DNA of 55,825 nucleotides from Bacteroidetes bacterium CG12_big_fil_rev_8_21_14_0_65_60_17. Its GTDB lineage: Bacteria; Bacteroidota; Rhodothermia; Rhodothermales; UBA10348. Below are positions 1 to 55,825 of the stretch, in pieces. The stretch is taken from the NCBI GenBank assembly GCA_002787815.1, contig PCUY01000018.1, forward strand, positions 1 to 55,825, in the 5' to 3' direction. Position 1 is the stretch's first letter, and the number at the start of each line of letters is the position of its first letter. The notes beneath the pieces are model-generated. The model saw only the letters and a program-made list of their open reading frames with translations. It was not told the origin of the DNA and did not search any database. Made by a program: the position numbers and the translations under genes.

Positions 1-26
1 CGGGAGTTCGAATCTTCCCGGGCACG
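1..26 (+). tRNA. tRNA gene, 3' end only (isotype unknown)
   Basis: The first 26 bases fit the T-arm and 3' acceptor strand of a tRNA: a T-stem 5' strand ending in GGGAG, the seven-base T-loop TTCGAAT at 7-13, the returning stem CTTCC at 14-18 (one G-T pair), acceptor strand CGGGCAC at 19-25 and discriminator G at 26. CCA is not encoded. The anticodon lies outside the window, so the isotype cannot be read; the matching 5' acceptor strand would be GTGCCCG. A terminator follows directly, and a second copy of the 3' end lies at 255-269. Confidence 0.75.
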
Positions 27-30
27 CATA

Positions 31-69
31 AAGAAGGTCCGGAGGGATCCGCCCCCGGACCTTCTTTAA
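31..69 (+). terminator. Rho-independent terminator after the tRNA
   Basis: A 12-bp perfect stem, AAGAAGGTCCGG at 31-42 pairing with CCGGACCTTCTT at 55-66, encloses a 12-nt loop and is followed by a short T-rich tail. Its place five bases after the mature tRNA end fits termination of the tRNA transcript. Confidence 0.8.
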
Positions 70-81
70 TTTGTACGGCAG

Positions 82-110
82 GTTCGAACTCCCGAAAAGG
101 GAGTTCAAAC
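82..110. repeat. Inverted repeat carrying tRNA T-arm sequence
   Basis: GTTCGAACTCCC at 82-93 is the reverse complement of the T-arm type sequence GGGAGTTCGAAC. After a GAAAA loop it is followed by GGGAGTTCAAAC at 99-110, giving a 12-bp stem with one mismatch. The left arm also contains the inverted copy of bases 1-10. This looks like rearranged tRNA-derived sequence and not a new tRNA. Confidence 0.6.
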
Positions 111-160
111 GAGCAGCCGCTTCGCCCAACACGGCTTCGGCGAAGGCCTGCGACTTACGA
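107..160. repeat. 54-bp direct repeat, copy 1
   Basis: Bases 107-160 recur at 181-234 with a single difference (A at 143, C at 217), a period of 74 bp. The unit is itself partly palindromic (CGAGCAGCCGCTTCG, GGCTTCGGCGAAGGCC). With only two copies and a 20-bp spacer it is a local duplication and not a CRISPR. Confidence 0.85.
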
Positions 161-180
161 CGTCCGCGAAGCGGACAAGT

Positions 181-234
181 AAACGAGCAGCCGCTTCGCC
201 CAACACGGCTTCGGCGACGGCCTGCGACTTACGA
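181..234. repeat. 54-bp direct repeat, copy 2
   Basis: Second copy of the unit at 107-160, with one mismatch. It is followed within 25 bp by a duplicated tRNA 3' end, so the duplicated block lies between two copies of tRNA-terminal sequence. Confidence 0.85.
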
Positions 235-254
235 GCGGCCAGCGGCCGCGAGTA

Positions 255-269
255 AATCTTCCCGGGCAC
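255..269 (+). repeat. Duplicate of the tRNA 3' end (att-like)
   Basis: AATCTTCCCGGGCAC at 255-269 is identical to 11-25, which is the T-loop end, T-stem and acceptor strand of the tRNA. The copy ends exactly at tRNA position 72. Elements that integrate into tRNA 3' ends leave such direct repeats. The 229 bp between the copies hold no integrase, so at most this is a scar or remnant. Confidence 0.6.
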
Positions 270-386
270 AGACGCATAGGTAGCAGACCGCAAGGACCTG
301 CTCACCCTTGAGCCACTTCGGGATATCGCTGCAGATTGCGGATCATATCGGCCGTCAGACCTACGTCCCGTTCGCCCAATCCCATT

Positions 387-499
387 TTAAAAGGCTGTTG
401 AAAAACCAGCGTGTGACAGGGTGCGAGCGCCGCAATGTCCGATGCAAGGCGTACCGACGCCGCACCATGGTGCGCTCTGGTTCTTCAACAGCCTTTTAA
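387..499. mobile_element. 113-bp inverted-repeat element (MITE-like)
   Basis: The ends at 387-409 and 477-499 are 23-bp inverted repeats with one mismatch, beginning TTAAAAGGCTGTTGAA and closing TTCAACAGCCTTTTAA. The interior is also partly self-complementary (GATGCAAGGCG-type and GGTGCG-type arms), so the whole unit could fold into a long hairpin. It has no coding capacity. One end recurs at 27674-27694, and a diverged end at about 14213-14252. Size, structure and dispersal fit a non-autonomous element moved by a transposase encoded elsewhere; the family is not identified. Confidence 0.65.
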
Positions 500-716
500 C
501 GATCTGGATCGAGGCAGCAGGCGTGCCAGGCTCTCTCGAATTCGTCTGCATGACTCAGCACATCGATTTCAATCTTGCCCAAGACGATAATATGGGGTTT
601 CGACTCTTCACCAGCGGGCTCATCACGCATCCTTTTGTAGATTGACCCCGCACAAGCCGAGTCGCAACCAGCAACCAGCAACCAGCAACCATCCGAATTT
701 ACCGACTCTCACCGAC
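500..716. other. Stretch without a convincing gene
   Basis: No open frame here has family-like features. A 61-codon reverse frame at 496-681 has a coding-like middle but no recognisable domain and overlaps the inverted-repeat element. At 665-691 there is a short tandem array of CAACCAG, just under four copies, directly upstream of the DUF2164 gene. Confidence 0.5.
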
Positions 717-971
717 ATGTCCATTGAACTCAGCAAGGAAAACCGGGAGGAAGCTATCCAGTCCCTTCAGGCCTACATGCGCGACGAACACGACGAAGAA
801 GTGGGATCCATTGCGGCGGGCAGCCTGCTTGACCACGTGCTCGCGGACATAGGGCCATGCATCCACAATGAAGCCATCAGAATGGTCCAGGAGCGCCTGG
901 TGGCCCGCATTGCCGAGCTTGACGTGGATATCGGTGAGCCCGAGTTCCCGCTGTCACGCAGACATTACTGA
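717..971 (+). CDS. DUF2164 family protein
   Basis: This encodes an 84-residue acidic, mostly helical protein. The pattern I-x-L-S-K-E..., a central segment with DEEVGSIAAGSLLDH, then IGPCIHNEAI resembles the small DUF2164 family, whose function is unknown. I chose the ATG at 717 (MSIELSKEN) because family proteins begin close to that motif. A longer frame back to 642 would add 25 low-complexity residues over the CAACCAG repeats. The stop is one base before the ATG of the PHP lipoprotein gene, so the two are probably co-transcribed. The family call is from memory of the motif; no biochemical role should be inferred. Confidence 0.7.
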   Translation: MSIELSKENREEAIQSLQAYMRDEHDEEVGSIAAGSLLDHVLADIGPCIHNEAIRMVQERLVARIAELDVDIGEPEFPLSRRHY

Positions 972-972
972 C

Positions 973-2238
973 ATGAAATACCTGATTCCCCTGGCGCTCA
1001 TCGCAGTTCTTGTAACCGGCTGTTCAACCGGCCCTGAGACAAACTGGTACAAGGGTAACCTCCATACCCATTCGTTCTGGAGCGACGGGGATGATTTTCC
1101 CGAGGTAATCGCCACCTGGTACAAAGAAAACGGCTACGATTTTCTGGCGATTTCGGACCACAACACGATAGCCAACGGAGAAAAATGGATTGCCATTTCA
1201 CCGGACTCCCCCCGCCTGGGTACGTTTCAGAATTATGTCGACCAGTTCGGCGAGGACTGGGTGGAGTCCAGCGCGCTCAACGACACAATTTCCGTACGGC
1301 TGAAAACGTTCGATGAGTACCGGTCTGCCCTGGCCACGGACAGTTTTCTGATGATCCAGTCGGAGGAAATATCTGATGGTTACGACGGCCACCCGATCCA
1401 CATCAATGCGACCAATATACAGGAGTTCATTGGGCCGGCGCACGGTAACAGTGTCCTGGAAACGATCCAGAACAACGTGGACCAGGTGATCGAACAACGC
1501 GAGCGCCTGAACACGCCGATGTTTCCACACGTGAACCATCCAAACTTTGTGTGGGGCATCAAGGCCCACGAACTCGCGGCCGTGGACGGAGAACGGTTTT
1601 TTGAAGTCTACAATGGGCATCCTGCAGTTCACAATTACGGGGACTCGCTGCGCATGGGTACCGAGCGAATGTGGGACGTGGTCAACGCCATCCGCCTCCG
1701 GGAAGGGCGGCCTCTGATGTTTGGTCTGGCTGTGGATGACGCCCACAACTATCAGGGACAGTCTCCAGACAAGGCCACAACTGGCCGGGGATGGGTCGTT
1801 GTCCGAGCGGAATCCCTGACCCCGGAATCGATTGTACGCGCAATGGAGGCCGGCGACTTCTATGCATCGACCGGATTGACGCTCTCGGACGTTTCGTTTG
1901 ACGGCCAGATACTGCGCGTTGCGGTAGCCCCGGAAGGAGATATCAGGTATTCGATCGAGTTCATTGGCACGCGCCGTGACCATGACACATCGTCGGAACC
2001 TGTTTTCGACGAGAACGGATCGCAGATCGGGTACACCTACAGCCGGGATCTGGGTGTGGTTCTGAAGTCCGTTGATGGGCCTACTGCGGAGTACGCCCTG
2101 GTTGGAGATGAACTCTATGTCCGGGCCGTCATAACGTCAGACCAACCAATGGCGCACCCGAATACAGAAGACGCACATTTTCAAAAGGAAGTAGAGCGTG
2201 CATGGACCCAGCCCGTACGGCCACTGGAAGTCCGTTGA
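973..2238 (+). CDS. PHP-domain lipoprotein (metal-dependent phosphoesterase type)
   Basis: A 421-residue protein with an N-terminal lipoprotein signal (hydrophobic stretch ending LVTGC at residues 13-17) and a PHP-type hydrolase core. The first metal motif is LHTHSFWSDG at about residues 29-38, followed by ISDHNT near 60, further His/Glu positions (SEEI, HVNHPN) and a late DDAHN. These fit the His/Asp ligands of PHP enzymes such as histidinol-phosphatase and polymerase-associated PHP domains. The substrate is unknown; the lipid anchor puts it in the envelope. The C-terminal third is a beta-rich region often seen in secreted PHP proteins. The ATG at 973 gives the signal peptide; a longer frame from 868 would run through the DUF2164 gene. 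Confidence 0.8.
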   Translation: MKYLIPLALIAVLVTGCSTGPETNWYKGNLHTHSFWSDGDDFPEVIATWYKENGYDFLAISDHNTIANGEKWIAISPDSPRLGTFQNYVDQFGEDWVESSALNDTISVRLKTFDEYRSALATDSFLMIQSEEISDGYDGHPIHINATNIQEFIGPAHGNSVLETIQNNVDQVIEQRERLNTPMFPHVNHPNFVWGIKAHELAAVDGERFFEVYNGHPAVHNYGDSLRMGTERMWDVVNAIRLREGRPLMFGLAVDDAHNYQGQSPDKATTGRGWVVVRAESLTPESIVRAMEAGDFYASTGLTLSDVSFDGQILRVAVAPEGDIRYSIEFIGTRRDHDTSSEPVFDENGSQIGYTYSRDLGVVLKSVDGPTAEYALVGDELYVRAVITSDQPMAHPNTEDAHFQKEVERAWTQPVRPLEVR

Positions 2239-2447
2239 ATGAGTAGGGTTTTTACACGTCAGCTGAGCCTTGTCGGTTCAAAGTCTGGCGCAAACGGATT
2301 GACGAACGTTACGCCCTCCAGTGTGGCCTTTCATCTGCGACCAACTCCTGCGCCACAATCGTATGACCCCGACGCAGACCCGCGCCGTGCGTCCCTGCTC
2401 TGGCGGTAATATGAAGCTGTGGCACATCATGCCAATTCCATGGGGCT

Positions 2448-4919
2448 CTACCCCGTCGGCTCTTTCATGTCAACGGCCCGTGGAGGGGCGTTCTTGACGT
2501 GCGTGTCGAGCCAGGTGTGCGTCTCCCAGAGTACGTGCAGCACCGACTCGCGAGCACGGTAACCGTGGCTTTCGTTCGGCAGCATGACGAGGCGGACGGT
2601 CGCTCCGTTGCCTTTCAGCGCATGGTAGAAGCGCTCACTCTGGATGGGAAACGTACCTGAATTGTTGTCAGCCATGCCGTGTATGAGCAGAATGGGCTCA
2701 TCAATCCGGTGGGCATGCATGAACGGAGACATTTCGAAATATATTTCCGGCGCTTCCCAGAACGTGCGCGGTTCCGCCTGGAATCCGAACGGTGTCAGAC
2801 TCCGGTTGTACGCCCCACTGCGGGCAATACCCGCCCGGAACAGATCAGAATGAGCCAGCAGGTTCGCCGTCATGAAAGCACCGTAGGAATGACCGGCAAT
2901 GGCCACCCGGTCCGGATCCACGACACCCCGCTCCACACCATAGTCAATGGCCGCCTGCGCATTCATGACCAGCTGTGGAACGAATGAATCGTTCGGCTCC
3001 TCGTCGCCCTCTCCCACGACCGGCATGGCCGCATTGTCTATCACCGCATATCCTTGGGTCACATACGGAATGGCGCCCGAGTAGGAAACGCGTTTGAACT
3101 GGTGGGGTGAGCCAGAGCGCTGGCCGGCAGCCGCCGCACTCTTGAACTCCCGCGGATACGCCCAGATAAGCGTCGGGAGCGGCCCATCGCGCTCGGCGTC
3201 GTAGCCCGGCGGCAGGTAGAGTGTCCCCGAAAGGGAGATGCCGTCCTCCCGCTCGTAGGTAATGGACTCCTTCGTAACGGCATCCATGTGCGGATAGGGA
3301 TGAGGAAAAGCCGTCACGGCCACCGGATCTCCACCGCGGACGGAGCGAATGAAGTAGTTCGGCGGCTCGGAGGCAGACTCGCGCATTGTCAGGAACGTGC
3401 CCGCAGTGGGGTCTATCCACGTAATGGGACGCTCATAGTAGGGGGCCTCCGAGCGGAAAAGCTCATCTGTCTCACCCGTTGCCAGGTGGTAACGCCTCAG
3501 GAACGGGCGGTCCCCTTCCTCGGAAGACCCTGCACCCGTGAGGTAGACCACGTTACCCCCGTCGTCCGTCATCAGAAGCCACCGACCCTTACCGTCGCGC
3601 TCCGACATGGGCGATCCTGGATTGGCATACCGGTCCTCGTAGGAATAATCGAAAACGACTTCCGCATTGCGCCCGGACCTGTCGGCATACACCCGGTACG
3701 TCCGGAACGTACGCGAAGACGTCCAGCGCTCATTTACGAGCGCGTATCCGTCAGCGCTCCAGGAAATGCCCGCATACCGGAGCGGAAGCTCGACGAGCGT
3801 CTCAGGCTCCATGATAAACGGCGCTTCCCACTGCTTCACGGCGTCTCGCAGGTCCGCATCCACATTGCCGTCACCACCATCGAGCGCTTCGACCCAGGCA
3901 AGCGTGGCCGGCGTATCCTGCCGCCACGAAATGGACCGGACGCCCGTCGTTGTGGACCCGAAACCGGTCGGCACCTCTTCCATGAGGGGTTGGTCCTCTA
4001 CAAGCGTCACGACGTCTCCTGACGCCGAGCGTACTTCTATCCGGTTGGGAAAGCGATACCAGGGTACGAGGAACGAAAAGGGCCGGTGCATGGCCTGCGT
4101 GAGGACCATCGAACCATCTGGAGACGGATCGAAACTGCGGACGAGGGTATTCTCCATGAACACCCGGTCGTGGCCGTCCAGGTCGACCATCAGAAGGTCG
4201 GAAGCCATGAGCCACTCGAACACATCCTTGTCGTGTGGTGTTTTGAGTAGATCCTGATACGTGCGGGCAGGCGCTTCCGCACCCTGGTTGTCCTGTATCA
4301 CGGGTGCGGCCGGGGCGGCCGGCGCCTCCGGCATGGGGCCGCGGTCATCATCCACAGCGCGAACCAGAAGCGACTGGCTGTCGGGCATCCACGCAAACAG
4401 ACTGCCACCCACGCCGTTGAGCGGACGGTCCACGAGGCGTTGGGCACTGGCCGATGCCACATCGAGCAGGAAAAGTTCAATGCGGTCCGGAAGCGTGACC
4501 GGAAATGCGTAGTACTTTCCGTCGGGAGACCATTCTCCTGATCCGATCAGCCCTCCCCCGGGAAGCCCCGTCACGGGCCGTTCGGTACGTTCCGTCGCTG
4601 GCATGACATCAGATACAGCCAGTTCAACAAAGTATCCGGCCCGGCTCGGACCGTTGTTGGTCGGATTGATGCGCATTCCAGCCATGCGAACTTCTTCCTG
4701 TGCCAGTTGGGCAATCGATGGAATATCCTGACGTGTCATTACAAGCATGGTGGTCCTGTTCGGGCTCAGCGATACCGCCGGCGCGACCGGCGCATCTACC
4801 AGTGATTTCAGTTCCGGGACGGGCTCCTGGTACCCGTCTTGGGCGGACACAGGCCCGGACATCAGAAAAAGAACCAACAGGACACACAGCGGAGCGGGGG
4901 CGCGGGAGGGTACAGACAT
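2448..4919 (-). CDS. Secreted S9 family peptidase, glutamyl-endopeptidase-like
   Basis: An 823-residue prolyl-oligopeptidase family protein. From the start at 4919 (MSVPSRAPAPLC) a signal peptide ends near VSAQ; an upstream in-frame ATG at 4970 would put 17 residues ahead of it. The mature N-terminus (LKSLVDAPVAPAVSLSPN, then MLVMTRQDIPSIAQLAQEE and MRINP) closely resembles plant-type glutamyl endopeptidase of S9, leading into a beta-propeller. The C-terminal alpha/beta hydrolase domain has the nucleophile GHSYGAF, an Asp in HGMADNN and the His in NESHGY. The role is probably extracytoplasmic peptide degradation. It is convergent with the PHP gene and divergent from the gene at 5016. Confidence 0.88.
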   Translation of the reverse strand: MSVPSRAPAPLCVLLVLFLMSGPVSAQDGYQEPVPELKSLVDAPVAPAVSLSPNRTTMLVMTRQDIPSIAQLAQEEVRMAGMRINPTNNGPSRAGYFVELAVSDVMPATERTERPVTGLPGGGLIGSGEWSPDGKYYAFPVTLPDRIELFLLDVASASAQRLVDRPLNGVGGSLFAWMPDSQSLLVRAVDDDRGPMPEAPAAPAAPVIQDNQGAEAPARTYQDLLKTPHDKDVFEWLMASDLLMVDLDGHDRVFMENTLVRSFDPSPDGSMVLTQAMHRPFSFLVPWYRFPNRIEVRSASGDVVTLVEDQPLMEEVPTGFGSTTTGVRSISWRQDTPATLAWVEALDGGDGNVDADLRDAVKQWEAPFIMEPETLVELPLRYAGISWSADGYALVNERWTSSRTFRTYRVYADRSGRNAEVVFDYSYEDRYANPGSPMSERDGKGRWLLMTDDGGNVVYLTGAGSSEEGDRPFLRRYHLATGETDELFRSEAPYYERPITWIDPTAGTFLTMRESASEPPNYFIRSVRGGDPVAVTAFPHPYPHMDAVTKESITYEREDGISLSGTLYLPPGYDAERDGPLPTLIWAYPREFKSAAAAGQRSGSPHQFKRVSYSGAIPYVTQGYAVIDNAAMPVVGEGDEEPNDSFVPQLVMNAQAAIDYGVERGVVDPDRVAIAGHSYGAFMTANLLAHSDLFRAGIARSGAYNRSLTPFGFQAEPRTFWEAPEIYFEMSPFMHAHRIDEPILLIHGMADNNSGTFPIQSERFYHALKGNGATVRLVMLPNESHGYRARESVLHVLWETHTWLDTHVKNAPPRAVDMKEPTG

Positions 4920-5015
4920 GGCTACGTCGTCGATTTGGTTGTGAGCAGTCAGAAACATATTGTAAGTCACTCACACGAATGATGCCCAGGTCAACCGCAA
5001 TCCAATCCACCACCC

Positions 5016-6524
5016 ATGAAACCCGTCCTCACGTTTATTTTTGCATCGATTGTCTTCTTCATCGGGCTGTATCTGATCATTTTCTTTCCGCTGCCGAGCG
5101 TGCTTGTCATTGCGAGTACCGTCGTTCTTGTCGGGCTGCACGACGTGACACAGAAGGAGCACACCATCCTGCGCAATTTTCCGGTTATCGGGCATTTCCG
5201 ATACCTCTTTGAGGGCATTGCGCCTGAAATCCACCAGTATTTTGTCGAAAGCGACCTGGACGGCAAGCCGCTCAACCGCATCCAGCGTCGGTACGTCTAC
5301 ACACGTGCGAAAAAGGCCGTGGATACGCATCCGTTCGGGACCGAGCACGACCTGCAGCGCGAAAACATGGAGTGGACGGCCCACTCGGTGTACCCGAGTC
5401 CCGCACTGAAGGAGGCGCCACGGGTCCGTATTGGCACAGACCGCTGCACCCAGCCCTATGACGCCAGCCTGCTCAACATATCGGCCATGAGCTACGGATC
5501 GCTCAGCAAGAACGCCATCATGGCGCTCAACAAGGGAGCGGACGCCGGCGGGTTCTACCACAACACGGGAGAGGGCGGCGTGTCGGACTATCATCGCATG
5601 GGGGGCGATCTGGTCTACCAGGTTGGCACCGGATATTTTGGTTGCCGCGACCTCGAGGGCAATTTTTCGGAGGAGCACTTTACGAAGACGGCTGGTATCC
5701 CGGAGGTCAAGATGATTGAGCTCAAGCTCTCCCAGGGGGCGAAACCGGGACACGGCGGCATACTTCCGGCCAAGAAAAACAATGCGGAAATAGCCCGGAT
5801 CCGGGGTATTGAGCCCTGGACCGACGTGCACTCGCCTCCCGGCCATTCGGAGTTCAGCTCGGCCGACGGTCTGCTCCGATTCCTGGATCGACTGCGCGAA
5901 CTTTCAGGGGGAAAGCCTGTCGGGTTCAAACTCTGTATTGGCCGCGAGAGTGAATTCGAGGATATCTGCAAGGCCATCGTCGAGACCGGACTGAAACCGG
6001 ATTTCATTACGATAGATGGCGCGGAAGGCGGTACGGGTGCCGCCCCGGTCATTTTCTCGGATCACGTAGGCATGCCGTGGGAGAACGCACTCGTTTTCGC
6101 TGTGAACACGCTCCGGCGTTATGCCCTCAAGGATGATATCAAGGTCATTACAGCCGGGAAAATCATTGACGGGTTTGACATATTCAAAGCGCTCTGCCTC
6201 GGCGCGGACCTCTGCAATTCGGCGCGCGGCATGATGCTCGCGCTTGGCTGCATACAGGCCCTCGAGTGCAACCTGAACACCTGCCCCGCCGGCGTGGCCA
6301 CCAACAACCGGGCAAAAATGCGCGGCCTGGTCGTCGAAGCCAAGTGGGTCCGCGTCCGGAACTACCACGACGGTGCGCTCGATGATTTCCTGGACCTCTT
6401 CCGCGCCGCGGGCTGCACATCGCTCGAAGACCTCAACCGCTCCCTGATATTCCGCCAGCGCAACAACAAGGTTGAGGCGTTTGCCGATGTGTACCCGGAG
6501 ATGGCGGTGCGAGAAACGGTGTGA
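5016..6524 (+). CDS. FMN-binding glutamate-synthase-like protein, membrane-anchored
   Basis: A 502-residue protein with two N-terminal membrane segments (about residues 4-25 and 28-45), followed by a domain like the FMN/Fe-S synthase domain of glutamate synthase large subunit. Visible family blocks are SAMSYGSLSKNAIMALNKGA, NTGEGGVSDYH, GAKPGHGGILPAKK, HSPPGHSEF, TIDGAEGGTGAAP and the Cys block near CNLNTCPAGVATN. The amidotransferase domain of true GltB is absent. Such standalone proteins are common, but their reaction is not settled; glutamate synthase activity should not be assumed. It is monocistronic, divergent from the S9 peptidase and convergent with the arsenite exporter. Confidence 0.85.
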   Translation: MKPVLTFIFASIVFFIGLYLIIFFPLPSVLVIASTVVLVGLHDVTQKEHTILRNFPVIGHFRYLFEGIAPEIHQYFVESDLDGKPLNRIQRRYVYTRAKKAVDTHPFGTEHDLQRENMEWTAHSVYPSPALKEAPRVRIGTDRCTQPYDASLLNISAMSYGSLSKNAIMALNKGADAGGFYHNTGEGGVSDYHRMGGDLVYQVGTGYFGCRDLEGNFSEEHFTKTAGIPEVKMIELKLSQGAKPGHGGILPAKKNNAEIARIRGIEPWTDVHSPPGHSEFSSADGLLRFLDRLRELSGGKPVGFKLCIGRESEFEDICKAIVETGLKPDFITIDGAEGGTGAAPVIFSDHVGMPWENALVFAVNTLRRYALKDDIKVITAGKIIDGFDIFKALCLGADLCNSARGMMLALGCIQALECNLNTCPAGVATNNRAKMRGLVVEAKWVRVRNYHDGALDDFLDLFRAAGCTSLEDLNRSLIFRQRNNKVEAFADVYPEMAVRETV

Positions 6525-6558
6525 CCTGCGCACGGTTCGCCTGGCGCCACTCCACGCA

Positions 6559-7635
6559 TCAACACACACCTTCCAGGTCCGTATCGCTCACGTCACCCCC
6601 AAAGTAACGGCGCTGGAAGTAAAGCGACACGTTCACAAGCCCGATCAGCACCGGAACCTCCACGAGTGGCCCGATGACGGCCGCGAAAGCCACACCTGAA
6701 TTGATCCCGAATACGGCGACCGCCACCGCGATGGCCAGTTCGAAATTGTTGGATGCGGCCGTGAACGACAATGTCGTCGTTTTGGAGTAATCGGCACCCA
6801 CGCGACGACCCATCCAGAAGCTGACGAGGAACATGACCACGAAATAGATCAGGAGCGGCACGGCAATGAGTACCACGTCGAACGGACGAGCAAGAATGGC
6901 TCCGCCCTGCAGACTGAACATGGCGACAATCGTGAAGAGCAGCGCAACCAGCGTCAGTGGTGAAATGCGGGAAATGAATTCGCGCTCGTACCAGTCCCGG
7001 CCGCGGGTACGAACCAGCACGAACCGGGTCAACATGCCGGCCACGAACGGAATGCCGAGGTATATGGCCACACTTTCTGCAATCTGTCCCATGGTCACGG
7101 CAACAACAGCGCCTTCCAGGCCAAGCCACTCTGGCAGCACGGTGATGAATACCCATGCGTAGACGCTGTAGAAAAGCACCTGGAACACGCTGTTGAAGGC
7201 CACCAGACCGGCGGCGTATTCAGAGTCTCCCCGGGCCAGTTCATTCCAGACAATCACCATGGCAATACAGCGTGCCAAGCCAATCATGATAAGGCCAACC
7301 ATGTACTCTGGATAGTCCTGGAGAAACAGGACGGCCAGGAAAAACATCAATGTGGGACCAATGAGCCAATTCTGAACAAGCGACAGCCCCAGGATACGGG
7401 TGTTGCGAAATACCTTACCGAGCTCCTCGTACCGCACCTTGGCCAAGGGCGGATACATCATGACAATCAGCCCGATGGCGATGGGAATATTCGTGGTACC
7501 CATCTGGAATTGGCTCCAGAACGCTTCGATGCCGGGTACGGCCGCGCCCAGTGCGACACCAAGCGCCATTGCCAGAAAAATCCAAAGCGTAAGGAATCGG
7601 TCGAGGAAGGATAATCGGCGGGGAGTTGTACTCAT
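6559..7635 (-). CDS. Acr3-type arsenite efflux transporter
   Basis: A 358-residue, about ten-helix membrane protein of the bile acid/arsenite transporter fold. The segment [32 protein letters not shown] contains the conserved Cys and Arg region of Acr3 exporters, and [16 protein letters not shown] is the second signature. Acr3 extrudes As(III) across the inner membrane. No arsR, arsC or arsM gene is next to it, so induction and arsenate reduction must be handled elsewhere. It is divergent from the FKBP gene with 173 bp between. Confidence 0.9.
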
Positions 7636-7808
7636 GGTGGCAGGTGACCCATGTAACGAACTGAATCCGAATGAATGTAGTCAGTAGGCATGCCCGCCGC
7701 TGTCACTGCCACCAGAGTTCGGAATAGATTCACCGTGGGCGAGAACTCCGCACCGCCTCAACCATAGAAGACCGTCCCGATCGTATTACCCATTATTCCA
7801 ATGTAACC

Positions 7809-8291
7809 ATGCGTACTTCGCTTCTTCTTGCCCTCATTTTCGTGTTGATGTCGGGTTGCGGCAGCAAGTCCGAACAAGCTGCACCCACCGAGGATAATGC
7901 GGCGGCCAGACAGCCCCAGAAGGAAGCGAGCGCTGAAACCCCACCATCAGAACTCATGATTGACGTTATCGAAGAAGGAGAAGGAGCCGCAATCGAGACG
8001 GGCAAGACCGCCGTCGTGCACTACACGGGCTGGCTCTACGACGAATCGGCACCGGATAACCGGGGCACCAAATTCGACAGCTCCCGCGACCGGGGCGAAG
8101 CATTTTCCTTCCCCCTCGGCGCAGGACGCGTAATTACGGGCTGGGATGAAGGCGTGAAAGGTATGACGGTCGGCGAGCGTCGCATTCTGACGCTGCCGCC
8201 GGAGATGGGTTATGGGGCACGCGGTGCCGGCGGCGTCATCCCGCCCAATGCAACGCTGATTTTCGACGTGGAACTGCTCGGTATCGAGTAG
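7809..8291 (+). CDS. FKBP-type peptidyl-prolyl isomerase lipoprotein
   Basis: A 160-residue protein with a lipobox (LMSGC at about residues 13-17), a low-complexity linker of about 30 residues, and one complete FKBP domain from about residue 50. Conserved positions are visible: [76 protein letters not shown]. It should catalyse proline isomerisation during folding of envelope proteins. The start follows directly from the signal sequence. No operon partner is evident. Confidence 0.92.
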
Positions 8292-8332
8292 CGCGGCAGG
8301 CTGTGCGTCTGGAGCGCATGTCACTCATAATC

Positions 8333-8361
8333 TTGACTTTGCCCATTTTTTGGGTTAATAA
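8333..8361 (+). promoter_or_regulatory. Sigma-70-like promoter for the amidohydrolase gene
   Basis: TTGACT at 8333-8338 and TAATAA at 8356-8361 are separated by 17 bp, close to the -35/-10 consensus. They lie 35 bp before the chosen ATG at 8396, and the region is visibly more AT-rich than its surroundings. This also argues against using the in-frame ATG at 8303. Confidence 0.55.
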
Positions 8362-8395
8362 GTGCTCCACACCTTTTATTCGCACAGCACAGGCC

Positions 8396-9739
8396 ATGAA
8401 AACCCTCCACCGCGTTTTCGGCTACGCCATCGTCGCCGTAGCCATAGCATACATTATTTTTGCCGCCCCGCACATCGTTGCGGCCCAGAGCCATACTGTT
8501 ATCAACGCCGGCCACCTCGTTGATGTCGAGAACGGCCGCATCCTGACTGGCCAGCAGATCCTGGTAACCGACGGTCATATTTCGGAGGTCGGGCCGCGCG
8601 TCGCGGCGCCCGACGGGGCCCAACGCATTGATCTGTCCGACAGTTACGTCATGCCGGGTCTGATCGATGCACATACGCACCTGGCCCTGCAGGAAATGGA
8701 CGGCTCCGACATCGACGACCATGGATCCTACTACTACGCCAGCCTGATCGAAGACACATCCATGCGCGTGGCCCAGGGCACCATGCTCGCGCGCGCCATG
8801 CTGGAGGCGGGCTTCGTGTGGGTCCGTGATACTGGAAACAACGGCCTTTATGGCGACGTCACGCTGCGCCGCGCCATTGAAGGCGGATGGATTCCTGGCC
8901 CCAACATGGTAACGGCCGGGCGCATGATTGCCCCGTTCGGTGGGCAGTTCCAGATGAACCCGGAAAAACCCGATCTCGGGGAGCCGGAATACTTCTACGC
9001 CGATTCCCACACGGAAATTATCCGGGCCGTCCGGGAAAACGTGCACTACGGCGCGACGTTCATCAAACTCATCATCGACAACCAACCCTACATCTACTCG
9101 GTCGACGACGTCCGGGTAGCCGTCGAGGAAGCCCATGACATGGGCGTCAAGGTCATGGCGCACGCCGCAAGCGACGAAGGCATCCGGAATGCCGTTCTCG
9201 GCGGCGTAGACTCCATCGAGCACGGTTTCAACCCGTCCGATGAAACCCTCGAGCTCATGGCCGACCGCGGCACATACCTCGTGGGCACGGACTTTCCCGC
9301 CTCGCGCCTTGGCGAAACGCGCTACTGGTCGAACGTGGAGCGCAACAAGCGCGCCCATGCCATTGGCGTACCCATGGCCTTCGGATCGGACGTGGTCTAT
9401 TACGAGGAAGGAAAAACGCGGGGTGAACAGACCATTGGCTTCCTGTTCAGCTATGTGGACGCCGAACTTCCCAACGCCCATATCCTGCGCATGGCCACCA
9501 TGCATGCGGCCGACCTGCTGGGCGCTAATTCAGGTCGCCTCGAAGCTGGCCGCAATGCCGACATCATTGCCATGCCGGCAAATCCACTCGATGACGTTTC
9601 GGCGCTCTATGGCGTGTCTTTCGTTATGAAGGACGGGCACGTGTACAAGGAAGGTGGTCAGTTCCGCTGGGACATTCCCACGAAACTCAACAATCCCCGT
9701 CGCAAGCAGCCAAGGGGAAACATGCTGAGGCAGAGGTGA
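8396..9739 (+). CDS. Secreted metal-dependent amidohydrolase
   Basis: A 447-residue protein with a signal peptide (cleavage near IVAAQS) and an amidohydrolase-superfamily TIM barrel. Metal and catalytic motifs are MPGLIDAHTHLALQ (HxH), KLIIDNQ (possible carboxylated Lys), KVMAHAAS (His), GVDSIEHG (His) and FGSDV (Asp). The closing NADIIAMPANPLDDVSALYGVSFVMKDGHVYKEGG is the small beta-sandwich domain. Relatives include Xaa-Pro dipeptidases and imidazolonepropionase-like enzymes; the substrate is unassigned. The ATG at 8396 is preferred over 8303 because it starts the signal peptide and lies just after a promoter. The CBS gene follows by four bases. Confidence 0.88.
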   Translation: MKTLHRVFGYAIVAVAIAYIIFAAPHIVAAQSHTVINAGHLVDVENGRILTGQQILVTDGHISEVGPRVAAPDGAQRIDLSDSYVMPGLIDAHTHLALQEMDGSDIDDHGSYYYASLIEDTSMRVAQGTMLARAMLEAGFVWVRDTGNNGLYGDVTLRRAIEGGWIPGPNMVTAGRMIAPFGGQFQMNPEKPDLGEPEYFYADSHTEIIRAVRENVHYGATFIKLIIDNQPYIYSVDDVRVAVEEAHDMGVKVMAHAASDEGIRNAVLGGVDSIEHGFNPSDETLELMADRGTYLVGTDFPASRLGETRYWSNVERNKRAHAIGVPMAFGSDVVYYEEGKTRGEQTIGFLFSYVDAELPNAHILRMATMHAADLLGANSGRLEAGRNADIIAMPANPLDDVSALYGVSFVMKDGHVYKEGGQFRWDIPTKLNNPRRKQPRGNMLRQR

Positions 9740-9743
9740 CGCC

Positions 9744-10169
9744 ATGACCATTAAACTCATCCTCAACCGGAAAGGCCGCGACGTCTGGTCGGTAGCTCCC
9801 ACCGATTCCGTCTACGCGGCCATTGAACGCATGGCTGAAAAGGGTGTCGGGGCGCTTGTTGTCAAGGAGCAGGACGCACTTGTGGGCATCATATCGGAGC
9901 GGGACTACGCCCGCAAGGTCATCCTCAAAGGCAAGGCGTCCCGGGAGACACGTGTGTCGGAGGTCATGACGGCGAGCGTCATCACGGCGCCCGAATCCAC
10001 CAGCATCGACGACGCCATGTCCCTCATGACCGACCGCCGCATACGGCACCTTCCGATTATCGAAGATGGCGCCGTAACCGGCATGATATCCATGGGCGAC
10101 CTGGTCAAATTCAAACTGAAGGACCAGGAAAACCTGATCGAGCACCTGGAGAATTACATTACGCGATAG
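9744..10169 (+). CDS. CBS-domain pair protein
   Basis: A 141-residue protein made of two CBS motifs and nothing else. The first is WSVAPTDSVYAAIERMAEKGVGALVV...LVGIISERDYARKVI and the second VITAPESTSIDDAMSLMTDRRIRHLPII...VTGMISMGDLVKFKL. CBS pairs bind adenine nucleotides and act as energy or ionic-strength sensors for partners; the partner is unknown. The start is four bases after the amidohydrolase stop, so the two are probably co-transcribed. Confidence 0.9.
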   Translation: MTIKLILNRKGRDVWSVAPTDSVYAAIERMAEKGVGALVVKEQDALVGIISERDYARKVILKGKASRETRVSEVMTASVITAPESTSIDDAMSLMTDRRIRHLPIIEDGAVTGMISMGDLVKFKLKDQENLIEHLENYITR

Positions 10170-10260
10170 ACAGGCGGGTAGCATCTTCGAGCGAATACCA
10201 CGGAATTGTGACACTTCTGTGAAGTTTGCGTGAGCAGGCGGCCATTTCTTTGATCTGGAA

Positions 10261-11937
10261 ATGATTGCTGCCACAGACTACAAGCACGCGACTCGTTGTA
10301 CAGGCTGTCGGATCTGGTCAATGGGGTGTGTCATCATCCAGATCATCGTCACGACAACTTCCTCCCTCGCCCAGACCGCAGCCCCGGCGCTGAAGCTCGC
10401 ATCATTCCTCCTGGAAGACGGCCGCATTCTGCATGGATACGGAATGGACATGTTCCGTTGGCATACAGATGCCGTACCCTACATCGAGGCATCGGCCAAC
10501 AAACCAGCGCTCTACGGCTCCTACATCCGGTTCACCGACGTCCGTTCCCGGGACCAGGACAGACTCGAACAGCTGACGCGTCTCCACAAAGGCTGGTCCG
10601 ATCCCGACTCGGGTATCCAGGCGCCCATTGTCCCGATGATCGGGCTCCAAGCGTGGTCCTACGATTTCCAGGAGCGACGAGATACGCTGGCGGCCGCCTT
10701 CTTCGACATACTCGGAATTTCGCCTCAGGCCATGCAGCAATTTGGCTTGGAAAGGGCCGTCTACGACATGTCCCTGTTCGCCACATTCCTGCAACACCCG
10801 TCGCTGTGGTCTTGCGTACAGGACACGCTGGTGGGGCGCGGTCTCGATCCGAGGGATATCGATTTACCGGCGCTTATGGCTGAGCAGACCGAAGAGGCCG
10901 AATACAGGCTCATTTCCCTGCGCGACAGTGCGCTCGTTCTCGCCGCCGATCGCCTCATCGATGCTGGTTTCCAGTTCCAGGACCTGGCTGTACTCGACGG
11001 TGCGTTCGACGACGAAATAAGGGAGATTGCCGATTCCGTTCGAAGCGTACCAAGCCCCTATCTCGTCCGTTTCATGTATGAGACCATTGACGGGGTATCC
11101 AGGCCGGTCCTGTACAGCAGTGAGACCTTCAAGGCCGCCTTGAGACATCTGGTCGAACTCTTCCGGGAGCAGGGTGCCACCAATGCCGAATTCATATATC
11201 ATCCCAACGCGGGAAACGCCTTCAACCTGGCCGCCTGGTATCCCGGAGATTCATGGACCGACTGGGTCAGCCCCAGCATATTCCACTCTCTGACCAGCCC
11301 GGCGCAATGGGACATCATGGAAGACCAGCACGATTTTGCCGCGCTGCGCAACCTCCCCGTCATCATTGCCGAGTCCGGCCCAACGAGTCAGAAGTACCGT
11401 CCTCACAACACGTCCTACCCCGGCGTCTGGGAAGACTGGTTCCAGCCCTACTTCGCGTTCATGAGGCAAAGTACCCACGCACGTGCTTTTGTCTACATCG
11501 GGGTTGACTGGGGGCGTCTGGACGGTAATTTCAGTCACTGGGGCGATACGCGCGTCATCGTCAACCCGGACCTCTTCGCCCGTTGGGAGGCCGAGCTCTC
11601 CGATCCTCTCTATCTGCACAACGAGGAATTCTGGAGCACCTGGACCTCCCTGACTACCGGTATCGAAAGCCCACCGACCGGACAGACCCTTTCGGTCTGG
11701 CCAAATCCGTCGTCCGGAAACGTCTCCATTCGATGGGGAGATACGCGCCATGGCGCCACATTGAGTGTGTACAATCTGCTGGGACAACGTATTCATTCCA
11801 CCCGCATGCCGCACGGGACACATACACTCACGTGGGACGGAACAACCCATGCGGGCGAGATCGTCCGCCCGGGGGTATACCTCATCCGACTCGATGACGG
11901 CTTGGACGTCATTACCCGCACCATCGTTCGCAACTGA
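10261..11937 (+). CDS. Secreted GH26-like glycosidase with T9SS sorting domain
   Basis: A 558-residue protein. Residues up to about 40 contain a signal-like segment; the true start may be the ATG 20 codons further in (MGCVIIQ). The middle resembles mannanase-type GH26 barrels: FRWHTD, the block NAFNLAAWYPGDSWTDWVSPSIF, and PVIIAESGP, where the Glu would be the nucleophile. The last about 80 residues (LSVWPNPSSGNVSIRW, VYNLLGQRI, GEIVRPGVYLIRLDDG) form a typical type IX secretion C-terminal domain, so the product should be exported and surface-attached or released. The enzyme family is inferred from motifs only. A pectate-lyase-like gene starts 16 bp downstream. Confidence 0.72.
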   Translation: MIAATDYKHATRCTGCRIWSMGCVIIQIIVTTTSSLAQTAAPALKLASFLLEDGRILHGYGMDMFRWHTDAVPYIEASANKPALYGSYIRFTDVRSRDQDRLEQLTRLHKGWSDPDSGIQAPIVPMIGLQAWSYDFQERRDTLAAAFFDILGISPQAMQQFGLERAVYDMSLFATFLQHPSLWSCVQDTLVGRGLDPRDIDLPALMAEQTEEAEYRLISLRDSALVLAADRLIDAGFQFQDLAVLDGAFDDEIREIADSVRSVPSPYLVRFMYETIDGVSRPVLYSSETFKAALRHLVELFREQGATNAEFIYHPNAGNAFNLAAWYPGDSWTDWVSPSIFHSLTSPAQWDIMEDQHDFAALRNLPVIIAESGPTSQKYRPHNTSYPGVWEDWFQPYFAFMRQSTHARAFVYIGVDWGRLDGNFSHWGDTRVIVNPDLFARWEAELSDPLYLHNEEFWSTWTSLTTGIESPPTGQTLSVWPNPSSGNVSIRWGDTRHGATLSVYNLLGQRIHSTRMPHGTHTLTWDGTTHAGEIVRPGVYLIRLDDGLDVITRTIVRN

Positions 11938-11952
11938 AACCCATTCATTGTG

Positions 11953-13236
11953 ATGGACACGCTGCTCATCCTGCTTCTGCCACTTCAGGCGCTCGCGCAG
12001 ATTCCAGCGTTCCCGGGCGCACAGGGATTTGCCTCAGACACGCCCGGTGGCCGCGGAGGCTGCGTTCATATCGTAACAACGCTCGCGGACGACAACAGTC
12101 CAGGATCGCTGCGCTGGGCACTTGAACAGACAGGGCCCCGCACGGTCGTCATTGAAGTAGCGGGTGTTATTCACCTCAACGAGCCTCTCCGAATCGGGGG
12201 GCGTCGGCAGGCCCCTCCGCCTGGTGATAATCCCCATTCCTTTCTTACCATTGCCGGAGAATCGGCGCCTGGCGGCGGTATCACGCTCTCCGGCTATCCC
12301 TTGGAATTCAACAACGATGTCCACGATGTCATCGTTCGGCACATCCGCATCCGCGGACCGCGCGTCGACGATCGGTCCGGATCCATCGGCGACGGACTGG
12401 CATTTTTCGGTGGCCACAACATCATCGTTGACCATGTGAGCCTGTCCTGGTTCGCCGACGAAGGAATCAGTATTGAAAGCACGGCAAGCCGGATCAACCA
12501 CGACATCACCGTCGAGCACAGTTTTGTGGCCGAGGGTCTGCTCAACGGAAATCACCCATCGGGGGGACCCCACAGCCGCTGTGCCATCGTATCCGACGGG
12601 TCCTTCAACGTGAGCCTGCATCACAATGTGTTCATGTCGTGCAACCGCAGAAATCCCAATCTGGGCGGGAACAGCAATCTCGGGGCATCCGATTTTCCGC
12701 TCTCCGACGTGCGTCACAACCTCATATACAATGCCGGGGATAAAGGTATCCAGTTTGCACGAGGCGCCGTGACAAATATCATCGGCAACTGGATCCGCCA
12801 GGGACCCCAGACATCCGCGTCCCATCCGATGGAAGCAACGGACAGGATGCAGGAGGGCACGCAGCTGTACCTGGCGGGGAACTGTGAACTGACCGTGTCG
12901 GCGGGAACAGAAACCAACATCTGTCCGGAGAATCAGGTAGCGCTCGTCCAGCAGACGCACGGCCCGGGCCTGGTTGCCTGGCTTTCCGATCCGCTTGACA
13001 CGCCACCTGTTGTCCAAATGTTCAGTCTTGCGGGGGAACTGCTCGGCGATGCCGGCGCGCACCCGTCTGACCCAGCCGATTCCACGTTCCGTGCCCAATA
13101 CATGCTCGGGACCGGAGACATGGGAGCGGGAGAAAAGCCACTGGCCGACATTGAAATCCCCGAGCCTGCGCCCGGCATCTACTTCGTCTGGGACATGGAA
13201 ACGCAGCAGGTCGTGCCATTCGTAGTGGCCCGCTGA
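11953..13236 (+). CDS. Secreted pectate lyase-like protein (PL1-type beta-helix)
   Basis: A 427-residue protein with a short signal peptide (LLILLLPLQALAQ), then FPGAQGFASDTPGGRGG, the usual start of PL1-type pectate lyases. Parallel beta-helix sequence follows: GSLRWALEQTGPRTVVIEVAGVI, VIVRHIRIRGPRVDD, IIVDHVSLSWFADEGISI, NVSLHHNVFMSCNRRNP. These Asp and Arg positions fit calcium and substrate binding. It should cleave pectate by elimination outside the cell. The end, from VVQMFSLAGELL to PAPGIYFVWDMETQQVVPFV, looks like a divergent T9SS sorting domain. I used ATG 11953; a GTG lies one codon earlier. It follows the GH26-like gene, suggesting a plant-polysaccharide pair. Confidence 0.82.
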   Translation: MDTLLILLLPLQALAQIPAFPGAQGFASDTPGGRGGCVHIVTTLADDNSPGSLRWALEQTGPRTVVIEVAGVIHLNEPLRIGGRRQAPPPGDNPHSFLTIAGESAPGGGITLSGYPLEFNNDVHDVIVRHIRIRGPRVDDRSGSIGDGLAFFGGHNIIVDHVSLSWFADEGISIESTASRINHDITVEHSFVAEGLLNGNHPSGGPHSRCAIVSDGSFNVSLHHNVFMSCNRRNPNLGGNSNLGASDFPLSDVRHNLIYNAGDKGIQFARGAVTNIIGNWIRQGPQTSASHPMEATDRMQEGTQLYLAGNCELTVSAGTETNICPENQVALVQQTHGPGLVAWLSDPLDTPPVVQMFSLAGELLGDAGAHPSDPADSTFRAQYMLGTGDMGAGEKPLADIEIPEPAPGIYFVWDMETQQVVPFVVAR

Positions 13237-13348
13237 TCCGCAGGGCGTGTTCCCGCTTCGCCCAAGGCGACCCGGCCATCGCACAGAAATTGGCTGCACC
13301 GTATACTGGTTACCCAATTGACCACCATCACGAATAACGCCGCGTCCC

Positions 13349-14179
13349 ATGACATACGCCCGATCTCCACTGCTGCTTCTTGTTGTTGCCGTCGTCCTGT
13401 CTGCATGTGCCAGCCCCGAGAGCCAGTCAGCGAAGCAGGTCGCGCTCGCCGAACTACCCCCCGCCATCAAAGGTGAGGGCGGGGCGCTCGGGGGTGAGCC
13501 GGTTTCCTATTTCCCGGGAGATGCAGCGACCACAGGCTACTTGGCCGTGCCCAACGGCGAGGGACCGTTCCCGGCGCTTGTTATCATCCATGAATGGAAC
13601 GGGCTGACGGACCGCGTCCGCCAGGTTGCAGACGATTTTGCCGCCGAAGGCTACGTTACGCTGGCAGCCGACCTGTACCAGGCACGCACCGGGTCGGACC
13701 GCGAAGAAAACATTGCCCTCATGACCGAGGCGAACGAAAACATGCCCCGCGTCATCGACAATCTGAACGCGGCGGTGGCGTTTCTCAAAGAGCGCCGTGA
13801 TGTCACGGGCCGCGTCGGCGCTATGGGATGGTGCTTTGGTGGCGGAATTGCCCTTTCGTTCGGCCTCGACGGTGAAAATCACGATGCCACGGCCATCTTT
13901 TACGGCCGCCTCATCGATGATCCGGAAGTGCTTGCCCACGTGGACCACGAAGTCTACGGCACGTTTGCCCGACTGGACCAGGGACCCGCCCCCGAGCAGG
14001 TGGAGGCCTTTGAGGCCGCGCTCGACGCAGCCGGGATTGAGCACGACCTGCACATCTATGACGACGTGAATCACGGCTTCTGGCTACGCGTCGATGAGGA
14101 ACCGGACGTGCGCGCCGTCCCGGCCGCCGACGCCTGGAATCGTCTCAAGGATTACCTCGGCAGAACGCTCGGAGACTGA
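13349..14179 (+). CDS. Dienelactone hydrolase family lipoprotein
   Basis: A 276-residue alpha/beta hydrolase with a lipoprotein signal (VVLSAC at about residues 14-19). Family blocks are PALVIIHEWNGLTDRVRQVADDFAAEGYVTLAADLY, the Cys nucleophile in MGWCFGGG typical of dienelactone hydrolases, and NHGFW for the catalytic His. The Asp of the triad is probably in the segment TFARLDQG. It is likely an envelope esterase of unknown substrate. It stands alone, with 112 bp before it and a noncoding segment after it. Confidence 0.87.
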   Translation: MTYARSPLLLLVVAVVLSACASPESQSAKQVALAELPPAIKGEGGALGGEPVSYFPGDAATTGYLAVPNGEGPFPALVIIHEWNGLTDRVRQVADDFAAEGYVTLAADLYQARTGSDREENIALMTEANENMPRVIDNLNAAVAFLKERRDVTGRVGAMGWCFGGGIALSFGLDGENHDATAIFYGRLIDDPEVLAHVDHEVYGTFARLDQGPAPEQVEAFEAALDAAGIEHDLHIYDDVNHGFWLRVDEEPDVRAVPAADAWNRLKDYLGRTLGD

Positions 14180-14212
14180 AAGTGGGTTGAATCCCCTCCG
14201 CGGCTTGTACCA

Positions 14213-14252
14213 GGGCGTGTTGAAGAATCAGTGTACGGGTGCCGAAGGCCGC
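14213..14252. repeat. Diverged end of the dispersed inverted-repeat element
   Basis: GGCGTGTTGAAGAATCAG at 14213-14230 resembles the left end of the 387-499 element (GGCTGTTGAAAAACCAG). The likeness continues through GGGTGCCGAAGGCCGC against GGGTGCGAGCGCCGC. No matching right end was found nearby, so this is a solo or decayed end. Confidence 0.45.
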
Positions 14253-14395
14253 TTACGGAGGCCAGGGTGCGGCCCATGTCGGCCCAGTCGGATTCTGTCA
14301 CATACCCGTCATTATTCACGTCCACCAGGCGGGGTTTGATACGAAGGGTGGAACGGCCGATATTGAATATGGGCAGATAGGCACCAGAAATCGCT
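14225..14395 (-). pseudogene. EF-hand protein fragment (possible relic)
   Basis: On the reverse strand one frame reads LPIFNIGRSTLRI followed by VDVNNDGYVTESDWADMG, which has the D-x-N-x-D-G-x-x-x-x-x-D calcium loop of EF-hand and dockerin repeats. There is no start codon, and the frame runs into the neighbouring hydrolase gene without a conserved end. It is probably a leftover of a larger secreted protein, or a chance frame; confidence is low. Confidence 0.3.
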
Positions 14396-17173
14396 ATGAA
14401 CTCCCCTCATGATCCATCCACCCGGGACCCAGCTTCCGGCCACACCAATTCCAGCGACGCCGTCTACGGCGACGCAAGGGCCGTCCTCCGCTCCTCCCCC
14501 CTTCCCATCTTGACCATGGACCTGGCGCGACGCGTTACGTTCTGGAACGAAGCCGCGGAACGCCTTTTCGGATGGACGGCCGAAGAAATCCTGGGACAAC
14601 CACTGCCCATCGTTCCCCCTGAAGGCGAAAACGAGTTTTACGCCTTCTGGAGTGATATTGCCGAGCGAAAAACGTTCTCAGGATACGAAACCATTCGGGT
14701 AGCTCGGAGCGGGCGCCGCATTCCCGTGTCCATTTTTGCGGGACCGCTCCTTGGCAACGACGGTCAAATCCACGGGGTATTCGCCTTCCTCGAAGACATA
14801 ACCCTTCGCAAGCAGCACCAGGAATCCCTCGCCCAGAAACAGGCCTTCCTCGAAATGGCGGCCAAACTCAGCCGCGTGGGAGCCTGGAGCGTGGATTTAC
14901 CCTCCATGCGTCATGCATGGACCGATGAGGCACGCCGTATTCACGGCGTGGCACCGGGCGAACAGCCGTCCGTGGATGAGCTTATTTCATTCTACGTCGG
15001 CAAGGACCGCGACCGCATTCGTACAGCCTTCGAGGCGTGCGTCCGAAAGGGTACACCCTTTGACCTGCGCGCGGAATTCGTGGCGGCTGATGGCACGCGT
15101 AAATGGGTGCGATCGTGCGGAGAAGCTGTGCATGATGGTGGTGGCACGATAATCCGCGTACAAGGTGCCATCCAGGATGTAACCGATTCAGTGCTGTCGG
15201 ACAAGGCACTCCTCGAAAGCGAGGAGCGCTATCGGGCCCTGTTCGAGAACAGTCACACGGTCATGCTGCTGATTGACGCAGAAACGTCAGAAATCGTGCA
15301 CGCCAACCGGGCCGCGGCCACGTTCTATGGCTGGTCAGTGGAGGAACTCGCGGGTAAACCCATCCATGAAATCAACATCCTCTCCGAGGAGGAGGTGCGC
15401 GCCGAAATTCACCGTGCCAGCCAGCGGGAGCGAAATGAGTTCCAGTTCCGGCATCGGCTACGGAGCGGGGAAATCCGGGATGTGGAAGTTTTTGCCGGGC
15501 CCATTGAGCGCGAAGGGCGGCGCCTGCTCTATACGCTCGTGCACGACGTGACCGAAAAGCGGCGCATTGAGAACCAGCTCCGCCTGCAGAGCGCCGCGTT
15601 GAATGCTGCGGCCAACTCCATTGTGATAACAGACGCGGACGGCGTCATAGAGTGGGCGAACAATTCCTTCTTCACGCTTTCGGGATATGACCGGGAGGAG
15701 ACCGAGGGAAAACGCCCGGGTGACCTCGTCAAATCGGGCATGCAGCCCCTGTCGTTCTATGAGGACATGTGGGCGGCCATCACGGCAGGACAGGTGTGGA
15801 GTGGGGAGGTCGTCAACCGCCGAAAAGACGGAACCACCTACACGGAGGAACTTACCATCACACCCATGACCGATGAGAACGGCGACGTCACGCACTTCGT
15901 TGGCGTCAAGCAGGATGTGTCGGAGCGGAAGCGCCTTGAAAAGCAGTTCCTGCGTGCCCAGCGGGTTGAAAGCATTGGCATTCTCGCCGGCGGCGTTGCC
16001 CACGACCTGAACAACGTGCTCACGCCCATCATGCTCGCTATTGACGCGCTGCGCACGGGCGAAGCGGACAGTCGGAAAAGGGCCATTCTGGACAGCATGG
16101 AGGCCAGCGCCCGGCGGGGCTCCAACCTCGTCAGGCAGGTACTGGACTTTTCGCGCGGCGGTGTCAATGCGCCGTCGGAGCTGAACATGAAACACGTGGT
16201 GCGCGATATGCTGCAGATCATGGCCGAGACATTTCCACCCGGTATCGAAGTGGTGTCAGAGCTGCCCTCCAGACTCTGGACCATCACGGCCGATCCCACG
16301 CAGATGCACCAGGTCCTCATGAACCTCTGCATCAACGCCCGCGATGCCATGCCACGCGGCGGACGACTGCAGATTTCCCTCCAGAATGAGCGACTCACTT
16401 CGCATTTCACCCGGGGGGATATCAAGGCGCACAGTGGCCCCCATGTGCGACTCGCCGTGAAGGACACGGGCACCGGAATCACCAGGGACATGATCGACCG
16501 GATATTCGACCCTTTTTTCACGAGCAAGGAGCCGGGCGAAGGGACCGGACTCGGTCTGTCCACCGTGCAGAGTATTGTCCGCGCGCACGGCGGGTTCGTT
16601 GATGTGGCCAGCAGGCCCGGACAGGGAGCCGAGTTCCGCGTCTACCTGCCGGCCGCTTCAGACAATGAGCATGCTGCTGACCGCGAACAAAAGACGGAAC
16701 ACGAAGGGCCCGCCCAGGACGAGCACCAACCGGTTGCACCGCAGAACCAGGTGTCACCCGATACGCCTGCGCGGCGCACCATTCTCATAATCGACGACGA
16801 ACCCGCCATCCGGATGATCGCCGCCGCCGCACTGCAACATGCGGGGTACGACACACTCGAGGCCGAGAACGGCGAGCAGGCCCTTGAAATCCACGAGAAC
16901 AACCGCGACACAATAGATGCCGTCCTGCTCGACTTCGCCATGCCTGTCATGGACGGCCTGGCTACGCTCAACGCGCTTCGTGAAACCGGGGCCAAGGTCC
17001 CCGTAATCCTGTCGAGCGGCCATCTGTCCGAAGCGGCAGAACACGAACTTCGTCAGGCCGGAGCCCAAGCCGTCCTGCCGAAACCCTATGCGATGGCAGA
17101 ACTTGCTGCGACACTGGACCGGGTGCTGAAAACCGGCACGTCCTCGTCGGCACTGCGGAGTCACAACGCCTGA
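14396..17173 (+). CDS. PAS-rich hybrid histidine kinase with receiver domain
   Basis: A 925-residue soluble sensor kinase. Four PAS domains span about residues 25-515 (FWNEAAERLFGWTAEEILGQPL and three later repeats ending in VTEKRRIE and VSERKRLE). The phosphoacceptor is His536 in GGVAHDLNNVL. The ATP-binding domain has NLCINARDAMP, the DTGTGI G-box and GTGLGLSTV. A linker leads to a receiver with acidic Asp800/801 (IIDDEP), phosphoacceptor Asp846 (LLDFAMPVMDG) and Lys in LPKPYAM. The HDLNNVLTP form of the H-box is typical of NtrB-like hybrid kinases. No membrane segment is seen, so it probably senses a cytoplasmic cue. No DNA-binding response regulator is nearby. Confidence 0.92.
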   Translation: MNSPHDPSTRDPASGHTNSSDAVYGDARAVLRSSPLPILTMDLARRVTFWNEAAERLFGWTAEEILGQPLPIVPPEGENEFYAFWSDIAERKTFSGYETIRVARSGRRIPVSIFAGPLLGNDGQIHGVFAFLEDITLRKQHQESLAQKQAFLEMAAKLSRVGAWSVDLPSMRHAWTDEARRIHGVAPGEQPSVDELISFYVGKDRDRIRTAFEACVRKGTPFDLRAEFVAADGTRKWVRSCGEAVHDGGGTIIRVQGAIQDVTDSVLSDKALLESEERYRALFENSHTVMLLIDAETSEIVHANRAAATFYGWSVEELAGKPIHEINILSEEEVRAEIHRASQRERNEFQFRHRLRSGEIRDVEVFAGPIEREGRRLLYTLVHDVTEKRRIENQLRLQSAALNAAANSIVITDADGVIEWANNSFFTLSGYDREETEGKRPGDLVKSGMQPLSFYEDMWAAITAGQVWSGEVVNRRKDGTTYTEELTITPMTDENGDVTHFVGVKQDVSERKRLEKQFLRAQRVESIGILAGGVAHDLNNVLTPIMLAIDALRTGEADSRKRAILDSMEASARRGSNLVRQVLDFSRGGVNAPSELNMKHVVRDMLQIMAETFPPGIEVVSELPSRLWTITADPTQMHQVLMNLCINARDAMPRGGRLQISLQNERLTSHFTRGDIKAHSGPHVRLAVKDTGTGITRDMIDRIFDPFFTSKEPGEGTGLGLSTVQSIVRAHGGFVDVASRPGQGAEFRVYLPAASDNEHAADREQKTEHEGPAQDEHQPVAPQNQVSPDTPARRTILIIDDEPAIRMIAAAALQHAGYDTLEAENGEQALEIHENNRDTIDAVLLDFAMPVMDGLATLNALRETGAKVPVILSSGHLSEAAEHELRQAGAQAVLPKPYAMAELAATLDRVLKTGTSSSALRSHNA

Positions 17174-17205
17174 GCACGCCTCCCTTACGGCTACTGGTAA
17201 TCCGG

Positions 17206-17213
17206 TATATTTG
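17206..17213 (+). promoter_or_regulatory. Possible Bacteroidota-type -7 element
   Basis: TATATTTG matches the TAnnTTTG -7 element known from Bacteroidota and lies eight bases before the first possible ATG of the SulP gene. No clear -33 TTTG partner is present. If it is the promoter, the ATG at 17242 (MSSIVPKF) is a more comfortable start than 17221. Confidence 0.3.
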
Positions 17214-17220
17214 CCGTAAC

Positions 17221-18930
17221 ATGTGGAAAATTCCGTACCAGATGTCATCTATTGTACCCAAATTCTTCAACCTGCTTCGAGAGCCATACACGCGCGACAT
17301 GGCATGGAGGGATATCACGGCTGGCGTCGTTGTCGGTGTAGTAGCTCTACCGCTCGCCATTGCATTTGCCGTAGCGTCAGGTGTGCGACCGGAACAGGGA
17401 TTGTATACAGCCATCATTGCTGGATTTGTGGTTTCTCTTCTCGGCGGTAGCAGGTACCAAATAGGTGGTCCTACAGGGGCGTTCATTGTCCTTACCTACG
17501 CCATCGTCCAGGATTTTGGATACGACGGCCTGGTCGTAGTCACCATCATGGCGGGCATCATACTGGTGGCATTCGGCCTGGCGCGCATGGGAACGCTCAT
17601 ACGGTATGTTCCCTACCCCGTCACGGTAGGCTTTACGACAGGAATCGCTGTTGTTATCGCCTCAGGACAGGTGAAAGACGGACTGGGACTTGCCATGGAT
17701 GTCGTACCCAATCATTTCGTCTCGAAATGGATGGCCTACGCAGGCGAACTGGCGAGTATCAACCCTTGGAGTCTTGCCTTGTCGGTGCTGACTGTCCTGA
17801 TTCTCGTCATCCTGCCCCGGTACGTAAAACGAATCCCGGCCTCCCTGGTCGCACTTGTTCTGGCGGCCGCCGTCGTGGAGCTGTTTGAAATTCCCGTTGC
17901 CACCATCGGCTCTCAACTCGGGGGCGTCCCATCAACGCTGCCCTCATTTCGATTTCCAACCGTAGATTGGACCAGCATGCCAGGCCTCGTGTCAACGGCC
18001 GTATCGGTAGCGCTACTTGTAGCAATTGAAAGTCTTCTCTCGGCCGTGGTAGCTGACGGCATGACCGGGCGTCAACACCGTTCAAATGCGGAACTCATTG
18101 GTCAGGGCGCAGCCAACATCCTGGCCCCACTGTTCGGCGGCATTCCTGCGACCGGTGCCATAGCCCGTACGGCCACGAGTATAAAAAATGGCGCTGTCAG
18201 CCCTGTTGCTGGCATGGTGCACGCTGCAACGCTACTCGTCATCCTGATCCTGGCTGGAAAATGGGCAGCCTTGATTCCCATGCCGGTTCTGGCCGGTATT
18301 CTGGTGGTCGTTGCCTGGAATATGGCTGAAGTGCATCTTTTCGCCCGCATACTGCGCAGTACAGCCAGCGACGCCATGGTGCTCCTCGTTACATTCCTGC
18401 TTACGGTATTCGTAGACCTCGCCGTTGCCATCCAGGTCGGTGTTGTATTGGCCGCGTTCCTCTTCATGAAACGGATGTCGGACGTCGCCCAGATCAAGGA
18501 GATGAACTCGGAAGAAGAGGATCTACCACCCGCTGAGGCTGAGCGTCTCGCCCATCTTCCAAAAGGTGTGGAAGTGTACGAGGTCAAGGGACCATTTTTC
18601 TTCGGTGCCGCGCACAAATTTTCTACCGCGCTGGCAAGCATGCGGCGCCGCCCGGACGTTCTGGTCATCCGGATGCGACATGTCCTCGCACTCGACGCTA
18701 CCGGACTCCGCGTCCTGGAAGAATTCCTGTCCACGTCGGACAAACATGGTCCCGCCATCATTCTCTCCGGGCTTCATGCACAACCTCTGGTACTGCTCGA
18801 ACGCGCTGGATTCATGGACCGGATTGGACGCGACAACGTCGTTGGTGCCTTCGATGATGCCCTGGACCGAGCTCAATTATTGTGCGAGTCCATGCGGAGT
18901 ACGGAATCACTTCGCATCCAGGACGTTTAA
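17221..18930 (+). CDS. SulP family anion transporter with STAS domain
   Basis: A 569-residue SLC26/SulP protein. The membrane core has the signature DITAGVVVGVVALPLAIAFAVASG, then GPTGAFIVL, TGIAVVIASGQ, ESLLSAVVADGMTG and FGGIPATGAIARTATSIKNGA. A C-terminal STAS domain follows from about residue 440 (VEVYEVKGPFFFGAAHKF, VIRMRHVLALDATGL). Relatives import sulfate or bicarbonate; the anion is not decided by sequence alone. The start may be 17221 or 17242. The prfC gene begins eight bases after the stop. Confidence 0.9.
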   Translation: MWKIPYQMSSIVPKFFNLLREPYTRDMAWRDITAGVVVGVVALPLAIAFAVASGVRPEQGLYTAIIAGFVVSLLGGSRYQIGGPTGAFIVLTYAIVQDFGYDGLVVVTIMAGIILVAFGLARMGTLIRYVPYPVTVGFTTGIAVVIASGQVKDGLGLAMDVVPNHFVSKWMAYAGELASINPWSLALSVLTVLILVILPRYVKRIPASLVALVLAAAVVELFEIPVATIGSQLGGVPSTLPSFRFPTVDWTSMPGLVSTAVSVALLVAIESLLSAVVADGMTGRQHRSNAELIGQGAANILAPLFGGIPATGAIARTATSIKNGAVSPVAGMVHAATLLVILILAGKWAALIPMPVLAGILVVVAWNMAEVHLFARILRSTASDAMVLLVTFLLTVFVDLAVAIQVGVVLAAFLFMKRMSDVAQIKEMNSEEEDLPPAEAERLAHLPKGVEVYEVKGPFFFGAAHKFSTALASMRRRPDVLVIRMRHVLALDATGLRVLEEFLSTSDKHGPAIILSGLHAQPLVLLERAGFMDRIGRDNVVGAFDDALDRAQLLCESMRSTESLRIQDV

Positions 18931-18938
18931 TCTCCTCC

Positions 18939-20513
18939 ATGAGTAAGGAACAGATCAGACAAAGTGATCGCCGCCGCACGTTCGGCATTATTTCGCACCC
19001 CGACGCCGGAAAAACCACGCTGACCGAGCAGCTGCTCCTGCTCGGTGGTCTCATCCGCGAGGCGGGTGATGTGCGCGCGCGCAAGACCAGGCGGTACGCC
19101 ACCAGCGACTGGATGGCCATCGAAAAAGAGCGCGGTATCTCGGTCACATCGTCCGTCATGCAGTTCGAGCACAACGGCCGCGTTGTGAACCTGCTCGACA
19201 CGCCGGGTCACCACGATTTCTCCGAAGATACCTACCGCGTGCTGACGGCCGTTGACAGCGCCCTGATGGTCATTGACAGCGTCAAGGGCGTCGAAACACA
19301 GACGCACAAGCTCATGGAAGTCTGCCGCATGCGCACGACGCCCATCCTCACGTTCATCAACAAAATGGACCGAGAAGGCCGCGAACCCCTCGAGTTGATC
19401 GATGACATTGAAACGTCGCTCCGTATCGATGCCGTGCCCCTTTCCTGGCCCATCGGTGCCGGCGCCCGCTTCAGGGGTACGTACGACCTGCAGCACAACG
19501 TGCTCTATCTGGTAGACCGCGACGAGCCCATTCCCATGCCGGACCTGGCGAGCACCGAACTCGACGCCTTCCTCGGCGCGGCTGCCGACGATCTCCGCTA
19601 CGACGCGGAACTGCTCGCGGAGGCGGGTACGGATTTTTCGGTAGATGCGTACCTCGCGGGTGAACAGACGCCGGTGCTCTTCGGCAGCGCGCTCGATGGG
19701 TTCGGCGTGAGGCAGCTCCTCGATACGTTTGTCGAGATTGCCCCATCGCCGGCGGCCCGCGCAACCACAACGCGGCCCGTCTCACCGCATGAAACCGAAT
19801 TCTCGGGCGTGGTTTTCAAGATCCAGGCCAACATGGATCCGCGACATCGCGACCGGATGGCCTTCTTCCGCATGTGTTCCGGCAAGTACGAGCCCGGTAT
19901 GTGGGTGCGCCACGGACGTACGGACCAGACATTCCGTCTGGCCAACGCCATGGCCTTCATGGCCCAGGGACGGGAGGGAACCGAAGAAGCCTGGCCGGGC
20001 GATATCATCGGTATTCCCAACCACGGGACGCTCCGCATTGGCGACACGCTGACGGCGCAGGAGCCCCTCCAGTTCACGGGCATTCCGAGCTTTGCGCCCG
20101 AACACTTCCAGAAAGCCCGTATCAAAAACGCACTCCGGGCCAAACACATGGAGAAGGGCCTCCAGCACCTGGTGGAAGAAGGCGCCATACAGATGTTCCG
20201 TCCGCTCGTGAACACAGATTACATTCTGGGCGCGGTTGGACCCCTCCAGTTCGAAGTGGTCCGGGAGCGGCTCAAAAGCGAATATAACGTGGAGGCCATC
20301 ATGAGTCCCATGACGTACGCTGGAGCGCGCTGGGTCGAGTCCGGTGACGAGGAGGCGCTGCGGGATTTCATGAAGAAACAGGCCAGTCACCTGGCCCGTG
20401 ATGTGGACGACTCGCTGGTCTATATGGCGCCCTCCATGTGGTGGCTGAACGACACCGTGGAGAAGTGGAAATCGCTCACCTTCCGCAGCACGAAGGAGCA
20501 CGTTTTCGACTGA
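18939..20513 (+). CDS. prfC: Peptide chain release factor 3
   Basis: A 524-residue GTPase matching the usual length of RF3 (about 530). G motifs: ISHPDAGKTTL (G1), GISVTSSVM (G2), LLDTPGHHDFSEDTYR (G3), FINKMDREGR (G4). Domains II and III follow with AFFRMCSGKYEPGMWVRHGR and VNTDYILGAVGPLQFEVV. RF3 releases RF1/RF2 from the ribosome after peptide release. The ATG at 18939 gives the canonical N-terminus (MSKEQIRQSDRRRTFGIISHP); an upstream in-frame start at 18882 would overlap the SulP gene. Confidence 0.95.
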   Translation: MSKEQIRQSDRRRTFGIISHPDAGKTTLTEQLLLLGGLIREAGDVRARKTRRYATSDWMAIEKERGISVTSSVMQFEHNGRVVNLLDTPGHHDFSEDTYRVLTAVDSALMVIDSVKGVETQTHKLMEVCRMRTTPILTFINKMDREGREPLELIDDIETSLRIDAVPLSWPIGAGARFRGTYDLQHNVLYLVDRDEPIPMPDLASTELDAFLGAAADDLRYDAELLAEAGTDFSVDAYLAGEQTPVLFGSALDGFGVRQLLDTFVEIAPSPAARATTTRPVSPHETEFSGVVFKIQANMDPRHRDRMAFFRMCSGKYEPGMWVRHGRTDQTFRLANAMAFMAQGREGTEEAWPGDIIGIPNHGTLRIGDTLTAQEPLQFTGIPSFAPEHFQKARIKNALRAKHMEKGLQHLVEEGAIQMFRPLVNTDYILGAVGPLQFEVVRERLKSEYNVEAIMSPMTYAGARWVESGDEEALRDFMKKQASHLARDVDDSLVYMAPSMWWLNDTVEKWKSLTFRSTKEHVFD

Positions 20514-20648
20514 CGTATGTACCCTTTCAGCGCCCGGTCGGCGTGCGGGATTTCCCTACGCCAAACAGAGGGCAACAAGCCCCGGCTCCCGTCGTTTGCC
20601 GCCCTATTCAGACTGGGTACTCCATAATAGACCAGAGGGTCAGCGCAC

Positions 20649-22085
20649 ATGACTAACCTTCCTTCCATCATCCAGGGCGGTATGGGCGTCGGTGTCTCCA
20701 ACTGGCAACTCGCGGCAGCGGTGGCCCGCCGGGGGCAGTTGGGCGTGGTGTCCGGGACGGCGATCAGTCACGTGGTGGCACACAGGCTCTTCGAAGGGGA
20801 CCCGGCGGGCCACATACGGTCCGCCCTCGCGGAATTTCCGTTTCCGTTGGCCGCAGACCGCATGCTGACCCGCTGGTTCCGCGAAGGCGGACCGAGGAAG
20901 GGTGAACAGCTTCCTTCGCATCCCGTCTACTCCATTACGCCTCCCCGCTTCCTGGACCAGATCACGGCGCTCTCGAACTTCGTCGAGGTGCATCTGGCGC
21001 GACGCGGACACACGGGTCAGGTGGGACTCAACCTGCTGGAGAAGATCCAGCTTCCGACACTCGCATCGCTCTACGGAGCCATGCTGGCAGGCGTCGACTG
21101 GGTGCTCATGGGCGCCGGTATTCCCACGCAGGTTGCCGCCATCCTGGACAAGCTCTCGCGCCATGAGGCCGTCTCCTACCGGCTCGACGTGAAGAGCGAA
21201 GCAACTGGTCCGAGAAATGAAGCCACGTCCATTTCGTTTGACCCTGAGCGCATTTTTCCGGGCATCGCCGGACGCATGGGCCCACTGGGGCGGCCGCGGT
21301 TCGTGCCCATCGTGAGTTCTGTCGTGTTGGCGTCGGCGCTCATCAAAAGAAGCGAAGGTGAGGTGGACGGATTCGTGGTCGAACTCCCTACCGCCGGTGG
21401 CCACAATGCCCCGCCCCGGGGCAAAATGATGCTCAGCGAGCACGGCGAGCCCGTCTACGGGCCGAAAGACGAGGTGTCCCTCGAAGGCCTGCGGGCCCTC
21501 GGCAAGCCGTTCTGGCTCGCCGGTGGATACGGCCGCCGTGGTGCACTCGCGGCAGCACAGCATGCCGGCGCCGCTGGCGTCCAGGTGGGAACGGCCTTCG
21601 CCCTCTGCCATGAGTCGGGCATCCGGACCGATCTCAAAACGGAACTGCTTGCGCGCGTGGCCAGGGGTGAGGCGGACATGAAAACGAGCCCCGTCGCATC
21701 TCCCACCGGATTCCCCTTCAAAGTGGCACAGCTCAAAGGAACCATGTCCGAGGAGCCGGTCTATGAGGCGCGCCCCCGACGCTGCGACGTAGGCATGCTC
21801 CGCACGCTCGTCAAGGACGACGATGGGACAATCGTGTACCGGTGTGCCGCCGAACCCGTCGAGGATTACGTAGCCAAGGGTGGCCGCGAGGAAGATACCG
21901 CGGGTCGGCGATGCCTGTGCAACAACCTGCTCTCAACGGCCGGCGTCGTCAAGGTGCAGAAAAACGGATATGAGGAAGCGCCGATTGTGACCATCGGGGA
22001 CGACTTCCCCCTCATCAGGCAGTTCCAGACCGAAGAGCAGCTCTCCTTCTCGGCGGGTGATGTGCTGCGCGTGCTGCTGGCGTAA
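20649..22085 (+). CDS. Nitronate monooxygenase family flavoprotein
   Basis: A 478-residue protein of the FMN-dependent 2-nitropropane dioxygenase/nitronate monooxygenase superfamily, longer than simple members (about 320-360). Visible blocks are IIQGGMGVGVSNWQLAAAVARRGQLGVVSG at the N-terminus, VDWVLMGAGIPTQV, VELPTAGGHNAPPRGK and WLAGGYGRRGALAAAQHAGAAGVQVGTAFALC, the FMN-phosphate-binding part. The extra C-terminal region has several Cys (RRCDVGM, YRCAA, RRCLCNNLL), which may hold a metal or disulfides. The true substrate is unknown. It is followed by a membrane-protein gene 70 bp later. Confidence 0.85.
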   Translation: MTNLPSIIQGGMGVGVSNWQLAAAVARRGQLGVVSGTAISHVVAHRLFEGDPAGHIRSALAEFPFPLAADRMLTRWFREGGPRKGEQLPSHPVYSITPPRFLDQITALSNFVEVHLARRGHTGQVGLNLLEKIQLPTLASLYGAMLAGVDWVLMGAGIPTQVAAILDKLSRHEAVSYRLDVKSEATGPRNEATSISFDPERIFPGIAGRMGPLGRPRFVPIVSSVVLASALIKRSEGEVDGFVVELPTAGGHNAPPRGKMMLSEHGEPVYGPKDEVSLEGLRALGKPFWLAGGYGRRGALAAAQHAGAAGVQVGTAFALCHESGIRTDLKTELLARVARGEADMKTSPVASPTGFPFKVAQLKGTMSEEPVYEARPRRCDVGMLRTLVKDDDGTIVYRCAAEPVEDYVAKGGREEDTAGRRCLCNNLLSTAGVVKVQKNGYEEAPIVTIGDDFPLIRQFQTEEQLSFSAGDVLRVLLA

Positions 22086-22155
22086 CGCACCCGCAACGGA
22101 CATACATTCTGCGATTCGGTGGAACCACGGCACGCGCCGCGAATAGGCGGCTTTC

Positions 22156-22743
22156 ATGTCGCAGACCGCCCTACATAGTGACCCCCGTGGCAGATCCCGC
22201 GCGGTCGCGAACATATCCGTAACCGGGAAAATCGTCGCCGCGTGGGGAATGATCGGATTCGCCGCGCTGCTCGGGCGTGGCATCTGGCGCTTGTGGCCCA
22301 TGGCCCTGGGGGCCGGCTTTGAGCAGTTCGGCGTGTGGCACTGGGCAGCGGTCGTCGCCAGTCTTGTCGCCTTCGGATACGGTGAAGGCTACCGCGCCAT
22401 CCATCTCAAGGTTATTCCGAGGCTTCGCCATCGCGCCGTGGATCTGGCGCGGACGACGCCTGGAGACAAGGCTTGGGATCCCGGGCGTGGTACGTTTCGA
22501 CGCGCGCTGCACATCATGTACAACCTCCTTGCGCCCCTCTACTGCATGGGGCTCGTCGGGGCCGATCGGCCCCTCCTCGCCCGAAATTGGGGCATGGTCG
22601 CGGCCATCGTGCTCATGATCCTCGGCATGAGGTTCGTACCCGCACCGTGGCGCGAGATCGTCCTCATAGGCGTATGCGCGGCGCTGGCCTGGGCGCTCAT
22701 CATGACGCTCGTGGAGACCGCACGAATGCTCCGTAAAATGTAA
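22156..22743 (+). CDS. Membrane protein of unknown function
   Basis: A 195-residue protein with about five hydrophobic segments (near residues 24-42, 60-77, 117-136, 143-158, 165-182), separated by short basic loops. It is not recognised as a known family. The segment between the second and third helices (GEGYRAIHLKVIPRLRHRAVDL) is strongly basic and probably cytoplasmic. The stop falls inside the left arm of an inverted repeat at 22736-22760. Confidence 0.7.
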   Translation: MSQTALHSDPRGRSRAVANISVTGKIVAAWGMIGFAALLGRGIWRLWPMALGAGFEQFGVWHWAAVVASLVAFGYGEGYRAIHLKVIPRLRHRAVDLARTTPGDKAWDPGRGTFRRALHIMYNLLAPLYCMGLVGADRPLLARNWGMVAAIVLMILGMRFVPAPWREIVLIGVCAALAWALIMTLVETARMLRKM

Positions 22744-22760
22744 CTTTTATTGTTACATTT
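22736..22760. promoter_or_regulatory. Inverted repeat ahead of the sensor kinase
   Basis: AAATGTAAC at 22736-22744 and GTTACATTT at 22752-22760 are perfect 9-bp inverted arms around seven AT-only bases. The centre lies 68 bp before the kinase ATG at 22816, and a TATACT (22782-22787) lies between. It could be an operator; as a terminator it would be weak and AT-rich. Confidence 0.45.
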
Positions 22761-22815
22761 CAAACCGACTATCGGGTGTCGTATACTCGACCTTCCACCA
22801 CCCGAATTGCCGTTT

Positions 22816-25800
22816 ATGTACGCGCCCACACACGCCTGCGCGACGCACCGCCGCGCAATGCGAATGGTCCTCTCCGGACTCTTTGCCGCCGCGCTGCTCA
22901 CTCTCTCCACGCGCGCTACGCTGGCGCAGGTCGACACGCCACCGGATCTGCCATCGATCAACGTGGCAGAAGCGCCGTCCATCCGCATGGACAACATGGA
23001 CCTGACCGATGGCATCGGACAGGGAACCATCTACCAGATTACACAGGACAGGAAAGGCTTCCTCTGGTTCGGCACCCAGAGCGGACTGCACCGCTACGAC
23101 GGTCACGAGTTCAAAATTTTCGAACCCGTAGCCTTCGACACGACTTCCATCCAGAGTGGCTGGGTGTGGGGCGTCGATGAATCGAGCGACGGCAGCATCT
23201 GGGCGTCCACCAATGCTGGCCTGTCCCGGCTCGACCCGGAGAGGGGAAACTTCGAGAACTTCACGCACGATCCCTCCGATTCAACGAGTCTCGCATCCGG
23301 TTTCACCTTTGCCAGTCTGGAAGCCAGCGATGGAACGATCTGGGTGGCATCGGATGGCGGCCTGAGTCGGATGGATGCAGCGCGCACCGGTACATTCAAG
23401 CGATTTGATCGAGCAGAAGGAGATTCCACGGCGCTCCCCGGACCCGCGTTTTTCCTGCGCGAGGGCCCCGATGGGTTCATCTGGGTCAGTACAGCCGACG
23501 GACTGGCCCGCGTTGATCCCTCGAGCAACCACGTGCGCACGTATTATTCGACGGGCCGCCTGCAGGGTCCATCGGCACCGCAGGCCGTACTGGGAAGTGC
23601 GGCCGACGCCCGGGATCCATACGTGCTCTGGTACGGAACGGGACGTGGTATCATGCGCTTCGATATCCGTACAGCCGAACGCAGGATATGGGTCCCATAT
23701 CCGGACGAGCCTTCGTTCAGCGAACTGAATGTCGTTCTTACCGTTACGCGCGACCCGCTGGCTGACGACATACTGTGGCTGGGTACATCAGGCGGCGGCC
23801 TCCTCCGATTCGATGCCACAACAGGCGAATTCGACGTGTACAACCACGATCCGGAGGACCCGCATTCCGTCGCATCTCCCATGGCCAATACCGTATTCGC
23901 CGACCGGGCCGGTACCGTGTGGGTGGGCTACGGCAACAAAGGGCTCGGCAAGTTCAATCCGACGTCCGTCAGCATTACGCATATCCGGCACGATCCCGGG
24001 AATACGGGGGGCCCTCTGGCCGAAGGCTCCATCTGGGGCATGCTGGAAGCCGATGGGTACCTGTGGACCGGGAATTACACAAATGCAGGAAAGAGCGTCC
24101 TGACCAGATACTCCCTGTCTACCGGTGTCACCCGTCGCATGGAGGCGGACCTGGATGCGCCACTCACATTCTGGCCAGGGATTGTGCAGTCACTCATGGT
24201 TTCCGAATCGGGACAGCTATGGGTCGGTACCGCGGGCGTCAGCACGTGTAATCCAGCCTCGTTCATATGTCGCCGCCTGCCCCGGTCCCGGGAAGACTCG
24301 ACCCGGATCCATCCAAGCAGCGTACACGCCCTCTTTGAAGCCCCGGACGAACCAGGCGTGATCTGGATCGGCAACTTCGGGGGCCTTCATCGCTACGACA
24401 CCCGCACTGGCGCCGTCAGGCGATATGAGGCCCCGACGCTCGACCCGGCACTCCAGTTGATTCCTGCACACATTGTTCTGGGTAGCGATGGCGCGCTCTG
24501 GATATCCACGCTGGGCTCGGGCCTGTCGCGGTTCGACCGGAATACGGAATTGTTCGAGCACTATCCCTACGACGTTCGCGACACAACCACCGTCGCCAAC
24601 AACCACATTGAGGTTGTACTTGAACGCGCTTCAGAACCCGGGATTCTCTGGCTCGGCTCGATGGGTGGACTGGACCGCTTCAACATGAAGACGCGCCGCG
24701 TGGAACGTCATTTCAATGAGCAGGCAGGACTGGCCAACAACCACATCTACGGAATGCTTGAGGATAACGATGGCAGACTCTGGATCAGTTCGAATCGGGG
24801 TATATCCATGTTCGATCCGGACGCCGGCACCTTCCGGAACTACGGGACCGAGGACGGGCTGCGTGAGCTCGAGTTCATGCAGAATGCCTACACGAAGGGC
24901 AGTGGCGGCATGCTCTACTTTGGTGACGTGAGCGGCATTACGGCATTCGTCCCGGACAGACTCACTACCAACGGCATCGTCCCACCGGTCGCGTTCACCG
25001 CGCTACGCGTGGATGGCCAGCCGACAGAACTGGTCTCCGCGCTCGACATTCCGTTCAGGAGTAACAGTTTTTCGGCTGACTTTGTGGCGCTCCACTTCAC
25101 CAATCCAACGCGCAATACGTTCGCCTATCGCCTGGAAGGGTATGACGACCGCTGGATCGAAGCAGGCACACAGCGTACCGCCTCCTACACCAATCTGCCA
25201 CCGGGGGACTATACGCTGCGCGTCAAAGCCGCCAACTCGGATGGCGTGTGGAATGAGGAAGGCATTACCATGGATGTCACCATCCGCCCCCCATGGTACA
25301 GAACCCTGTGGGGTTATCTCTTTTTCGCTACGCTGATGGTGGGTACCATCGCGGGTGGAGCACGCTTTCAGCAAGCCCGTGTCGTACAACGCGAACGCAC
25401 CCGATCCGAAATCAAGGAGATCGGGCTGCGCGCCGAGGCGGCGGAGTCGGAGGCGAAAGCCCTGCAGGCGGAAAACGCTCGGCGCAAGAATATCGAGCGG
25501 CTCTCCGAAATCGGAAAAGAAATTACCTCGTCACTTGATTTCGAAACCATATTCGGTCAGTTGTATGCCCACGTAAACGACCTCACGGAAGCCCCTGTGT
25601 TCGGCGTCGGTATTTACCGGGAAGAAGATCATGTGCTGGATTACAGGATGGCGATCGAGGACGGCAAGCGCTATGCCCCCTACACGCGGGACATGCGCGA
25701 CACCAACCAGTTTCCCGTGTGGTGCATTACGCACAGGAAGCCCGTGTTCATCAACGACGTCGAGGCCGAATACACCACGTATATCGATTCTCTGGAGATG

Positions 25801-26820
25801 ACAAGCGGCACGCTCGAGGATGGATCCGAGAGCCGACAGCCACGCTCGCTGATTTACCTGCCCCTGACTACACAGGACCGCGTCCTTGGCGTCATCACCG
25901 TCCAGAGTTTTGAGAAGAATGCCTACACGGAAGACGACCTGAACCTGCTTAAGACCATGGCCGCCTATGCGTCTGTAGCACTCGACAACGCAAATGCCTA
26001 CCGGCAGCTGAACACGACCTTGGAAGAGCTCAGACAGACCCAACAGCAGCTGGTCCAGCAGGAAAAAATGGCGTCTCTCGGACAACTAACGGCAGGAATA
26101 GCGCACGAAATCAAGAATCCGCTCAACTTTGTGACCAATTTCGCCGACGTGAATGCGGAACTGGCTTCGGAACTGCGCGAACTCATTGATACCCATCGCG
26201 GTGAGCGTCTGGCCACCATCCGCGCCGAAATCGAGGATCTGGTGTCCGGGTTGCAACTCAATGCCAGACAGATTTCCAAGCACGGAAAACGTGCCGATTC
26301 CATTGTGCGGGGCATGATGGAGCATGCCCGCCAGGGCGATTCGGAGCGCTTTGACGTCTCCATCAACGGCTTTGTCGAGGAGTATGTGAACCTGGCCTGG
26401 CACGGCTACCGTGCCCGCTTCCAGGACCTGCAGGCTTCCGTCAACACGGACTACGGAAAAGGCGTCGAAAATGCGCGTATTTCGCCCCAGGACATGGGGC
26501 GCGTATTGATCAATCTCATGGGAAACGCGCTTGACGTCGTACGACCGCTTGAAGATGGCGTCCTTACCGTCTCAACACGACGTGTCGGCGAGCAGGTGGA
26601 AATCCGGGTCTCAGACAACGGGCCAGGCGTTCCAGAACATATCCGGAGCCGCATATTCGAGCCCTTCTTCACCACCAAACCGACAGGCGAAGGAACGGGC
26701 CTCGGGTTGAGCATGTCCCACGAGATCGTTACCCAAGGCCATGGCGGTACGTTGACGCTCGAAGATACGCCAGGAGGCGGCGCTACGTTCGTCGTCACAC
26801 TTCCAGCCACTCACTCCTGA
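22816..26820 (+). CDS. Beta-propeller sensor histidine kinase (Reg_prop/Y_Y_Y/GAF)
   Basis: A 1334-residue membrane kinase. A signal peptide near residues 15-40 is followed by about twelve propeller strands' worth of repeats such as GFLWFGTQSGLHRYD and GTIWVASDGGLSRMD to about residue 700, a Y_Y_Y domain (YDDRWIEAG..ASYTNLPPGDYTLRVKA), one transmembrane helix at about 830-851, a coiled coil, a GAF domain (about 905-1057), a HisKA domain with His1097 in GIAHEIKNPLNF, and HATPase with NLMGNALDVV, DNGPGV and GTGLGLS. It lacks a receiver and HTH, unlike gut hybrid systems. Start: ATG 22816 is taken over an earlier TTG. Its end overlaps the convergent gene at 26811 by 10 bp. Confidence 0.9.
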   Translation: MYAPTHACATHRRAMRMVLSGLFAAALLTLSTRATLAQVDTPPDLPSINVAEAPSIRMDNMDLTDGIGQGTIYQITQDRKGFLWFGTQSGLHRYDGHEFKIFEPVAFDTTSIQSGWVWGVDESSDGSIWASTNAGLSRLDPERGNFENFTHDPSDSTSLASGFTFASLEASDGTIWVASDGGLSRMDAARTGTFKRFDRAEGDSTALPGPAFFLREGPDGFIWVSTADGLARVDPSSNHVRTYYSTGRLQGPSAPQAVLGSAADARDPYVLWYGTGRGIMRFDIRTAERRIWVPYPDEPSFSELNVVLTVTRDPLADDILWLGTSGGGLLRFDATTGEFDVYNHDPEDPHSVASPMANTVFADRAGTVWVGYGNKGLGKFNPTSVSITHIRHDPGNTGGPLAEGSIWGMLEADGYLWTGNYTNAGKSVLTRYSLSTGVTRRMEADLDAPLTFWPGIVQSLMVSESGQLWVGTAGVSTCNPASFICRRLPRSREDSTRIHPSSVHALFEAPDEPGVIWIGNFGGLHRYDTRTGAVRRYEAPTLDPALQLIPAHIVLGSDGALWISTLGSGLSRFDRNTELFEHYPYDVRDTTTVANNHIEVVLERASEPGILWLGSMGGLDRFNMKTRRVERHFNEQAGLANNHIYGMLEDNDGRLWISSNRGISMFDPDAGTFRNYGTEDGLRELEFMQNAYTKGSGGMLYFGDVSGITAFVPDRLTTNGIVPPVAFTALRVDGQPTELVSALDIPFRSNSFSADFVALHFTNPTRNTFAYRLEGYDDRWIEAGTQRTASYTNLPPGDYTLRVKAANSDGVWNEEGITMDVTIRPPWYRTLWGYLFFATLMVGTIAGGARFQQARVVQRERTRSEIKEIGLRAEAAESEAKALQAENARRKNIERLSEIGKEITSSLDFETIFGQLYAHVNDLTEAPVFGVGIYREEDHVLDYRMAIEDGKRYAPYTRDMRDTNQFPVWCITHRKPVFINDVEAEYTTYIDSLEMTSGTLEDGSESRQPRSLIYLPLTTQDRVLGVITVQSFEKNAYTEDDLNLLKTMAAYASVALDNANAYRQLNTTLEELRQTQQQLVQQEKMASLGQLTAGIAHEIKNPLNFVTNFADVNAELASELRELIDTHRGERLATIRAEIEDLVSGLQLNARQISKHGKRADSIVRGMMEHARQGDSERFDVSINGFVEEYVNLAWHGYRARFQDLQASVNTDYGKGVENARISPQDMGRVLINLMGNALDVVRPLEDGVLTVSTRRVGEQVEIRVSDNGPGVPEHIRSRIFEPFFTTKPTGEGTGLGLSMSHEIVTQGHGGTLTLEDTPGGGATFVVTLPATHS

Positions 26821-27269
26821 CGACGGCTGAACCCTTCCCGGATGGCCTCGGCGGACTGTATGCGTGGGTAGACGGCGCTTACCAGCACTCCGGTTCCGGC
26901 TGTCATGAGTACCATGCCCAGCGGCCGGACCATGCCGACCAGGAAGCCGGCACCCACTCCTCCCGCGATGAGGGGAGCTACCGCAACCACCATAACACCC
27001 ACATTGAGCACGGACGCCGCCGCAAGCAGCACAGTGCGACCCGGTCCGGGACGGCGGCGACTTTTCGGCAGGATCCAAAGCGCCACCCCGAGAGCCAGTT
27101 GGATCATGAATCCGCCCAGCATGATCCAGGCGTGCGAGCCGCGCAGCATCCAGATGCCACTCCCCACCCAACCCCCGGTGCGTTCCACGAGTATGGCAAC
27201 TCCGAGCAGAACGCCGGCCATGAACCACAGGAGGGAGCATCGCACCAGAAAAACACTGTGCTGTGGCAT
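26811..27269 (-). CDS. Small four-helix membrane protein of the nirK group
   Basis: A 152-residue protein with four predicted membrane helices. The second holds SHAWIMLGGFMIQLALGVALWILP, which resembles the H-x(n)-G-W/F-x-x-Q-L-x-x-G-V-A-x-W-x-x-P pattern of the neighbouring 27303-27674 protein and, loosely, of heme-copper oxidase subunit I helices. The two are probably paralogues. A heme-binding or assembly role in nitrite/NO respiration is inference from position and the shared His. It is third in the reverse-strand group nirK-27303-26811, after 33 bp. Confidence 0.65.
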   Translation of the reverse strand: MPQHSVFLVRCSLLWFMAGVLLGVAILVERTGGWVGSGIWMLRGSHAWIMLGGFMIQLALGVALWILPKSRRRPGPGRTVLLAAASVLNVGVMVVAVAPLIAGGVGAGFLVGMVRPLGMVLMTAGTGVLVSAVYPRIQSAEAIREGFSRRQE

Positions 27270-27302
27270 GATGAAGCGTGACGCCCGCGCAGGCAGGCTG
27301 GT

Positions 27303-27674
27303 TTATTTGCGGGTTTTGACGCGGGTCCAGAAGTAGACGACAAGGAGCAGCGCGGCCGTTCCCTGGAGCGCAGACGACGCGAGCAGCAGGCTTCCCCACG
27401 CCTCCACATGGGCACGCGGCTCAGCCGGAATGCGGAGCAGGAGCCCCGCATTGAGCAGCCCCCAGGCCGCGCCCACCAACCGGAAATTCCCGTACGGTGC
27501 CTCCTTCGAGTGACGTGGAAAAAGCCAGTAGGCTACGCCGAAAATGAGCTGCGTCAGCCAACCGACCGTGAGCACGTGAAACACGGCCGGATGCGAGGAA
27601 AAAGCGCCCATGGCCAGACCTGCGAACAGATGGACCAGCGCCGTCTTGATGTAGAGCCGACTCAGCAGTGGCAT
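27303..27674 (-). CDS. Small four-helix membrane protein with HCO-like motif
   Basis: A 123-residue protein beginning MPLLSRLYIKTALVHLF, with four hydrophobic segments. HPAVFHVLTVGWLTQLIFGVAYWLFPRH in helix two resembles an isolated helix pair of heme-copper oxidase subunit I, with two or three candidate heme-ligand His. Proteins of this sort occur beside NO reductase genes in related bacteria; that is from memory and unverified. It starts 17 bp after the nirK stop, and its start codon touches the copy of the dispersed repeat at 27674. Confidence 0.65.
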   Translation of the reverse strand: MPLLSRLYIKTALVHLFAGLAMGAFSSHPAVFHVLTVGWLTQLIFGVAYWLFPRHSKEAPYGNFRLVGAAWGLLNAGLLLRIPAEPRAHVEAWGSLLLASSALQGTAALLLVVYFWTRVKTRK

Positions 27675-27694
27675 GGTTTTTCAACAGCCTTTTA
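27674..27694. repeat. Solo end of the inverted-repeat element at the nirK stop
   Basis: TGGTTTTTCAACAGCCTTTTA at this site matches the inner-to-outer end of the 387-499 element (TGGTT-TTCAACAGCCTTTTA type) almost perfectly, and no second end is within reach. On the reverse strand it supplies the nirK stop codon (TAA at 27694-27692) and the gap to the next gene. Confidence 0.6.
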
Positions 27695-29089
27695 GTGCTT
27701 GCTACGGACCTTCGTCACGTCCACAGGACTGATTTCGGGGCCGTTATTACCCCAGGAATTCAGAACGTACGTCACGACAGCAGCGACTTCGGCGTCTGAA
27801 AGACGCACCGCCGGCATGACACCGTTGTAGGTCTCGCCGTTGACGAGAATCTCGCCCGAACGTCCGTGCACCACGATGTCCACAGCCCGCAGCGGATCGG
27901 CCAGCAGGTAATCCGAGCCGGCGAGCGGAGGGAATGCGCCGGGTAATCCCTGACCCTGAGGTTGGTGACAGGCGGCGCAGTTCGACGTGTATATACGTTC
28001 CCCCGCCACCATGGGGTCTTCGATCTCTTCATTGGATGTTTCTGTCGCTGGCACGTCCTGGATTCCACCACCCTCCGGCAGGTATACGCTCTCTTCCAGC
28101 AGACCGGAATACACGGCTTTGTTTTCTTCTCCCTCTACGACAAGGTTGGCAAGGGCGCCCTTGTTGAACGCACGGAAAATGGCGTGGTCCACGAGAATGA
28201 GATTGGCGGGTACCTCCACGTCAAACTCCACAATGGCTGCACCTCCCGCCGGAACGAGCGTCGTCTGAACGTTCTCCTGGGTCACGAGCGTTCCGCCCTC
28301 CTGGTGGACCCGATCGAATATTTCCCCGATCACATGAAACGATGACACAAGGTTCGGCCCACCATTGCCAACGAAGAGGCGCACGGTCTCTCCAACGTGG
28401 GCCGCGAGCGCACGCTCACCCGTGAGCGACCCGACAGCACCATTGAAAACGACATAGTCGGCATCTTCCTCAATGGCCTTCTCCATGTCGAATGGCTGCA
28501 GCCCGGGGTCGCCATAATTGCCCTTCGTATAGAATTCGCTCTGCATCACGTAGTACTCCCTGTCCACGGGCGGCAAACCTGCCTTCGGTTCGACCAGGAT
28601 GAGGCCATACATACCATTGGCAATGTGCATACCAACGGGAGCTGTCGCACAGTGATACACATATAGTCCCGGATTCATGGCCGTGAACGAAAACGTGGAT
28701 CCCTTGCCAGGTGCCGTGAACGACGCAGCCGCACCGCCACCGGGCCCCGTAACCGCATGCAGGTCAATATTGTGCGGCATCTTGCTCGTCGGGTGGTTGT
28801 TCAGGTGAAATTCGACGACATCACCCTCACGCACACGGATGAATGACCCCGGTACCTCGCCACCGAAGGTCCAGAATTCGTACTCGACCCCATCCGCCAA
28901 GCGTCCCTTTTTCTCCACGGTCTCCAGTTCCACGACCACTTTTGTCGGATGTTTACGCGTAATCGGAGGCGGAACATGTGGTGCAGCGGTCAAAACTGCT
29001 TTTTCTTCGCCCTGGATGGCATAGGACGTACAACTGAAATTGAGCACGGAGGCCAGGACGATGACGAGGGTTGGAACGAAAGGGCGCAT
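27692..29089 (-). CDS. nirK: Copper nitrite reductase fused to cytochrome c
   Basis: A 465-residue periplasmic enzyme reducing nitrite to NO. A lipoprotein-like signal (LASVLNFSC) precedes two cupredoxin domains. Type 1 and 2 copper ligands are visible: HNIDLHAV (His, catalytic Asp, His), VYHCAT (His, Cys), [10 protein letters not shown] (His, Met) and, in domain 2, [11 protein letters not shown] (catalytic His) and [13 protein letters not shown] (His). A C-terminal cytochrome c domain has CAACH and a likely axial Met in NGVMPAV. Fusion lets a donor feed electrons directly to copper. It is divergent from the NO reductase genes across 169 bp and heads a group with two small membrane proteins. 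Confidence 0.93.
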
Positions 29090-29177
29090 GGCGAGGGACA
29101 GTTTGGGTGGGAGTCTGTTGAAGGGCCGTACCAGTCTACATAGGACGTGAACCCATAAGCAATTTTTCTTCGTGTGA

Positions 29178-29222
29178 ATTATATAAAGACTTAATACTCT
29201 TTTGTATATAATAAAAGTATTA
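29178..29222. promoter_or_regulatory. Divergent nirK/NOR promoters with a palindromic site
   Basis: This AT-rich segment has a perfect TATAAT on each strand: forward at 29207-29212 for the NOR genes and reverse at 29183-29178 for nirK. Neither has a good -35. Between them lies AAAGACTTAATACTC (29185-29199), part of the wider inverted repeat AAAGA-N8-TCTTT. A second inverted repeat, TAATA-AAAG-TATTA, covers 29209-29222. AAAGACT-N3-TA-N-TC recurs at the ric promoter. This suggests one NO- or oxygen-responsive regulator acts on both sides; its identity is unknown. Confidence 0.55.
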
Positions 29223-29258
29223 TTATCCCTGCATGTTCACCAACCATTCTGATGTCCC

Positions 29259-29399
29259 ATGTCTGATCCGAACCGTCCATGGCAGATCCAACTCTTTGAC
29301 AGCATCTGGCTCCTTGCCGGTGCAGCCATCGTGTTTTTCGTGCTCTCCTACATCGTGTGGGGGCTTGTCGACATTCTCACCATCCCGACCGGAGGTTGA
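29259..29399 (+). CDS. 46-residue single-helix subunit of the NO reductase
   Basis: This short frame reads MSDPNRPWQIQLFDSIWLLA and continues through one hydrophobic helix (about residues 17-40) to DILTIPTGG and TGA. It lies between the divergent promoter and the CuA subunit gene, only two bases before that ATG, on the same strand. B-family oxygen reductases of the ba3 kind carry such a small one-helix subunit (IIa) of about 35 residues, and this is the likely role by analogy. There is no competing gene in this interval. Confidence 0.75.
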   Translation: MSDPNRPWQIQLFDSIWLLAGAAIVFFVLSYIVWGLVDILTIPTGG

Positions 29400-29401
29400 T
29401 C

Positions 29402-29941
29402 ATGAGTTCACCCATTCACTCTCCCCAGGGCAACTGGTGGATTGCCGGCGTATCGGTACTTGAAAAAACGTGGATCCGCATCAGCGTCGTGTGGTGCCTC
29501 CTCCTGTTTGCGTCCATGATCGTGTGGGCATCCTACGGTAAGCAGAATCAGGCAGGCCCGACATACCGGGTATCCACAACCGAGTTCATGCAGAAGGTGC
29601 AGGCCTTCAAGAAGGCTGGTACACAGACCGAAGACGGCATTATTCCTGCCGACGAACACATATATGTTGCAGCGGCCCGGTTTTCGTTTGACGGATTTCC
29701 TGTCGTACTCCAAGCCGGAAAGCAATACCAGGTGCATATGAGCAGCTATGATGTCCAACACGGACTCTCGGTCAGGCCCGAGCATGCGCTCAGCAAGCAG
29801 ATGTCACTGCAACTTCTGCCCGGTTACGAATGGGTACTGCCCATGAAGTTCGATGAACCGGGAGTCTATCACGTGGTCTGCAATGAGTTCTGTGGCGTCG
29901 GCCACCGGACCATGCATGGCTCTTTCATTGTGCGGAGGTAA
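29402..29941 (+). CDS. CuA subunit II of a B-family heme-copper (NO) reductase
   Basis: A 179-residue protein with one N-terminal helix (residues about 24-43, RISVVWCLLLFASMIVW) and a periplasmic cupredoxin. The CuA site is complete: His in YDVQHGLS, then CNEFCGVGHRTM with two Cys, the bridging Glu carbonyl, His and Met. It takes electrons from a soluble donor and passes them to subunit I. The start at 29402 follows the 46-residue gene; a frame from 29357 would overlap it. Subunit I begins three bases after the stop. Confidence 0.88.
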   Translation: MSSPIHSPQGNWWIAGVSVLEKTWIRISVVWCLLLFASMIVWASYGKQNQAGPTYRVSTTEFMQKVQAFKKAGTQTEDGIIPADEHIYVAAARFSFDGFPVVLQAGKQYQVHMSSYDVQHGLSVRPEHALSKQMSLQLLPGYEWVLPMKFDEPGVYHVVCNEFCGVGHRTMHGSFIVRR

Positions 29942-29944
29942 CCC

Positions 29945-31651
29945 ATGATCAAGGAACTGTTTACCAACGACTACGGACCTGACGGCTTTCGCACGTGCTC
30001 CGTGACGGGCATGCGCATTGACCGCACGGCAGAAAACTTCGTCAAGGTATTCGGCCTGACGGCCGTGGTTGCACTCGTAGTGGGTGGTATCTCCGCCATC
30101 CTCGTTGTGCTGACCCGCTGGGAAGTCGTCGGCCTGCTCGGTCCTGCCGATTTCTACAACTGGCTGAGCGTACACGCATGGAATCTGCTCATTTTCTGGA
30201 TGGTCTTCATGGAAGTAGCCATTCTGTATGTGGGCGGGCCCATGGTACTCGGGCGCAAGCTGCCGGCGCCTAAACTGGCCATGGTCGGGTACGTCCTCAT
30301 GCTGGGTGCGGCCATTGGCATCAACTGGGCCCTCATGACGACGTCGGCCCCGGATCATGCACCGGTCCTGACGTCCTATGCCCCACTGCCTTCTTCGGAG
30401 TGGTTTTACCTCGGCGCCATCGTCTTCATTCTGGGAACGGTGATTGCTGCACTGCCCTTCTTTGCCGCCATCTGGCAGGAGAAGGTGGAAAACCCGAACA
30501 GGAGCCTGCCACTCGTCGCATTTGGCGCCTTCATCACGGCCATCATCGCCGTCGAGGCGTTGCTGGGTGGTTTGATCACCTACATTCCAACCTACATGTG
30601 GCGGATCGGTCTACTCGAGCATATCGATGCGGCCTGGTACCGCCAGATGTACTGGATCGTTGGACACGGAAGCCAGCAGATCAACCTGGCGGCCATGATT
30701 ACGGTGTGGTACTTCCTGACCCATGTGGTCGGGGGCGCGGAGGTCGTGAGCGAAAAAGTCTCCCGATCCGCTTTCATACTGTACCTCTTCTTCATCAACA
30801 TGGGCGCTGCCCACCACCTCATGGCCGATCCGGCACTCGCCGCGAGCTGGAAGGTCTGGAACACGTCTTACGCCGCCTACGGCGCCGTTCTCGCCAGCAT
30901 GATCCACGCCTTCGCCATCCCGGCGGGCCTGGAGGCCGGACGCCGCAAGCGGGGCGCCGGGAAGAGCCTCTTCGGATGGTTATGGTCATCGCCCTGGAGC
31001 AACCCCGTGTTCTCGGCCGTCATCTTCTCCATCATTCTGTTCGGCTTCATGGGAGGCATTACGGGCGTACTGATGGGACAGATGCAGCTCAACCTGGCGT
31101 GGCACAACACGTGGGCTACCGTGGGCCACTTCCACGCCACGGTCGTACTCGGAACCACGATGACGTTCATGGGGCTCGTGTTTTTCGTGATACAGACCAT
31201 GTTCAGGAAAGAACTCATCATGGCACCGCTCGCGAAGATCCAGCCCTGGTTCTATTCCGGTTTCATGGCGCTTACGACGCTCATGATGATGTATCTCGGC
31301 ATCCTCTACGGCATTCCACGGCGCCATGCGTCGGTCATGAATATCCCGGGGACGGACTTCAATTTCGCTGCCGCCGAGCCACTCTTCGTGGTATTCGGCA
31401 TTGCTGCACTGCTGGCCATTGCCGGTGGCATCCTGTTTGCGCTGATTTCGGTAGGCTCGCTGCTTTTCGGCAACAGACTCGATCCATCGACCGTGTTCAG
31501 GCCGACGCATTCCTGGCAGGGTGACGGGAGCCCGGTCCACCTGCAGTCCATGCGTGGCACGTTCGCGTTCACGCTCATTTTCCTGGCCGTATTCGTGATT
31601 GCCTATGTCCTGAACTGGTACCTGTTGTCACGACTCTGGGAGATCGGATAG
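29945..31651 (+). CDS. Catalytic subunit I of a B-family NO reductase
   Basis: A 568-residue, about 13-helix heme-copper protein. All six metal His are present: His77 (low-spin heme, helix II), His241 (WIVGHGSQQ), His290-His291 (GAAHHLMADP) for CuB, and His395/His397 (GHFHATV) for the two hemes. In ba3 oxidases the residue four after the first CuB His is the cross-linked catalytic Tyr; here it is Gln245. Loss of that Tyr marks NO reductases derived from oxidases. Pairing with nirK supports this. Similar enzymes (called eNOR) are reported from Rhodothermus, as I recall. O2 reduction is unlikely but not excluded. Confidence 0.85.
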   Translation: MIKELFTNDYGPDGFRTCSVTGMRIDRTAENFVKVFGLTAVVALVVGGISAILVVLTRWEVVGLLGPADFYNWLSVHAWNLLIFWMVFMEVAILYVGGPMVLGRKLPAPKLAMVGYVLMLGAAIGINWALMTTSAPDHAPVLTSYAPLPSSEWFYLGAIVFILGTVIAALPFFAAIWQEKVENPNRSLPLVAFGAFITAIIAVEALLGGLITYIPTYMWRIGLLEHIDAAWYRQMYWIVGHGSQQINLAAMITVWYFLTHVVGGAEVVSEKVSRSAFILYLFFINMGAAHHLMADPALAASWKVWNTSYAAYGAVLASMIHAFAIPAGLEAGRRKRGAGKSLFGWLWSSPWSNPVFSAVIFSIILFGFMGGITGVLMGQMQLNLAWHNTWATVGHFHATVVLGTTMTFMGLVFFVIQTMFRKELIMAPLAKIQPWFYSGFMALTTLMMMYLGILYGIPRRHASVMNIPGTDFNFAAAEPLFVVFGIAALLAIAGGILFALISVGSLLFGNRLDPSTVFRPTHSWQGDGSPVHLQSMRGTFAFTLIFLAVFVIAYVLNWYLLSRLWEIG

Positions 31652-31658
31652 ATACATC

Positions 31659-32459
31659 ATGACGTTCATTGAGCAGTCAAGACGAGCTGAACAGGCCATT
31701 CCGGGGCCGGGACCCAGGCCGCGCCAACGGCCCGGGCCGCGTCAACAGCCCAGGCCGCGCCAACGGCCCGGGCCGCGCAAAGAGCACGGTCCCCTGAAGG
31801 CCCTGTGGCTGGCCTACAAGGCAATCTATTATGCGAGCACACCGTCGTGGCGGTTCATGAAGAGCGGTGCCCTCTTCCTGTTCGGGTTTTTCTGCTGGTC
31901 GGCCGGTAATCTCCTGCTCTCCTATGAACCGTCCTGGACGTGGGTACAGTTCATTGCATCGTACGGCTTTCTCGTCATCATATGGGGACCCGTTACGCAT
32001 CTGATACTCGTCCCCATCGTGACGCCCTACATGCGACGGTGCTTCCATTCCAATCCCGGGAAGTGGCTTGCAAAACACCTCTCGCTCGTGAACTTCCTGG
32101 TCTTCATGGTGCATGTCATTCTGTTCGGACTGTATCCACCCGACCATGTGCTCTTCGAGTTCGGTACCATCGCGCGGGAGAACCCGGCCGTGGATGTGAA
32201 TCCGACCCTCACGTGCAACCGGGACCGGGATGCTGCCCGGCTGACGTGCACAGTAAGGCCGGCAGACGGGATTGGGCGATTGAATATAGAGACGGCCGGC
32301 GAGCCTATCCGGCGCCTCGACGAGGCGCCGTGGACGTTCACACTGCAGGAGCAGCAGCTGGCGAGGGTTGTCGGACAACAACAGTTCGAAGTCCTGGTCA
32401 TGACACCGGATGGTGACGTGATACGCAGTTTCACCAAGTACGTGGCGACGATACCCTGA
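31659..32459 (+). CDS. NOR-cluster membrane protein with Pro/Arg repeats
   Basis: A 266-residue protein. Residues about 18-42 are made of four six-residue units (PRPRQR, PGPRQQ, PRPRQR, PGPRKE) coded by a tandem DNA repeat. Three membrane helices follow (about 66-88, 90-118, 140-160), including ASYGFLVIIWGPVTHLIL, then an about 90-residue periplasmic beta domain with a probable disulfide (LTCNRD, RLTCTV). Not recognised. Its place between subunit I (seven bases upstream) and the next membrane gene (TGATG overlap) makes it a probable NOR accessory or assembly factor. Confidence 0.75.
   Translation: MTFIEQSRRAEQAIPGPGPRPRQRPGPRQQPRPRQRPGPRKEHGPLKALWLAYKAIYYASTPSWRFMKSGALFLFGFFCWSAGNLLLSYEPSWTWVQFIASYGFLVIIWGPVTHLILVPIVTPYMRRCFHSNPGKWLAKHLSLVNFLVFMVHVILFGLYPPDHVLFEFGTIARENPAVDVNPTLTCNRDRDAARLTCTVRPADGIGRLNIETAGEPIRRLDEAPWTFTLQEQQLARVVGQQQFEVLVMTPDGDVIRSFTKYVATIP
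31713..31784 (+). repeat. Four tandem 18-bp units inside the accessory gene
   Basis: The units at 31713-31730, 31731-31748, 31749-31766 and 31767-31784 alternate between CCCAGGCCGCGCCAACGG and CCCGGGCCGCGTCAACAG types; the last ends in GCAAAGAG. Each unit encodes six residues rich in Pro and Arg, so copy-number changes would keep the reading frame. Confidence 0.85.
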
Positions 32460-33610
32460 TGAACACCGTTGAAAAACGCGTCTGGACGGGCTCTCTCGCG
32501 TGTTTCATCCTGGCCGCCGGAACCGGGTTCTTCTTCCGGGGCATCCAGTTCCTGGGCATTCCAGCGGAGTTCCCATGGCCGCATGGTGCCATTCCGCTCG
32601 ATATGGGTCACATACGGCATGCGCATACCCACGTCATGTATTTCGGGTGGGTAACGCCCGTGGTCATGCTGCTCATGCTGCCTGATCCATCGCGCTACCG
32701 CGGGCTGCTCACCACGTTACTGGTGCTGGCCCTGCTGGCCTGGGCCCCTTTCCTGCTGCTGGGCTACAAACCACTCTCGATCGTACTCTCGACATCGACC
32801 ATGCTGACATGGTATGTGTTCGGTATCCGCTACATGTGGGACCGACGCCGGGGTTCTATCCCGCTCGACGGCAGATGCGTCCGTCACCTCTTCGACGCCT
32901 CACTCGCGCTGCTCGTTGTGGCGTCGACCGGTGCCTGGGGCCTGGGATTGACCATGGCCATGGGGATGGACCACTCGCTGGCGTATGACCTTTCGCTTCA
33001 CGTCTTTCTGGATCTGTTTGCTGAAGGATGGCTCATGCTGGCCATTCTGGCCGCCATGCTCCGCTCCGCTCGGCGCGCCGTTCCGAGGCGGGCCTTCTGG
33101 ATGCTCGTCGCGGGCATCCCGACCCTTTTCCTGCTGGGGGTCGTGCCCGAACGCCTGCCGTGGGAGATGCGCCTGGTTGGAAGCGCCGGAGCGCTCATGA
33201 CGGCTGCCGGGCTGCTGCTCGTGCTGCTGGAGGTGCGGGGGCGACTCGGCCAGGTGTGGCGCCTTCCCGTAGCACTCATGTATGTCAACGCAGGTGTCCA
33301 TGCAGGCCTTGCCATTCCCGCCGTCGCCTCTTGGGGCATGGCGATGGGCCTCCGTATTCCGTGGCTTCACCTCGTTCTGCTCGGGATTGTCACGACGGGG
33401 CTCGTGGCGGCAGTCCACGATCATTTCGGAAGCCGCTACACACGCGGCTGGCCCATGCTCCAGGCCTCGATCGTACTCGTACTCGCGAGTCTCTTCCTGC
33501 TTACAGGACTCTGGCCCGGGAGCCTGGTTGGAGAATGGACCGGTCCCCTCGTTGCCGGGATTGCCCTGCTTCCGATGGCGGCCATGGTACGTATGTTCAC
33601 CGCCACCTGA
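32459..33610 (+). CDS. Polytopic membrane protein with His cluster, NOR operon
   Basis: A 383-residue protein with about ten to twelve helices. Near the N-terminus it carries a His-rich stretch, H42, H51, H54, H56 and H58 (GHIRHAHTHVMYFGW), and later LSLHVFLDLFAEGW and VHAGLAIP. The H-T-H-V-M-x-F-G-W pattern resembles the small proteins at 26811 and 27303 and a heme-copper oxidase-like helix. Heme or copper binding is a fair guess; NnrS-like function is possible but the known NnrS motifs are not evident. It begins by a TGATG overlap and is 18 bp ahead of hemN. Confidence 0.7.
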   Translation: MNTVEKRVWTGSLACFILAAGTGFFFRGIQFLGIPAEFPWPHGAIPLDMGHIRHAHTHVMYFGWVTPVVMLLMLPDPSRYRGLLTTLLVLALLAWAPFLLLGYKPLSIVLSTSTMLTWYVFGIRYMWDRRRGSIPLDGRCVRHLFDASLALLVVASTGAWGLGLTMAMGMDHSLAYDLSLHVFLDLFAEGWLMLAILAAMLRSARRAVPRRAFWMLVAGIPTLFLLGVVPERLPWEMRLVGSAGALMTAAGLLLVLLEVRGRLGQVWRLPVALMYVNAGVHAGLAIPAVASWGMAMGLRIPWLHLVLLGIVTTGLVAAVHDHFGSRYTRGWPMLQASIVLVLASLFLLTGLWPGSLVGEWTGPLVAGIALLPMAAMVRMFTAT

Positions 33611-33628
33611 TGAGACGCCGCCCGATAC

Positions 33629-34999
33629 ATGCCCATATCCGTACATACCGACCTCATTCACCGCTACGACCGGCCCGGCCCCCGCTATACCAGCTACCCG
33701 ACGGCCCCACACTTTTCGTCGGAATTCACGCCGGTGGACTGGGAACTCGCCATGTCGGAAAACAACCTTACGCCCGATCGCGACCTCTCTCTCTACGTCC
33801 ACATTCCGTTCTGCGACACTCTCTGCTGGTTCTGTGGCTGCACCACGATTATTTCGCGCCGCAAGGAGGCATCGGCCCGGTATGTCGATGCCCTCCTCCG
33901 GGAAATCGACCTCTATGCCGAACGCATACACCCGGGTCGCCGCGTCGTACAGATCCACTGGGGCGGCGGTACGCCAACGCATCTCTCGCCCGAACAGATC
34001 GAGCGCGTGGGCCGGCACCTGCACGATCGTTTCCGCGTTTCGGGAGATGCGGAGATCAGTTGTGAAATGGACCCCCGTGGACTGGAAAATGGCCATATCG
34101 AGGCCCTCCGCCTCGTCGGATTCAACCGGGCATCGATTGGCGTACAGGACTTCAATCCTGTCGTCCAGAAGGCCATCAATCGCATACACGACGAAGCGCT
34201 CGTCGGCGATGTCGTGGCGCGGATCCGTGCCGCGGGGTTCGCATCCATCAACATGGACCTGATCTACGGCCTTCCCCACCAGACACCCGATTCCTTCGCA
34301 GATACACTCGACAGGGTACGACGCCTCAACTCCGACCGTCTGGCCGTCTTCAGCTACGCACATGTTCCCTGGATGATGCCACACCAGAAGCTGATCCACG
34401 AGAACGACCTGCCCCATCCGACCGACAAGGCGCTTATGCTCGCGCACGTCGTGGCGTCGCTCACCGAAGAGGACTGGACCTACATCGGCATGGATCATTT
34501 TGCCCGGTCGTCCGATGATCTGGCCGTTGCCCAGCGAAACGGTACGCTGCAGCGCAATTTCCAGGGATACTCGACGCGTTCCGGGGTCGACATCCATGCC
34601 TTTGGCATGTCATCGATCAGTCAGCTTCCCAACGCCTACGCACAGCATTCGAAACAGCTCGGTGCGTGGTACGATGCTGTGGAGGCCGGGCGGCTGCCGC
34701 TCGCCAAAGGGGTTCGGCTCTCGCCCGATGACGTGCAGCGACGACACGTCATCATGCGGCTCATGTGCGACATGCGGCTCGACTTCGACGCGCTCTCGGA
34801 GCAGCTTGGCGTGGCGTTCCCGGAGGTTTTCCGGCGCGAACTGGCGGCCCTTGACATGTTCATGGACGATGGCCTGCTCGAAAAGACGCACGGCGGCCTG
34901 CGCGTAACCGATACGGGGCGCCTGTTCGTGCGCAACATGGCCATGACGTTTGACGCCTACCTGGGTGTGGGCCAGGCACGCTATTCGCGCACAGTATGA
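33629..34999 (+). CDS. hemN: Oxygen-independent coproporphyrinogen III oxidase
   Basis: A 456-residue radical-SAM enzyme of heme synthesis. The N-terminal PGPRYTSYPTA is diagnostic of genuine HemN as opposed to HemW. The cluster-binding CDTLCWFCGC gives the C-x3-C-x2-C-x-C pattern, with SAM-binding GGGTPTHL and the HemN-specific C-terminal domain (IGMDHFA, NFQGYSTRSGVDIHAFGMSSIS). It decarboxylates coproporphyrinogen III without O2, fitting a denitrifying condition. The start ATG follows the NOR accessory gene by 18 bp, and the gene overlaps hemY by ATGA. Confidence 0.95.
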   Translation: MPISVHTDLIHRYDRPGPRYTSYPTAPHFSSEFTPVDWELAMSENNLTPDRDLSLYVHIPFCDTLCWFCGCTTIISRRKEASARYVDALLREIDLYAERIHPGRRVVQIHWGGGTPTHLSPEQIERVGRHLHDRFRVSGDAEISCEMDPRGLENGHIEALRLVGFNRASIGVQDFNPVVQKAINRIHDEALVGDVVARIRAAGFASINMDLIYGLPHQTPDSFADTLDRVRRLNSDRLAVFSYAHVPWMMPHQKLIHENDLPHPTDKALMLAHVVASLTEEDWTYIGMDHFARSSDDLAVAQRNGTLQRNFQGYSTRSGVDIHAFGMSSISQLPNAYAQHSKQLGAWYDAVEAGRLPLAKGVRLSPDDVQRRHVIMRLMCDMRLDFDALSEQLGVAFPEVFRRELAALDMFMDDGLLEKTHGGLRVTDTGRLFVRNMAMTFDAYLGVGQARYSRTV

Positions 35000-36357
35000 T
35001 CACTCACGGCCACATCCCGGAACACGATGCGATCATCGTGGGCGGAGGCATTGCGGGGCTCACGGCCGCCGCGCACCTTCGACAGATGGGCCATGATGTC
35101 GCCCTCGTCGAAGCCCGTCAGGACGTGGGGGGCACCATGCGTACGCACGTGCAGGAGGGATTCGTGATGGACCTGGGGCCCCAGACGCTCCTCGACTCCC
35201 AGCCTGACGTATCCCGGTTCCTTGACAGCATCGGCGCAGCGGCGCACCGCGTGGAGCCCGGCGCAGCGAGTCGGAAACGGTTCATTGTGAAAGACGGAGC
35301 TCCCCTTGCCCTCCCCCGGGGCCCTGGTGACTTCCTCTCGAGCCCCGTTTTCTCCTGGCGTGGCAAACTGAGGCTTCTTGCGGAAGTCTTCGTGCGGTCC
35401 ACGAGCCCGGTCGGCGAGTCGGTGGCAGCGTTCGTTCGGCGGCGATTCGGTGAGGAATTCCTCACATGGGCAGCCGATCCATTCGTTTCCGGCGTGCACG
35501 CCGGCGACCCCGAAGCGCTCCTCGTGGCCAATGCGTTTCCGACCATGGTGGCGGCTGAACGAAAACACCGCAGTCTGCTGCGGGCGGGTCAGTCCCGGCA
35601 TGGCCTGTATGGTTTTGAGGGTGGCATGCAGATGCTTCCCCGCAGCCTGGCGCGGCACCTGGTATCCAGCGCCGGACCCGGCCGCGCTCAGCTGATGACC
35701 GGCACGCGGGTCCTTCGAGCGTCCTGGCATGGCCCGGAGTCAGGTCATTTTGACGTCGTTGTCCAGTCCTCCGGGTCGTCCCGCACCAGATCGCTCAGCG
35801 CGCCCGTCGTTGTCCGAACGGACGGCTTCCGGCACGACACATCGGTAAACTATGCACCCGTAGCCGTCGTTGTGCTCGGTTTTCGCCGGGAAGATGTCCT
35901 GCATCCGCTCGACGGATTCGGGATGCTTGTGCCCTTTGCCGAAGAGCGCCAAATCCTGGGCACACTCTTCTCATCGACCCTCTTTCCGGATCGGGCGCCG
36001 GGCGGTCATGTGCTGCTCACCACGTTTGTGGCCGGCGCCCGCCGTCCGGAGCTCGCCGATCTCTGCGACAGTGCGCTCGTGGATCTTGTCATGAAGGACC
36101 TCACGGACCTGCTGCACATCACGGGGCCCGCCGTTACGGCGCACGTTCATGTCTGGCAGCACGGTATTCCACAGTATGACCGCGCACACGCCGACATGCT
36201 CCGCTCGCTCCGGGACAGGGAACGCTCGGAGCCGGGACTCTTTTTCACGGGAAACGCCTGTCATGGCATTTCTGCACCGCATACCATGTCCCACGCGCTG
36301 CGGACCGCACGCCGCGCCCACGACGCCATTCTGGCATGCAGAACCACACGACCATGA
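34996..36357 (+). CDS. hemY: Protoporphyrinogen/coproporphyrinogen oxidase
   Basis: A 453-residue FAD enzyme. The dinucleotide site is AIIVGGGIAGLTAAAHLRQMGHDVALVEARQDVGGTMRT; a C-terminal FAD block is LFFTGNACHGISAPHTMSHALR. It oxidises protoporphyrinogen (or coproporphyrinogen) to the porphyrin ahead of ferrochelatase. With HemN upstream the protoporphyrin route is more likely. HemY uses O2 as acceptor in known cases, which sits oddly beside an anaerobic HemN. Four-base overlaps link it to hemN and hemH. Confidence 0.9.
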   Translation: MITHGHIPEHDAIIVGGGIAGLTAAAHLRQMGHDVALVEARQDVGGTMRTHVQEGFVMDLGPQTLLDSQPDVSRFLDSIGAAAHRVEPGAASRKRFIVKDGAPLALPRGPGDFLSSPVFSWRGKLRLLAEVFVRSTSPVGESVAAFVRRRFGEEFLTWAADPFVSGVHAGDPEALLVANAFPTMVAAERKHRSLLRAGQSRHGLYGFEGGMQMLPRSLARHLVSSAGPGRAQLMTGTRVLRASWHGPESGHFDVVVQSSGSSRTRSLSAPVVVRTDGFRHDTSVNYAPVAVVVLGFRREDVLHPLDGFGMLVPFAEERQILGTLFSSTLFPDRAPGGHVLLTTFVAGARRPELADLCDSALVDLVMKDLTDLLHITGPAVTAHVHVWQHGIPQYDRAHADMLRSLRDRERSEPGLFFTGNACHGISAPHTMSHALRTARRAHDAILACRTTRP

Positions 36358-37472
36358 GCCCCAGGGAATTTCTCAAAAAGTACCACTTCGACCACCGCAT
36401 GGTGGATGGGTCCTTCTACCCGCGTACGCCCCTCGGTGTGGGGCCCGGCGACCGCGTGGGCGTGGTCCTCTTCAATCTGGGCGGACCGACAGGACTCGAC
36501 GGTGTGGAGCCGTTCCTCTACAACCTGTTCATGGACCCCGCCATCATTGACATCCCCCTGCCGGCCATGCTGCGCGACCCGCTGTGCCGGCTTATTGCTC
36601 GCAAGCGGGCGGAAGGTGTGCGGGAAGAATATGCCCTGATCGGTGGCGCTTCGCCGCTGAATGAGCACACGCGTCAGCAGGCCGTACTACTCGAAAGAAG
36701 GCTTGCCGACGAACTTGCCGCCGCGACCGGTGCCACATTCCACACCTACATGGCCATGCGCTATGCGCCTCCGCTGAGCGAGGATTCCGTGCAACAGATG
36801 CACGAGGACGGTATTACCCACGTCGTGCTGCTTCCCCTCTGCCCGCAGTATTCGAAAACCACGACCGGAGCTTCTGTCGTGTACTGGCATGCTCTCCAGC
36901 AGGAGGGATGCATGCCCGACTGGCCAACGAGTCTCATTTTCGAGTATGCCACGCATCCGGACCTCGTCTGCGCCTTCTCCGGGCGGATCTCGGAGGGGCT
37001 CTCCCGTTTCGCGGAAAAAGAGCGGGGCAATGTGCATATCCTCTTCAGTGCACACGGTACGCCACTCTACGAAAAAACGCGGCGCCATGACCCATACCAG
37101 GATCTGGTGTTCTCGACGGTCCGGGCCATCATGGATGCCTGGGACGGGCCCAATCCGCACAGCACAGCCTTCCAGAGCAAGGTCGGACCCGCCAAGTGGC
37201 TGTCTCCGTCGACTCCGGACCACCTGGGAACGCTCGCCGACTCCGGCATCACGCGCGTGCTGATCGTACCCGTAGCCTTTGTGAGCGACCACGTCGAGAC
37301 ACTTTTTGAGCTGGATATGGAAGTCCGTAAAGAGGCCCTGGAAGCCGGAATAGTTAAGTATGAGGTCTGCGAAGGCCTGAACGACAGCCCGCATTTCATG
37401 GACTGCCTCGTCGATATGGTGCGCCGACACGTCCAGTCAGCGGATGGCTCAGCCCCCCGGTCGCCTCAATGA
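36354..37472 (+). CDS. hemH: Ferrochelatase
   Basis: A 372-residue enzyme inserting Fe2+ into the porphyrin. Blocks: VGVVLFNLGGPTGLDGVEPFLYNLF, LLPLCPQYSKTTTGA, the metal/active-site His in ILFSAHGTPLYE, and VSDHVETLFELDMEV with the conserved Glu. The ATG at 36354 (MSPREFLKK) overlaps the hemY stop as ATGA, like the hemN/hemY junction, so I prefer it to an ATG six codons earlier. It closes the predicted NOR-heme operon. Confidence 0.93.
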   Translation: MSPREFLKKYHFDHRMVDGSFYPRTPLGVGPGDRVGVVLFNLGGPTGLDGVEPFLYNLFMDPAIIDIPLPAMLRDPLCRLIARKRAEGVREEYALIGGASPLNEHTRQQAVLLERRLADELAAATGATFHTYMAMRYAPPLSEDSVQQMHEDGITHVVLLPLCPQYSKTTTGASVVYWHALQQEGCMPDWPTSLIFEYATHPDLVCAFSGRISEGLSRFAEKERGNVHILFSAHGTPLYEKTRRHDPYQDLVFSTVRAIMDAWDGPNPHSTAFQSKVGPAKWLSPSTPDHLGTLADSGITRVLIVPVAFVSDHVETLFELDMEVRKEALEAGIVKYEVCEGLNDSPHFMDCLVDMVRRHVQSADGSAPRSPQ

Positions 37473-37533
37473 AGGCGTGCAGCAAATTATCCGGCCAATC
37501 GCGGCGGCATCGGGGTGTCTGGACAAGCAATAA

Positions 37534-40078
37534 TCAACTTCGCAGAGCGCCATGATAGCGGTTCCAGTAGACTTTGTGGAGTTCCATGGCAAGAACAACC
37601 GTCAGGGCAATCCCGGCCAACAATACGACATGTGGAACCGGGATGGGTGACGTGCCGAGCACGCGTTGCAGCCACGGCATGTACATGGCCAGTACATGCA
37701 CTCCCAGGGCCAGGAGCACGCCAGTCAGGAGAATGGGACTCCTGAGCGGAGAGAGCCGGAAAATGGATGCCACCTCGGACCGCGCGTTGCCAACGTGCAT
37801 GTTCTCGAAAAACACCACGAGCAACAGAAGAGCGTTGCGGCTTGCCTCCACGCTCCAGTCCGCGTACTCCAGCATCCAGTGGAATGCTGCCAGTCCCACA
37901 ATCGACATCACGAGTGCCGACAGTATGGTCCGCTCCAACATGAGCCGATCGAAAATGCGCTCAGAAGGCGGCCTCGGGGGCCTCAAGAGCACATTCCCTT
38001 CGGCCGGCTCAAAGGCCAGCGCCACGTCCTGTATGCCATTCGTAACCAGGGCCTGTACCGGAAGAAGAGGCAGTATGATGCTTCCGTCATGGACCGCCGG
38101 CCACCCGGACACGACCACGGCGCCGAGCATCAGCACCTCGGCCAGGCCCGTCGACAACAGCAGGAAGACGACCTTGCGCACGTTGTCGTACGCCACCCTT
38201 CCGTCCTCCACGGCACTCACAATGGTCGCGATATTGTCGTCGGTGATCACGAGCTCTGCCGCCTCCCGGGCCACATCCGTACCGGCCGCACCCATGGCCA
38301 CACCGATATTCGCCTGTCTCAGAGCCGGAGCATCGTTCACCCCGTCGCCTGTCACGGCAACGAAATGTCCGGCTGCTTGCGCGGCCTCGACGATATCCAG
38401 TTTCTGCGTGGGAGCAATGCGTGCAAATACGCGGGTCAATGCCACAAAGTCGGCAAGCGTCCCCTCCTGCGTATGTTCGAGCACATCCTTACCGGTTGCC
38501 ACCTGCCCGGGATCTGTCGCCAGGCCCAACTCGCGCGCAATGGCCAACGCCGTGACAGGGTGGTCGCCCGTTATCATGGACACTCCGATTCCGGCATCAT
38601 GGCACGCGGCTACCGCCTCGACGACTCCGGGCCGGAGCGGATCGATCATCCCCACGAATCCCAGAAGCCGGAGTGTGCCATCGAAATTTTCTTCGGTCGA
38701 TGCGACGCCCGCGTCCGCAAGCGCCAACACGCGCAGCCCGTCGGAAGCCATCGCCTCGGCTGCCCGGTGAGCTCCAGGGACAGCATCGCCGCACATGGCC
38801 AGGACCTTCTCGGGTGCTCCTTTCACGCAGACAAGCAGTCCTTCTGCCGAGGATCCATCACCGCCGCATGAGTGGAATGTGGCGGCATATTGCCGCTCCG
38901 ACTCGAAAGGAACAGCGTGCTCCTCGGGGTACTGGCTCGTCACCTCGGACCGCCTCAGACCCGCTTTTCTACCGAGGGCCAGGAGAGCCTCATCCGTGGG
39001 GTCGCCCTGCCAGGACCAGACGCCTCCGGTTCCGGGACGCGTCGCGTCTGGATCTTCGGCCGCCGGGGTGTGGCCCGTGTCTCCCGCTACCGCTGTACGG
39101 TCCGTGTCGCATTCAAGCTCGGCCTCGTTGCACAGGATGGCGGTGCGCAGCAGGTCCTCCAGTTCTGTCCCGGATGCGTGACGGTCGCCGCCTTCAATTT
39201 TTCCCTCACCGGCATAGCCCTCTCCCGTGACGGAAAATTCGATACCCGATGCAAGGACGACGCGGCGCACGGTCAACTCGTTGCATGTCAGCGTCCCGGT
39301 CTTGTCACTGGCAATGAGCGTACAGCTCCCGAGCCCCTCGACAGCGGCAAGGCGACGCACAATCACCCCGCGCCCCGACACCCGGCTCGATGCAATGGCG
39401 AGCGCCACGGAAAACTGGAACATGTCCACCCAGCCATACCCACGAAGCAGAACACCTCCGATAGCGATCAGCCCGGCCGACACCACCACCGCGCCGGCAA
39501 TGACCCGGGTCAGCCGCTCCATGCGCTCGAGAAGGGGGGCGCGCCCGCACAACCGTCGTGCCAGCGTACACCACCTCCAGTCCCTTGGCCACCGGAACCG
39601 ACTCGCCCGTAAGCAACGATTCGTCTACTTCGAGCCCATTCGAAACCAGCACCTCGGCATCGGCCGGAATGCGATTGCCCGATTCCAGCATGACCAGGTC
39701 TCCCGGGACGACGTGCTCCGCATCTACCAGCACCCATTCATCATCCCGGAGCACGCGCGCGCGTACGCGGAGCAGATGCTGCAGGGCCTGGCTGCTTTTC
39801 TCCGCCTTCCATTCCTGGATACCACCGATCAGAGCGTTGAGTACGACGACGACACCAATGAAAGCGGCGTCCCTGGCATGGTCAATCACAACCGATACGA
39901 TTGCAGCTGCGATCAGTATATAGATGAGCGGACTTCGAAGTTGACGCAGTCCCACCTGCCACCAGGCAGGTGGTGGCTTTTCGGGAAGCACATTTGGCCC
40001 ATGACGCTCGAGCAGCGCACGCGCTTCCCGGTCTGACTGACCGCGGTGCCTGGGTTCAGCGGGCAAGGTAGCCACCAT
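37534..40078 (-). pseudogene. P-type cation ATPase, frameshifted and internally deleted
   Basis: The N-terminal part (40078 to about 39540) has LLERHGPNVLPE, the actuator motif LLTGES and ends AGTTVVRA; the rest (about 39550-37534) resumes in another frame at PLLERMERLTR and carries DKTGTLT (39306-39286), GDGVNDAPAL and the C-terminal helices. About 30 residues of the actuator end are missing at the frame change. A second gap near 39390 joins SVALAIA directly to SSRVSGRGVIVRRL, removing the TM4 PEGLP motif that binds cations. It could not transport even if translated. The start also runs into the upstream SDR gene by 23 bp. Closest type: Ca/Mg-like cation ATPases. Confidence 0.85.
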
Positions 40079-40808
40079 CTACGGCGTAATAGGATCCAGT
40101 CACGAAGCTGGCCTCGGGAGAGGTCAGCCAATAGACCAGTTCGGCCACTTCCCGGGGGCGGCCGAGCCGTCCAACGGCGTGTAACCCGGTCAGCATCCTG
40201 TTCATCTCGGGATCTTCCTCGAACTCCGCGATCATGGGCGTACTGATGAACGCGGGCCCGACCGAGTTGACACGGATACCCTGCCCGCCGTATTCCAGGG
40301 CCGTGGCCTTGGTCAGGCCGACGACACCATGTTTGGCGGCTGTATAGGCCGGTGCGCCTGCAAAACCCACGGCGCCCAGGATCGAAGCCATGTTTACAAT
40401 CGAGCCTCCGCCACTTTTCAGCATGGCCGGGATCTGATATTTCATTCCGTAGAACACGCCAGACAGGTTGACGGCAATCACGTCGTTCCAGGCCTCGACC
40501 GGGTACTCGGCGGTCGGGTGCTGCTCGCCAGCGATCCCGGCATTGTTGCACGCCGAATCCAGCCGGCCGAAATGGCTCAGCGCCTCCTCAACGGTTCGTT
40601 CGCAGTCTTCGGGATTGGATACGTCGGCCTTCACGAACACGGCCTCTCCGCCGCTCATGCGCAGCGCTTCGGCCAGCGATTCTCCGGCTTTCTCATCCAC
40701 ATCGCTCAGCACAACCGCCGAGCAGCGCGAGACATACAATTCAGCAATGGCGCGTCCGATTCCCGATGCCGCGCCGGTAACAAGGGCTACTCTTCGTTCC
40801 GTGTTCAT
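40056..40808 (-). CDS. SDR family NAD(P)-dependent oxidoreductase
   Basis: A 250-residue classical short-chain dehydrogenase. Cofactor motif TGAASGIGRA (about residues 11-20), acidic residue LSDVDE after beta2 suggesting NAD preference, NNAGIAG, the Ser of the active site (VNMASILG), YTAAKHG with catalytic Tyr and Lys, and VNSVGPAFISTPM. The C-terminal EASFVTGSYYAVDGGY is typical. The substrate is unknown. The gene is intact, although genes on both sides are decayed. Confidence 0.92.
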   Translation of the reverse strand: MNTERRVALVTGAASGIGRAIAELYVSRCSAVVLSDVDEKAGESLAEALRMSGGEAVFVKADVSNPEDCERTVEEALSHFGRLDSACNNAGIAGEQHPTAEYPVEAWNDVIAVNLSGVFYGMKYQIPAMLKSGGGSIVNMASILGAVGFAGAPAYTAAKHGVVGLTKATALEYGGQGIRVNSVGPAFISTPMIAEFEEDPEMNRMLTGLHAVGRLGRPREVAELVYWLTSPEASFVTGSYYAVDGGYLAR

Positions 40809-40953
40809 GACAGGCCTCCATCTGTGGTGGTGCAGGGCTTGTCATATTCTACGGCCGGGCAGGGCGGACGTTGTCCGGGTCGAGGCCGGGAATTCCCTTT
40901 TCCGGATGAGGGGAGGGACCCGGCAGTTTTTTCATGTGCAACGTGCGTCCCGG

Positions 40954-42890
40954 TCAGAGCTGGATCACATAGGTCAGCTTGGCAATGCCCACACGGTTGT
41001 TCAGGAGTGCATTGCGGACATCGAACCGATCATCGTCTCCCGTGAAGTTGTAACTCGTGTTGAACACAATGAACAGGTCCGCACCGGGCGAGTGGATCCA
41101 GTCAATGCGGACATTGGCCTGCAGATCGCCCGAGAAATTGTCATACTGGATCAGACTGTTGGCGAACAGCTTCCTGCTCCACGCGGCGTTCAGGTTCATT
41201 CCGAAAGTGGTTGCGTTGAACGAGCCATTGGCAACGGGCAGGTCAAATTCCCGGTCCGCAGACCAATACCCACGCGATACGTGGTTCTGTCCCCGCCGAA
41301 GAACTCCGAAAACTGCAGATTGCCATTCGCCGAGAAAAATTTGCTGTTGTCCGTGCGAAATCCGACCGAGGCGGCATTGGACACATAATCGCCGGGCAAC
41401 AGTTCGACATCTCTGCGAAGGAAGAAGGACTCCTCGAGGCGCTCGAAATTGCGACCAACCGACCATGTGATGCGGTCATTCGTCCTGAACCGGAAGTTGC
41501 CATTGAGACCCAGATCGGAGGATTGTTTCCGGTTGTCCTGCCCGTTGATGAGCGACGCGCTCGCCGTTACGGAGTACGAGCGGAAAAAGCTGTCTCCGAT
41601 GAACGGATTGTAGGTCGCATTCGTCGCGTAACTTTTCATGTCCCGACGCCGGACAAAACCGAGCGCCGGGTTGAAACGCCGTCCCACATTGTCATAGGCC
41701 GTGCCAAGCGACCAATCGGAGGTTCGTAGCGTCAGGTTGGCCGATCCTGCGCCGTCCGAAAGGGTGTCATCCTTGTCGTCTATGCGCGAGAACCAGGCTG
41801 AAAACTCGCTGTTGCCCCAGAATCGGCCGCGCACGTCGGCTCCGGTTCCACGTGTTATCCTGCTCCAGCTTGGTAAAGATCGCGCCGAGCGTCGTGCGGT
41901 CAATCACGTCCACACGGGCACGCAAAACCGTATTGTTTCCACCTGCAATCCCAAGATCATTGTTGTCGTCGGCCTGCAGGTTCATGGCACCGATCGATAT
42001 TTTGTCGAACTGACCAACGAGTCGCCCTCCGGCCAGGATATCGTTCGTAATGCCGATGCGCCGGGAGAAGAAGGTCTGCGTCTGCCCCGTATTGCCGAAT
42101 TCGAAGAGCCCCTGCCGCTCCAGGAAAAATTCCCGCTTTTCCGGAAAGAACAGATTGAACCGTGTCAGATCAAGTTGCACATTGTCCGATTCGACCTGGG
42201 CGAAGTCCGTGTTGACGGTGGCATCGAACGTGAAATTGGGCGTCACGGCCCACTTGACGTCAAGCCCGATATCCTGCTGCGTGTCGGTCTCGAATCCGTT
42301 TTCCGTGACACGCGATTTCTGGGCGCCGGATATGACGTACGGCTTGATGAGCACGTTGCGGCAGGGCTTGACGCCTTCAATACCTTCCAGACTTGCATAC
42401 TGGGAAACCTGGAAAATGCCCGCAGAATACCTGCGGGGAATGTACGGCCAGAGTGAGCGCTCCCCCGTCCGGTTCAGGAATCGCATGATGGCGACACCCA
42501 TGGTCAGTTCATGTGCGTTGTCAAACCGGATGGTCTTGAACGGAATAGCCAGTTCCACGTGCCATCCGTCGTCCGCTATCCGCCCCTCACTCTCATAGAT
42601 TCCGTCCCACTGCCAGTCACTGCGTGACATGCTCTCGTCCGTGATGATGGCATCGTCCTGCGTGCCGAACACATTGGTCTCGAAGAGGTACGCGTTGCGG
42701 TCATCATTGTACGTATCTATGAGCAGCCAGAACATATCGTCGTTCCCGTTCGGACCGCCACGCTGCAGATTCCGGGCCCGTATCAGCTCCGGGGTGGGTT
42801 GTCTGTGAAAACCGCCTGTATGCTGTTTTCGGCGCCGACGGGCCGGCAGAATCTGGGTAGATACATCGGACATGCCGTACGTACGCGTCT
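40954..42890 (-). pseudogene. DUF5916-type outer-membrane protein, truncated and frameshifted
   Basis: Three frames together read as one DUF5916 protein: NDDMFWLLIDTYNDDRNAY through VQLDLTRFNLFFPEKREFFLE; then WFSRIDDKDDTLSDG through SNKFF-type strands; then NATTFGMNLNAAWSRKLF to the end YVIQL. The shifts fall near 41843 and 41254, and another near 42796 (AVFTDNP against PELIRARN). The N-terminal signal peptide and carbohydrate-binding-like domain (about 120 residues) are missing, since the next gene's stop is at 42912. Beta-barrel function is therefore lost unless the frameshifts are sequencing errors; the missing 5' end makes real decay likelier. Confidence 0.85.
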
Positions 42891-42911
42891 TGCCCAGGAT
42901 TCAGGTACCGG

Positions 42912-43727
42912 TCAATTCAGGCGTACCAGCGGCAATACCTTGTTGAAAGACTCGCCCTCCAGGGCCACCCAGTACATGCCTCCCGCCAGGCCTGTCATGT
43001 CGACCCGGAACGTCCGTTCTGCCGAAACGGCTCCGCTGTGCAGTAGTTTTATTTCCCGACCCAACATGTCGTGGAGCGTAATGTGCACGCTTTCCGTCCG
43101 CGGGATATGTACATCAAACGACGCGGCATCCCGTACCGGGTTGGGATAGACAGGTGAAATGGAGATGTCCGACGGAAGCGCATTGTTGTCGTCTACCGAG
43201 GTGACAATACCGTTCGGGGCACCCGGTGAGGGCGACATGGCCTCCCAGTTGTTCGGGCCGAAGATGCTGAAACTGGCACGGGCCATGGACTGCCCGGCTG
43301 GTGGGGTAGTTACAAACGCACCGCTTTCCCAGAATCCATTCGATACAGCCAGCGGCTCCCGCGTATGATTTCCGGAGCCGTATTCCATGTAATCGATCAT
43401 ATTGTCCGCATTGGAAAAATCGAATGTGCCGGGCACGTAAAGCCCGACCTCGCCGTTTGAGGAAGGAAGCGCATCAAAAGCCACGGCAACGTATTCCCCC
43501 GGCTCAAGCATGCGGCTTCCAGCCACCACATCCAGACCCTGGACGGGCGCGTAAGTTGGAAATTTGCACAGGAAATAGGCACCCGTATCGATGGTTACGG
43601 TGCCGGCATTGACGAGTTCAACCCACCCCTCCCCGGCGTGCACTTCGCTCAACATGAGCCCGGACGTCTGGGCAGATACCGTGGACGACGTCAGCATCAG
43701 GAGAAGAATCAGTATCACGTTGCGCAT
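42912..43727 (-). CDS. Secreted lamin-tail-like protein with T9SS sorting domain
   Basis: A 271-residue secreted protein: signal peptide (LILLLMLTSSTVSAQ), a lamin-tail-domain-like beta sandwich (LMLSEVHAGEGWVELVNAGTVTIDTGAYFLC, GEYVAVAF), and a C-terminal type IX sorting domain (ISPVYPNPVRDAASFDVHI, ITLHDMLGREIKLL, LAGGMYWVALEGE). It should be exported through T9SS; its ligand is unknown. The gene is upstream of the DUF5916 relic on the same strand, 20-40 bp away. Confidence 0.85.
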   Translation of the reverse strand: MRNVILILLLMLTSSTVSAQTSGLMLSEVHAGEGWVELVNAGTVTIDTGAYFLCKFPTYAPVQGLDVVAGSRMLEPGEYVAVAFDALPSSNGEVGLYVPGTFDFSNADNMIDYMEYGSGNHTREPLAVSNGFWESGAFVTTPPAGQSMARASFSIFGPNNWEAMSPSPGAPNGIVTSVDDNNALPSDISISPVYPNPVRDAASFDVHIPRTESVHITLHDMLGREIKLLHSGAVSAERTFRVDMTGLAGGMYWVALEGESFNKVLPLVRLN

Positions 43728-44209
43728 GTGGTTGTCGGCATCAAGTTATGGTCAGTGGTTTCGTGCTTTATACGTGCATATTATTACATTGCATGCATCG
43801 TATCCATCCATAAATTCATCCCTTCCATGGTTTCCCAGCATCCGGCCCGTGGGTGAATGCTGCAGGCGTCCAGATCGCACAGGACCTTGACGAGTTGCAC
43901 GGACACAACAATCTGACGAAAGCCACACAGCTTTCCGAGCGTGGCGATACACTCAACGGCCGGGGCGATTCGCCAAACATGCACGATATCCTGACCGGGT
44001 CCCGTCTCGACGGAACGTCGTTCGGAGTGGACGGCGCGGACCACACGTGTGGCGACTGGACGAGCGCGTCCGAAGACGGCAGTGCGCAGGTGGGCCACCA
44101 TGATCGCACGGGTGGTGGAGAAAACCCGGAGTCGTGGAATTCTGCCCACCCGTCACGCGGATGCGGCCTTGAAAACCTGCGTGCTACGGGTGGCGACGGC
44201 CGGTTGACA
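43728..44209. other. 482-bp stretch without a supported gene
   Basis: Both strands hold only frames without family-like features. The reverse strand between about 43810 and 44150 reads, in pieces, like the two ends of an Rrf2-type regulator (a STTRAIMVAHL-like start and a C-x5-C-x7-C pattern, CDLDACSIHPRAGC), but no single frame keeps it. The AT-rich part at 43745-43820 probably holds the promoter of the gene ending at 42912. Confidence 0.4.
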
Positions 44210-44908
44210 CTACGCCAACACCCGCTTGAACAACACGTTGTTTTCCAGATGCACGTGAGCATGCAGGTCTTCCTCAAAGTCCTCAAGGCCGGCGTAGGCT
44301 GCGCGGAACGTGTTGCAGGCGCCTTCCGGAGGTGTATAGTCGTTCGTCAACGCGCGCAACCGGGCCATGGCACCGCCGACCGATTCGTGCTCCGCTACCA
44401 GCTCTTCGATCAGACCGGGCAGAGTCCCGGCCGCATCGCCGCGTGAAACAAGAGGAAAGACCCGCTGCTCCTCATCTTCCATGTGGGCTTCCAGTTCATC
44501 CGCCAGGTCTGCAAATACATCCCTGATTTCTGCAAGCTCCGCGTAGTGGTGTCCGTGCACGGCGGCAACACGCTTCGTGAATGCTTTCAGGACAGGAATC
44601 CGCTCGCGGACCCATGAGTGATGCTCATTCACGATGTAGTCGGCAAGGAACGCCGGCGACCACGAACCTGCCTGGGACGGAACGCTGCGCCCCGCAGACG
44701 GGTGGGCCGAGACCAGTGCCTGGAGGAGCGTCTCCGGCGCAATGCCTTTGGCAGCGCATGCGTCGGCTACCGACTTTCCTCCTCCACAGCAGAAGTCAAT
44801 GCCAAACTGTTTGAAGACAATACCCCGGCGGAAGTCTTCCGAGACGAGGTCTGCAATGGTCCGCTCGGTGAACGGCACGGTCGTTGGCTGGGACTGGATG
44901 ATTTCCAT
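44210..44908 (-). CDS. ric: Ric/ScdA iron-sulfur cluster repair di-iron protein
   Basis: A 232-residue protein. An N-terminal ScdA domain (TIADLVSEDFRRGIVFKQFGIDFCCGGGKSV) is followed by a hemerythrin-like four-helix bundle with ligands in NEHHSW, HGHHYAEL, LEAHMEDEEQRVF, AEHESVGG and HAHVHLENNVLF. Ric proteins restore iron centres damaged by NO or oxidants. The ATG at 44908 (MEIIQSQ) starts the family N-terminus; an earlier in-frame ATG at 44980 would cover the palindromic promoter site. This suits a cell that makes NO by NirK. Confidence 0.93.
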   Translation of the reverse strand: MEIIQSQPTTVPFTERTIADLVSEDFRRGIVFKQFGIDFCCGGGKSVADACAAKGIAPETLLQALVSAHPSAGRSVPSQAGSWSPAFLADYIVNEHHSWVRERIPVLKAFTKRVAAVHGHHYAELAEIRDVFADLADELEAHMEDEEQRVFPLVSRGDAAGTLPGLIEELVAEHESVGGAMARLRALTNDYTPPEGACNTFRAAYAGLEDFEEDLHAHVHLENNVLFKRVLA

Positions 44909-44946
44909 GGCGGTACGAGGCGTATTGGGATGTAAGGATCGTTCTG

Positions 44947-44967
44947 TGTATAAAAGACTATTTAGTC
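44947..44967 (-). promoter_or_regulatory. ric promoter with palindromic site
   Basis: GACTATTTAGTC at 44956-44967 is a perfect palindrome around two T. With the flanking bases it reads AAAGACTATTTAGTC (44953-44967), like AAAGACTTAATACTC in the nirK/NOR region. On the reverse strand TATACA (44952-44947) is a plausible -10 about 10 bp from the palindrome centre, a spacing like that at nirK. Confidence 0.5.
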
Positions 44968-45022
44968 GTCTGTTTTCCATACCTTCTGATATTGACCGCG
45001 TTCCATGTAATCGGTGTGAACA

Positions 45023-45976
45023 TCACGCCGGCTGCTCCGCCGCCCTGCGATCCCTGCCTGTCAACGTAATGAGTCCAAATAGCGTCAGGTTGAGTATTTT
45101 GTCGAGCCCGGCGGCTACCACAAGCATACTCGCAAGCGGAGCCTGGGCGACGCTCAGGGGGCCTGAAAGGCCAAGACCAATGCTCGTGAACACCAGCATC
45201 TGGTTGGGCAGGAAGGGAATACGGGAAAGTATGATACTCACGGCCGCATAGGTGAACCACACCGTCAGCGGCACATCAGGCATGACAACAGCCCACATAC
45301 CTATCTGGAGCATCTGTCCGGTGATGAGCCGCGCAACCTGTATGAGCATGATGATCCCGGCCGAGCGCCACTCCATGCTGAACAGAAAGCGCCGGAAACG
45401 AATCCATACGGGTATCAGAATCACGAAAACGACGCCGGACAGCAACAGCCACATGACCATTCGCCTGCCCACCAGCCGGTCAAGGGACAACTCCCCGACT
45501 GTCAGGAATACGCTCAGCAACACGACAGAAACCACGGTCGATGCCACCGACGAAATGATGTTGTTGTCCCGGATGGTCTCGGCTATTCGGCGTTTCGGCA
45601 ACGTCACCTGGCGCCGTGCCCAGTCAAAGAAATAGACTTCACCCGAATATCCCACGACATCCTTGTTGAAAATTCGTTTCTTGATCAGTGCCGGAAACGC
45701 TTTGACGACATCAAACTCCCACGTTACCCGATATATGAACGACTCTGCGATGGGCAGCAGCACGTACAGCATCAGAAAGAACAGATAGAAAAGCGGATGG
45801 ACAGGCAGGTTACGCAGTACCTCCCCCCATCCGACGGACGTCAGCTGCCAGGCAAGCAGTCCCAGAATACCTGTAAGAAGTATCACCCGAAGTGTGCGGA
45901 CAAGCATGTGCCCCGCGCGAGTCTCGCGAAATATCCGCCACTTCTCAAATGCAGTCTTCAAACGAACAAATGTCAT
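45023..45976 (-). CDS. Membrane protein of unknown function
   Basis: A 317-residue protein with about eight helices, the first near residues 28-45 (VILLTGILGLLAWQL). A short loop contains YFFDWARRQVTLPKRRIAETIRDNNIISS, and the later part SIILSRIPFLPNQMLVFTSIGLGLSG recalls the lysylphosphatidylglycerol-synthase-like (UPF0104) membrane fold, but no conserved signature is certain. The start at 45976 overlaps the start of the forward gene at 45970 by seven bases, so one of the two may start later. Confidence 0.65.
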   Translation of the reverse strand: MTFVRLKTAFEKWRIFRETRAGHMLVRTLRVILLTGILGLLAWQLTSVGWGEVLRNLPVHPLFYLFFLMLYVLLPIAESFIYRVTWEFDVVKAFPALIKKRIFNKDVVGYSGEVYFFDWARRQVTLPKRRIAETIRDNNIISSVASTVVSVVLLSVFLTVGELSLDRLVGRRMVMWLLLSGVVFVILIPVWIRFRRFLFSMEWRSAGIIMLIQVARLITGQMLQIGMWAVVMPDVPLTVWFTYAAVSIILSRIPFLPNQMLVFTSIGLGLSGPLSVAQAPLASMLVVAAGLDKILNLTLFGLITLTGRDRRAAEQPA

Positions 45977-46443
45977 ATCTCAACCGGGCAAAAAAATGGC
46001 TGCTGGGCACGTTCCTGGTGTACGCCGTATTGGTCAGTACGAATTTAGGGGAATTCTGGCCGTTTTCCATTTATCCAATGTTCTCACAGGCAGGAAACCC
46101 GTGGGTGCGGGCTGTGGTCCGTGAAATTCCGGATGCTGACGCCGGGGTTGTTTCGTGGGAACCAACCTCGCGTGACATGATCCTTGGTCGCCCCTTCGCC
46201 GTCGGACCCACGGGCATCAACCAGAATGATGTTGCCAATTTTGTGTCCAAATCCAGGGAATGGACGCCCCGCCGCACCGAGGCGCTTCGCAGGCTGTTCC
46301 ATACCAATCTGACCGATCGAACGCTGCTCATTTACCGGGTCACCGGCGAACTGGGCGACAACCGCTCCATATCCGTCCGCTACGAACCCTACATCCTCAT
46401 GACGCCCGATACTACCATCCTGCATCCGGAGGTATCCCCATGA
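45970..46443 (+). CDS. Hypothetical protein, partner of the HTTM gene
   Basis: A 157-residue protein with one N-terminal helix (about residues 9-27, LLGTFLVYAVLVSTN) followed by FWPFSIYPMFSQAGNPW and a soluble domain rich in short strands. It ends in an ATGA overlap with the HTTM gene, so the two are probably translated together. The family is unknown to me. The FWPF..YPMF motif also occurs near HTTM-type proteins, which would support a joint function; that is inference. Confidence 0.65.
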   Translation: MSYLNRAKKWLLGTFLVYAVLVSTNLGEFWPFSIYPMFSQAGNPWVRAVVREIPDADAGVVSWEPTSRDMILGRPFAVGPTGINQNDVANFVSKSREWTPRRTEALRRLFHTNLTDRTLLIYRVTGELGDNRSISVRYEPYILMTPDTTILHPEVSP

Positions 46444-47330
46444 CCGAGCGCATCATGCACATGCTCTTCCAGCCCGACCGGATGGAAACACGGGGCGAAA
46501 TCCTCTTCTTCAGGATATTTGAAGTGGTCATGATCGGCTGGGCACTCTGGTTCGGCTGGGAATGGGGGCTTTACATTCCGAACATCGCCGACGTCGTCCT
46601 GCCTCTCGGAATTGCCCGGTTCGTGGACATTTCGTTCATGTTCGAGAACAACCTGTCCATTGTGAACGCCGGACTCATGACGGCCGCCGCCCTTGTCGGG
46701 TTTTTTCGGCTGCACCGCAGCGGCTATATGCTACTGGCGATCTCTTTCCACCTGCAATACGTGTCGCGCTACAGCCTCGGTGAAATATCGCACGGATCCA
46801 ATGTCGTCGGGCTTACGGCTGTGGCGCTGGGCCTGGCGTACCTCGCCTTCCGGGAAGAAAAACACAGCCGCCGGTTCGCGCTCGGCGTCATCATCTTCTT
46901 CCTGGGCCTCGGATACACGACGGCGGCCATGTCCAAACTCATCGCCTCCGGCCCCCTCTGGGTGGACGGCGGCCATATGTGGATGTGGATCCAGGAGCGG
47001 ACGGTCGATGTCTTCTCCAAGTCAGGTGAAATCAATGTAAACCGCTTCCAGCAGTTGGTGCTTGATCAGTATCCGCTTGCCACTGCCATTCTTGCGTTTG
47101 GTCTGGTCACGGAACTCACTGGCGTACTTATCTGGTCACCCCGCTTTCGCCCCTGGGTCATGACGCTTCTCATGGCCATGCATGTCGGTATTCTCATGTC
47201 CATGCAGATCAACTTTCCCGCGAACAACGCCATCCTTTTCCTGCTGGCCTACCCCTGGGCTGATCTGATTGACCGCTTCCTCGGCAGGCGTCCTGCGCCC
47301 GGCCTGGCAGGCAGCGTCGCACCCGTCTGA
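46440..47330 (+). CDS. HTTM-domain membrane protein
   Basis: A 296-residue protein with about seven to eight helices resembling the horizontally transferred transmembrane (HTTM) domain related to vitamin K-dependent gamma-carboxylase. Typical features are the membrane region with GYTTAAMSKLIASGPLWVDG and the late helix MLLMAMHVGILMSMQINFPANNAILF. The catalytic Lys/His of true carboxylases is not established here, so the enzyme activity is unknown. It overlaps the upstream gene by ATGA and the glycosyltransferase by TGATG. Confidence 0.8.
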   Translation: MTERIMHMLFQPDRMETRGEILFFRIFEVVMIGWALWFGWEWGLYIPNIADVVLPLGIARFVDISFMFENNLSIVNAGLMTAAALVGFFRLHRSGYMLLAISFHLQYVSRYSLGEISHGSNVVGLTAVALGLAYLAFREEKHSRRFALGVIIFFLGLGYTTAAMSKLIASGPLWVDGGHMWMWIQERTVDVFSKSGEINVNRFQQLVLDQYPLATAILAFGLVTELTGVLIWSPRFRPWVMTLLMAMHVGILMSMQINFPANNAILFLLAYPWADLIDRFLGRRPAPGLAGSVAPV

Positions 47331-48490
47331 TGCATATACTCGCTGTCACCCAGGACTTTCCGCCCGATGTCGGTGGTACACAGACCTATGCGGCGGAAGT
47401 AGCGCGCGGCCTGGCATCACGCGGCCACCGCGTCAGCGTCGTGTGCCCGGCCCGGCCCGACACATCCCACCTTGACACCGGGTTCGCGGCCCATGGCGTG
47501 CACACGATCCGCGTCGCATCGACCCAGGACATGTTCCCGCTGAGAGCGGTGCCGACCCTTCGCGGCGTACTCTCCAGGGAGGCCATCGACGTGGCTTTTG
47601 CGGTTGCGTGGCCGTCCGCACTCGCACTGCGCATCGCCGGCGCAGCCCGCCGTCATATTCCCCTGGCCCTGGCTGCCCACGGACGCGAGCTGTTGCTCGA
47701 ACCGGTGCGGATTCCCGGGGGGCAGGCCGCGTACGACGCCATTCGCAGGCACGTTGTCCGGGGTGCTGACCTGCTCCTGCCAGTCAGTCGCTACACGGCA
47801 TCGCTCCTCGTCCCGCTTGGCGTCCCCGCCACACGCATGCAGGTTGTGAACAACGGCACGGATCCGTCCGTTTTTTTTCCGGTAGATGCAGCACAGTGCG
47901 CCGCCCTGCGGGCGCGACTGGGTGTGCCCGACGGTCCCATGATCCTGACGGTCAGTCGGCTTGTCGGACGGAAAGGGGTAAATACGGTGCTGGAGGCTCT
48001 TCCCCATGTGCTTCGCGATCATCCCGATGCCTCCTACGTGGTGGCGGGCGACGGACCGGACAAAGACGCACTCGTTGCGCTGGCGCGGGAGCTTGGACTC
48101 ACCGAGCGTGTACACTTCCTGGGGCGTTTTCCCTGGGAGGATCTCCGCACGCTCTATTCCGCGGCCAATGTTTTCGTACTGCCGGCCCGAGAGGCGCGCC
48201 CCGATGTGGAAGGATTCGGCATCGTATTTCTCGAGGCAAATGCCTGCGGCACGCCCGTCGTTGGCGCCGATACGGGGGGGATTCCTGACGCCATTGACCA
48301 CGAACAAACCGGTCTGCTGGTGCCGCCCGACGATGCCGCGGCACTCGCCCGTGCCCTGTCCGGATTGCTCGCAGATCCCGACCGGGCGGAAGCCATGGGC
48401 GCTGCCGGAAGAAAACGCGTAGAGGAATCGTTCAACTGGCAGCGGGCATCCGAACATATCAGTGCACTGTTTTCCCGATTGAACCGTTGA
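47330..48490 (+). CDS. Glycosyltransferase family 4 (GT-B)
   Basis: A 386-residue GT-B enzyme. The N-terminal domain starts MHILAVTQDFPPDVGGTQTYAAEVARGLASRGHRV. The C-terminal donor domain has VNNGTDPSVFFP, ILTVSRLVGRKGVNTVLEAL, VVAGDGPDKDAL, VHFLGRFPWEDLRTLYSAANVFVLPA and EGFGIVFLEANACGTPVVGADTGGIPDAI, the E-x7-E block of GT4. It probably transfers a sugar in glycolipid or surface glycan synthesis; donor and acceptor are unknown. It starts by a TGATG overlap. Confidence 0.93.
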   Translation: MHILAVTQDFPPDVGGTQTYAAEVARGLASRGHRVSVVCPARPDTSHLDTGFAAHGVHTIRVASTQDMFPLRAVPTLRGVLSREAIDVAFAVAWPSALALRIAGAARRHIPLALAAHGRELLLEPVRIPGGQAAYDAIRRHVVRGADLLLPVSRYTASLLVPLGVPATRMQVVNNGTDPSVFFPVDAAQCAALRARLGVPDGPMILTVSRLVGRKGVNTVLEALPHVLRDHPDASYVVAGDGPDKDALVALARELGLTERVHFLGRFPWEDLRTLYSAANVFVLPAREARPDVEGFGIVFLEANACGTPVVGADTGGIPDAIDHEQTGLLVPPDDAAALARALSGLLADPDRAEAMGAAGRKRVEESFNWQRASEHISALFSRLNR

Positions 48491-49206
48491 AAGACTTTTT
48501 CGCTTCATCACGGTATGCGCTCCACGCGCTTGCCTTCTTACTGGTTTCCGTCTGCCCGCTCCTCCTGCCTGGATGCACCGGCGGCGATGACCCGTTCATT
48601 GCCATTTCGGCAGCCATCCCTGACGCCGTGCTGGACATCCGCTATGCCGGGGAGGAAAACTTCCTGGGTACGCCGGCCCGCGGATATGAACGTCCTGAAT
48701 GCTTGCTCACGGCTGAAGCTGCCAATGCGCTGGGGGACGCAGCAGCGGCGCTCTCCGATGCCGAGCCGGACGATCCCGGGCACGGACTTTCGCTCCACAT
48801 ATTCGACTGCTTCCGGCCACAGCGCGCCGTCGATCACTTTGTTGAATGGGCAGGAGACGATACCGATACACTGCGCAAGGCCGATTACTATACATTCGTA
48901 CCCAAGGACAGCCTGTTTGCGCACGGTTACATTGCGGAGCGTTCCGGCCACAGCCGTGGCAGCACGATTGATCTCACCCTGTCCCGGGACGGGGTAGTGC
49001 TCGATATGGGAACACCTTTCGACTACTTCGACCCATCTTCAGCCACCGCCGACACGTCCATTTCTGCGGAGGCACAGGCCAACCGCTCCCTGCTCCTTTC
49101 ACTCATGGAGGAAGCCGGCTTCCGCAACTACAGCGCCGAATGGTGGCACTATACGCTCATCGACGAGCCGTATCCCGACACGTATTTCGACGTGCCGGTC
49201 CGCTGA
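48487..49206 (+). CDS. VanX-type D-Ala-D-Ala dipeptidase lipoprotein
   Basis: A 239-residue protein with a lipobox (LLLPGC at about residues 25-30) and the zinc peptidase core of the VanX/DdpX family: FDCFRP, the ligand block SGHSRGSTIDLTL (His, Asp) and EWWHY (Glu, His). These hydrolyse D-Ala-D-Ala during peptidoglycan recycling. The only usable start is TTG at 48487, overlapping the preceding stop as TTGA; no in-frame ATG precedes the motifs. No vancomycin operon genes are nearby, so resistance should not be assumed. Confidence 0.88.
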   Translation: MKDFFASSRYALHALAFLLVSVCPLLLPGCTGGDDPFIAISAAIPDAVLDIRYAGEENFLGTPARGYERPECLLTAEAANALGDAAAALSDAEPDDPGHGLSLHIFDCFRPQRAVDHFVEWAGDDTDTLRKADYYTFVPKDSLFAHGYIAERSGHSRGSTIDLTLSRDGVVLDMGTPFDYFDPSSATADTSISAEAQANRSLLLSLMEEAGFRNYSAEWWHYTLIDEPYPDTYFDVPVR

Positions 49207-49230
49207 AGAAACGTTTCGCCGGAGCACCAT

Positions 49231-52200
49231 CTACGGCTCCGTGCGCCACAGAACGGAAACCACGCGTTCAATGCAGGACACGCCCGCGTCCGGGTGACGC
49301 GCCTGGAGCTCCATGAGGGCATCTTCGGCAGACAGAGGATCTTCCCCGGCAATAAACCCCTTCTCTTCCAGGTACCCGCGCAACTCTTCGCGCTTGTCCT
49401 CACGGAAACGCGACACCTCGCCTGCCTCCAGCCCGTCTATGAGCGCTCTGGCGTCGTACTCTTTTTGCCGCGTAAGTGCCCACACCTCATCCAGCTTGCG
49501 ATCGGAAACGCCGGGTGCCTCCTGAAGCACGTCCCGCGTAAGTGGTCTGCCTCGCCCCCGCTTCCACAACGACATGGCGTCATCCAGCAGATCCACCCGG
49601 GCGAGCACCGCGTCCCGGTCTGCCGACGATCCCGTCACGGGGTGGGCAGCCCTCGCGAGCACCCTGTACTGACCCACAGTCTCGACGCGGCGCCGGAGCA
49701 GCCTGTAGACGTCATCGCTGCCCTCGAGGACGTGCCAGATATGCACGGCATCGATGCCCTCTTCATGCGGCCGGATTCCCGGTACGCCCAGTCGGCGTCC
49801 GTACGTGATGTAATCCTGGCCGCCGGGCGCCGGAATGTCGGGCTCGGACCACGTCGCTCCCGATGTGGGCAGCGGAGCGGCTTCACTGGCCGATCCCCGG
49901 CGCACGGCGGCCAGGTCCATGACACGATCTTCGACGGCCCCGTCAAGCCTGCCGAGTACTTCCATCCACTTGGCCACTTCGTCGGTCTGCGCCGTGAAAT
50001 AGAACAGTTGTCGTCCGCGCCCGGCAAGATCCATGAGCGCGCTGACAATGGCCCGCGCCCGCACATCGTCTGTCGTTCCAAGCGCTTCGTCGAGAATCAG
50101 CGGCAGGGGTGATGTCTCTTCCTGCTCCAGAAACGCCATCCGTACGGCCATGAGCAGCTGTACACGCTCTCCCACAGAGAGCTCTGCGACCGGACGAGCG
50201 GTACTGGAACCGTCCGTTTTGGCGAGAAACCGGGGCTGCTCCGGCGTCAGATCCAGTACAAGCTCCAGCGCACCAGCTGTGAATGAGGCCAGCAGTTCGC
50301 GCGCGCGCACGAACACCTGGGGGAGCGTGTCCTCCACGGTCTTATCGCGTACAAACCGGACGATCTCGTTTCCGATCACGGATCTCACATTGTCGTCCAC
50401 TGCATGCTGCAGTTTCTCCTTGGCGGCATCAAGCTTCATGGCGGCCTGGGCCACTTCCTGGTTGTCCACTGCTGCTCCCATCCTGAGTGTGATCTTCCCA
50501 ATGCGATCGACCAGGTCGTCGTACGTTGCAGCCCGTTCCCGGGCACGTTGCATCTGATCTTCCAGCTCGGGGACCGGGCATGCCAGAAGTGCCTCCACCG
50601 GCTCCATTCCTTCCGGCCGTGTTTCGGCGTGCAACCTTTCTTCGGCCTGCTGTACCTGGGCCTCGGCCACACGCAGCGCCGTGCCGGCCTCCTTCCAAGC
50701 TTCGTGCGCTTCGAGCAGCCGGATCAACGCCGCTTCATCGCCCGAATTCAGACCCAGATCCTCGAAAAGTTTGATTATCCGGCTTTCAACGTCCTCACGC
50801 TCGGGTCGCCACTCGTCTTCCAGTTTCCGGGTTGACGCGTCGCGCTCCTGCTTGGCGGCATCAAGTTCCTGGATCCGCGCCTGCAATTGCTCCAGGGCGG
50901 CGCGGGCCGCTGACGCGCTGTCAGGAACGGAATCCAAGTCCAGCACATCCGACAGGACACCCAGCTCGTCCAGCAACTTCCTGAGCTGCTCCTCGGCGGC
51001 GCTCTCGGCCGCTTGCGCCTCCGTCAGCCGTGCCGAGAGCGTTCCCCGCAAGACCAGCTCCTCCGATACGCTTAGAAGCCAAATTCCACGTGCCGTCAAC
51101 GATTCGTCATCGTCGGCTCCGCGCTGCGTGAGCGGAAATCCCATTTCTCTGCCCAACGCTTCCATCTGAGAGGCCAGGTGCGCACGCTCCTGCCTCGCAT
51201 GTACCATGTCTTCGGCGACTTTCTCGAGGCGCGCACCAATATCGAGCTGTTCGTCGTTGCGTCGCTTGTCCTCCACGACCTGACCCAGCAGCATTCTGAG
51301 TGTTTTGACGACCTCCTGTTCCGTCCAGGCGGCAGGTGCAGGCACTTCGGTCCCGTTCCACATGCGCTCTACGTCGCTCCTTCGAGACGCCTCCGCGGGC
51401 CGTTTCCTGCGCCAGAAAAGAATCAGCAGGACCAAGGCCAGAGCCGGAGCCGCCAGGAATAAAGGCCCTGCCCAAAGGAAGGCAAGTATACCGGTCACGG
51501 CAAGCAGGCCTGCCAGAAGAACGACCCACCAGATGGCAGATTCGGCAGCTTGCGCCTCTTTGGGCGCTCTCAGCCAGTCCTCGAGCCGCGTAATGGCCGC
51601 ATGGAGCGCATCGGTCGACATGCGTTCCCGCCCCCGAGCGACGTTTTCGCCCTTCGCAGCGGGCTCGTCCAGTTCCACGCGCCGCATCTCAAGTGCTTGT
51701 TGTTGCTGTCTCAGCACAGTTTCTCGACCCTGCAGTGACACCCATTCCCGGAACAGCCTGTCCAGCGTCGTGGCCATGTCCCGGGATATACCGGTCACTT
51801 CCGCAGCACCCGCGGTCTCAGCGAGCCTGACATCGAGCTCCCGGAGCGCGACTTCGGCTTTGATTCGATCGGCCTGCACATCCCGCAGCGTCCGCTCCAC
51901 GTCCTCAGCCTGCTCCACGAGCCCCTTCCAGTGTCCCCGGCGGGCAGGATCGGGCGTCCCGCCCGGAAACAACCTTTCCGAGATCACGCGGCCTATCCGC
52001 TCAATTTCACGCTCCTCCCGGCTGATTTTCCCGTCCAGATCCCCCTTTCTGCTTTCCAGGTCATCCAGCGTTTCCTTCTCGTTTCCCCGCAACAATTCCA
52101 TGACAGCCGGAAAGGCTTCCATATCGGCCCGGGCATGTTCCAGTTTCTGGCGCGCCTGCACGAACTCGCGCGCACGGTCCAGTATGTTGGCTTCCTGCCG

Positions 52201-52788
52201 GGCGCGCTTCGCATGCTCACGCTCCGTCCGCAGGCGCGCCAGATCCTGGCGCTCCGCTTCAAGCGCACGGGCACGCTCCAGGGCCGCCTGCCGTGCATGC
52301 TTGGCCTCACGGACCTCTTTTTTCAACCCCTGGGGCTGCGTCGGTTTTGCGTAAAACCCGAGCGTTGCCGCCACGGCATCCAGATCATGACCGCCAAGGC
52401 TTTCGCGCAGTACGTGGGCAGCAAACGCGGCATCCGTCTGTGAGTCGGGTACCACCAGGTCGTGCAGGGCCAACAGATAGCGCGTGCGTCGATCTGCCGA
52501 GCCGAGGTCAGGGCGCGCTCCGCCTGGACCGTCATGCTCGGCGTACCCTGCCTCTATACGCACCCGCCATGGCGTGCCGTCCACATCCAGTTCGGCATCC
52601 AGACTGGGCCGTGCGAGCTCCGTGCTGCCTGGCCACAATACTTCCTGCAGGGCAAGCGCAAGCGTCGATTTCCCGACGCCGTTGGGCCCGTGAATGATGT
52701 TGATGTCCCGTGCCAAACGCTTCAGGTTGAGTTCGGCGCCCGTTCCCCGCAGCCTTCTCAGGTGGATATGGTCGATGTAGACACTCAC
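49231..52788 (-). CDS. SbcC/YhaN-like ATPase with membrane hairpin and extra C-terminus
   Basis: An 1185-residue SMC-like ATPase. Walker A GPNGVGKST (residues 34-42), long coiled coils (about 165-330 and 490-800), signature LSVGERVQLL (about 866-876) and Walker B LPLILDEALG (Asp900). Inside the coil, residues about 425-475 form two membrane helices (WWVVLLAGLLAVTGILAFL and LAAPALALVLLILFWRR), as in YhaN. The last about 245 residues (940-1185) are an extension with helical segments (VIWHVLEGSD-like, LTRDVLQEAPGVSDRKLDEVWAL) of no recognised family. Its ATG overlaps the phosphoesterase stop by four bases. Expected role: DNA-end processing with its partner. Confidence 0.88.
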   Translation of the reverse strand: MSVYIDHIHLRRLRGTGAELNLKRLARDINIIHGPNGVGKSTLALALQEVLWPGSTELARPSLDAELDVDGTPWRVRIEAGYAEHDGPGGARPDLGSADRRTRYLLALHDLVVPDSQTDAAFAAHVLRESLGGHDLDAVAATLGFYAKPTQPQGLKKEVREAKHARQAALERARALEAERQDLARLRTEREHAKRARQEANILDRAREFVQARQKLEHARADMEAFPAVMELLRGNEKETLDDLESRKGDLDGKISREEREIERIGRVISERLFPGGTPDPARRGHWKGLVEQAEDVERTLRDVQADRIKAEVALRELDVRLAETAGAAEVTGISRDMATTLDRLFREWVSLQGRETVLRQQQQALEMRRVELDEPAAKGENVARGRERMSTDALHAAITRLEDWLRAPKEAQAAESAIWWVVLLAGLLAVTGILAFLWAGPLFLAAPALALVLLILFWRRKRPAEASRRSDVERMWNGTEVPAPAAWTEQEVVKTLRMLLGQVVEDKRRNDEQLDIGARLEKVAEDMVHARQERAHLASQMEALGREMGFPLTQRGADDDESLTARGIWLLSVSEELVLRGTLSARLTEAQAAESAAEEQLRKLLDELGVLSDVLDLDSVPDSASAARAALEQLQARIQELDAAKQERDASTRKLEDEWRPEREDVESRIIKLFEDLGLNSGDEAALIRLLEAHEAWKEAGTALRVAEAQVQQAEERLHAETRPEGMEPVEALLACPVPELEDQMQRARERAATYDDLVDRIGKITLRMGAAVDNQEVAQAAMKLDAAKEKLQHAVDDNVRSVIGNEIVRFVRDKTVEDTLPQVFVRARELLASFTAGALELVLDLTPEQPRFLAKTDGSSTARPVAELSVGERVQLLMAVRMAFLEQEETSPLPLILDEALGTTDDVRARAIVSALMDLAGRGRQLFYFTAQTDEVAKWMEVLGRLDGAVEDRVMDLAAVRRGSASEAAPLPTSGATWSEPDIPAPGGQDYITYGRRLGVPGIRPHEEGIDAVHIWHVLEGSDDVYRLLRRRVETVGQYRVLARAAHPVTGSSADRDAVLARVDLLDDAMSLWKRGRGRPLTRDVLQEAPGVSDRKLDEVWALTRQKEYDARALIDGLEAGEVSRFREDKREELRGYLEEKGFIAGEDPLSAEDALMELQARHPDAGVSCIERVVSVLWRTEP

Positions 52789-54047
52789 GACATCAGCCGG
52801 TCCAAAATGTCCAGGGATGTCTCTCTCATGGTATCGACCAGTTCCTCGTCCGGGACCCTCGATACATCAATGTCCGACACGCCGGCTGCGGCCCGGCGCG
52901 CCCGGCGAAGGAGCGCGGCAATCGCGGGTGGCGCCTCGTCCGCGCCTGGATTCGTCGTCGTGAAGGCGTCGAGCGCCAAAACCAGCCGCGCGAGTTCACC
53001 GGGCGCGCCAGGCCGCTCGGCCAACCCCTCCAAATCAAGGTCCGGACGAGTTCGGTCCTGCGCACGATCAATCACGACCTCAATACCATTCACGCTGTCC
53101 CGGAAACTGGATAGGTCCGCCATTTCGTCCGGGATGACGTGCTTGAGTCTGGTTCGCCCCTGGAAAATGGGCCGGAGCGACGCTACCTCTGCCATCGGAT
53201 AATCGTCAGCCAGGGACTGTGCAGTCCTGATCAGCGCGTCCTGCGCATCTATCAGAAAATCTGTCCACGTCGAGACGTCGTATTCCGGAGCGACGTAGAC
53301 AACACTTGAGAGAGGCACCAGCCGGGGTTTTTCCACGCGACCGTTGGCGATGTCAATGATCCAAGCGCCGTGCGGTCCGGTTTCGCCCGGGTCGAGGGCC
53401 TGCGGCGATCCAGGGTAGAGAATGAGCGGTGGGCCTGCCTCGCAGAGCGGCGCATGAATGTGGCCGAGCAGCCAGCCGGCAACCGGCATACCGGCCAGGC
53501 GTGAACGGGACAGCGGCGCATAGCGCGAATCGCGTACTTCCAGGTCGCCATGTACCATGCCGAGTGTGGGCACCTGTGGATCGGGCTCCATGTCGTAGGT
53601 GGAAACCGGATCTATCGTGACCGTCCGGGAGGGAAATGACCAGCCGTCGATATGCACAGCCGGCCTTCCATCCCGGTCCAGAACGGTTTCCCGTTGCCAC
53701 GCCCCTCCCCGACCGACCATACAGAACCACTCGGACTCCAAGTCGGCTGCCAGGCGCGGGAATACATCCCAGTCGTGGTTTCCCGCGACGGCAAGGGTCC
53801 GAATGCCTGCGGCAGCGAGGCGCTCTACGCCCTCGCGGAAGGCGCCTGTGGTTTCCCAGAATGCGTGTTTGTTGTCAATGATGTCGCCCGTGAGGCATAC
53901 CGCCCCAACCTCCTGGTCTATGGCCGTATCCACGACGCGCTCCCAGACCGCTTTGGCCGAAAAAGCGTCCCCGGCAGTGCGGGTCGCGGCGCCCAGACGC
54001 GAAGACGTCCGTCCCATGTGGATATCGCCTGTGACCAGGATTTTCAT
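52785..54047 (-). CDS. SbcD/YhaO-like metallophosphoesterase
   Basis: A 420-residue nuclease-type phosphoesterase. All metal motifs are in place: GDIHMGR, GDIIDNK, GNHDWD, VHGD and GHIHAP. The C-terminal about 170 residues are helical and probably dock on the ATPase, like the Mre11/SbcD capping region. Four-base overlaps with both neighbours (52785-52788 and 54044-54047) show tight co-expression. It is likely the nuclease of an SbcCD-like pair. Confidence 0.92.
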   Translation of the reverse strand: MKILVTGDIHMGRTSSRLGAATRTAGDAFSAKAVWERVVDTAIDQEVGAVCLTGDIIDNKHAFWETTGAFREGVERLAAAGIRTLAVAGNHDWDVFPRLAADLESEWFCMVGRGGAWQRETVLDRDGRPAVHIDGWSFPSRTVTIDPVSTYDMEPDPQVPTLGMVHGDLEVRDSRYAPLSRSRLAGMPVAGWLLGHIHAPLCEAGPPLILYPGSPQALDPGETGPHGAWIIDIANGRVEKPRLVPLSSVVYVAPEYDVSTWTDFLIDAQDALIRTAQSLADDYPMAEVASLRPIFQGRTRLKHVIPDEMADLSSFRDSVNGIEVVIDRAQDRTRPDLDLEGLAERPGAPGELARLVLALDAFTTTNPGADEAPPAIAALLRRARRAAAGVSDIDVSRVPDEELVDTMRETSLDILDRLMS

Positions 54048-54949
54048 GAGGCCAATATATCATATCCGGTGTGCAGAACGGCTTCACCGTACAGATCGGA
54101 CAGCCGCGCGGTCACGGGGCCTGGTGTGCCGTCCCCGATGGGCCTGGCATCGACGCGCGTAATCGCGGCCAGTTCGCCCATCGTACCCGTACAGAACATT
54201 TCGTCGGCGCGGTAGGCATCGGTGGTTGAGAAGTGGTCCACGCGCGTTTCAATCCCGGCAGCGGCGCAGAGTTCGAGGACCGTAGCGCGCGTTATGCCCT
54301 CCGGGCAGGCATCGGTCCGCGGTGTACACACTACACCATCCACGACCAGAAACACATGCGTGGCGTTGGCTTCGGCCAGAAATCCCTGCCTGTCCAACAT
54401 GAGGGCGGCGTCGGCGCCGGCCGCATTGGCTTCTATTTTCGCAAGAATGGACGGCAACAGGTTGTTGTGGTGAATCTTGGGGTCGAGACAGTCGGGAGGG
54501 AACCGGCGAACGGATGATGTCACCAGCGTTAGTCCCCGTTTGTCGTACACGGGTGCTTTCCACTCGGCAAGGACAATGAGCGTGGGACCTGACTGGTTCA
54601 GACGCGGATCCATGCCAGACGTAACCTTTTCGCCACGGGTAAGCGTAAGCCGTACATGTACGCCGTCACGCATATCATTGGCTTCCAAGGTTTTGCGGAT
54701 TTCGCTCACCATGTGATCGAACGGAGGAATGTGCTCAAAGGCCAGTGCCCGCGCGGAGCCCCGGAGCCGCGTCAGATGCTCCTCAAGCCGGAATATGCGG
54801 CCGTCGTAGAGACGCAGCCCCTCCCACACGGCATCGCCACCCTGGACCACGGAATCGAACGGACTGACGCCCGCCTCCGACCGGGGATACAATGTGCCAT
54901 TGATGTTCACAACCAGATCGGCATTTCGAGGATCAACTGACTGCAGCAT
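54044..54949 (-). CDS. Class IV PLP aminotransferase (IlvE/Dat type)
   Basis: A 301-residue fold-type IV enzyme. Blocks: VWEGLRLYDGRIFRLEEHLTRL, the catalytic Lys in LDPKIHHNNLLPSILAKIEA, GFLAEANATHVFLV and GITRATVLELC. This family holds branched-chain aminotransferase, D-amino-acid aminotransferase and 4-amino-4-deoxychorismate lyase; I cannot choose by motif, though the length and EGLRLY suit a branched-chain type. It overlaps the phosphoesterase gene by four bases as the first gene of the operon. Confidence 0.88.
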   Translation of the reverse strand: MLQSVDPRNADLVVNINGTLYPRSEAGVSPFDSVVQGGDAVWEGLRLYDGRIFRLEEHLTRLRGSARALAFEHIPPFDHMVSEIRKTLEANDMRDGVHVRLTLTRGEKVTSGMDPRLNQSGPTLIVLAEWKAPVYDKRGLTLVTSSVRRFPPDCLDPKIHHNNLLPSILAKIEANAAGADAALMLDRQGFLAEANATHVFLVVDGVVCTPRTDACPEGITRATVLELCAAAGIETRVDHFSTTDAYRADEMFCTGTMGELAAITRVDARPIGDGTPGPVTARLSDLYGEAVLHTGYDILAS

Positions 54950-55021
54950 GAGAATACTTTTTCCAGGTGTGACGGAGGAATGGTGTGCGGGTCAACAGTG
55001 TGCGGGTCAACGATGTACTGG

Positions 55022-55825
55022 TCACGCGCTGTCCTCTTGCCGCTGGTCCCGGACCCGCAGCCAAAACCAGGCTACCGGCAACCCGGTGAGTACGAATGCG
55101 AGATCCAACAACGATTCGCGCCACTGGAAGACGGCACGGAACAGGAGCAGTCCGACCACGCCCACAAGATACAGGACCGGCAGGACTGGATAGAACGGAA
55201 TCCGGAAAACCTTGTGACGCTCGCCATCCTCACCTGCCTCGCCCACGCCTTCGCGTCTGAATTTGAAGAGGGCAAGCGTCGTCATTGTATAAAATATCAG
55301 GATGGCGAAGATCATCCCCGCCGCAATGGACTCGAACGATCCGCGCACCACGAGTAGCACGCCCCCCCACACGACATGGGCTATGACGGCCCGTGTCGGC
55401 GTCCGGAACCGGGGGTGCACATAGTCGAGCGTTTTGAAGAAGAGGCCATCCCGAGCCATGGCGTAATACACACGGCTTGATGACAGCATGGTGCCATTGA
55501 TCGATGAAATGGCCGATACGATGGCCAGCAGGGCAATGGCCGTCGCGCCCACGGATCCCAGCATTTCCTGGGCAACGGCCGCGGCCGGTATCGTTGTCGC
55601 CCGGAGTGCATCCATCCCCAGTACATGGTGATAGATCGTGATCACGCTCACGTAGACACCGATGACAATGCCCAGCCCGATGACCATACTGCGCGGAATG
55701 ACCTCGCGGGGATTCTTCATCTCCCCGGCCACATACCCCACACGATCGAAGCCGGTGTGTGTGAATACGATCAACATGAGTGCGGGTATGAGGTTTTTCA
55801 GGAAGCCATCGTCCTTCAGTGGCGC
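55022..55825 (-). CDS. Amino-acid permease (APC family), 5' end outside window
   Basis: The C-terminal 267 residues of an APC-superfamily transporter; the frame is open to the window edge, so the start lies beyond 55825. The family segment FTHTGFDRVGYVAGEMKNPREVIPRSM matches the helix 6 loop (usually YEGW/F-E-x-E-K-x-P) of amino-acid permeases, and SSINGTMLSSSRVYYAMARDGLFF is the helix 8 signature. Seven helices remain. The substrate is unknown. The aminotransferase gene starts 73 bp away on the same strand. Confidence 0.88.
   Translation of the reverse strand, partial: APLKDDGFLKNLIPALMLIVFTHTGFDRVGYVAGEMKNPREVIPRSMVIGLGIVIGVYVSVITIYHHVLGMDALRATTIPAAAVAQEMLGSVGATAIALLAIVSAISSINGTMLSSSRVYYAMARDGLFFKTLDYVHPRFRTPTRAVIAHVVWGGVLLVVRGSFESIAAGMIFAILIFYTMTTLALFKFRREGVGEAGEDGERHKVFRIPFYPVLPVLYLVGVVGLLLFRAVFQWRESLLDLAFVLTGLPVAWFWLRVRDQRQEDSA

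Follow-up and report, generated by a model that had tools for sequence, protein, structure and literature searches.

The window examined here (the whole stretch of 55,825 nucleotides of contig PCUY01000018.1) very probably codes, in the gene pair at 29402-29941 and 29945-31651, for an eNOR of two subunits. An eNOR is a nitric oxide reductase with its origin among B-family (ba3-type) oxygen reductases, and such enzymes serve denitrification in bacteria and halophilic archaea. The present reading is based on features observed directly, namely the residues, their conservation, the fold class, the CuA site and the gene context, and we infer that the enzyme reduces NO to N2O. As a member of the known eNOR family, the Gln-for-Tyr enzyme is already explained and is not a new enzyme; beyond the published summary of eNOR, the present analysis adds only further active-site details and a third gene. 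The features of the catalytic gene are as follows.

29945-31651, plus strand: eNOR subunit I (catalytic heme-copper subunit), 568 amino acids, ATG start, intact frame
30173-30175, plus strand: H77, low-spin heme ligand (family alignment)
30212-30214, plus strand: E90, helix II, invariant in the family and non-acidic in ba3-type oxidases
30662-30685, plus strand: G240 to N247 of the active-site motif W237-I-V-G240-H241-G-S-Q244-Q245-I-N247 (translation and family alignment)
30665-30667, plus strand: H241, first CuB ligand, codon CAC
30674-30676, plus strand: Q244, codon CAG, in place of ba3 V236
30677-30679, plus strand: Q245, codon CAG, in place of the cross-linked Tyr, four residues past H241
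30710-30712, plus strand: Y256, equivalent to the K-channel residue Y248 of ba3, kept in 104/104 family members and 19/19 ba3-type oxidases
30794-30796, plus strand: I284, site of the cbb3-type helix VII active-site Tyr (Tyr in 0/104 family members)
30812-30817, plus strand: H290 and H291, second and third CuB ligands (104/104 in the family alignment)
30896-30907, plus strand: K-channel positions S318 (ba3 S309, kept) and H321 (ba3 T312, His family-wide)
31127-31135, plus strand: H395 (high-spin heme ligand) and H397 (low-spin heme ligand), from the Thermus ba3 match and the family alignment

The original prediction held that the active-site tyrosine is replaced by Gln245 within an otherwise complete histidine cluster. 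Both parts are confirmed: residues 240-245 read G-H-G-S-Q-Q, with Q245 opposite ba3 Y237, and all six metal-ligand histidines (H77, H241, H290, H291, H395 and H397) are present. Subunit I matches PF00115 in a Pfam search (E 4e-52), and its best NCBIfam match is CtaD/CoxA. A structure-guided comparison with the Thermus ba3 enzyme had been proposed, and sequence alignment with that enzyme (E about 1e-35) sets H241 on H233 and Q245 on the cross-linked tyrosine, Y237, in the generally used ba3 numbering. An AlphaFold2 model of subunit I has a mean pLDDT of 85; among the 50 fold matches listed for it, the nearest solved folds are ba3 oxidases (TM 0.77) and no eNOR-named structure appears.

The NOR subfamily was expected to depend on the precise replacement, and it does, because eNOR is recognised in the literature by Gln at the active-site tyrosine position (PMC8756737, section 2.7.1 and Table A4). 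eNOR is one of four biochemically characterised NOR families and is related to B-family oxidases (PMC11388526); it is known from Chloroflexi, haloarchaea and Proteobacteria, its cupredoxin subunit II is encoded immediately upstream, a single proton channel is predicted, and its members are easily misannotated as cytochrome c oxidase (PMC8756737). Such misannotation hides NO-reducing, N2O-forming capacity. The window enzyme shares with the eNORs of Rhodothermus, haloarchaea, Anaerolineales and Gemmatimonadota the Gln at the tyrosine position, the six histidines, the upstream CuA subunit II, the B-family fold and the tree position, and differs in belonging to the haloarchaeal/Rhodothermia branch, which has an extra third gene. 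The characterised eNOR is presumably that of R. marinus. Relative to the ba3-type oxidase of Thermus thermophilus, the fold, ligands, CuA and equivalents of Y248, S309 and subunit II E15 are the same, whereas Y237 is replaced by Q245, V236 by Q244, W239 by N247, T312 by H321 and Y244 by Ile or Val, and E90 is added.

The hallmarks of the other heme-copper families are likewise replaced. Four residues past the first CuB histidine (H+4), the cross-linked tyrosine of B-family (ba3) oxidases is Q245; in cbb3 (C-family) oxidases the tyrosine lies on helix VII, six residues ahead of the HH pair (HH-6), and the residue here is I284. In cNOR and qNOR the H+4 residue is Glu and electrons enter through cytochrome c or quinol (PMC8756737, text and Table A4), in contrast to the Gln and the CuA subunit of the window enzyme. 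The B-family-related NORs sNOR and bNOR (CuANOR) have Asn at the tyrosine position (PMC8756737, Table A4), where the window enzyme has Q245; bNOR shares the use of CuA, going by its name.

A complete CuA subunit II is encoded directly upstream of subunit I, and its conservation was counted over 81 sequences.

29402-29941, plus strand: eNOR subunit II, one transmembrane helix and a CuA cupredoxin domain (PDB matches 7deg_B, ba3 subunit II)
29759-29761, plus strand: H120, CuA ligand (81/81)
29879-29914, plus strand: CuA motif C160-N-E-F-C164-G-V-G-H168-R-T-M171 (C160, E162, C164, H168 and M171 each 81/81)

In addition, E21 of this subunit aligns with E15 of ba3 subunit II, the entry of the K-channel, and is found in 80 of the 81 sequences.

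Conservation in subunit I was assessed in a family alignment of 104 sequences, which includes the window copy and a few near-duplicates, against 19 ba3-type oxidases of the same taxonomic class, some of them from genomes that also carry eNOR. Q244, Q245 and N247 are each present in 104/104 family members, and 19/19 oxidases have V, Y and W at these positions, so the Gln at the tyrosine position is not a matter of chance. A motif rule of H-x-x-Q-Q-x-N versus H-x-x-V-Y-x-W therefore parts eNOR from ba3-type oxidases cleanly in this bacterial class. Gln-type and Tyr-type enzymes occur together in several genomes (e.g., G170, G203, G073, G064 and G076). On the tree, the Gln-bearing sequences group apart from B-family oxidases (SH-aLRT 100) and the Tyr/Gln state changes once; judged from these sequences, the Tyr-to-Gln change is ancestral.

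That the motif might be a sequencing error or belong to a decaying pseudogene can be dismissed with near certainty. The motif is common to 104 sequences and the frame is intact, which rejects sequencing error, and comparison of the subunit I gene with a congener copy gives dN 0.042, dS 0.85 and dN/dS 0.05, a sign of strong purifying selection and thus of a gene that is not decaying. Together with the intact ligands, the ratio bears out the view that the replacement is a specific functional change. Among relatives of subunit I, the otherwise conserved H387 (the His of an H-N-T motif) is Val in four sequences and Gln in one, and the heme ligand position H397 is Lys in one.

A separate question is whether a tyrosine elsewhere has taken the place beside the CuB histidines, as the original prediction allowed. 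A relocated cbb3-type tyrosine can be rejected: the HH-6 site is Ile in 104/104 family members, and the cbb3 oxidase of the window genome itself (L083) has Tyr there. Tyr 145, 155 and 256 of subunit I are not substitutes, because they are also found in Tyr-bearing oxidases. Tyr309 and Tyr312 of helix VIII are invariant in the eNOR family and absent from ba3-type oxidases, and a one-residue indel relative to ba3 makes their register ambiguous. From the alignments, a substitute tyrosine thus appears mostly but not completely excluded, with helices VI (H+4) and VII (HH-6) clear throughout the family and helix VIII less so. Alternatively, the enzyme might still be mainly an O2 reductase despite the loss of its tyrosine, working either through Y309 or Y312 or with no tyrosine at all. 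The B-family fold, the predicted K-type channel, the retained CuA, and the two family-specific tyrosines would suit such an enzyme; however, Gln is a published NOR signature (PMC8756737), the family is reported as a NO reductase (PMC11388526), the known alternative tyrosine position is Ile, the subunit I gene lies in a nirK cluster, and the genome already has two Tyr-bearing oxidases. We therefore regard O2 reduction as the main activity as very unlikely, and prefer the eNOR reading.

The original prediction also proposed looking for conserved second-shell carboxylates near CuB. Comparison of the 104 eNORs with the 19 oxidases gave no family-specific acid on helices VI-VIII resembling the second Glu of cNOR, and the Glu-based cNOR design is therefore not used. 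On helix II, E90 is present in 104/104 family members and the position is acidic in 0/19 ba3-type oxidases, which makes E90 a candidate for a role in the second shell or in proton transfer. D295 and E330 show full or almost full conservation in the family, but they are found in oxidases as well. By alignment, the K-channel equivalents Y256, S318 and subunit II E21 are kept, and ba3 T312 is His (H321) in every member; this predicted K-type route agrees with the one proton channel predicted for eNOR (PMC8756737).

The probable mechanism can be outlined as follows. Electrons would pass from CuA in subunit II to the low-spin heme (H77/H397) and on to the high-spin heme (H395), which faces CuB; at CuB (H241, H290 and H291), 2 NO, 2 electrons and 2 protons would yield N2O and H2O. 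Reduction of NO to N2O is the reaction of cNOR and qNOR and is expected here as well. O-O splitting takes an additional electron and proton from the tyrosine; NO reduction needs neither, and the oxidase tyrosine would thus be dispensable. Q245 with Q244 and N247 could form a polar, non-redox pocket that hydrogen-bonds to NO or hyponitrite and to proton-delivery water; the roles given to Q244, Q245 and E90 are proposed ones. Protons would probably be drawn from the cytoplasm along the predicted K-type route, through subunit II E21, H321, S318 and Y256 to Q245. An implication of such a route is that eNOR may be electrogenic. More generally, the requirements of a heme-copper centre for NO chemistry, as opposed to O2 chemistry, can be studied in the eNOR family.

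The genomic context is that of denitrification, with a nitrite reductase gene divergent from the adjoining eNOR genes.

27692-29089, minus strand: nirK, copper nitrite reductase fused to a cytochrome c domain at its C-terminus (TIGR02376, 358 bits, cut-off 296; PF00034)

NirK is the probable source of NO for eNOR, and NosZ is encoded elsewhere in the genome; a search with the narG model gave no match in the genome. Of the two remaining heme-copper genes, one has the tyrosine typical of an A-type oxidase and one that of a cbb3 oxidase. No further candidate for a heme-copper NOR was found in the genome, which is 95.5% complete, so that a missed gene is possible; the gene content fits nitrite-to-N2 denitrification in which eNOR is the one NOR of the heme-copper superfamily so far identified. 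Downstream lie the heme genes hemN, protoporphyrinogen oxidase and ferrochelatase. The likely role of eNOR is thus the step from 2 NO to N2O within nitrite-to-N2 denitrification. The protein might instead serve to detoxify or sense NO, given that, with narG unmatched, nitrite may be the sole source of the NO load; the complete CuA electron-entry subunit, the adjoining nirK and the presence of nosZ fit respiration, and we consider a non-respiratory function very unlikely. Downstream of nirK, on the minus strand, 26811-27269 and 27303-27674 encode two small hydrophobic proteins, which weakly match different parts of the COX1 model; both recur near eNOR or nirK at other loci (L004, L063 and L068).

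The eNOR of the window has its closest relatives in congeners (93% identity in subunit I), followed by a Salinivenus MAG (76%), Rhodothermus sp. (71-72%), haloarchaea (61-69%) and the general bacterial type (41-47%). Other genera of the same bacterial family have the distant eNOR type (42-43% identical), whereas the window genus has the haloarchaeal-like type; the presence of two eNOR lineages within one bacterial family makes transfer likely. A quick tree suggested that the haloarchaea are nested within bacterial lines. In a more careful tree the bacterial rows fell on one side with support of 38/61, and haloarchaea as one clade had a p-AU of 0.47, with neither grouping rejected; given these values we make no claim as to the direction of transfer between Rhodothermia and haloarchaea. 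Among the loci compared, L002 and L003 (contig JAJCYR010000091.1, 233570 bp) are identical over 17.7 kb and lie at mirror positions, so the contig resembles a perfect palindrome; the doubling probably arose as an artefact of assembly rather than by true duplication.

The branch to which the window copy belongs is also marked by a further gene directly after subunit I.

31659-32459, plus strand: third gene, conserved in this eNOR branch; its product is a membrane protein of about 3 transmembrane helices plus an Ig/FN3-like beta domain

This gene lies 3′ of subunit I in 43 of the 44 haloarchaeal/Rhodothermia-branch loci that have enough downstream sequence, and a profile search did not find it beside the other eNOR branch, one marginal match excepted. 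The product has invariant cysteines (C186 and C197) in its Ig/FN3-like domain and belongs to no Pfam or NCBIfam family, and in a fold search the beta domain matched nothing more specific than generic Ig/FN3-like folds. From its linkage, the protein may be a third subunit or an assembly factor. We raise, tentatively and with some doubt, the idea that eNOR of this branch has three components, the third being a disulfide-bonded Ig-like protein, and that its proton route is rewired via H321 and E90 to the Gln-Gln-Asn site. In the window copy the N-terminus of the third protein is a low-complexity segment rich in Pro, Arg and Gln (RPGPRQQPRPRQ).

The next open reading frame (32459-33610, plus strand) encodes a His-rich hydrophobic protein of 383 amino acids with no Pfam or NCBIfam match, and bears no similarity to the heme-copper family of eNOR, of which it can be rejected as a relative. 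Of 245 genomes from the class, 72 have this protein, including many that lack eNOR, and its motif GHIRHAHTHVMYFGW points to a membrane protein that binds a metal or heme.
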